This document shows, piece by piece, positions 1-64,000 of a stretch of DNA of 64,000 nucleotides. The notes beneath the pieces were generated by a model. That model was given only the letters and a program-made list of their open reading frames with translations, did not search any database and was not told the DNA's origin. This stretch comes from Eucalyptus grandis. Lineage: Eukaryota > Streptophyta > Magnoliopsida > Myrtales > Myrtaceae. The translations under genes and the position numbers were made by a program. The stretch's first letter is position 1; the number at the start of each line of letters is the position of its first letter. The stretch spans positions 62,231,034 through 62,295,033 of the forward strand of contig NC_052614.1 in assembly GCF_016545825.1 (NCBI RefSeq), written 5' to 3'.

Positions 1-127
1 GCCCGCTCGAGGCCAAGATCTTATGACTCGTATTGCCATCCGAACAGGGCAAATCCCATACCCACTTTGTCTAGGCCCCCCTCTCGAAACGACGCCCGTT
101 CGGGCCCGATTCCTAGAAAGATCGACA

Positions 128-130
<3 letters not shown>

Positions 131-183
<53 letters not shown>
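131..183. repeat. (GA)n microsatellite
   Basis: An uninterrupted GA dinucleotide run of about 53 bases. The open frames that cross it are composed of RE/ER repeats and are not genes. From the run to about 540 I see no gene or recognisable element. Confidence 0.95.
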
Positions 184-185
<2 letters not shown>

Positions 186-540
186 ACGCACTACGTCGTT
201 TCTGTCGTGTCCACACGTGCTCGTGGAAATCTTGGTGTGGACGATCGACGAAGAGGGAGAGAGAGGAGAGGGCCAGGTCTAGAGAGCGTAGCGTGAGGAT
301 GGGATCGCATGTCTTAGGGGGGTTAGTCGAACCCTGCTTTCGGGGAACGAGAGAGACTGGTGTGGATCGTTAGAGCCCGCCGTATTTTCACATTCACAAT
401 TCGCCTTCATGTCCCTTAGTTGACATGTTTCGAGGATCGGCTCATCAGTTCCCTCATAACGTGTTTGTGCCTACACTCGGTTATTGGGCAAGTGGTCCAA
501 TGGGCCACACTGCGTCTTGGTTGTTTCTAAGGACGAAAGG

Positions 541-1135
541 GAAACATGTTAGAAAAATCATAAACTTATTACATTGATATCAATTTAATCATAAAACTTT
601 TGATATAGTGTTAATTTAATCATTTCGGCTAATTTTGATCAGAAATTACTGATGTAAATAATTTTTAAAAATATTTTAATTTTTACTGGTTTTTGCTTTC
701 TTCTTTCTTTTGCCAACTGCCTGCCATGGCCGATGAGCTAGCCTTGCTTGGCAAGGGCTCCCCTCCCCACATCAGGTGAGGCCAATCCTCACCTAAGCAA
801 GGGTGGCCTTGTCGAGTGTTGCCTTCACTCGTACGAGACCCGACAAGGCCACCTGGCTTGGGCAAGGGCCAGCCTCACCTAATCGGGAAAGGGGAGCACT
901 CGCCCAGGCTAGGGTGACCACTTCAAGCATTACCTTTGCCTAGGTGAGGGCTACCCTCACCATATTGGCGAAATGGGCAAGCCTAAAGAAGTGATTTCCT
1001 TCTTGAGCCCGGCTTGCTCAAGCCAAATCATCTTCATATAGAAAATATATATATTATCATTATTGATGTGAATGCTTACACGACACGGCTGGTACTGTCA
1101 TGGATCATTTTTAATAATTTTTTAATTTTTTTTTT
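541..1135. mobile_element. Fragment(s) of MULE-like TIR element with GC-rich interior
   Basis: The A/T-rich left end (541-690) has the phrase pattern of alternating 'aaacttattacattgat' and 'aatttaatcataaaact' seen, inverted, at 4920-5045 and, diverged, at 48881-49000. A GC-rich core (710-1010) is built from diverged copies of a 'ggcgagg..agccctcac' theme. A second left-type subterminal stretch lies at 1060-1135. Its counterpart right end is not visible nearby, so this is a truncated or nested copy. The superfamily assignment is inferred from long TIRs and the lack of coding sequence. Confidence 0.45.
967..1045 (+). repeat. Direct repeat, left copy (pairs with 5048-5122)
   Basis: About 75 bases starting 'aatgggcaagcctaaagaag' recur, slightly diverged, at 5048-5122 ('aatgggcaagcctagagaag'), both followed by 'ttcatatagaaa'. 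The two copies bracket the whole 1.05-5.05 kb segment with the NIPA relic. Confidence 0.7.
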
Positions 1136-1768
1136 AATTTTTTAAGGGCATGCATGTTTTCATTTCTTTTTTTGTTTAAGAACGGATTTTTTTGTTTTTT
1201 TGTTCCCGGGAACAAAAAAAGAACATAAACACATTTGTTTACATTTCCGTTCAAAAGCTGTTTTTTTGTTTCTGAAACAAAATTGGAATAAAAAAAAAAG
1301 AAACAAAAAAATTTACTTCTCCCTTCAAGAAGAACAAAAATGAAAAGAACAAAAACAAAACACTTCTTAAAGAGTCGACCACTGCGATCTTCCTTCTCTC
1401 TCAAGCTCTCTCTTTCTCTTTCTCTCTCTATCTGGATCTCAAAGGAAAGAGCTTTCGCTAGCTGGGCAGAAGAGCTCCGTTGCTTCCTTCTCTTCGCTCG
1501 GTATCTTCTTCCCTCCTCAGATCTTTCGCGCCATTGCCGCCATCTCCCTCAATCCTCCGCGATTCTCGCTCGCGAAGGAACATTCTTTACTGGGAGTGCT
1601 GCGCGCGGGGGTGTCACCAGTGTGCTTTTGCTATCGGCGATGAATACGACGATGCCGATGGCGAGGGAGTGACGATGGGTCGCGCTTGCATGGATCTCGG
1701 GGCATGGGACTGCTAGGGTTGCGGGGCGTCGGTGGGATTCGCGCGGGTGGTTCGGCGGGCGTTCAGGC

Positions 1769-1907
1769 ATGGACGCAGACAAGGGGATGTCCTCAGACAA
1801 CATCAAGGGGCTGGTGCTCGCCCTGTCTTCCAGCCTCTTCATAGGTGCCAGCTTCATCGTCAAGAAGAAGGGCTTGAAGAAAGCCGGGGCTTCTGGCGTT
1901 AGGGCAG
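1769..1907 (+). pseudogene. Orphan first exon of NIPA-family magnesium transporter
   Basis: The frame from the ATG at 1769 reads MDADKGMSSDNIKGLVLALS and runs on through SSLFIGASFIVKKKGLKKAG to GVRAG, then meets a donor (GCAG|GTGAGA). This is the typical N-terminus and first transmembrane helix of plant NIPA proteins (DUF803), which move Mg2+ across membranes. Family members continue with a GGYSYLYEP-type exon and eight further helices. I searched the next several kb on the plus strand and found no such exon. The upstream 1380-1768 is C/T-rich and leader-like, so a promoter and 5' UTR may be retained. I read this as a 5' gene fragment left by duplication. A very long first intron running out of the window is excluded only as far as I could read the sequence by eye. 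Confidence 0.75.
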
Positions 1908-3250
1908 GTGAGATCTCGTCGATTTGGCTTGGGTTCGCAGGTGTGTGGGGCTTTTTGAGTTCGGATTCGATTGGGATGTGATTCGTTGAGGTGGTTCTTC
2001 GTTTGCAATGTGGTGTGCGGACGTGGATTTACTTTTGAGTATTGTTCGTCTTTGGCACTCCAACGCTGCTGGGACTAGGGATTTTATCATTTTAGGTGGT
2101 TTTGCATGAGATTAACCGGCATGCTGGCCGCGGATTCTGATTTGTGTGTGAATTGAGTGTATGATTTGATAGTTCTTGATGGGATCTCCGTCCGGCCGAG
2201 ATGTGTAAGGTTGCTATGAACTGCATAGCCGTAAAACTGGGGAAGTGACTCTCCGATTGTTGATCTGACTCTCATTCGATACCATGGTTTAGGAATACAT
2301 CTTACATAGGTTGCCACTGAACTTAAAGCAACAAATCTAGTTCTCTCTTTTGTCTTCCTTGCTCATTTCTATTTGCTATTCTGTCTTTGGATGAGGAGGG
2401 CTTCTCAAATGGCTTGATCCTGCCACAGGTGCCAGAAGTTTGCTTCTGTCTTTTGATATTAGCTTTCCCCTTAGTCCTGCTCATTTCTTGTGCTGTGGCA
2501 GCTGCTGGAAGCTACTCATTGCTGCATTACTTGAAAAGCTTTTTACTTAAAGTCGTAGAAACACACTTCCGTGCCAGAGGAAATGTGATTTGAATCCTGG
2601 ACACATTGTTTGTGTTGATTTATCACTCTTTGGTTATCTTCTCCCTTTTCTATGTTTTGTTTTGGGGGGAGTATGTTTATGGTGTTGGTTTTTATGTTGC
2701 TAGTCATTTTCATATGTGACTATCTTGCAGGATGTCTGTTGAGGTGAAATACTGAGAAACATGTTGGAAGGTGGTTATATTGGAACCTCGCAAATATTAT
2801 AAGGTGGATGAAGCAACTCTGATATTACAACACTAAATAATGAGCTTGGTGTGATTGCTTGCATTGGACAACAAAGACTGTCCTTGAGAGATTGTTTCCA
2901 GTATCCAGTATGCTAGGATGGAAAGAAAAATGATGGTACATTCGAGAGAGACAAAGAACAATGAGGCCTTTTGTGAATGTCAATCTGTTTAGATCTGCCA
3001 ATGTGCAGATGTTACTGATCCCAATTCTTATCCAATGGGGGACACAGGTTGCCTTCTGCAGAGTTGCTTGTGCTTTGCATTAGGCACTTCTGTGGCAATA
3101 CATGGCATTTTCCTGATTTAGCTTTTCAAGTTCTTAGGCAATTTTATGACATTTCACATAGTTTACAATTCGGAAGCAAGCACTTATTGTAATTGCATGT
3201 TGTGATCTTCATAATTACATTCATGATCAAGATAGGATGAACAAAATTTT
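1908..3250 (+). other. Intron-like sequence downstream of NIPA exon 1, no exon identified
   Basis: T-rich, low coding potential on both strands. A 68-codon frame at 2387-2593 is hydrophobic (LLILAFPLVLLISCAVAAAG), but it does not match the NIPA helices and has no convincing splice sites. The 2860-3140 stretch reads like UTR or intron. Confidence 0.5.
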
Positions 3251-3267
3251 TTCCATATATGGAGATT

Positions 3268-3489
3268 CGGAGTATCCATTTAGACCTACAGAAGTGGAGG
3301 TTGTAGATGATACATTGGATGAGTAGGCATCTGGGATAAACATGCTTAGAATAAGTATTGCAAATAAAATGGCTGATCCGGAGTATCCATTTAGACCTAC
3401 AGAAGTGGAGGTTGCAGATGATACATCGGATGAGCAGGCATCTGGGATAAACATGCTTAGAATAAGTATTGCAAATAAAATGGCAATGG
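3268..3489 (+). repeat. 111-bp tandem duplication, coding-like unit
   Basis: Two nearly identical 111-base units (37 codons) lie head to tail, starting 3268 and 3379. In the second unit a frame reads EYPFRPTEVEVADDTSDEQA and then SGINMLRISIANKMAMDH. The first unit has the same frame with a TAG in place of the Q codon. The acidic, uninterrupted second frame looks like an exon of a protein I cannot name. The duplication is certain and the coding status is not. Confidence 0.85.
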
Positions 3490-3657
3490 ATCACAATATG
3501 CATGAAATTTGTTGACTTTTGTAATATTGTTTTTAAGTATTCACTGTGATGAAGTTGAACAATGAACTATATTGCTTCATTATTGTGATATCATGTATGG
3601 AAGGGTTCATGTTGAGATGTATAAGATACTCTTCTTTTTGCTAGTTCTTATTGTACG

Positions 3658-3990
3658 AACTTTACTTATAAAATTTTCTTTTAAGTATGCACATATGACC
3701 ACGTTGAAAATATTTTTCTTCACGCACCATTATCAAAATTAAATTGATGAGCATTTCATGAGAATGAGAATAAAATATCAAGTTTATATATTATAAAAAT
3801 AAAAAATAAAAAAAGTACTTAAAAAAATTTGATACAAACTTTACTTACAAAATTTTCTACCAAGTATGCCATATGATCATGTTCAAAATGTTTGTCTTCA
3901 CTCACCATGAACAAAATAAAATTAATGAGCATCTCATGAGAATGAGAATTCAATATCAAGTTTAAACTTTATTAAAAAAAGCATTTTTTG
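3658..3990 (+). repeat. Diverged ~179-bp tandem duplication, AT-rich
   Basis: The block 'actttactta..aaattttct' to 'gagcat(t/c)tcatgagaatgagaat' and 'atatcaagttta' occurs twice, starting about 3659 and 3838, with scattered substitutions. No coding potential. Confidence 0.8.
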
Positions 3991-3999
3991 AAAAATTTA

Positions 4000-4092
4000 A
4001 AACAGAAATTTTGTTCAGTTTACTAAACATATTTCTGTTCTTTTTTCATTCTAGAACAGAAATTGAGTGCAGCTTATCAAACGTGTTTCTGT

Positions 4093-4135
<43 letters not shown>

Positions 4136-4297
4136 CTTCTTTTTTTTTTTTTTCAAGAACAGTTTTTTTTTTACACTTACCAAACGCGTTCTTTTGTTCA
4201 AAACTGTTCCCAGAATAGAAATATATATATATTTTTTATTTATTTATTTTGTTCCCTTGAACAATTTTTGAACAGAAACGTTACCAAACCCGCCCTT
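4000..4297. mobile_element. MITE-like repeat with long poly-T core
   Basis: The right end 'gttaccaaacccgccctta' resembles the terminal sequence of the element at 22598-23377. The interior is a 40-plus base T run and repeated 'gaacagaaa' motifs in both orientations. The left boundary and target duplication are not clear. Open frames here are only poly-Phe. Confidence 0.4.
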
Positions 4298-4299
4298 AA

Positions 4300-5047
4300 G
4301 TTTCCTTTCTTCTTTTGTTTGCTAGCCATTGGCCATTGGCCATCACCAAGCGGGCCGGCATGGCCTAGGCGAGGGTTGCCATCGCTCGCCAAAGGTAAGG
4401 CAAGATTGGGCAAGCCCTATCTAGAGCTCCCCTTGACAAATCTGGCGAGACCAGTCCTCGCTTGGGCCAAGGTGGCCTTGTTGAGCATTACCTTCACCTA
4501 AGTGACACCTGATGAGGTTGCCTAACCTAGGTGAGGGCCGACCTCAACATATTTGGCGAGGGGAGCCGACAAGACCGCCCTGGCCTAGGCAAGGGCCGAC
4601 CTCACCCAATCTAGCAAGGCTATCCTAGCCTAGGCAAGGTCTGACCTCACTGGATTTGGTGAGGGGAGCCCTCATTGCGGCTCGCCTCGGCCAAGTCTCT
4701 CCTTTGGTGGGCAACAACAATCCTCACCCAAGCAAGGTCAACTCACCCTGCCATTGCTTGTGACCGGTCACTAGCAAAAGGAATAAGAAAAGAAAAAAAG
4801 AACAGACAAATAATTAAAAAATAAAAAATATATATTACAATATTATTAAAAATTATTCATGTTAGTCATAGCCATACTATGTAAGTTAATCGACCTTCAC
4901 GTCAGCAAATCTAGTTAAAATTAACCAGAAGGACAAAATTGGTAGTAAGTCAAAAAGTTTAGGACTAAATTGACATAATCAAAAGGTTTATGATTAAATC
5001 ATAATCAATGCAATAAGTTTAGTAATTTTTGTAAAACTTTTACCAAG
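4300..5047. mobile_element. MULE-like repeat with GC-rich core, right TIR intact
   Basis: The GC-rich core (4330-4780) is made of diverged 'gcgaggg..gacctcac' units. It is followed by an A/T subterminal tract and an end (4920-5045) that is the reverse complement of the 541-690 type. The left TIR is missing or was replaced by the poly-T repeat before it. Same family style as 541-1135 and 48881-50055. Confidence 0.45.
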
Positions 5048-5122
5048 AGCAAAATGGGCAAGCCTAGAGAAGCAATTCCCTTCTTGAACCCGGCCCACTA
5101 AATCCTATCATTTTCATATAGA
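5048..5122 (+). repeat. Direct repeat, right copy (pairs with 967-1045)
   Basis: See the left copy. The two are about 4.08 kb apart in the same orientation and bracket the NIPA relic segment. Confidence 0.7.
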
Positions 5123-5129
5123 AACGTAA

Positions 5130-7107
5130 TTTTATTTTTTTTTAATCATTGTGGGGCTTGAACATGGATCTTCCCGCCCTACCCATTAATCATCAGCTCA
5201 AATCTTGCGCTTTCGAACTCTCATTTCACATTTTCGTGTCCACAATGAATTAAAGGGAAAGAGCCACGTGACGAGTTCACTCCAACTTGGGAGACCCTTG
5301 TTTTATATTCGTCTGACGATGACCTAGAGGGCACAAGGGCCACTAGCTCTTTCTGGAGCATTAAAAAATCGTTTGCGTTTCCGGTCAACGCATTCAACGG
5401 TCTTGATCCTTCGTCGGCGGGAACGGTCGAATTCTCCTCCGGTTTCTTTCCCTCGGGGTCTTTGTCCTTTCATACCATCCATCGTCATGCACATTTTTCA
5501 GATTGTCTAAATCTTCAACATCATTTTTATAATTTAATTTATTGCCACCAATTATTTTTATAATTAAGCACCGATGTCTATCTTCTTTCAAAATGCATAG
5601 TCAACGAACTGTTGTTTCGGGGAGCAAAAGGTGAAACCTGGTGTATTCGCAGAGAGAGCTGCAGCACATAGAGAAACAATGTGATTTGTTGGTATAAACA
5701 TGAATGGAGAGGTTCACTGGAAGAGGGATTGACATGATCGTAGGTTAAGATAGAGAATATAAAATTGTGATGCGAATGGCCTTCTCTGATTGGATGATGA
5801 AAGTATATTTATATTGATGCCTCAAAACTAATTTAGAATGTAAGGGGGGCTTCTATTGTCTCCTGAGAGACGATACACCGTTCTAAAAGCGTCGTACCTC
5901 CAACACAAAATAAGTTAGCTCATAAATAGTTCAAATGAATCCTCAAGAGTTTGATCCTTGAGTATTTGGAGAAGTGTCCATAGATTTAATCACTTGATAT
6001 GGCAAAGAAGGATGAACTGGATTTGAGGGTTGAAGGAAAGGAATACCAGAGAGCAATCTAGAATAGTCATTCATTTGAAAATTACCCTAATATTTATCAA
6101 ACCGAATTACATTTTGCTTGAATATTTGTTATCGCGTAGATTACACGGACGAAATTTATCAGTTAAATTACAAAGGTTTTTTTTTGTCATGTCTTGAGTT
6201 TATCACTAGCTGTTTAATTTACTTAAATATAATTCATTTTGGAACATGAATCATGTTGCCTAAAAAAAAAAAAAAAAACATCCGTACTAACTTAATACAA
6301 AGGATGAGATATCGGATATATGTCGTTAATTGATCTGTTCGATTTCATATACGTATCGGGCAAATTTGATCTTATCTGGTTGCTAGCAACAGCTATCAAT
6401 CATGTCAAAGTTAACATTTATATGGGGACTAATCAATGTGCAACAACTTATGATGAAAGATGCGATTTGGGTTGGGTTTTGGCGGACTCGAAGAGCAATC
6501 TCCATTGGATCCAGTAGAGTTAATCATGCAATCGCTCATTTTTTCTCAAAGCACCAAGGACTGACAAAGTTCTACTTTTTCTCGTGAGCGTGGGGCTATC
6601 AAAGATTAGGTAATAGCTTGAATTTTTCCCCAGGGTGGGCTCTACTTATAATAGAATGGTCGAGGTCATCGAAATGGGCTGGGATATCGTTTGACCTGTG
6701 ATTTGAAGTTCAGCTACGGATCCGTAATGCACTCGATCGAATTTTAAAGTTATATGAAGAAAAAATGTATTGCGACTCTCTCTTTTGTGTTTCTGCCCAT
6801 GTCGTACCAGGAAATTTCTCAGGTGAACGCATGCACTAGAAGCACAAAGAAGGCCAGCGCTGGTCGACCTTAGGGATTCATGATGATGGTCAGGACCTGT
6901 TCTGATGTCAAAAAAATTCCGTGGGACTACTATGGAGTGTTCTAAAAATTCAAATTGTAATATAACGAAAGTGATTTTGATTTTTATATAAAGTCGACTT
7001 GTTTTTGGCACGTGCTGTAACACCAGCAAACCATGTATCAATGTCTATGACTCAATTGGACATAAAATTATATGCACAAACACACACACACATTAGATTT
7101 CCTTCTT

Positions 7108-7138
<31 letters not shown>

Positions 7139-8840
7139 GTGAACTGGGATTAATTAAATCTATTAGAGTGATTTCAAGATGTCAAATTAAAAACAAAGAA
7201 CACGTGCAAGTCCTGGCAAAGAGAGAATGAACAACACCGCTCTAGCTATAATTTATGTTTAATATAAGCTTGTGCAAGAACTCTTTTGCTATATTATTTA
7301 ACATCACATTGGATCTCAAAGCAAATGGAGCCAGATATTCAAGGGATTATTTATTTCGAAATCCAATATGATATTGTCAATTTTACTAGATAATAAACAA
7401 ATAAAATTTAGATATCTAGCATTTTTCAAAAGAAAGAGGATTTTTCTTTCCAACGTTACATGAAAAGAATCCCATAATCTACAATATCACCTGAAAGAGT
7501 CACGAAGATATTTTGGAATGCTCCTGGATCACAATATATTTCCACCCATTGAAATCAACTATTTTTAATCATCTTATCTTCTTTTGACCATAGTTTGTGT
7601 TAAAATACACATGTGAGTTGCGTTAGAAAAGTCATACATTAAATAATTGGTATGTATAATAGTTAATATATTTCAATTGACTTATAACTTATTCACTTAG
7701 ACTTTTAAGTGAATGGCAATCTCCTCAGATGAGGTATCAGACTTCTATTGGTGGGCCTCCAACCTGTTCTAATGTTTGGTGAGTATCTCAAGGAAGAATT
7801 GTGGTTACCAGCCCAGTTTCCGAATATGTGGGCCCTCCTCATTAAGAGTTATCTCAGTTGGCTCATAATTCATAAGCTTAAATTTTTGAGTAATTTAGCT
7901 CTCTCTTGGCAATCTTTCAAGTGAATGTATTAGGTTTCTACTATGCTTTCCTAATAGTTTAAGTGGACGAAGCAATTTTTTCCAAACCAAAATTTTCGGT
8001 ATGTGCATGGAGATTTTTTATGTGAATTTCACCGTGTAATTCCGAGACTCCTTTCATAAATTAGCGGATTGATTTGCAACCATCCAGTTTAATATGCATG
8101 ATCAATTGAAGCTTGCACTGATATGGTGAGCACGTGAGCATCTCTCATCATCACCACCACATCATCACTTTACATATTGACGTCATAATATAATAATGAT
8201 GTTAACAAGCTTCTTTCCTTTAATGCCACGGACCATATAGCCCAACCTAATGAGCTAAGACGCTAGATGAATCTCCTTTTAGATATAACCCGTCTTTTAA
8301 AAAAAAAAAAAAAAATTGGGCCAAATTATATGATTCACCTTCAAGTAGATGAGTAATCTGCTGCTTATATAAATGAAGATAAAGTTTATATACAAATTGT
8401 CCCATAAAATGCACAAACATTGGCTTGAGTCTCAATTCTGCACTATATTTACTTTTGTCTCATAAAAATACATCAACTTTAGTTTGTCTTTTGATTCTAC
8501 GCCAACTTTTTTTCCCTCAAAGAAAGTACAAATTTCAGTTGGTACCCAAATCGCCCCATTAAACGTGATTGCTAAATTCAGAATCAAATGGGTTGTGTCA
8601 AATTATCTTGCAGCATAATCACATAGGCTAAGCGGTGGTGTGGCTGCTATTAATCTAGCATTGTCCTATCTGCCTTTGTTGCTGTCGTTTCATGCTCAGT
8701 TGCTGGTTGAATTTGTGTAATGAAACACAGACCCGGTTTTTCAATTTCGTGCCTTTATCAAAAAAATTGAGTCCTAGTAGATGTCCCAGACTTTAGTATC
8801 AGAATTTTTTTTATTTTTTATTGTTTGGCCGGAAAGAGCC
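5130..8840. other. Intergenic, no gene supported
   Basis: AT-rich with poly-T/A runs (7111-7138, 8298-8315) and short open frames on both strands. The 131-codon minus frame at 6646-7041 and the small frames at 6320-6587 have no recognisable motif, no splice-site context and average composition. I see nothing functional here. Confidence 0.6.
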
Positions 8841-8861
8841 ACCGATCTTTTCCACGAGTTG

Positions 8862-9445
8862 AGAATACTCGGCGAAGGTGGGTTTGGGCGTGTACATGTT
8901 GGCGTTCTTGAAGATGGGACCAAAGTAGCTGTGAAAGTTCTGAAGAATTAGGATTAACAGGACGGCCGGGAATTTTTAGCTGAAGTCGATATGCCATCGC
9001 AGGAATCTTGTCAAGCTGATCGGTATATGTCCAGAGGAACGTGTCCACTGCCTTGTTTGCAAACTTTTTTCCGAATGGCTTTGTGGAATCTGATTTGCAT
9101 GGCGAGTGTAAATGAATACGCAACTTCTCTAGGGTTACATACTATTGTCTCGCTCTTCATTCTGCTCACGAGGTGTAAAGCCAATGTCCATTTTCCCATG
9201 CTTTCAGGAGTTGGCAAGGAAGCTGCCCGACCAGAATGGAGCGCTAGGATGAAGGTAGCACTTCGTGTTGCTCGTGGTTTAGCCTATTTGCATGGGGACT
9301 CGAGCACCTGTGTGATGCATGGGGACTTCAAGGCCAGCAACACGTTATTGGAACATGATTTTTCGCCCAAAGTGTCAGATTTCGGTTTGGCTCGCACCAA
9401 TATACATAAGAAAAACAGGCGCATCTCTATGGGAACCTTTGGGTT
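8862..9445 (+). pseudogene. Receptor-like Ser/Thr kinase fragment (ALE2/PERK-like), decayed
   Basis: Successive frames give kinase landmarks in order. The glycine loop [19 protein letters not shown] is followed by the VAIK-type VAVKVLK with its lysine. Then come in-frame stops, FLAEV, and a stretch matching NLVKLIGIC in a different frame. Next are WSARMKVALRVARGLAYLH, the catalytic loop written HGD instead of HRD, DFKASNTLLEHDFSPKVSDF, and FGLA of the activation segment up to MGTFG. These match the ALE2-type receptor kinase family. The remaining C-lobe (APE, helix F onward) and the extracellular part are absent. At least two stops and two frameshifts make it non-functional. The gap between the N-lobe and C-lobe pieces is short and contains no intron-like sequence, so the parent exons may already have been joined or compacted. 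Confidence 0.85.
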
Positions 9446-9449
9446 AGGA

Positions 9450-10109
9450 AACTCCTCTCTTGTTGAAATAGTTCCTTTGATTTCTGATCTCGTATTCTTT
9501 GATTAATTCTAAATGTGTCGGTCGTAAATGCTGGTTTAAAGCAGCATAAGATCACTAATTATGAGGTTTCTTGGGAAGATTCTGTATCCTATTCTCTGGA
9601 ACGTCAATCTTAAAGTCACAAGGTGAATCTAAAACAAACTCTGTTCTTGCTAACTTTCACTTGACTTATGGTCTCAAGAGACGTGCAGAAGTATCTGTTT
9701 GCCTTATAGGCAATTTATTATTTTTTAATGTTTGGCCGTTGAGACGTAACCTTTGAGATTCTAAGTCGTTTGCCGTGAGGCATCTAACTTGGTCATCTTG
9801 TCACAATATTGAAAAGTCTCCGCATGTCCGTTTCATTCAGGTACCTCGATCCTCCTCACTTCACTGTCCCGCCAGGTGCCTGGCGTCCTGGCGCTATTCA
9901 CCAAAGAAACGTCAACCTCGCTGCGGTGATCGCAGAGAGACCTGAGAGAGGCTAAAGTTTGATGGCTATGTTTTTTATGGAATTGGTGTTGGTGCTGAAG
10001 TGCACCGTGCGCAGTTGCCGGGTGAGCAGTTAGGAAGGGATGATGCGATGGAGAAGAAGCGGAGCATGAGGATCATGAAAGTGCAGGAGTAATCGATGGC
10101 AATGCGGCA
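9450..10109. other. Intergenic, no gene supported
   Basis: Unassigned sequence between the kinase relic and the ankyrin-gene downstream module. Short frames show no family motifs. Confidence 0.5.
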
Positions 10110-10520
10110 AGATGGCGGAGGTCAAAGCCATACAGTTGGATGAGAGGATGAGGTGCAAGTGTCGGTGGGTGAAGACTGATTTGAAGTTTGTGCTTCCATT
10201 AAACTGAAATAGTTCTTTGCTCGGTGTTGCTGCATATGAAGTTCCTTGTGTTAGGCCATTACTTGGGTGGCTATCTTGTGTAGTATAGAGAATTTGTGTG
10301 GATCATTGCTTTATTTGAATGGATGAACCCTATTGACTGTTGATGGCCATCTTGCCAATTCTTTGAAGAATTGGGTTCACCTTGATACAACAATTAGCAA
10401 TGAATTAATCGCTCACTGCTTGGGAGAAAATACCAATTGACCCATAGAGTTAAGGTGTGCACTTGACAATATAGATTAAACTTTGGTACAAGTATGGCTA
10501 ATGCCGTACCTCAATAGTCT
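10110..10520 (-). repeat. Ankyrin-gene downstream module, copy 1
   Basis: Starts 'aagatggcggaggtcaaag', continues through 'gagaatttgtgtggatcatt' and 'gaatggatgaaccctattga', and ends near 'taatgccgtacctcaatagt'. The same series recurs at 34706-34920 (3' half) and 37930-38320, each just 3' of a minus-strand ankyrin/PGG copy. It may hold the 3' UTR or terminator region, and it marks the boundary of the duplication unit. Confidence 0.75.
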
Positions 10521-11285
10521 TAAAACATGAGTAAACACCATGATTAACAAGTGCAAAAAAATATCGCATCACCATATGTCCTTGTTCAAGTGATAGCACA
10601 AGTCAATTCCAAATCTTCACAGGACGGAAGAGGCGAGGCCAATAGGTGGATTCAACCATTTCAACATACAAGGGAAGCTTTAGTATTGCAGACAATATGA
10701 CAGGGATGACCACCAACAAAGTAATGGGGATGTAAATCCACTTCCATCGTTTGCTTAGGACAATCACAAGAGCAGAGCCAAAAGCCACGAGTATGAAGAA
10801 GAAAGAGAGGAAGAGAAAAGTGAGGCCCAGTATCATTTTTCTTGGTAGTGAATGAAGAAAATCTTCTGCGGCATAGCGTGAGGTTAGGATAGCCAAGAAC
10901 ATCGAGGTGGCGGTGACAGAGGAGAAGAGAGATAAAGCGTTTGCAACGGTAAATACCAAGAATGAGTCCCCTTTTTGAAAGACCGGGTTACCCCTATCGT
11001 TGCTTCCAGGTACTGTAAAAGCTGCAGCAAAAGCTACTGTAAAGATGAGGGTTGATATGACGCTACAAGATGATGACGTATCCTTCATCCATTGCCCCGC
11101 CTCTTTGACCAAATCTTTTCGCTGTTCTACAAAAACTCCCCAGTATGTCTTCCCGCTCCTTTGTTTTGTTTCTTTCAATTCCAGACTTTTAGAAGGACTG
11201 CTCTTATCTTCTTTTACCTTCATCGATCAACGCAAATGTAAATTAAAGAGCGAAAAGGGTAGCAAAACAAATAAGGTGAACTGAC

Positions 11286-11333
11286 CTCAAATTTTAGACT
11301 TTTTATCAAAGGAGGACTCTTATCTTCCAGCAC
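11286..11333 (-). other. Extra 16-codon mini-exon before the PGG exon in copy A
   Basis: Between the exon ending WFE and the PGG exon starting VKEDKSSPSKSLELK lies VLEDKSPPLIKSLKFE. It has its own acceptor (ctgaag|) and donor (GAG|GTCAG), and is 48 nt in phase 0-0. It is clearly a duplicate of the start of the PGG exon. Inclusion keeps the frame. Copy B has a decayed equivalent at about 35570-35610, and copy C lacks it. Confidence 0.7.
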
Positions 11334-13689
11334 CTTCAGAAAATAAAGGACACCTATCAATGTGATTGTAAGTAAATTAAAGAGTGGCAAGCAAATATGG
11401 TGAACCAACCTCAAACCATTGAAGTTCCCTTTGCATAAGAAAAGCTGCTCCAGAAACATCTGCTGGTACGTATCCTGGGGACCATTCTACTACTGCCGCC
11501 ATCAGGTCGCAGTTCCTCTGAATATCGTACCTCAAATTTGGGATTGTGTTGTATCCATTCATTAGTCTAAATAACTCAACATGCCTTCCCTTCACAATTT
11601 CTTTCATCAGTTCTTTTGTGAATTGTTTATTCCACATCAACTCCAGAGAATGCTCAAGACATAACTTGACTATTTCGGAGATTCCGCCTAGATGCAGCAT
11701 CAAGGACAATGGTCGAAGTCAATTTGAGTATTTCAGGTGCTTTCATACGAGCCTTCCTCTCGTTTAAAGTTAGTTTTGCTAACTCAAGCAAGCATTCGTG
11801 GCTTACTTTCAATTCTCCAATCCTTTTGATAAAACGTGCTGCACAAACATCAGATAAGCAATTTTGCCAGCAATAAAGAATCAAAGGATATGGAGGCTTT
11901 CACATTTGTGCCGTGTTCTTACGTATATAGTAGTTGAGAAGAGAATGATGAATTCAAGATATTAATCGAGGAAGCAAACTTCATATGGCTTGAAAATCAA
12001 AATGCATGTATCAGAGAACAGATGGATCCATTGATGAACATACAAAATATCATGAGATAAAAAAAAAAGAAAAAAAAAGAAAGAGTTTTGAAAAATGGGT
12101 AGATTCAATGACAGATCAATAGATATGTTTTCAAACTGATTAGTTTTACATATTCTCTTGATGGGATACATGTCAATTAGACTTTGAATTGAATGGAATC
12201 TAATCATATCGTAGTATACAAATCAAGAGCCGATTCATATTGATAACTATGATCTCAACGGGATATGTCAATAATATCAATTTACAATTTAAGATAGATA
12301 TCTCTACCCATGGATGAAATAAGGTCCTTTTTCTATAGATACCATGGCATGTTTTTTGTCTAAAGATACCATGGCAGTTAGTGTACCTGGTTTTGTGGCA
12401 ACATTCCAGAGTAATGTCTTGAACCGGTGAGTCGCTGGTGTCACCACCATTAAGAGGAAAGAAAAATCATGTTAGCAAATTATAAATTGATGATGAACAA
12501 AAAGATACATATCAGCGCATGTAATTAAATTTATTAATGCTCGAATATGTGAGAAAAACAAATTGGATCAATCAACCTCAATAATCTGAGATCCAAATCT
12601 ATTCTCGATAATTCTACTTGACAATTTGACTTGCCTAAGTAACTCAAACTAACTTTATAAATGTTAAATTAGATATTAAGTTGTACCACACATCATGATT
12701 TAGATATTAATATTATACCCTATCCCCTAACTTTTTTTTTGTGAAGAAGATCTATGAATGATATGCTTTTTGTCATGTTAGTCCATCCATCAATCAGATT
12801 TAACAGAGATACCTCGAGCCATCTTCATGTCTTTGGTGTTGTCAAATGGTGTATCAACCAAGCAAGGGACACCTAAAAAGGGAACAGATAGAGTGAACCC
12901 TGTGTGGATGAGTTGTTTGAATTGTACAAATCTAGCAAAAGCAAAAGAAGCGCAAGAAGTACCTACATTGGTAAATACATTTTTCCCAAAAATTGAGTTT
13001 AGCTCCACTACGGTAGTAGGACTTCACATGCACAAAGACTTCCAACAGGCCATTGTTTTGGGTATCAACCGACGTCGCTAAGTCACGGTATTGGTGAGCT
13101 AAATACAAGAGTATGTCTTTTGGGACACGAACAGAAAAGTAAATTAAAGTGAACAGTGAATTAAATTAAAGTGAACAGTTAATTAATTGAGATAAGAAAA
13201 GTGAGTGTGAAATCCTACCCAAATGGCTGGCCTTAATAAGGTTCATCATGATATCATTACGAGAGGGGTATGTTATACGCTTGGCCAGGTACCAGATAAC
13301 CTCCTTTTGCTTAGGAATACTTCTCGTAGCAGACAACAGGGCATCGTGTACCGTAGATTCACCACGGACTTTTTCAAGTTGTTCTATTGATTCCTTTGCC
13401 CTCCTTATTCTTCCTTTCTGGGCGGCAACGCAGAAGGCTTGATCTAAGCCGCGAGCTTTAAGTTCCCGAGGGATGCGCTTTAGCAGTTTCTCCACCAATT
13501 CATCTTGTCCAGTCACAGCCGCAATATTGAGCACAGTAAAGTCACCATCACCATCTTCTATGGTCATAAGTTGGGCCGTCATTGCTTCGGGATCTTTAGT
13601 GAGGATTCTCTCTATCGCTTTCCAATCACCTTTTAATGTGGCTTCAAACAATTGTCGATAATTTTCATCAACCACCGGTGGCGGCTCGA

Positions 13690-16600
13690 CTGCAAATATT
13701 GCACATTAAAAGTCCTCAGTCTTTAAAACTTCCTGCTTTTACGATGATGCAAAACAAGGGGCAGTCCTTTACTCAACATTGCTGTTCCTGTGAGTGTCTT
13801 TCTTTACTGTTTGGAAGTCTAAAGTTTTTTTTTTTTTGGTTGGGCTTTGTCAATTACAATTCAAGATATTCTTATGATTTTAAAAACTATGAAAATATTA
13901 TATTTGAATTTTTATGTCAGCATTTGGACCCCGTGAAGTTTAAAATGTTTTGTATTACACAAAGTCAAAATCCAAGAAACACAATATTTATGAAAAAGGA
14001 AAAATTAATGGTTCAAAGTGACAAACCCCTGGGTGTTTTGTAACCGTCTTGGGATGCTTTATCAGTCACTGTGTCTTTTGAACTCCAGTCTAGGTGAATC
14101 TCTTTGCAACCAAAAAGAGAAATGAACACAAATAACCTTAAAAATAATAATTAATTACACCTTGTATACTATAGATCATCTATTCCAGACTGATCAAGCT
14201 CATTCATTGCATGAAATTTTCTGTATTGAATTTAGATAGCGAACTTTTAAACAAGAAAAATTACACGTTAAAATGAAGGAAGGTCCTGAATTTTTTTTTT
14301 CGAGATAAGTATTATTTCATCAATTAGTTTTTTGGGACCTTCAAACTGTCATATCTTGGACAATGTGTTTTTAGTGAGTTCTTATTTTTCATTGCCATTG
14401 ATCGTATCCGCTATATCATTAATAACTAATGAGCACGATCTTTTACTCTTTCGAGGTATTTTTTTTTTTTTTTTGGGATTTCTTTGTATTAATTCAAGAT
14501 ATTATTCAAATTTTAAAAATTATGAGAAGATTAAATTTGAATTCATATCTCAGCATTTGTATGCTGTAAAATTTAAAAAGTTTCAGAGTAAAATAAACCA
14601 AGATGCATCCTCCAACACAAGATTAATGAAAAATAACAATTAGAAGTTTAAAGCGAAACAACTTTAGTTGGTTTGCGATTGCCTTGGAAAAGCTTTGTCA
14701 GTTGCCGTGCCTTCTGGATTTACATTTAAGAGAATGTCTTTAATAACAACAGGAGAGGATAAAGATACGACAAGTGTTAAAAATTTTATATGAGCGTCAT
14801 AACTTTTTTTTTCCATCACTCAAGTGTCATATCAATGAAAATTTGTTTATTTGGAGTGCCGCGATTCATTGGTTTATTGATTTTGGCAGAGTGAGACTTG
14901 TTCAACATGTATCAACTTATTATGAACGACTTAGATAAATCCTATTTAATCAACAGAGAAAGGGATGGCTCCATTGGCAACGGCGTACCCTGCACTGCTT
15001 CATCAAGAGAATTTTGTATTTCTGAAGGATTGGTTTCTTTGTTGGAGTCCACGTCCACACAAACATCTTGGATAATAGAAGGAAGAAAACCAGAGTTGAC
15101 GCAAATCGTCTTTCTGAAACTTATATGTTCCTTCAATTTAGCGGGGCGAAAAAGCTGAATGGTCACCCTATAATCTAGAATTTTTAAATGGGGACATTTT
15201 GCGTATTTACTGTTTGCTTGAAACGAATAGTCATGCCATGGGCTCGAGAAAATGAATCAACTAGCAGTATTTCGTGGCCACACATTGCTTTTGCATTTTT
15301 AGTTCGTGGGAATTAAAACTTTTCAGCCTTTGTAATTAGTTCCAATTGAATATGCCGCCAAACTAGATAAAGGAAACAAAGAAATTATAAGACCACATCG
15401 CTCATACCATAAATTTTTCTTGGTTGGGACATGAACATGTCTGTACCTGGTGGTGGTTCTACAAGATCCGAATTTCCTTGTGTTTCACTTTCTTCCGGCG
15501 CCATTGGGTTTCTCTCCTCATTGCAATCTTTCAACAACAAAGTAAACAGAGGATGCAAAAATGGATAAAATATTCAATTATCAAAGAGTTCTAGTCTTCC
15601 TAGGCCGAGTTCATTCCTTCCTTTTATACAAGTACCTCCCCTAATATAAACCTACACCTAGAGCAAGTAAAGCATATAATTCTTTATTCACTTTATAGCG
15701 AGTGGAATACTTTTCTTTTCTTTTCTTTTTTATCGAAGCGGTTGGATTACTCGAGTGTAAAAAGGATTTTTTTTTTTTTTTTGAATATGAAAAAGATTAT
15801 CACTAGAAATAAAGACTAGACCTTTACAAGTTGGCAAGTAAGCTCAAGCTCTAGGGCCACACATAATTAGGTTAAATACCTAGTGATCGAACTATTACTT
15901 GAAGGTAACTCTCTGTCTCTCTTTTTTATGATACAGTTCATTCTATTCCTTGAGACCAAAGGAGTCTTTTCCAAGTTAAGCAACTTCTTTCTCGAGCTCG
16001 GGAAAGTTATTCGGGCAAGTTATTTTACAAGCTTTTAGCTGAATAAATCTATCGGCAAGAACGGGCATCTCACTTTGTCTGGTCCAAAAATAGGTATAAG
16101 GACATTAGAAGTATCAAAAGTTTCATCACTCATAATAGTGACAACCATTTTTATTGAATCATTATTTTTGGCTTAGAACAACAACATGATTTCCTTTCTG
16201 GAGATGACTAAAGTGAATTGATTAGCTCGAGAATCATGTCTTTAAAAGATGAGTCATGTAGTCTCTTAATGATAAGTAATTAAATATTCAAAACCCGTTT
16301 GTTTAGCCGTACGCTCTTGACGAAATTGCTTTGTTGGACAACCAACTGCCAATCTGATTCGCATTTCAAGTAGAAATGGAAAATAATTAGTCTTCGCAAG
16401 GTGATTGCTCGGACAAAACTTTCCGATAAGAGGAAGTTTTCTGGTAGTTAATTTTAATGAACTGGTCATTGAGTTCTTATGAGTGACGAAACTAGGATTG
16501 ACAAAAAGCAGTCGCACCATCATCCAAAACTAGGAGGGAACTTGTGCAGCCAAGTCATACCAAATTTAGGATATTTGACTTTGAGTAATACGTTTTGCTT

Positions 16601-19600
16601 TTGCTTACTGGTTTTTCGAATCAATCAACTGTATTTGATGGCCACACATTGCTTTTGCATTTTTACTTCATTGTTAGAAATTTATTTATCTTTGGTCCCT
16701 GTATTTAGTTCCAATTACATATGCCACCAAACTAGATAAAGGAAACGAAGAAATTATAAGACCACATCGTTTACACCATAAATTCTTCTGGGTTGGAACA
16801 TAAATATGTACCCGGTGGTGGTTCAGCAGGATTCGAATCTCCTTGCATTTCACTTGGTTGCGGCGCCATCAGGTTGCTCTCCTCATTGCAGTCTTTCAAC
16901 AACAAAGTTATGGAGGATGCGAAAATGGGTAAGATATCCAATTATCAAAGAATTTTGGTCCCCCTAAGCGGAGTTCATTCCTTCTTTTTATAGAAGTACC
17001 TCGCCTAATGTAAAGGTATGCAAGTAAAGCATAACTTGTTTTTATTTTGTTTTTACGTTATAGTGGTTGGATTACTTGGGTGAAAATGATTATCACTAGG
17101 AATATAAACAAGACCTATACAAGTTGGCAAGCAGGCTTAGATCATTAGGTTCATTTCCCAGTGATCAAACCGTTGCTTTAAGGTGACTTTGTCCCTCTTT
17201 CTTAGGATAAAGTTCATTATGTCCCTTGACACCGATGGAGTCTTTACCAAATTAAGCCATTTCTTTCTCGGCTTAGGCAAGCTATTTAGGCAAGTTAATT
17301 TGCAAGGCTTTAGCCGAATAACGCCATTCGCAAAAACGAGTGCCTCAACTTTGTCGAGCCCAAAAGCACAAGTAAGAAACTTCAATTCCATAAATTTGCT
17401 TAATGTAGAAAATAGTTAGGTTTCTTCAAAATTTCTCTTTTTGACAAAATTAATTTCTAAGGAAGTAAAATCTAAAAATAAAGAGAAAACATAATGCATT
17501 TAATATATAAGGGATATCCACAATAAAGAAAAACAAAACATGTGATGTTCTTAGTTATGGCAACTAGATCCTACACAGAAATGGAAAAGTTCACAAAAGA
17601 AGGAAAGTAAATAAATTGAGGGCTACCACTTAAAATTGCAATTGAATAATTAAGGGCAACTTTGTCTTTTAAAGAAAATGAGGTGCATTTAGTCGGATAA
17701 GGTATGGAAATAGCGGCACCCGAAAGTTTTCATCTAATATATAATGGAAATTTTCCAATATTTTCATTTCTAAATTTGTCAATAAAAGTACGTTTGGTAA
17801 AAGTTTTGATTGCTGTGTTTGAAAATGAATACAGTTAAACTTGGAAAATTTAATCACACTTTGTATGCTTTAGATCTTGCATAGATGACTGGTATCAGGC
17901 TCATACACTGCAGTGGAATTTTCTGCACAAAACTTATATTGGTAAATTTCTAAACAAGAAAAATTAACAGAGATCATGAGTTTTTATAAATATGTATTGA
18001 ATCATGAATTAGTTTGGTGAGACCTTCTAAGGGCCCGTTTGGTTTAGCTTTTGGAGAATATATTTGCAGAAATGCAAATACCTTTGGGTGAAGGGGGTTT
18101 TCCGAAATGCAAATGTCGTTTGGTAAAATTTGCATTGAGAAACAACTTTAGCCAAAATACCGTTTGGTAAAATTTGCATTTGTAATTAACTTTTATTAAA
18201 TTAAAAAAGAAAAAATATGTTTATATTTTTTTTTTGAAGTCCGGCCATCGGACCGCCGAATCCGACGGCCGAACCGCCCGAATAAAAAATATGTTTATAT
18301 TTTTTATATAAACATATTTTTATATAAAAATATATAAAATATTAACATAAAATATATATAAAAATAGATATGTTTATATAAATATATATTTATATAAAAA
18401 AAAAATCGGAAAAAAAAATAGATATGTTTATATTTATAAATATATATATTAAACATAAAATATAAAAATAGATATGTTTATATTTATAAATATATATATA
18501 TATATATATTAAACATAAAATATAAAAATAGATATGTTTATATTTTTTATATAAAAAATAAACATAAAATATATGTTTATATTTTTATATAAAATATAAA
18601 ATATATATTTTTATATAAAATATAAAATATATATTTTTATATAAAAATATAAACATATTTATTTTTATATAAACATATTTATTTTTATTTGTATTTTTAT
18701 TCAGGCGGCCGATCGGCTTCTCCACCGGAGAGATGAACAATACCGGAAGTTGCATTCCGAAGATGCAACTTTCCAAAGGACCTCAAGAGCTGCATTAGGC
18801 TAAAGGCCCTTAGAGCCACTTGGAGATGCAATTGCATATCGCCAAAGTCGCGCAAAAAAACGAATCAAACACCTTTGCATTTAGCCAAGGGACTTTAGAG
18901 CCCCAGATGAGCATTCCAAATGCTGAACCAAACAGGGCCTAAGTTTCATACATCAAACAATGCGTTTTTACTGAGTTTTAATTCGTAGTTGCCATTGATC
19001 TAATCCACGATATCATTCATACATTGTAAGCGCGTTTTGTTCCTCTTTGGAAGTAAAAGAGTATTTCTTTTGGGGGTTTCTCAATTATAGATATTGTTCA
19101 AATTTTTTAAAAAATGAAAAGATTATCTCGTAAGTTTATACGTTAGCATTTGTATGCTGTGAAATTCAAAGTGATTTGGACTAACAAAAGTCAAAATGCA
19201 TTAAACAAAAGGTTTATGAAAAACTAAAATTAAAAGCTTAAAAAGAGACAAACCTCTAGGTTTTTTGCGACCAACTTGGGAAGCTTTATAAGTTGACATG
19301 CCTTCTGTAGTCCCTTTTTCGTGAAACTCTTTGTTACCTAAAATTCAATGAATATAAATAACCTAATTAATTATACTCTATATGCTTTAGATCATGTATA
19401 CATTATTGGTATCAGGCTCGTTCATCACATGGCATTGTTTGCATGAAACTTAGATGGTAAAATTTTAAGCAAAAAAAAAAAATCAACGTTAAAGATCGTG
19501 AGTTCTCTCTTTTTTTTTTTTTTTTTTTTTTTTTTCAGATAGGTATCAAATTAGGATTTAGTTTTGTGGGACCTTCTAGGTTCCATATATTGGATGAAAT

Positions 19601-21352
19601 TCAAAGTGACTTGTACTAACAAAAGTCAAAATCCATGAAACACATGATTTATGAAAAACGAAAATTAAAAGTTTAAAGTGATAAATGTCTGGTTGTTTTG
19701 CAGCCACATTGAGAAGCTTTATCAATCGCCATGCCTTATGAGCTCTCTTCTACGTGAACTTCTTTGTTACCATAAAGAGAAACGAATATAATCAACCTTA
19801 GAAAATTAAATTCCACTTCGTATGCTTTATATCATGTATACTAGCTCAATCATTGCATGAATTTTTTTTTCATTGAACTTAGATGGTAAATTTTTAAACA
19901 AAAACAAAATTAACGTTAAACTTAACAAACATCACGACTTTCTTTTCGAGATAGAAATTGTATCATCAATTAGAGGGAGGGACGTTCTAGCTTTCATATA
20001 GTGGACAATGAGATTTTGTAAGTTTTTGTCTCATTGCGATTGATCTTATCCATGATATTGTTAAGTAAATTATGAGCACATTCTTTTACTTTTCGGAAGT
20101 AAAAAATAAAAAAAAAAAATTGGCCATTCTCAATTATAATTCAAGATATTATCCAGATTTTAAAAATTGTAAAAAGGTTATATTTCAATTTATATGTCAG
20201 CATATGTATGCTCTGAGACTAGAAGTATTTGGGATTGAAAAAGTTAAGATGCTTGAAAATCAAGATTTATGAAAAACAAAAATTAAAAGTTCAAAGTGAC
20301 AAACTTCTGGTTGTTTTGCAACTATCTTGGCAAGCTTGATCAGTTGCCATGTCCTCTAAACTCAAGTCTATGCAAACCTCTATGTTACCAAAAGAGAAAT
20401 TTACATAAATAACTTTAGAAAAATTAATTACATTTTGTACGCTTCGGCCTCAGTCAGTTGGGAAATATCACTTTTAGCCCCTATACTTTGGTTATAAGTC
20501 CAGTCCTCATACTGTTCTATGGTGACAATTTAAATCACTTGGTTAAAATTACCGGGACAAAGAATTTTGCATCCCCAATAATTTGGATGTAATCTCTTTT
20601 TCAAAAAGAATTTTTTTTCCGATGATTTAGTTGGACTTTCCAAATTATTTAGGAGTCATTTTCTGTTGGTCACACCAGAAAATTCTAAGCAATGTCTTTT
20701 TAGGGTACGTACTTGAGTCCATCGCATGATTTTAGGTAACCTGGACTCAGGTTAAGAACATAACTTTAATTGTATGAGTTCCAGCTGAGTCGAATCGACA
20801 TTTTTGCCTCTTGAGTTAGCTCATGTTTTTAAGGTACATTCGGTTTACCGAAATGTTTTAGTGAAAATTGCTCCTTATTTTAACTTCCATTTTCTTGAAA
20901 AGACATTTGGAGGGTGAAAAGTAAGAGCTTTCAACATGAATGGAAGTTATAGAAACACGTCAGGTGTAGTTGTTTAAAGCAAACCCCGTAAATATATTGT
21001 CAATTTTGGTCGTTTTGAGTTTTAAAGCTCAGATATTGAAAACACGACAACCAAAATTTCTACCGAACGTATTTTCACTGAAAACTTGTGGAAAGAAAAA
21101 TAGGAAATTGGAAAATTTTCAAAGACCAAACACGCCCTCAAGTTCGGCACAAATTATTCTCCTTTCACACTCTTTCCTTTCTTACAAGGGTTTTCTTTAT
21201 AAAGTGTCGGGATACTTGTTAAGTAATAAATAAATAAAAATGTTGCCATTTTATATTACTTAGAAATTAACCCCAAAAAGCGACACTTTTTCAATATTTC
21301 CATCACCCCTTGGGATGAAATCAGAACAAAGAAAGGAAAGAACAGAACATAC
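13690..21352 (-). other. Phase-1 cassette-exon array of copy A
   Basis: Type A cassettes, about 75 nt, coding for a variant of EVH..SS..MATDKASQDGCKTTR: 20305-20379, 19254-19328, 14027-14101, all open. Degenerate ones are at 19687-19761 (in-frame stop, donor GT lost) and about 14664-14738. Type B cassettes, 81 nt, NEESN.MAP..SE.QG.S...EPPP: 16812-16892 and 15447-15527. Every open one starts after AG with two bases that complete a G-phase codon and ends one base into a codon (phase 1-1). The encoded segment is polar and probably disordered. The surrounding intron sequence (starting 'aattataattcaagatatta', ending 'atcatgtatacatga..aggctcatt') is repeated with each cassette. Whether each is spliced in vivo needs transcripts. 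Confidence 0.7.
18031..18939. mobile_element. PIF/Harbinger (Tourist-like) MITE, 909 bp, TSD TAA
   Basis: Ends GGGCCCGTTTGGTT and AACCAAACAGGGCC form a near-perfect 14-bp inverted repeat flanked by TAA (18028-18030 and 18940-18942). The paralogous site in block C (about 45925, 'gaccttctaagtttcat') is empty with one TAA. The interior has a strongly self-complementary AT tract (18285-18700) between two GC-rich ~40-base patches. No transposase. Confidence 0.88.
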
Positions 21353-21480
21353 CTGGCGCTAGTTCTTGATCCATGGAGGTTTCCAAGCCGTGCCGCGAGC
21401 AGGTAAAACTCTAAAGCGGAGAAGTAATTTCAAGGGATTGAAGTCGAAGTTGCTTTCTGCTCCCATGGGTCTTCTTTCTT

Positions 21481-21487
21481 TTATAAT
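21481..21487 (-). promoter_or_regulatory. TATA box of copy A
   Basis: TATAAAA on the minus strand, in a context (ggtcgattataaaag) conserved with copy C at 51012-51018. With the usual ~30-base spacing, transcription would start near 21455, just past an upstream ATG at 21465. This favours the ATG at 21374 (reading MDQELAP) as the true start. Confidence 0.65.
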
Positions 21488-21499
21488 CGACCTGGGGAT

Positions 21500-22540
21500 G
21501 GAGCCAGAGTTACAGCTGTAAAGACGATGTACCCTTCTCTTTTCCCGAATGACGTCCGCATTTCCAAATCTTATGGAAATTCCTATTTATTTTTTCTTTT
21601 CTTCCACCCTTCCCTTTTTGCAAAAAACATATTTCCATATATTTTTGTTCAGTGTGCCGGCGGTGCAAAAATAATGACAAATATTACGATTTTTATGTTT
21701 AGCATGTCGATTTAAGGTTTGTGTTCCTATTTTGAAATGGCTTGTATAAAAAAAGACTTTTACATCAACAATATACATAATATAAATCATATTTCAATGG
21801 ACTTTTATCCTGTTGGCAATGTAAATTTTTCTTGACACAAATAGATTTTATATAGTTAAAACAATCAATTTTTTTTAAACGTGTAACTTATACGGCAAAT
21901 AGATTTGTATTTACTTTCTCATATTGTATATACCAATATATATATACACTTTTACAATGACGATATATGTGATATAAATATCCATAATTTTTGTATTCGG
22001 AGTCATTATCCGTACTTTATGAACAACATGAGGAAAATCATTCTCTTTGCTACTTTTTTTTCTTAACTTTTATTTTTATTGCCAACTCAAAAAATCATTT
22101 TAACATAATTTGAGCCTGAATTGCGCTAATGTGTTATTCTCACAAAAGAAATACATTGACATCTTTAATTTTACCTCATAAGGTGAGAATATTTTCATCC
22201 TCAATTAATAAAATCATCATATACTTTTAGTTAATGTAAGTATTCTCAAAATCTTAATTTCAGAATTTTTCTTTCTAAGAATGGAATAATTGGGATGGCT
22301 AAATAACTCTATTCACATTAGACCTAAGTTAACTGAATATGGAATTTATGTTTATTTTTAAAAAGTACGGAAAATGGGGAGACAAAAAATTTTCATGGAA
22401 AGTTAATCGATTAAATTAGCTCATATTTACGTTTTTCCATGTACCGTGGGAGGGGACACTGGCAAGTCTGAAAATTTGCAATTCCTTATAAAATTATTGA
22501 GGACCCTTCTCGAATTGTACACATGTCAAGGGAGAGGAAA
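21500..22540. repeat. Upstream flank of copy A, duplicated at 51040-52140
   Basis: AT-rich promoter-distal sequence, collinear with the copy C flank including 'gtgggaggggacac.ggcaag'. No gene seen. The duplication ends near 22540. Confidence 0.75.
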
Positions 22541-22597
22541 GAGAGAAAAGAGATTTAGAAATTTATTAGAGAGTGCGTACAGGAATCAACTCTTTTA

Positions 22598-23377
22598 GGC
22601 CCTGTTTGGTAATCATTCAAACGGGGCCAAATTTTGATATTTTGTTCCCATAATCAATTTGGGCCGAGAATCACGTTCGGTAAAATTTTTGTTCCCTGGA
22701 ACAGATTGGGAGTGGAATCAAGAATAAAAAAAAAGTTGATTCTTGTTCCAAGAACAAATTTGAAAATCAAAACCAACTCTTCTTCTTTTTCCCTTTGGCC
22801 ATCTCGCGACCACCGTCCACCGCCGCCCGCCGCCACTACTCACCGTCCACTGGTCCGGTGAGCTCGTCGGTGGCCAGGCGGGCCTCGTCGGGGTTGGGTA
22901 AGGCCGAGCCTCGTCGGGGTTGGGCAAGCCTTGCGATGCCAGCCCCGCCGATGTCCAGGCGAGCCTCGCCCAGCCTGGCCACCAGCAAGGCTCGCCCAGC
23001 CTCGCCGGTGGCCAGGCAAGCCTTGCCCAGCCCCGGCGAGGCCCGCCTGGCCATCGGCGAGGCTCGGCTAATGAGAGTCGGCGATGCTCCGGTGAGGTCG
23101 CTGATCGGCAACCAACCACAAGAAGAAGAAGAATAGGAGAAAAAGGAAAAAAAATGAAATGAAAAAAGTAAAAAAATTATTTAAAAATTAAAAGAAATTG
23201 ATTTGGAACAGAATCAATGAGTAGGGTACCAAACACAATTCTATTACAGAATCAGAAATTTTGGACAATAACCAAACGCGTTCTTTTACTAAGAATCAGT
23301 TCTCGAGAACAGAATAAAAAATAATCATTTCTGATCATAATCTGTTCTTCGGAACAGAATTGTTACCAAACACACCC
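22598..23377. mobile_element. PIF/Harbinger-type MITE, 780 bp, TSD TTA
   Basis: Left end GGCCCTGTTTGGTAATCATT matches the reverse complement of the right end (GGGTGTGTTTGGTAACAATT). TTA flanks both sides (22595-22597, 23378-23380). The A/T-rich arms enclose a GC-rich core at 22800-23100. Open frames in the core are compositional. Confidence 0.75.
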
Positions 23378-23380
23378 TTA

Positions 23381-26256
23381 TCCAATTCTTAATAGGATTT
23401 CTGACGGAAGTTTGTTTTATACAACGCATGCTAGGGCATTATAGACTTTGTCATGACCTAATAATGTAGAGCACTTTAGGATGCTTTACAGATTGGTTCG
23501 ATGTGATGCCCGAAGGCATTATAGACTTTGCAGGATGCTTTGTAGACTGGTTTGATGTAATGCCTGGCGGCATTATAGACTTTGATGTGATGCCAACAAT
23601 GTATAAACAGTATCAAACAGTGCTTTCACTACAGTACTTATAGCATATTTGCTTGCCCTTTCCGTGGCTTGTCAGACTTTTTCTTAGGTTGCTTTTGACT
23701 CCTGTGCTCTTCTTCACTTTCTTCTTCACGTGAAGATACTTCATATTTCTTCACACATCATGTTTGCTGTCGTGACTCGACCTCGGCCCTTGACCGAAAA
23801 AGATCCAATTATTGGATACTTGACTATAAAAGTTTGGTATGTATTTCAAAAGATATCATCTTTTCATCCTTTGAGATTCCTTTGGTCATGTGAATTTATT
23901 CGATCACAATCATGAACTCTCCCAAGCTCATACTTCGTGTGATAGCGAGAATTGTCGCGATTCACATTTATACGTATGATATATCTTGAAAAGGAGGTCA
24001 GATGTGAATAACAAAGCCTTTACTATTAACTATAAATTCATTATACACATATATACAATGTATTTAAATGATATGTTGCATCATTGAAATTTCATGTGAA
24101 ATTGATAAGAGGACTAAAAATTATTGCAGGAACAAAATATAGGTATCAAACTCGAAAATTCCCAAAAGTATGAGGATTGTAAGTGTAATTGTGTTTAGAA
24201 GCTCGTAGGCATGAGTACCACATGTCGATATGTGGTGTTGATCGAGCATATTTTGTCCACTTTTGAATAAAAAATTGTTGCCATAAGGAGACTGACTGGC
24301 GGAATAAATTAATGAAATATTTTTTCATGACCAACACCAAATGTCGGGTAATAATGAGGATGATTTTTGCGAATTCCGCTATTTGATTTACGGCAACGCG
24401 TCACAAATAGAAATCCAACGTCACATATCCAAAAGAAGTTCTTTAGAACCGTTAAATGGACAAGTGATTCGATCTCGAATTTATTGGAGGAGAATTGACG
24501 ACTTCAACCATTACATAGACCCAATCTCCTACATTAAATTTAAGAGACGAGGGCCAATAGCTATCACCGTTAGATCAAGTGGAACTATATGGTTGGATTG
24601 ATTAGATTAGGATTGACATTCTCTACCGTTAGATCATGAGAAATCACCAGCTGCGATTAGAACGATTTTTCTTTTATAAATGAGCAAAACCCTATTTTAG
24701 TCTCGTACGACTGTCTCCATACATCCCCTCCTCTCTCTCTCTCTCCAGTTTCCACCCTTGTCGCTATCCTGCTCTCGCGGCGACTGTTCGTGCCCCCTCT
24801 CGCGGCCAAAAAGGACCTGGCCTTTTTGGAGTTAGCTTGCCAGTTGTGGATGTAATAATTGGCTTGATGTAAATCGAGCCCTCCAGTTGGGTTTAAGTTG
24901 TTGCTCGAGTTTACCCGTTAAAAAACCAATGCGCGGAATTTTTCAAGAAGGGCAAACGTAGTTCGAGCCTCTCGAGCGAGGCTAACCTTGAAAATGAAAA
25001 GCTCTTTCCTAAATCTACCTGAATGTGCCTTTATGCTAAATTGGACCAGTCGAGCATAAAGAAGCTTGCAGACTACTAGCTGAAACAAATGGGACGTACA
25101 TTCTAATGTGTACATTACCATTCAAAAGTTCATCAATGAGAAATGCATTGCATGAATAAATATATTCAAATCCCTTGATAGCCCATCGAACGCAAATTTC
25201 TCAATTTCCATAATGATTGTAGGTTGCAACAATGTACATTCCAATCATTATCACAACACTAATCATCGAAAAATCAAACTTAATTTTTTTTTTAATACAT
25301 TTTGTCAAATCCAACTTTGAATTCCAAATTTAGAATCATCAACTCTATCATGGCCATTCACTCTAGTCCCTAGTTTCTACATGTGAAAACCCATGAGATG
25401 AATTTGTTGATATATTCCACATGGTTCAATGAACTCGGGTCCACAGGGAAGAATTCCCCCTTCCCCCATTTTCACCCAAAGCCGAGATGGTCTTTCGGAA
25501 ACCATCATACTTTCTCGGTTCCACCCTAATTAGAGACGATCGAATTTTAACATGCTTTCCCACACCACCCCCCCCGCTTTTTCTTGCCCCCACCGAACCG
25601 TCCCCACGTCGGTCGATCGCCGCCGTCGGTTTCGCCAAGGCTCGAGACAAAGAGATCAGAGATCATCAGACGGCGGTGGGGGAGGGGGAGGGAGGGAGGG
25701 GGGTTGGTGAGCGAGGAATGCGGTGAGGTGGGAGGCGTACGGAGGAGGAATCCGGTGCGGACAAGACGCGTACGGAATCAGAGGGGACGGCCCCAATTAT
25801 TTCTCCCCGCACTGCCCCGACATTCATGATTCTCCTCTCTCTCTCTCTCTCTCTCCTGCAGTCTGTCTTTCTCTCCACTGTTCTTCTTCATCTCGATCTC
25901 GTCCTCTCTCTCCTTTGACCGGACATGAGGGCAGAACCCTCGGCTCTCTCTCTCTCTCTTCCCCGCCTTTGACCATTCAAAGCTGATCCGTATAAGGAGA
26001 AAAGAAACAAAAAATATCAAGTCATCACGCATATTAGATCTGAACCGTAGCAATTCATTGTTGCTGCACGATCAGATTTGTTTGAGAAGTGATACCAAGG
26101 AGACAAATTTGCAGGACCCCGTTTCATCGGACGATAAATAGGGATTTGCCTCCGCTTGCTCATGCATTCGAGGATTTTGATCTTTTGAGTAGTTTATTTA
26201 CCTTTTCAAGGTCTTTTATCTGTTCAGCATGTGATTAACCCCTCATGGCGAATGTT
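23381..26256. other. Intergenic; short tandem repeats and two leader-like C/T-rich tracts
   Basis: 23480-23600 holds a ~60-base tandem repeat around 'ggcattatagactttg'. 24660-24760 has 'tttataaatg', a telo-box-like AAACCCTA and a CT run, which together look like a plant housekeeping promoter and leader, but no coding exon follows. A similar C/T-rich leader-like stretch is at 25830-25970. No protein family is recognised in any frame. Confidence 0.4.
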
Positions 26257-27179
26257 AAGAGTATTAGGGGTAAGCGTGGTTCCCGGTTCTAAGGAGACCG
26301 GTTCCAGTTCCCGGTTCTCTTTTTCTGGGAACCGGCAGTTCTCGGTTCCGGTTCCGATTCCTCTAAGAACCGGAACCGGAGGAACCGGAACTGGCCTAAG
26401 TTAAAAAAATAAAAATAAAAACCTAATCCCCTCCACGTCATTTCCCCCCTCTGTTCAATCTTCCCCCTTTCCCTTTCTTTTCTCTCTCTCCCTTTTCTCC
26501 TGACGTCACTTCCCTGCCCCCAACTTTTTCTTTTCTCTCTCTCTCTCTCTCTCTCTCCTCTTTCCCCCTCTCTCAGCTGAAACCCCCCTTCTTCTTCTTC
26601 TTCTTCTTCTTCCTTCCTCTCGCCGGCTGCTGCTTCACCCACCACCACACCGCCGCCCCATGCCCTACTCACCACCACCTCTTGGCCATCGAACCCCCAC
26701 CATCCACTGCTCGTCTGACAAGCCGTCTCGCCGTTGAGCCCGACGAGTTGTCTCGCCGTCCGCGCCGCCGTGAGGGCCCGCCGCTGTCCCCAAGCCACCA
26801 TCACCACCTCTTGCCGCCGCTCGCTCGGCCGTCCAAGCCGTCGTTGCTCTGAACCGTCACCACCTCCGCCCGAACCGAGCTCTTCCCCCCTTGGCCATGG
26901 GTTGAGCCGCGACTGCCGCTGCTCTGCCTTCGCCGTGCCCCAAATTACTCTTACAACACTCAGTCTCACTATCTCATGACACTCTTACCTATGTTCTCTC
27001 TTCGCCCTCTGCTCGACACCGCCAAGTAGCATCCCCGCCGCGCCTCGCCTCGCCTGCAGCCCGCACCGACGTCGCTCCTGCTCCACCAGCTACTACCTTC
27101 CCCGCGAGACCGTCGAATGCCGGTCCTTCTAATGCAGCCCCTGCTGACTTAACGGTGGGCGTGATGAGTAGGGTCAACC

Positions 27180-27690
27180 CGTGCCTCGCCTGCAGCCCGC
27201 GACGCCGCCGCTCGCTCGCCTTGTGCCCCGAAGCCCGCGACGCCGTTGCTCGCCTTCGCCGTGCCCCAAAACCCGCGAAGCCCGCTCGCTTCGCCGTGCC
27301 TTGAAGCCCGCGACGCCGCGCTCGCCATTTGTGCCCGAAGCCCGCGACGCCGCTGCTCGCTTCATTTGTGCCCTGAAGCCCGCGACGCCACTGCTCTGCG
27401 TTCACCGTGCCCGGAAGCCCGCGACGCCGCTGCTCTGCCTTCGCCGTGCCCCGAAGCCCGTGACGCCGCTGCTCGCCTTCGCCGTGCCCCGGCCGGCGAC
27501 GCCGCTGCTCGCCTTCGCCGTGCCCCGAAGCCAACGACGCCGCTGCTCGCCTTCGCCGTGCCTCGAAGCCCGCGACGCCGCAGCTCTACCTTCGCCGTGC
27601 CCCGAAGCCCGCGACGCCGCAGTTCTACCTTCGCCGTGCCCCAAAGCCCGCGACGCCGTAGCTCTACCTTCGCCATGCCTCGAAGCCCGC
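27180..27690 (+). repeat. GC-rich ~39-bp minisatellite
   Basis: Some 12 diverged units of the theme 'cttcgccgtgccccgaag' plus 'cccgcgacgccgctgctcg'. As 39 is divisible by 3, several frames stay open on both strands and give repetitive Arg/Pro/Ala products. I treat those as artefacts. The array ends directly against the first HDS codons. Confidence 0.85.
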
Positions 27691-28539
27691 GACTGAAGCT
27701 GGAGAAGGTGAAGATGGATGCATGAAGTCTGCAATTGGCATTGGAACCCTTCTTCAAGTCTCCTTTACACCTACTGGCTCGGTGCAACTGTCCTGAACAT
27801 GATTAGAACCCTTGTTGATCTAGATGTATCACACTGCAATTCAGTGATTGGGTGGTTTAAAATGCTTTGCAAAATTCTGTTTTCATTTATATTTTTGAAT
27901 GATTGGAGTCATTTTGTTTTTGGTGGACTGCGCATAACGGGCCATTGCTGGTGATATTTGAAATGCTCCTTATACCCTAATTAGACCTTGAAGTTCTTAT
28001 ACCCTAATTAGACCTTGAAGTTCATGGAACATTTTAATGCAGGATGGTTTAGGTGATACAATCAGAGTTTCTCTTACTGAACCACCTGAAGAAGAGATAG
28101 ATCCCTATAAAAGGCTGGCAAATCTCGGTATGAGAGCAGCAGAGCTTCAGAACCAGAAGGGGGTGGTAGGTTTTTAATTTAGTTTATTGTATCATTATGC
28201 ATTAGTCGACCATTTTGGGATTCTTATTCGCCCCGTATTTATTTCTAATTACCATCAGGCACCATTTGAGAAAAGCACAGACATTATTTTGACTTCCAGC
28301 GATGATCGGGTTAATTGCCGATGCAAAAGGAGGTTGGTCATCAACTTGAAAATGACATTGGCCATAAAATTTTAGATAGTTCCATTTTCTAACAACCATA
28401 CTTAACATGGGAGTAGGGCGAGGAGGTGGATTACACCGTGATGGATCCATTCTCATGTCTGTCTCCTTGAATCAGTTGAAGGTATTGTTTCAACTTTCAC
28501 AAAACAGAATATTTTTGAGAACATTTTCAATTGGGTGTA

Positions 28540-28623
<84 letters not shown>

Positions 28624-28922
28624 GGTGGGGGGAGGATGCAAGTATGTTGTAAGTTTTGGTGAAGTGGTCTTCATCAAGAATTTGTTAGTGCAGGCCCCAG
28701 AAAATTTCTACCATTCTCTTGCTACAAAGCTTGTTCTGGGAATGCCATTTAAGGTCTATCCCTTTCTCTGATTTATCCAGTCATTTACTCTTTTGCTAAA
28801 AGAAGTATATAATGGTATATGGATTTTGATCATAAATTCAGTGCCTTTCTCTCTTAATTGTAGGATCTGGCAACAGTAGACTCAATTTTACTGAGAGAGC
28901 TTCCACCGTTGATGATTACGAT
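27691..28922 (+). pseudogene. HDS: HDS / ispG fragment (HMBPP synthase) inside the hAT element
   Basis: HDS makes HMBPP in the plastid MEP isoprenoid pathway. Six consecutive exon pieces of the central plant HDS region are present with GT-AG introns: 27691-27756 (TEAGEGEDGCMKSAIGIGTL), 28043-28165 (DGLGDTIRVSLTEPPEEEID), 28259-28332 (APFEK then frameshifted), 28417-28481 (EEVDY, short deletion, RDGSILMSVSLNQLK), 28694-28753 (LATKLVLGMPFK) and 28864-28922 (DLATVDSILLRELPP, then broken). N- and C-terminal exons, including the [4Fe-4S] cysteines of the C-terminal domain, are missing. Retained introns mean capture from genomic DNA and not from mRNA. Frameshifts and deletions rule out enzyme activity. 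Confidence 0.88.
28544..28620. repeat. (CT)n microsatellite in captured HDS intron
   Basis: About 77 bases of pure CT repeat within the intron between HDS pieces d and e. Open frames through it are artefacts. Confidence 0.95.
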
Positions 28923-29156
28923 CTTTGTAAGAACCAGATTTCTCTTGCTTATTTTTCTATCACGACATTTATCCCACCGCACATTCCTTGGATGCACTCA
29001 CATACCTGCAAAATATCACTTGTTATCCCATTAATTATAAAGTGTGAATGAAATCACATTGCCAAGTAAGTTCACATATTGCTCCTTCAGAGGCTAAAAT
29101 ATCTGTTTTCTGAATTTTTTATGCTAGGATGATCTGAAGCTTGCTGATAATGGCGC

Positions 29157-29261
29157 AAAGACAAGTACAAGCTTGTTGACTTTGGCGAAAATCTTTGGGA
29201 ACTTGAAGATGCTTTAGCAGAAGCTGCATCAAAGCATGAGCTGAGTCTTTTGCTGATTTAA
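29157..29261 (+). pseudogene. Second coding-like fragment in the hAT element, unknown gene
   Basis: A 34-codon frame reads KDKYKLVDFGENLWELEDAL then AEAASKHELSLLLI and a TAA. It starts mid-codon after non-coding sequence. It is acidic and helical in character with protein-like codon usage. It is not part of HDS as I know the family. It may be the C-terminal exon of another captured gene. I do not recognise which. Confidence 0.45.
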
Positions 29262-29914
29262 ACAAGTTTTCCTAGGTATGCCACCTGCATAAAAGTTAGT
29301 AGGATAGCAGGGAATGCACAATTTTTCCCACGACATCATTTGATAGAAGGTGACGAATGACAAGTTTGTTTATTATTGCTGCATTCATTTCCATTTTTTT
29401 AACTAAAAATGGAAAAAAAAAAAAAAAAAAAAGAACTTGTTGGAACTGGAATCGATCCGGAACCCGTGACGGGCGGGTTCCGGGTTCTTGTTCTGACGGG
29501 TAGGTTCCAGGTTCCAAAAAATGAAGAACCTGTACCCGAGGGTAGGTTCCAGGTTCCAAGCGGAACCTGTAAGGAACCGGGAACCGCTCACCCCTAAAGA
29601 GTATGATAAATGCTGTACTATTCAATAACTATAAAAGAAAATTACAAGAAATATCTTTCAAGGAAAATCAATTAAGAAAGGAAAAAAAAAAAAAAAAAAG
29701 GAGCCACTGTAACAGCAAATGGGCGTGCTTGAAAGTGAAAGGGCCAGTTCAGGCCCACAATTAGGCATGAGTTCTCTCTTTCTCTCTCCGTCGAGAACGT
29801 CGCCGCTTCTTCCACTTTCAGCCGCCGCGCGGGCGAGCTTTGCCACCGCCGACGGCGTCGCGGTTTCCCGCCGCTTTTCGTGCTCCCGGCGACCGGAGAG
29901 AGCTGCGAAGAGCG

Positions 29915-32900
29915 ATGAGCAGCGAGGACGACGATGCGTGGCGAATCGTCCACGTCCCCGGCAGGCCGCCGATTCCGCCTGATCAGCAACTCACAGGTAT
30001 ATTCTTCATGGACGACCGACCGAATCCTGAGCGAAAGATCCGAACTTGACGTGTTGCTGATGTGTTCTACACTTCGGAATTGCCGTTTCGTTGCGGCTTT
30101 TTTTTTTTTTTTTCCTTTTCCTGCATGCAGTGAACGTGGTCGCAGCTCAGATTGAGCAGCCGAAGATCACGAACACTATCATATGAGGTCAGCCTCAGTG
30201 TCTTATTTTGGATTTATGTGTTAAAGCTCGTTCTGACTTCTCAGAAATTGCTGTTTCGTATATGGTTTGATTTTCCGCTCAATTTTTTTGGGAATCCATT
30301 GTTTGGTTGTTGGTTAGGCGTTTGAGTCAAATTGCGCCATTGGAGGACCTCCACCACGTGAAGCGGGTGAAGAAGAAGTGTCTCGAAGGAGGTACGTTCT
30401 TTGTTCATAAGCACATCGGTGTTATGTTTGTCACTGGTGTGATTGGTCACTTAATGATTTTGATATTTGAACATCATTGTTTCTTGCATCTTTGAAATTT
30501 AGTAACAATTTTTGCTGTGCGCGTCGTTATGGAATTCGAAGATTTGTGAAATCATAAGGCGAAGCTTTACTCATTAACTGAACATAAGAGTAGTTGCTTA
30601 ACTAGGTCCTTCTATTGCCTTTTGTTTATGGGTTACCCTTAAGAAGTTAAAAAAAAAAACCATTGAAATGTTGTTGTCATCATGCGAGGGTTATTTAACA
30701 GGAACTATTTCATGCAAAGAATTCAATGTCTGTTGTTTATACTTACGCCTGTAGTTCTTGATCAGACATCGGTCCCGTGTATTTACTGCTCTTTAAGTAA
30801 CATAAAAGAGGGAATAGAATCCTCTGATCCATGCATGGCAATTGTCATTGGATCGAAGAAATTATATCTGAATTTTAAGTCCCAAAGTTATGAGAAAGCT
30901 TTGTCTGCATTGGAAGCACCGTAAGTCATTAACTTGAGTATAACAAATCAATCAGCATTAGATATTTAAAGTCATATTCACATCATCAGTGTAATTGCTT
31001 GACAAGACACTTAGTCCTAAGCCGCACTCGAGTGATGAAGCTGAGGTTTTTGTGGATGGTTTGCTTATGTTTTGGGGTGAACGAGGCGTGCTCCTTGCCT
31101 CCTGTATCCTGCTGCTGCATATCCTGAATTTTCTTCTTCTACTGTCGGAAATTCTTTTGAGGGACTATTGTGAATACAAATTGCCTGATTCAGGAAGAAT
31201 GTTATCTGATGAAACTCAAATGCTACCATTGGTTTCTGGTCTTTCGCTTTTTTCTAGTATGTATTAGCTATGCAAGGCATCGAAAAACCTGATGAACAAT
31301 TATGAAAGCAACCTGTATTGCTTGTTAATTTAAATGCTCAGTTTGTTGTTTTTCCCTTATCAATCATGAAAATTGATTGAATAGGATTACAATACCTCTT
31401 ATGTGCACATCATGTGCAGAAAAGGAACATTAGCAATGATGTTTACTCACGGAGCATCTTACCCCACCATGGACCACTAGCATATTTGACAATGAACTGC
31501 TAGCATATTTGACATCTGTTGATGCCTTTTCTCTTCTCCCATTTTCCAAGTTATAGAAAATTTTATTTGACAATTTCTCCCTCCTTTTTTTTTTTTTAAT
31601 GGGACATCTCATTTAAGTAATTAATGTATATCGTGTGATATATCTATATAAAAGTGTTGCCTGGCTCAAGCTTGGGAATTTCTTTTGGTCTTTGTAGTTT
31701 TTTTTTTACAATACTTTATAGGCTATTTATGCCAAAGAGGGCTTCTTGGTGTTGGTTGTTGTACACTAATATTGTTTGCTCTATTATGTCCCCACATCCA
31801 GTGAACCGCACTTTCAAGTGAATAAGTGGTTGGAACATCTTTACTGGTCGATAATAATGAAGCAATAGCGAACATCTGTATTGTCAACGGCATTAGATTC
31901 TGTAACATACTTCAGTGGCTGGATAGGATTTCACTGTATATATAGATCAATTTGGCTTTCAAGCCCTGAATTTGAACCAAGTTTCCATCCCTTGAATTTT
32001 TTATCATTTTCTTTTTCATCATGTAACTTGTCTTTTAAAGTTCATTATAGCATGAAAAGAAGCCATATCCTATCTAATGTTAGGTGGAAGTGTGTATCCT
32101 TCTCAAATCTTTCAAAGTGCATAGATGATCTGATATTAGGAAAGTCTATTAGTTGTTAAGAAAATTCTAAAGCTTTTTTTTTCTGCATGTCGTGCTTATC
32201 TTAATCAATATATATTTGTAATTCAAATATAAGCATAAGAAGATATACCACATAAGAACATCCTGTAACATGTAACCTGAAAATGGCGTTGTTTCACTTC
32301 ATTATGTGATGGCAAATTGGCATTTTGTTCTTTGTGCTTATTCGTGCTAATTTGTGATAGGTCTGCAAATATGCTGCATCGTCAACGGAAGAGTGGGTAG
32401 AACAGTGCAAGCTATGGCCCACCTCATACCATCCACCAACCTAGTACGTCTCTTTTAAATATTCCCATCAGTAATGGTAATGCATGTTTTTTTTTTTGGT
32501 GAAAGTAATGGTAATGCATGTTCATGTCTTGAGATCAACATATTGCCATCATGTTTTAGGACATTTTTGCTGGTTTAGGGTATTTGCATCGGCTGTGCAG
32601 ATGTCTCTGATTCTAATGTTGTCTCAATTAAAGGAGCAGGTTAAGGTGGTTTTTCCAGGATAACTTTCTTATGGATTTTGATATTCTCTTGGGCAGAATT
32701 GGGTGTTCATTTTATACTTTTTTCCTCCTTCAGAATTTATTTCCAAGCAGATAACTTGGAAGTTGGAGTCTAAAAACCAAAGACTTACAAAGAGTTGCAG
32801 TTTGAGTGGCCATCTCAAATTTGATAAGTTTGTTTTTAGAAATTTAGGATGTGATTGATTTTACTTCGTTCTGCTGAGTTATGTTAGTTTTGATTGCATC

Positions 32901-34626
32901 TGGACTGAGAGGAGTTTGGGGTTATATATAAACCAGAGAAGTTACTTTCAAGGAATAACTAATCAAGCCATCTCCATTATGCATAATGGCTGCTAATGAA
33001 TCTTGGCTATAGAGACCAAGTGTTGCCTAGTTAATTGGAAAACACTCTTTGTAAGTCACTAGGCCGGGTTTAAGTCTTATCATTCTCCTCTCCCACTTTT
33101 TGCAATCAAATGTAAGCTCCACCTCTTTGTGTGACTCAATTCAATGGAGTTTGTGCAAATCTTTTGGCCTTTATTTTAGTATTTCCTAATTTTGCTTCTT
33201 GTCAATGATCACAAGGAATTATCTGTTACTCTCTATGCATGTGTATAATGTGCATTTATACATACTCTATGTCATTACTGATTTGTTCTCTCAGCTTCTG
33301 ATATTCTACAGAGCAGCGATATCAGTGGCATAACTGGGTTTAGTGATGAAGACTCACAATCAGTTGTAAGTTTTATGAAGTATGCTCTGGAATTGGCGAA
33401 ATCTCATGGTAATATGGTAAGTGTTGGGGTATGCCCTTGACTTGCGATTAATGAATGTAACTTTTAGTGATTTCATCAAGTTCGCAGCTAATTATATCTC
33501 TGGCTAGTCAAGATCTCAGAGTTCTTGAATAAGAGTACTAACCTGGCCTCCCCATCTTACCAAATAAAAAAAGAAAAGAAATTCTCTTATACATGGCAAT
33601 CATTTCTTTCTGAGCGTTATACTGCTTTGACATTTTGTGAGACAATTTGGCATGCTCTAAGGCCTTCCTTTGGCGCTACTTTTTATTTTCCTTTGAATCA
33701 GTATTATGTGAAGTTAAGCACATCCAAGTACATGTTCAACGAGTATCATTTCTAACTGCTCCGGTGTTTGCACTTTCAACAATTTTCCCATCAAGCCATA
33801 GAGGACTCACCATAGCTCGCATTAGCTTTCAAGAATCATTTTCGGTTTGGTAAAAAGAAGTGAGATTTACTTGTTGCAATTAACTTGACAGGAATGTGAA
33901 GTTTTTGTGTGTCATATTTATTGACTTTGGTTTCAAAAAACGAGAAGAAAACTGTTTTATAATAGTGGAGAACAATCCGATCATTTTGAAGGCTGGGTCC
34001 TTTAGACATTTATCCCTTGAAATGTTCATGCATAGACTTAGTAAAATAGAGGTTTCGAAAAGGAAATGTAGTGCTTCATCTTGCTCCCTAATTGTGCGTC
34101 CAACTTTGTTTTATGCTGGTGTGGGAACCTCTTACGTTGTGGAATTTGCACAAATTTTGCTTTTGTTACACCCTTCTCTCGTCTACAGGTGGTCAATGCT
34201 GCAGCAATTGTAGATCCTCTATCTAATCAAGTGATTGCAAGGGCATGTGATGAAGTCTGCTCTTGGCAAACTCCAAAAACAGAAGTTGGTGCTGAATGTA
34301 AAAGTTCCACCAAATCTTGTGCTGAAATGACTGGATGGATAAAACATGAATCATGTCTTCAATGCTGTTCCTCAGGTGGGGCAGAGCAAGTTGAGACATC
34401 CATTTCTTGTCTACATCCACGACAGTGGGTAGATGAACAGACTGGCAGGAGCTCTTCATTTTGGCACCTGTTGCGACACGCTGTGATGATGGCCATTGAA
34501 TCATCTGCTGCCAGGGACAGACCCTTATTCCCTGATGTGAGATACAAAGATGAAGCTACCATAGAGGAGTATATTCTATCTCCTGCAAAATCTCAAACAA
34601 AAAGACGGAGAACTGATGGCAATGAC
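29915..34626 (+). pseudogene. TAD3: TAD3, tRNA adenosine deaminase subunit 3, 3'-truncated
   Basis: TAD3 pairs with TAD2 to convert A34 to inosine in nuclear-encoded tRNAs; TAD3 is the non-catalytic partner with a degenerate HAV/HAA site. Exons: 29915-29996 (MSSEDDDAWRIVHVPGRPPI..), 30129-30188 (VNVVAAQIEQPKITNTII, then an in-frame TGA and a probable 1-nt loss before the donor), 30318-30391 (RLSQIAPLEDLHHVKRVKKK), 32359-32440 (VCKYAASSTEEWVEQCKLWP), 33314-33416 (ISGITGFSDEDSQSVVSFMK) and 34189-34626 (NAAAIVDP..IARACDEV..WHLLRHAVMMAIESSAARDR). The exon between the third and fourth (KTQLSVILCLA type) was not found. The last exons with YDIYLVWEPCTMCAMALVHQ, which supply two zinc-binding cysteines, are absent. 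Ankyrin-gene flank starts by about 34706. The 5' end follows the hAT element by ~310 bp and has a GGCCCA site-II-like motif near 29752. Confidence 0.88.
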
Positions 34627-34705
34627 GTAAGCTTTTCCTCTACATGTGAAGGAAATCCTGGCAAGACTTTCTATTCTAGCATGACAAATCTTGTGCAGTA
34701 TGGAG

Positions 34706-34920
34706 AATTTGTGTGGACGATTGCCTTATTTGAATGGATGAACCCCGTTGAAATATCAATGGTTCTGTTGCCAATTATTGGAAAAATTGGGTTCACCTTA
34801 ATACAACAATGAGCAATGAAGTGTACAAATAAAACATTGAGACAAGGAGTGCACTCGGCAGCATAACTTATACTTTTGAGTATGGGTAATGTCACACTTC
34901 CAGTGTTTTAAAACATTTCA
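34706..34920 (-). repeat. Ankyrin-gene downstream module, copy 2, fused to TAD3
   Basis: Starts 'tatggagaatttgtgtggac' and continues 'gaatggatgaaccccgttga' to 'tcacacttccagtgtt', collinear with 38110-38320. It replaces the TAD3 3' exons, so one duplication breakpoint falls between about 34627 and 34705. Confidence 0.8.
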
Positions 34921-34995
34921 CACACAGTAACAAGTACAACAAAGATCACACCGCAGATATCCTTGTCTCATAATAATAAAGATCGCTTCCAAAGC

Positions 34996-37913
34996 TTCAG
35001 GGGACGGTAGAGACAAGGCAAATAGGTGGATTCGACCATTTAATATACAAGGGAAGTTATAGGATTGTGAACAATACAATAGGGCTTATAGGATTGTGAA
35101 CAATACAATAGGGAAGATAGCCGACAAAGTAATTGGGATATGAATCCACTTCAATTGTTCACTCAAGACGATCATAAGAGCAGATCTGAATGCCATCCGC
35201 ATAAAGGCAAAAGAGAGGAAGAGAAAAGTGAGGCCCATTGTCATTTGTCTCGGTATTGAGAGAAGGAAATCTTCGATTGCGTAACTTGAAGTTAGGATAG
35301 CCCAGATGACGAAGGAGAATAGAGTGAGCATCTTCAACCACAAATACCATGAACAAGCCCTTCTCAAGGAATGCTAGGATCCCCATACTACCATCGTTGC
35401 CTCCAGTACCGTAAAAGCCATAGCGAAAGCTACCGTAATGAAGAGAGTTGCAATGAGGCTACAAGATGATGATGTATCCTTCAACCATTGCCTTGCCTCG
35501 TTGAGCAACTCTTTGCGTTGTTTTACCGAAACTTCCCAGTTTGTTATTTGTTACCTAGAAATTTCAGCCATTTAAAAGAAGGAAAGCTGCCAGCTTCCAC
35601 TACCTTCAGAAACATAAAGGATGCCTATCAATGTAAATGTCAATTAAAAAGCACAAAAGGGAGGCAAACATATGAAGAGAACTAATTTGGAACCATTCAA
35701 GTTCCCCTTGCATAAGAAAAGCTGCTCCAGAAACATCAGAGGATACACATGTTGATTACAATTTGGTCACAGCCTCCATTACGTCTATCTCGGTCGCGAT
35801 ATTATTGGCGAATGTCCAATGTGGTTGCGTGCGTTCACTAGTCTAAACAACTCAACATGCCATCCCTTCACAACTTCTTTTATAAGTTTTTTTTTTTTTT
35901 TTTTTGTCGAAATTGCTATCCCACATCAACTCCAGAAATGTTGAAGACATAAATCCACAATTTCAAAGATTCCGCGAGTTGCAGAGTCAAGGACAATGTC
36001 AACGACAATGCCTGATGTCAGCAGAGGCTCGAGTATTTTGGCAGTTTGATTGCAAGCCTTATCTCCATAAGAGCTAGTTTTACAAAGTCAAACGAGCAAT
36101 CGTGCCTTAACTTCAATTCCCCACTCCTTCTAATGAAAGGTGCTGCATGTAATATCAGATAAACAATTTTCCCAACGAGAAAGAATCAAAAGGTTAAAGA
36201 GGCTTTCACATTTGCGCCGTGTTCTTATGTATATATAGGAGTTGAGAGAAAATAATGGATTACGTTATTAATTAAGAAAACAAACTTGATATGGCTTGAA
36301 AATCAAAATGCATGCATCAGAGAACAGATGTATATATCGATGAAAACACACAATGTGATGAAAGAAAAACAGAGTTTTTTTTCTTTTTCTTTTTTTGAGA
36401 AATGGGTAGACTCAGCGGTGGATCAATTGATATGTTTTTGATTGAATATTTTTACAATTCACCCGATGCATACATATAGTATAAATTTGAACTAAATTGA
36501 TTAGAATCAAATTGTATGGTAGTATACTATCAAGAGTTGGTCCATATTATTAACTATGATTCCAAGGGGATATATTGAAAGTATGTGCATGCACTTTAAA
36601 TTTAGAGATTTCTAACCATGGATGAAATGAGGTTCTCCTTGTATATATATAACATGGCACTTTCATGTACCTGCTATTGTGGCAAGATTCCAAAGTGATA
36701 TCTTGAACCGGTTAAATGCTAGTAGTGCTATCATTATAAATAGGAGACAAGAATCATGTCAACAAAGACAAATAAAAACATAAATATCACACTCGTGACA
36801 TGAAAATTACTAATGTTTTATAATGCTTGAATTCGTTTGAAAACAACTTCAATCAATCAACCTCAGTTACCTGAAATAAAAAATTATCAATAATTTTACT
36901 TGGCAATTTGACATAGAGTAAGACTTCTACTCGTGCTTTTCAAATGTTATATTAGATATTAATTTGTGACATACATCATGATTAGGACATTAATTTGTAG
37001 ACATAGATGTTGTCCTTGTCCTATAACAATTTTGTCAATAAGATCCCTGATTGATATGCATTTTTTTTTCCTTTTGTGTAAGTCCATCCAGTAAACAAAT
37101 CAATAAAAATACGTCGAGCCATCTTCGTGTCCTTGGAGTAGTCAACTGATGAATCGACCAAGCATAGAGGAATACCTAAAGATTGGAACAGATAGACTGA
37201 ACACAATGTAAATGGAATTTCTCGAAATAATTAATATATATTTATTTATATCTAACAATAGAAGTGCAAGAACTACTTACATTTGTAAATAGATTTTCCC
37301 AAAAATTGAGTCTAGCTCCACTGTGGAGAAAACGAAGTATCAATGTTAAGATTATACAAACTTTGTAGTAGCTGCCTTCGGATGTCATTGACCACGGAAT
37401 TTGTGAGCTGAATACAAGCATAAGTCTTTTGGGACACGAGAACAAAAATGTTAATTCAAGTAAATAGTGAAGGAATGAGATGAGTGAGTGTGAAATCCTA
37501 CCCAAATGGCCGGCCAGAGTAATGCTGAACAAAGTATCATTAGATGGGAAGGAGCAAATAGAGTACCAAACTCTAATGCATTGCCTATAATTTTAGGTTC
37601 AGCATCAATTTTGTCTATTAATGCCTTTACCATCCTTATTCTTCCTCCTCAGTAGCATAGCAGAAGGCCCTGTTGGGATTAAGATTTTTATATTTTGGAG
37701 GGAAGTGCTTGACCAGGTTCTCGACCAATGGATCTTGTGCAGCCATAATCGCAATATCGAGCATAGTAAAGTGATTGCTTTCTATGGTCATAATTTTGGC
37801 CGTCATTGCTGCGTGGTCTCTATTGAGCTTTTCCTCAGTAGTTTTCCAGTCACCTTTCAACACGGCTTTAAAAAATTGTCGATATTTGTCATCAACCACC
37901 GCTTTTGGTATGA
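34996..37913 (-). pseudogene. Ankyrin-repeat/PGG protein, copy B, decayed
   Basis: Same exon order as copies A and C. The ankyrin exon, about 37500-37913 (FFKAVLKGDWKTTEEKLNRD), lost bases after CYAT, shifts frame at about 37635 and has an internal deletion of the VIWYLAKR stretch. The next exon (about 37283-37427) contains stops. Two small exons remain open at 37118-37176 (IPLCLVDSSVDYSKDTKMAR) and about 36671-36720 (FNRFKISLWNLAT). The 35690-36150 exon has several frameshifts. The PGG exon (34996-35540) has an internal deletion around FSFVIWAILTSS and a 33-base tandem duplication at 35048-35115. There is no initiator exon or cassette array: upstream sequence at 37930 switches straight to another downstream module. 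Confidence 0.85.
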
Positions 37914-37929
37914 CTGCAAAAATTGCACA

Positions 37930-38320
37930 TTAAGATGGCGGAGGTCAAACCAAAGAGTTGGATGAGAGGATGAGGTGGAGGTGTGGACAGTGGATGACGA
38001 CTGATTTCAAAGTTTGAGCTTCCATTGAACTGAAATAGTTGTTTGCTCGGTTTGCTACATCAAAAATTTATTGTATTGGGGCACCACTTGGGTGGCCATC
38101 TTGTGTATTGTAGAGAATTTGTGTGGATCATTGCCTTATTCGAATGGATGAACCCCATTGAAATATTTGATGGCCATGTTGCCAATTTTTTTGAAAATTG
38201 GGTTCACCTTAATACGAAAGTGAGCAATGAAGTACACAAATAAAACATTGAGACAATGTTTACACTTGGCAGCCTATATTATACTTTCGCTAATGTCACG
38301 CTTCCAGTGTCATAAAACAT
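37930..38320 (-). repeat. Ankyrin-gene downstream module, copy 3
   Basis: Collinear with 10110-10520, including 'agatggcggaggtcaaa', 'gagaatttgtgtggatcatt' and the tract before the PGG stop. It links copy B upstream of it to copy C. Confidence 0.75.
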
Positions 38321-38409
38321 TAGTACAGTCCATGCTATTCACACTTCACACACAGTAACAAGTACAAAGAAAGATTACATCACATGTCCTTGTCCAATAA
38401 TAATAGAGA

Positions 38410-50908
<12,499 letters not shown>

Positions 50909-51011
50909 GGAGGTTTCCTTGCCGTGCCGCGAGCAGGTAAAACTCTAAAGCGGAGAAGTAATTTCAAGGGGTTGAAGTCGAAGTTGGTTTCTGCTCCCAT
51001 GGATCTTCTCC

Positions 51012-51018
51012 TTTTATA
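51012..51018 (-). promoter_or_regulatory. TATA box of copy C
   Basis: TATAAAA on the minus strand, 104 bases upstream of the initiator ATG at 50908, with the same context as copy A. Confidence 0.65.
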
Positions 51019-51039
51019 ATCGACCTGGGGAGAGAGCCA

Positions 51040-52140
51040 AAGTTCCAGCTGTAGAGATGACGTGCCCTCCTCTTTTCCCGGATGTCGTCCTCATTTCCAA
51101 ACTTTATGACGTCAGAAATTTTATGGAAATTTTTATTTTTTCTTTTTCTTTTCTTCCACCATTCCCTTCTCTGCAAACAACATATTTCCATACATTTTTG
51201 TTAAGTGCACCCGCAGTGTAAAAATTTCTTACTTTACATAAGCGGGTTTTATAGAATGACAAATATTACGATTTTTATATTTAGCATGTAGATTTATTCC
51301 ACAAACAGGTTTGTGTTTCCATTCTGACATTGCTTGTATAAAAAAAGACTATTACATCAACAGTTTGCGTAATATAAATCCTATTTCAATGGGCTTTTAT
51401 CTTGTACAATGGTAGCCTGAATTTTTCATGACACAAGTAGATTTTAGATAATCAAAACAATCAATTTTTTATTTTTAACATGTAACTTTATACAATAAAT
51501 AGATTTGTATTTTCATTCTCAGATTCTATGGGCCAAAAAGAATGTACTTTTACAATGATGATATATGTAATATAGATATCCATAATATTTGTATTTGCAG
51601 CCATTTGATCCATCCTTTATGAACAACATGGGAAAATCATTCTCTTGGCCACTTTTTTCTTAACTTCATTTTTATTGCCAACTCAAAAAATCATTCTAAC
51701 ATAATTTGAGCTTGGATTGCGCTAATGTGTTATTCTCACGTAACAAGTACATTGACATATTTAATTTTACCTCATAAGGTGAGATTATTGTCATCCTCAA
51801 TTAATAAAATCATGATATACTTTTAGTTAATTATTCTCAAAATCTTATATTAGAATTTTTTCTAAGAACAGAATAATTGGAATGCCTAAATAATCCTACT
51901 CACATTGGACCTAGTTAACTGAATATGGAATTTATGTTTATTTTTAAAAAGTAAGGAAAATAGGGAGGACAAAAATTTTGGATGGAAAGTTAATCAATGA
52001 AATCAGCTCATATTTATATGATAAAGATGGAACGTTTTTTCCGTGTATCGTGGGAGGGGACACGGGCAAGTCTAAAAGTTTGCAGTTATATATGAAATTA
52101 TTTAGGATTCTTCTGCAACTAAACATGACATCTTCGTACA
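51040..52140. repeat. Upstream flank of copy C, duplicate of 21500-22540
   Basis: Collinear AT-rich sequence with small indels. Homology stops near 52140. No gene seen. Confidence 0.75.
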
Positions 52141-52289
52141 ACAATTTTTGGGCCAAACATCGGGGCGACTTAAAGGTGTCATTGAAGTCAAGAAAGCTGC
52201 TGAAGTTCCTCACCCCGAGGACGTGACGTGCTTGGTTTATCTCAACTGTTCTTATGACGTCACTGATTACGTCCTCAATAAGGAGGTTA

Positions 52290-52545
52290 CGTTCCATCCC
52301 ATCATTAATTATGATACCCGCTTGCTAACCGAATTGTTAACATTAATACCTGGACCATCGGTATCGAACTTAATGGCCGAATTGTTGGAAGCGCGTGATG
52401 AAAAATCGATACCTTCATCGTGTCCCATCAGTCATTATAACATTCGCTATCCGACTGCATCGCTAACATTAATACATGGACCATCAGTAATGAATTTAAT
52501 GGCCAAATTATTGAAAGCGTGCAATAAAAAATTAATAGTAAAAAA
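52290..52545 (+). repeat. Diverged ~126-bp tandem repeat
   Basis: 'cattaatacctggaccatcg..cttaatggccgaattgttgg' at about 52341 and 'cattaatacatggaccatca..tttaatggccaaattattga' at about 52467. A 135-codon open frame (52148-52555) crosses both units. I do not treat it as a gene, because it begins outside the repeat in duplicated flank and has no known motif. Confidence 0.7.
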
Positions 52546-53589
52546 GAGAGTTTAAGTCTGAACCAATTAATTGGAAAAAAAATTATCCAATTGGATCTAT
52601 TTTCACTTAAAAATTTAAATGTATGAGTTTTGTGCCAACTTGGATATATTGACAACCCTACACTACATCAATTCTTCAATATGAGATTTCTTTAACACAA
52701 CTTATTCACACATGAATCTTAACAATCTCCCTATCATGCGTATGGAAGCTTAGTATTTTTATGTCTACTTCCCCTTAATTCAAGTATTCTTCTACATCAA
52801 GGTATCTCATCTTGATTAGATTGGAGGCACGTCTGTGGCACCCCTCGACGGCCCCCGATCCAATTTGGGTCGCCACAGTTCGCTTACCATTCACTTTTCC
52901 TAATAACACGTCACTCTGATACAATTTCAATTACAGCGGGTCCATACAACCTGGGGGTTTACATCTTTTAGATCGGTCCCTTGCGCAATTTATATACGGA
53001 AGCACATCCAACTACTCCCTTCTCTATATTCAGAAAACGATGCACACCTACTAAACATCTTATATAAGTTAAAACTGAACACGTTTATTTACATAAAGCA
53101 GATTGACATCTTTAGTCAGTACATCAAAATGCTGTAGTCTTCTATACTCGGTTACACTCCAAAGGATGACCGACATCTTCTCCAACAGTCGAATGCTTAA
53201 GGTCCATCGATCAGTGTCGGCGTCTAAAAGTTCCTCCCTTAGCTATCCTCCTCCTTGCAATCATAACCAACCACTTGATTCATCTACTGGTAGCAGTGGC
53301 AGTAGAGGTATCTTATCTAGTCTGAAATGTTATTCCCCAAAAGGGGTGAGTACAACCACTCAGTAGGTAAATGACCAATAAACCACTCAATACATCATGC
53401 CATGCAATCATCACAATCATAGCATCACATGTCATATAAACATCCATGCACAACATACCATGGCATCATGCACATGTCATCATACCTCATGTACCATCAT
53501 CATCATATAGACATCACCATCATATCATACACTTACCATCATCATGTCACATATGACATCATCCTTACCATGCATTCATGCATGTAACA

Positions 53590-53985
53590 TCATCATCATA
53601 TCATCATATCACATGTACCATCATCATTACCATGCATCCATGCATGTAACATCATCATCATATGATCATATCACATGTACCATCATTATTACCATGTATC
53701 CATGCATGTAACATCATCATATCACATGTACCATCATCATTACCATGTATCCATGCATGTAACATCATCATATCACATGTACCATCATCATTACCATGCA
53801 TCCATGCATGTAACATCATCATATCACATGTACCATCATCATTACCATGCATCCATGCATGTAACATCATCATATCACATGTACCATCATCATTACCATG
53901 CATCCATGCATGTAACATCATCATCATATCATCATATCACATGTACCATCATCATTACCATGTATCCATGCACGTAACATCATAT
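53590..53985. repeat. 51-bp tandem array inside the solo LTR
   Basis: About six units of 'catcatatcacatgtaccat' + 'catcattaccatgcatccat' + 'gcatgtaa'. 51 is divisible by 3, so frames stay open on both strands; the repetitive proteins are artefacts. Confidence 0.92.
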
Positions 53986-54160
53986 CATGCATATATCATC
54001 ATGCATAATTCAATTTCAATTTCATTTTGGACCGCCACATTTCTCTTTTCCCGGGACAAATGTTTGCATCCCACATTCATCACTCGCACCCAATCCTGGC
54101 GTCGCGAGAACCTCCGGCATTCAGCCATTTAAGGCCACCGGGCATCCGGCCCCTCACATT

Positions 54161-54328
54161 CCGGGCATCTCGTATCCCAACTAGCATCACGAGGCATCCC
54201 CCTGGGTACAAACCTCCAGGGCTTCCAGCATTTACACTCCCTGGCCGGGCATCTCGCATCCCAACTAGCATCGCGAGGCATCCCCCCGAGCACAAACCTC
54301 CGGGGCTTCCGGAATTATGTACCGACAT
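54161..54328. repeat. 84-bp direct repeat in the solo LTR
   Basis: 'ccgggcatctcgtatcccaa' at 54161 and 'ccgggcatctcgcatcccaa' at 54245 begin two units, each continuing to 'caaacctcc.gggcttcc'. Confidence 0.85.
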
Positions 54329-55373
54329 ACCACCAGGCCTCTCCTGGAATTACGTACCGTATACCACTGGGCATCCCGACACTCCCGGGGAATCGTCGGC
54401 TCACCTCCGACGGCTTCCTCATTTATCTCAATTCACATTATCAATTATAATTTAATTTGACATGGCATGTGATGTGATGGCAATCAATATCATGTTCATC
54501 CTTGAGTTCATACATGCATCTCAAATCATCATCATGCATGCAGCAAGACACCATCATCCAATCAATACAATTCATGGAGTCCATGCCATTTAAAATGGTT
54601 CATATTTCATGCCTTTTACAAAATTCCAGCAAGTACCATTTTTAGAAAATATTTAAATTAAATATCCATATGCTTCTCAAAAATCATGAAATTAAGACAT
54701 GTGATAAACAAGACAATAAGATGGCAATTTCATGAAAAGCACATGCCCAATAGAGTTCCACACAAGAAGGTACAATTCACACAAAACAGCATGCAATTTT
54801 TGGATAGAAACAGAATGCACAGTTTCCGAAATAATTTGATTAAAATATCCAAACGACCTTAGAAAATTATGAAATTTTACCAGGTTATTGCCAAGACACT
54901 AAAGTATATTTTCCATGAATGCTTCTAAGCAAAATTCGTTTTATATTATTTTCTATAGTCATACGAAGCTTCTGGATCTAGCACCGAAACGTCCAGTGTA
55001 GTCGTCTCCGAAATACCGAGTTTTCACCCCTTTATTCTTCTTATTTTCCTCTGAAATTTGGATATGTTTTTCTTCAAGAGTTCCCCTAAAAATTTTATTA
55101 AGGGATCTAAGTCAAATTTCCAGAGTATATTCATCATATGGGTCCATGAAGTCTCGGGTATCCTGTACCGCGTCTCCAGATCTACGGTTTTCAAGAGTAA
55201 GTTGATTCACTAGGCTACACTTGTTCATTTTACTTCAAATTTTAGTATGTTAAACTTCAAGATGTTCTCTACAAGTTTCATGAAAAATTCGAAAATAGAT
55301 TCTTAGTAAAAATCAACATGCAACCACAAATCCACCGAAAGGTCAGTGAAATCGTTCCAGATCTGGTGTCTTC

Positions 55374-55735
55374 GTAGGATGAGATTTTGACCCCTTAAAT
55401 CTCCATAATTTTGTACCAAATTTTAGTATGTTGTATTTTAAGATATTTTCTACAACTTTCATGAAGAAATAAAAGTCAGAATCGAACTAAAAACATGGAT
55501 GCAAGCTCTCACAAAGGTCTGACTCAGGCGGTTCATGCGAAAACATTCCAGATCTAGCATCTCCGTAGGATGAGAGTTTGACCCCTTAAATCTCCATCAT
55601 TTTGTACCAAATTTTAGTATGTTTTATTTTAAGATGTTTTCTACAACTTTCATGAATAAATAAAAGTCAGAATCGAACTCAAAACATGCATGCAAGCTCT
55701 CACAAAGTTCTGACTCAGGCGGTTCATGCGAAAAC
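55374..55735. repeat. 191-bp tandem duplication in the solo LTR
   Basis: 'gtaggatgaga.tttgacccc' through 'actcaggcggttcatgcgaa' occurs twice, offset by 191 bases, with few substitutions. A more diverged third unit precedes at about 55190. Confidence 0.85.
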
Positions 55736-57009
55736 AGCAAGCATCTCCAAGAACAAACCTCATGTACTTCGATTTCTAGCCTCTAAACATCCAAGAATTC
55801 AACCACACATGCAAGACACACATGCAAGAGTGGAAATCAATCCCAACTTGCCTCTAAAATCAAGAGAACGACGGCACATGGGCAGCAAACGGGCGGCGAC
55901 GGGCGGACAGCTCCTTCTCTCGGCTTCCCCTTCTCTCTCACCACTCCCTCTCTCTCACAACCTCCTCTCTCTCCCTTTGGCCGAATTCTCCACCAGCCAC
56001 TCTCTCTCTCTCCCTCTCTCTCTCTCTTTTTGGTTGTATATATATTTGCATGCACCCCCTCTTTGCATGGGGGACACTTGTCCCTAAGAAGGAGACAAGT
56101 GTCTCCCTTGTTGAAGACACTTGGAGGAAGCCATGCGGCTCCTCCTTCCCCCTCCATGCGCCGACAGCCCAATGGGCTTCATGGGCCGGGCCTCTTGGCC
56201 CACTTTAGGCCCATCTCACTTGGGCCTAAAGTCCAAACTTAAATGGCCCAAAATTTTCTTAAATAAGTCCATTTTTACTTTTAATAATTTACCTTAAATC
56301 CCAACTTATATAAATACTAAATTACAATTTCATATGGCCATAAAACTTGAAATCATAAATCCATAAATTCCAATTTATAAAACACATGGCCAATGATAGG
56401 ATTTTCTTTCCTATCAAATAATTATCCATTAAAAGCTCGGCCATAAGTCTTATTGCAAATTATGGATTAAATGGTTATAAAATAACTTAATGATACTTCC
56501 ATCACCTATTCATAGACTTTAATGTAACTAGAGGTCATTATGAATTTTGGGATGCCACAACATCAATCTATCATTGGCTCGATACCATTTGTTGGGAGCG
56601 CACAGTAGAAGCCCAATACCTTTACTAAATGAGATCACCAAATTGGAGTCTAATTCCGAGCTCGTCAACATATTTGATTAGATTCATATTCACTCAAAAA
56701 ATTTAAGTTAATAAGTTATGAAAAAATTAGAAGATATATTAACTATTTCACATCACATTAATTCTCCAATATAAGAATTCTTTAACATAACTCGCTCACG
56801 CATGCATTCTAACATAAACTTAATTCATAAGACTCGATCGATAGAATGCCTAGTAAGCTCATTGATTAGGCATGACAATGCAATTGACCCACAGAGCCCA
56901 TTCATGGAATGTCTGATGCGGTCACTGATCTCGAGTTACATGACATGTGGTGATGATTAAGTTATGCAAAGTGAGCACACTTCGAGGCGGAGTCAAATAG
57001 GATCTAAAA

Positions 57010-57310
57010 CCTCAACATTAAACTTAACGAAATTCATGAGTTATTTTCAAAATAGATATTGTAGGATTAGTTTTATGGGACCTTCTAATTTTCATATTTT
57101 GTATATCCTTTCTGTCATGAGTTGATTTCGAATCAGATATTGTATCGTGAATTAGGTATTATTCTTGTGACTTCTTTCCTAAGAAAAGCGATGATATCAT
57201 CATCCACAACTATAAAGGAACGTGCGGAGCCAATTCAGACCAAATTAGGAGACTGGACTTTGAGTTCTACAATTTGTGTGCCAGATGTTTACTTTGAGTT
57301 ATACCTGTTG
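57010..57310. repeat. Stray fragment of ankyrin-gene intron
   Basis: 'aacattaaacttaacgaaat..gggaccttctaattttcata' followed by 'atcatcatccacaactataa..ggagac..gactttgagtt' matches parts of 19900-19990, 46540 and 42640-42710. It is a rearranged remnant of the cassette-intron unit outside the two gene copies. Confidence 0.65.
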
Positions 57311-57417
57311 ACACCCACAATTGATCTAATTGACACGTGCTCAGCACAAGGGTGAGAAATATGCCACATTTAGACGAAATAAGTTAGAGTTACGTGCATA
57401 ATGAATAAATGCCACCT

Positions 57418-57458
57418 TATATATATATATATATGTGTGTGCGCGCGCGCGCGCGTGT
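57418..57458. repeat. (TA)n-(TG)n-(GC)n alternating purine-pyrimidine tract
   Basis: TA, then TG, then a GC run of about 14 bases, then TGTG. The whole ~40 bases alternate purine and pyrimidine. Confidence 0.9.
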
Positions 57459-58433
57459 GACCATAAATAGATATAGGAGAAAACGCATGCTGATCGACGA
57501 TAAAAAAAAAAAAAAAAAAAAAGCCACGTATCCCATTATTGAAATACAACGACGTATGGTTGGTAGCTGCTTGTATGAACATTGGCGGAAATTTCTCATT
57601 AATGGTGTTTTAAATATTACTCAAAGAGCCAAGATGGCTAGCATCGAAGATGCACATTGTGGAAAACAATAGTTGCTATTTGGAAACCTAATCATGGAAT
57701 AGTCACCGATAATTGCACAATTCTCGATAATTGCACAATTCTCAAAACACGATGAAGACGATTATGTAAAGCATGGGCGGAATGGGTCTATGAGAATAAA
57801 AGAGTATGGGCAGAGCCGGTGGCGGTTATTGGAGAAGATGCAACTGCTGAGCGGTTATCACATTTTCACTATAACTACCACCAGTTAATTAACAAAAAAG
57901 CCCTGGACAAATCAATCAAAATATTATTTTTTTTATTTTTACATTTCCTATACTGCACTTTAATTTCCTTAGTCATAATTTTCAGATTCCCGTCGTCGAT
58001 TAGATTATGAGGTGTTTCTTTATCCTAATACCTCATCGTTGATTAAATTTTGACGTTGTATCTTACCATCCTCAATTTGTGCCATCGATTAAATTCCAAC
58101 ATTTTTTGACAAATCAATCTTTTAACTTTTGGTTCTTATCATCAATTAAATTCCAACTTGGTCAAAAATTGTATAGTGCTATTTAAAGGCGCTGGATTCC
58201 TCATTGCATAAGATATCTTGTGTTTGGAGTTGGTGTAGAACCATTGTCCCCTTTAATAAAACCGAATAATGACTTTTGGTGAAAGATATTTCATCATAAA
58301 AGTAATTTTGGTGAAACAATATCGAAAATAGTTTTTTTTCAAACAAACGGATCGTTGGCCTCCTTAAAAGAAGTTCATTCCCTCGAAATATACAATTACT
58401 CCCTCAAAATATAGAAGTGCTCCCTCAAATAAG

Positions 58434-59318
58434 GGCTTGAAATGCCATTGTTTTTTCAAGTAAGAACTTGAAGTGAAACTTGTTTTAAATAAGAGCATAA
58501 ATTATCCTTATTTTCTTAAATAATGGCCTGAAATAGTTATGATAGTTTCAAATAAGGGCATAATCTATCTAACTTGCCGACCATCAAAATATTTTGACCG
58601 ATTAGAAGTATTTTAATCTAAACACATTTTTAATTTAAATTTAATTAAATTAGGTTTAAAATAAAAATTAAAAAAGATAATTTTGTTTCTTTTTTAAAAG
58701 CGAAAAAATACAGGTGGACGTTCCTACCTATGGACGCCACCCCATCATCAATGGGGCAACAACGATGGTCGACGGGGTCGCTAGTGACCCTCACCAGGAA
58801 CGAGAGAGGGCATCACCCTCGCCCAAAACTGTGGCAAGGGCGAGCAACCCTCGCCCAAATCTAGGAGAGGGTTGCCACCCTCTCCCATTTTTGGCGAGCA
58901 CCAACCCTCACCTTTTGTTGACAAGGTTCATTGACCCTTGCCTAGGCATTGATGACCCCACCAACAATGGGGCGGTAGTCATAGGTGAGAGAAAGCCCTC
59001 CAACCCATGTGTTTTATTTTTTTTATTTAGTTTATTTTTATGGAAAAAAAGAAAAATCAAAGAAAAAATGAAAATTTTATAATTTTAAAAGACAAAATTG
59101 TCCTTCATTGAACAGTGACTTTAAGTCTTTATTTGAGACGATAGGTTCTGCATGCTTTTATTTGAAACAATATCAATTTCAAACTCTTATTTAAGAAATA
59201 ATGTTCACTTCAAATCCTTATTTAATAAAATAATAACAATTTTGGCTTTTATTTAAAATAATGTCTACTTCAGAATCTTATTTAAAAAATAAAGGTATTT
59301 CAGCTTTTTATTTAAAAT
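58434..59318. mobile_element. MULE-like non-autonomous element with ~100-bp TIRs
   Basis: Left 'aaataagggcttgaaatgcc' and the reverse complement of the right end, 'aaataaaaagctgaaatacc', begin long diverged TIRs built from repeated 'aaataagggc..tgaagtg' phrases. The GC-rich core (58710-59000) has 'ctcgccc' repeats. A 122-codon frame in the core is compositional. No transposase. Confidence 0.65.
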
Positions 59319-59319
59319 T

Positions 59320-60000
59320 TTCTTTTAAAATTATCAAAGAATTTTATTTTGTTGGGGTTCTCGTGCAAAAGCTGGTGCGGGTTCCATCTTTCGTTTTCAA
59401 TGACTTGGGACGTTTTGGACTCTTGGATTTTCATGTAAAACCAAAAAAAAAAAAAAAAAAAACAGAGAGAGAGAGAGAGAGAAATTGTTTTTGTGGGCAG
59501 CGGGATTCACCATTTCTTAGAAACGAATAGGATTGATGTAGCAATGAAAGGACTCGCACTGGTTAAAAAGTGACAAAGCGAGCACGTGCATGTTATGTTC
59601 CTTCCCCTGCAACTACAGGACAAACATGCACGGCTACGAAGATGATTGATTTTTTTTTTTCCTCAAGTTTTACGGAGACAATGACAATGCAGTCCTTTTG
59701 AAAATATGTTTCACCTTTTGCACTTCATTTATTTCGCAAATAATAAATAATTTAAAAATGTTTTAAAAATTATCATTTTATAAATGATGATAAATATTTT
59801 TTATTCATTCATTTTTATAAACGATAGAAGTAATTATTTAAAAAAATATATTTTATAAATTATTTATTCTTCGTGAAATAAACAAACCTTAATATTGTTT
59901 TCCCGGCACTATACGTGAAGCATTAACTTCTCCTTTTCAAGAGCTATGCTACTTCTACCCTATATAAATAACTCCATTTTCATAAAAAAAAAAAATTAAA
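59320..60000. other. Intergenic, nothing supported
   Basis: AT-rich with a poly-A/(GA) tract at 59442-59482. No gene or element recognised. Confidence 0.5.
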
Positions 60001-62050
60001 TTGCCCTCAATCATTTAATTGCAATTTAAAGTGGTGACCTCACCTTCTTTTTATTTATTTAGTTCTATTTCTATTTGAGATCTGATTGTCATAATTAAAC
60101 ACGTCACATGTTTTATTTTGTTTAACTGTAGGCATCCCACTAATATTAAAGTCAATACGTTTCCTTTTCTATATTTAGATTTTACTTCCATAAAAATAAG
60201 TTTAATTGAAAAAAGAAAGTTTCAAAAAAATATATATCAAATTTCTTAACTTACTACATCATATAATTTGTCTTTTTTTTTTTTCTTTACTATTGGTGAG
60301 ATGTCTTTACACAAAGAATGTAGAGAAGTTAATAGGAGTATTTAGGAATGCACTAAAAACATTGATGCAAAAAAGTTATCTATAATGAGGAATCTTGATA
60401 TTTTGTCATATACACTTCATTGATGATATTAATTTTTTTCAATCCAAAATGATAATTTAAAAAAAAATTCTTATTTTATGCAATTGATATAATTAAATTT
60501 TCCTTTTAAAGTTTCACATGGTGATTATATTTTGGTAAATCTCTAAATATGGTCCTTTTTTTTTTCATCCTATGGTCTTATTATATGACAATTGATAAGA
60601 AAATGTTTGATGGTAACATGCACAACAAAAGTGTAAATTTATAAACAAGTGATCGTGTAAAAAAAAATTGTATATTAAAACCTTTCTACACTATACTTGA
60701 CAATTGATTCATAAATTTGTTGGACAACATAGAAGAGAATTAGGTTTCTTGAAATTTTTTCTTTTTGACAAAACGAATTTTTTTGGGAACTAAAATCCAA
60801 TATTAAAGAGCAAAACATAGTGCCAACAATAAAATTAAATAAACAAAACATGTGAAATTCTTAATTATGACAACTAAATTCTACATAGAAATAGAAAGGC
60901 CACCACTTTAAATTGCAATTGATTGGTTAGGGAAAGTGGATTTAGTCATGAAGGGGTGAAAATATTGCCATACTTCAACAAATACTTTAGAAGTGCTCAG
61001 CCAGTCATCAACTTGGTCATAGGGCCACGAGTCACTCACTATGCAGTCATTTTAGACACGAAAAAAAAAGGGCCTAGAAAGTGCTAAATTCTTAGAATAA
61101 ATTTAAATGTATTTACACTGCATGAATGTTAATGTTGTCACCATTAATAAAAATTTCCCTAATCCATCCCTGTTTAGAAGAATTTTCTGTTATGCCTCGG
61201 ACATTAGACACGACGGTTCATTATTATTTCACAGATTAAAAGTTACTCAGAAATCATTGGGAAGGAACTACATCTTCAACCAAAAAGACAACGTTGTTTC
61301 ATTCTTGTAAGGCGAGTGCCACCATAAACTAAAGATTGTGTATTTCGTCAACTTCCAACCTTTGTCTTTCGTCATCGAACTTGAGCGTAAGAAGGTTTCT
61401 GAAAGCACCACCCCGGAACTTCCTTGTCCTCGTTCTTTACGACTGCCCCTCGGCCAAGTAGATCGTGGACCTTGACGTTAGATTGATTACATGACCCGAC
61501 TTCCAGGACCTCCGGTCCGGACCTCGCGTCAGAGAGAAACCTAGCGACATCAATACTCTACTTTCATATATCTGAATCATGCCACCGATGCACTTAGCGT
61601 GAGAACATACTTTGTACTTTTGTTATTTTTTGTCACTGGTATATTGTTTTAACCGAACCTTATTTCATCACAATTCATAAGTTCTCATCTACTCAATAAT
61701 AATGAAACACGGCAGTAAAAGTGAAAATTGTTAAATGTAAAAAAAATTCTCAAAAAACAGTGAGCAAGCATATCTTTTTTTGCCTCGCTTTATGGTAGTT
61801 AGACTAGTTGAGTGTAAAAATATTTATTCATGGTAATATAGACTAGACCCGTACCAATGGGCAAGCAGGGTCAGGCTCTAGGGCCACAAATCATTAGGTT
61901 CCATCTTGGTGATCGAACCATTACTTTAGTGACCTATCCCTCTTTCTCACCAAAGAGTTCATTTTATCATTTGACACCATGATCAAGTTGGAGTCTACAC
62001 CAAGTTAAGTTGCTTCTCTTCTTGAGCTAGGGAAAGCTTGTCATGACCTT
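60000..62050. repeat. Dispersed, eroded copies of the ankyrin-gene intron
   Basis: 60840-60960 ('aacaaaacatgtgaaattct..aaattgcaattgat') parallels 17520-17650 and 45140-45320. 61790-62040 ('gactagaccc..ggcaagcag..atcattaggttc..gatcgaacc') parallels 17100-17290 and 44700-44890. The order is kept but large pieces are missing. No ankyrin or PGG exon remains. The 67-codon frame at 61107-61310 has no recognisable motif. Confidence 0.6.
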
Positions 62051-64000
62051 AGCTCGAGGGACCGCCCTCAAAAATAGATTTAGAGATACTTACTCAAGAG
62101 ACGATCCTAGTGGTTCATTGAACTTTTCAGCTATTCAAGAAAAGGTTCATCAATCAAGAGCACAAACTCTTTCAAATCCATACCTCATGTAACGTTAGAT
62201 TTTTTTCATTTTAAATTCGGATTAACCCTATCAAAATTCTATATAAGAAGTTGCCACTAGCCAATTAAGATTGGCTAGAAACCAATTGAGACATAGACCC
62301 TAGGGTCTGGGTTAGACCCGTACCTGGGCCGGTTCCCCGACCCGGTCCGAAGTCCCTTTTTAATAATTAAAAAATTCATAAAAAAATTTAAAATTCAGAA
62401 AAAATAGAAAAATTAGAAATCCTTGGCAAAAGCTTAAAAAATTAGGTAGTTTTCCTTTAAAAAATGAAAAATCCTTAAAAATTTGAAATCCAAAATTGAA
62501 TAAACCTTTAGAGCTTTATAATAAAGATTTTCTTATGCCTTTATTTAGAGACAATATCAAGTTGTCTGTGTTTACTTCGATTGCACTTGATTGTGCACTT
62601 TAATATTTTGAGCGTTATTTTCATTTTTAGAATTGTTAAGCTGAACCCAAAAATTCTTTGATAGGCTCCCTAGCATTTTAGTTGGCATGTTATCAAGTTT
62701 AGATATCGAAAGACCATTAGTTTTAAAACTAGTGTAATCAATTCCCCATTTCCAAGATCTCCGGTTGTGCAAAAAATAAGATATTCTCACATATCTTACT
62801 TGAATTTTAACCGACCTTAATAGGCTAGTGGCTACTTATTATATAGATATTCACATATGATTAGTAAAATAAAAATCAAATATCCAATGTCACACGGGAT
62901 ATGGACTTGAGAGAGTCCACGTTTGTGATTGATGAGCGTTTGTGATGTTAGCAAGAAATGATGGTCCAACCGAGATCATCATTTGTATGAACCATTTGAC
63001 TCATCTCATAAGCAAGTGTCTCTAAATATATTCTCTCCCTCGGTAGGTCGCGACAGTGTAATGATACATGTTTAGAATCAAGCGGCGAAAAGGTTGATTC
63101 GACAATGTTGGCACTCATTTGGCGCATTCTAAAGTGACCTTGTAAGACAATGAAGCACTACAAAATTATACATGATTCTCTGTGTCAATATCTGCATATT
63201 TTGAAAGGTTTCAGGTATTCACAAAGTTCTAATTGCAAGAATATGTGAAATAATTTATTAAAAAAAAACTTAACGAGAGAATCCTTGAAATTGAAAACTG
63301 AGGTGAGATTTAATGTTGACCTAGGAAACCATCTAGCTAATGGCTAATTGACTAAGATTTATGTTAACCTAGGACTTTCTCCTTCAATCTGGATTGGTGA
63401 AATCGTGTTAAGCTTCATCATCTCTATCTAGTATCTAAATTTTTCTGAAAAATCTTAGAACAATGAAAACATATGTACTAGTACTTTGTCGGTTTTGAAT
63501 TCCGCAACGAAATATCTTTCATCAAATGTTATATTTTGATTTTTATTTGAGGGGACTTAGGTTCTATGCTAGTATTGGACAAAAATGGTCAAATACTAAG
63601 ATATACGTATAATGGAGTCACTTAATACAAGCTTAAAATTAATGATAACTAATGTCAAAATATAATCAACAATTTGATCCAAACTCATTATGACATACTA
63701 ATGAAAGCCCATGAAAATCAAAATGGTTTGTATAATATCAAAGTTGATTCGACAACACTAGACATTGAAAACAATACCAAGAAGGCGTTGTTCTAATTGG
63801 GCTTGAGAACATAATGTCAGAACTTAATCGACAATGCTGGATAGTGGAAACAACACCTAGTGGATACCGCTCCTAAATAGATATGAGGACATAACGTCGG
63901 AAGCTAATTGACGAACAATAAGATAGTAGTGGAATCTAATCAACAGCACTATCTTGGATATATACACTCACTGGAATGGAATATATATAACAAGAATCTG
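62050..64000. other. Unassigned, possible retroelement remnant
   Basis: A short inverted pair, 'gttgccactagcc' (about 62252) and 'ggctagtggctac' (about 62823), brackets a 570-base stretch with a GC-rich 'gacccgtacctgggcc..ccgacccgg' patch and A-rich runs. No coding domain, LTR pair or target duplication is established. The last kilobase shows nothing recognisable. Confidence 0.35.

Follow-up and report, generated by a model that had tools for sequence, protein, structure and literature searches.

The 64-kb stretch of Eucalyptus grandis DNA analysed here (the window) carries two ankyrin-PGG genes in tandem on its minus strand, gene A at 10.6-21.4 kb and gene B at 38.4-50.9 kb, which share one layout of initiator, mini-exon array and ankyrin body. 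The locus raises the question of whether these mini-exons are coding and, if so, whether their reiteration allows one gene to make many N-termini, as a sequence-only reading of gene A had proposed, or sets a different tail in each gene.

Organization of gene A

In gene A, the 22-nt initiator is separated from the ankyrin exon by five open mini-exons (75, 75, 81, 81 and 75 nt), all of which are bounded by AG...GT, have lengths that are multiples of three and lie in phase 1-1. They fall into two sequence types, type I (75 nt) and type II (81 nt), and in sizes, phases and types the sequence-only reading is confirmed. Its claim that any subset of cassettes could be included without a change of frame also holds, since all units are phase 1-1 with lengths that are multiples of three. 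To these elements the present analysis adds a sixth open candidate (X), two decayed type I copies, an exon-less type I flank and copy B. The features of gene A are as follows:

21353-21374, minus strand: initiator exon, 22 nt, MDQELAP, phase 0-1 (ends after codon position 1)
20305-20379, minus strand: type I cassette, 75 nt, phase 1-1, with matching modules in P0001 and P0003
19681-19761, minus strand: decayed type I copy with an in-frame stop and the donor GT lost; end approximate
19254-19328, minus strand: type I cassette, 75 nt (or 84 nt using the AG 9 nt upstream)
17823-17882, gene A: type I flank without exon
16812-16892, minus strand: type II cassette, 81 nt, phase 1-1, EPPP at end
15447-15527, minus strand: type II cassette, 81 nt, phase 1-1, EPPP at end
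14989-15066, minus strand: candidate sixth cassette X, 78 nt, open, phase 1-1
14653-14737, minus strand: decayed type I copy with an in-frame stop; ends approximate
14027-14101, minus strand: type I cassette closest to the ankyrin exon, 75 nt
13219-13689, minus strand: ankyrin exon, begins VEPPPVVDEN
11410-11838, minus strand: exon 6; compared with Corymbia P0015 and gene B it carries a +1 frameshift near 11687
10603-11226, minus strand: PGG-domain reading frame (transmembrane part), PF13962, 82 bits

The sequence TATAAAAG lies approximately 100 nt upstream of the gene A initiator and is common to gene B. On the minus strand at 50867-51010 and 21353-21465 it stands directly before an ATGGGAGCAG in another frame, and the TATA distance suggests that transcription may start after the other-frame ATG of ATGGGAGCAG, which would make the cassette initiator the first ATG. 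The N-terminus of another E. grandis protein, P0009 (LOC108958793), starts with the other reading frame of this 5' exon common to A and B, and therefore at least one further gene carries the A/B 5' end.

An insertion of approximately 0.9 kb in a gene A intron (18031-18939) is missing from gene B at the matching point. It has the inverted ends GGGCC.GTTTGGTT.AGC with TAA on either side, and resembles a Harbinger-type MITE.

A search with the first 330 residues of gene A, which was limited to proteins whose length is 0.55 to 1.75 times that of the query, returned seven proteins, none of them near-identical, and a search with a 227-residue gene-A N-terminus gave 87 candidates and none at E<=0.001. 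Because of the frameshift in exon 6 and the lack of a near-identical protein among those returned, gene A may be a dead gene (a pseudogene), truncated or misassembled.

Gene B and its annotated product

In gene B the corresponding features are:

50869-50908, minus strand: initiator exon, 40 nt, MDIQDSSIPKPSP
47476-47559, minus strand: type I cassette, 84 nt in RefSeq (upstream acceptor, adds GNK); the other AG would give 75 nt
46859-46933, minus strand: type I cassette, 75 nt
46235-46307, minus strand: decayed type I copy of 73 nt that has lost its frame; not in the RefSeq model
44299-44379, minus strand: type II cassette, 81 nt
42957-43025, minus strand: type II cassette, 69 nt (in-frame deletion of 12 nt)
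42209-42280, minus strand: type I cassette, 72 nt (in-frame deletion of 3 nt)
41888-41986, minus strand: extended type I cassette, 99 nt
38410-41368, minus strand: gene B body, from the ankyrin exon through the PGG exon

The RefSeq protein LOC108958266 isoform X2 (P0001, Eucalyptus grandis) is found with 739 of its 740 residues exactly in gene B, and this placement shows that it contains all six open gene-B cassettes, in order. It departs from the model made in our analysis at two acceptors, that of the first cassette, which lies 9 nt upstream of the AG that we had chosen, and that of exon 6, which lies later. Because P0001 uses all six open copies, the gene-B mini-exons count as annotated coding modules in a protein of the ankyrin-PGG (ACD6-like) kind, the RefSeq exons being those of a predicted gene model. 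The modular N-terminus proposed from the sequence of gene A thus stands insofar as its gene-B equivalents are exons of a RefSeq protein.

Homologous exons, an equal phase on both sides and similar introns, the marks of a tandem exon array, are found in both genes. Unit models derived from the open copies identify 10 type I units with an exon, 4 type II units and 2 extra type I flanks without an exon in the window, and all type I and type II matches fall inside genes A and B. A dispersed transposon was considered as the source of the units and rejected, the unit models matching nothing else in the window.

It is extremely improbable that the mini-exons are not exons at all, only chance open spans within repeated intron sequence. 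Size and phase prove nothing by themselves, because the region contains as many as 78 open phase-1 AG-GT spans of 45-129 nt; the case for the mini-exons is built on homology between copies, the gene-B RefSeq model and the neutral-decay simulation given below. For gene B the RefSeq model contradicts the chance explanation directly, in that the mini-exons match its predicted exons with two acceptors differing, and the modules also tile in relatives.

The first intron of gene B contains a stretch of approximately 2.4 kb (47.7-50.1 kb) that has no gene A match, is GC-richer than its surroundings and is probably an insertion. A third ankyrin-PGG body, detected by tblastn in several frames at 34986-37914 on the minus strand and seen with no adjoining cassettes or initiator, is probably a degraded copy.

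Family membership and relatives

The PGG domain (PF13962) is recognized in gene A at 82 bits and in gene B at 93 bits, against a cut-off of 24.1. Ank_2 reaches 24 bits in gene B with a cut-off of 27.3, and the gene A ankyrin exon, which has no Pfam match, aligns at 55% to Corymbia P0015; the relatives have precomputed Ank domains. Solved structures yielded a single weak match (5eil, E 0.00066), confined to the ankyrin part and uninformative for the tail. The PGG domain together with a probable ankyrin part, and the kinship by name and architecture with ACD6 and Lr14a, support the earlier assignment to a defence-type family.

Type I or II modules were detected at E<0.01 in 18 of the 30 proteins fetched, using profiles built partly from P0003, P0004, P0010 and P0015; several of the 12 proteins without modules have short or truncated N-termini. 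Profile matches tile the N-termini of P0001 and P0003 almost gap-free, and the arrays recur in Syzygium, Corymbia and Eucalyptus. The number of modules ranges from none in P0018 (Syzygium oleosum), in which the initiator leads directly to the ankyrin part, through two type I modules in P0010, five profile matches plus the 99-nt extended module in P0001 and six modules in P0003, to eight in P0011 (E. globulus). What diversity can be seen separates genes, which have 0 to ~7 modules, rather than the transcripts of a single gene. In Corymbia P0015 the ankyrin part is preceded by part of a type II module, a module like X, a type I segment of reduced length and a type I module, which is the gene A order II, X, decayed I, I; the counterpart of candidate X in the same relative place has 20 of 26 residues equal, as counted by eye. 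A contig of 2,231 bases (P0019) with an open frame of 637 residues joins two type I modules to the ankyrin part and is most likely a spliced transcript.

P0011 (E. globulus ACJRO7_016096) contains five consecutive type II modules, four of which are very alike, and this run reads as a recent local amplification.

Retention of the reading frame

Seven of the ten type I copies with an exon keep their frame and splice sites and are free of stops, a proportion that becomes 7/12 if the two exon-less flanks are counted. Neutral decay was simulated on the flank tree at three indel rates, the first of them zero. Without indels a mean of 1.2 type I copies stayed intact (P 0.00025-0.00075), and with indels a mean of 0.35-0.51, none of 4000 runs reaching seven; when frame and stops only were scored and splice sites ignored, P was ~0.20 without indels and 0-0.003 with them. 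All four type II copies are intact, for which the three rates gave P values of 0.098, 0.0275 and 0.009, or of 0.39, 0.10 and 0.04 on frame alone. The three in-frame length changes (12, 3 and 24 nt) are all multiples of three, as against one frameshift.

The residues present a different picture. Type I exons have diverged like their flanks (means of 0.319 vs 0.316 over 45 pairs) and their pooled pN/pS is 1.05, so that constraint on type I residues is weak or absent; the pooled value for type II is 0.52, and the A-B bodies give a dN/dS of 1.10 from the ankyrin exon to exon 5. Three A-B pairs matched by position show changes at 8 of 44 synonymous sites and at 17 of 181 nonsynonymous ones, a difference that is not significant (Fisher p 0.11). 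The reading frame has been kept while residues changed freely.

The flank-like divergence of type I exons and their pN/pS would also be expected if the array were passive baggage, that is, functionless tandem duplicates in an intron that are spliced in as they happen to be open and drift to loss, and the three broken type I copies among ten, the two more reduced to a flank and the 12 of 30 paralogues with no module detected (several with short or truncated N-termini) point the same way. Such an origin is nevertheless quite unlikely, as open copies outnumber those expected from neutral decay with indels, length changes have been in frame with the one exception, type II has the lower pN/pS, and arrays are found again in all the genera named above.

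A shared 5' half and divergent bodies

Within the segments of the 5' half aligned by BLAST, which run from the promoter to a point beyond the second type II exon, noncoding mismatches between A and B number 601 in 5700 (10.5%), whereas in the body they number 306 in 1133 (27%; Fisher p 7e-43). Identity drops from 87.5% to 40-66% at 15.29-15.0 kb in A and 42.8-42.5 kb in B, a step that sits in the array intron separating X from the last type II exon. In the body tree, A joins Corymbia P0015 (100/98) and Syzygium oleosum proteins (92/91), while B lies in another clade. The simplest reading of these sequences, and one that we infer, is that the 5' half moved between paralogues by recombination or gene conversion with its junction in the array intron. 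As the step lies inside that intron, divergent bodies would thereby have gained a common 5' half with the frame kept, the join being frame-safe because every array unit is phase 1-1.

A probable modular and disordered tail

Residues 1-174 of P0001, the cassette region, have a pLDDT under 50 in an AF2 model that is weak overall (mean pLDDT 55.5, pTM 0.38, 20 sequences), as would suit a disordered tail. Taking these observations together, we consider it fairly probable that the mini-exons are genuine coding exons and that together they encode an N-terminal tail, modular and probably disordered, on ACD6-like ankyrin-PGG membrane proteins of the Myrtaceae. Three exon types, all phase 1-1, would have been amplified in the first intron as whole exon-plus-intron units. 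The main transcript probably includes most open units, and the length and make-up of the tail would therefore be set by the number of units in the gene. Units that are frame-neutral could duplicate, be deleted or decay with no harm to the frame, and recombination inside the array, which may also have caused the divergence step described above, could join the common 5' half (promoter, initiator and distal cassettes) to different ankyrin bodies in frame. The tail might affect channel or immune function.

Alternative use of the cassettes

A further claim made for gene A was that subsets of cassettes would give one gene many N-termini, a view under which tissue or stress would pick the subsets. 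Every unit is frame-neutral, P0001 takes one cassette from an acceptor lying 9 nt upstream, and several models are named isoform X2, which implies that other isoforms exist. E. grandis P0016 (LOC104438189 isoform X2) lacks exactly 25 residues that are present between identical flanks in P0012 and P0027, and so resembles a product with a skipped cassette; however, these records differ in species or source, and exon loss explains them equally well. So far the claim is unsupported: the gene-B RefSeq model holds all six open cassettes, and the only isoform pair fetched, P0029/P0030 (Syzygium oleosum), has identical N-termini and cassettes and differs in the middle of the body. Cassette donors match the consensus much as body donors do (5-7 vs 5-8 of 9), and donor strength as a sign of skipping showed no clear difference between the two. 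Regulated exon skipping in Arabidopsis is reported to be depleted in protein-isoform events (PMC7807721) and wheat Lr14a is represented by a single cDNA (PMC7878491). Combinatorial splicing is accordingly doubtful; the modularity that the sequence does display is evolutionary. The wider proposal, that the frame-neutral first-intron array is at once a splicing-tunable disordered tail giving many N-termini and a safe zone in which a shared promoter-cassette half repeatedly recombines with diverging bodies, is unlikely. If true, combinatorial use would be unusual for a plant gene, and the Eucalyptus array offers a direct test case for the combinatorial splicing of such arrays.

Comparison with known systems

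In the open-licence literature we found no paper on alternative splicing of ACD6-like ankyrin-PGG proteins and nothing on Eucalyptus grandis ankyrin-PGG proteins or on the splicing of Myrtaceae ankyrin-repeat genes, titles retrieved for tandem duplication of Eucalyptus ankyrin-repeat genes concerning other subjects; nor was a PEVK exon paper found there. ACD6 is described as an ion channel for calcium with a link to salicylic acid signalling (PMC12273917), and Lr14a as a possible calcium channel that confers rust resistance (PMC7878491). ACD6, ITN1 and Lr14a resemble genes A and B in having an ankyrin exon followed by the PGG transmembrane part in a defence-type family (PMC7878491, PMC12273917), but in the text consulted no reiterated N-terminal exon array is described for them, Lr14a having three exons and a single cDNA version.

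Closer in its manner of growth is CENP-C of grasses, in which a poorly conserved and fast-evolving plant region has been lengthened by exon duplication and loss within the gene (PMC549713). There, exon pairs are present in 1-3 copies in a single-copy gene, whereas the Eucalyptus array consists of single exons of three types, in up to ~7 copies, and its genes form a tandem family whose 5' halves are shared.

The array also resembles the symmetrical class 1-1 modules of animals, its exons being frame-neutral, approximately 25-28 residues long, duplicable and skippable. The PEVK exons of titin are likewise frame-neutral and can be duplicated and skipped. With a visible boundary where a young, shared 5' half meets old, divergent bodies, the phase 1-1 array would provide a tractable case of exon-level modular evolution in a plant, a lineage in which assembly from symmetrical modules played a minor role according to Patthy (PMC6335736). 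It differs from the animal modules in that alternative use is only a candidate property of the Eucalyptus array.
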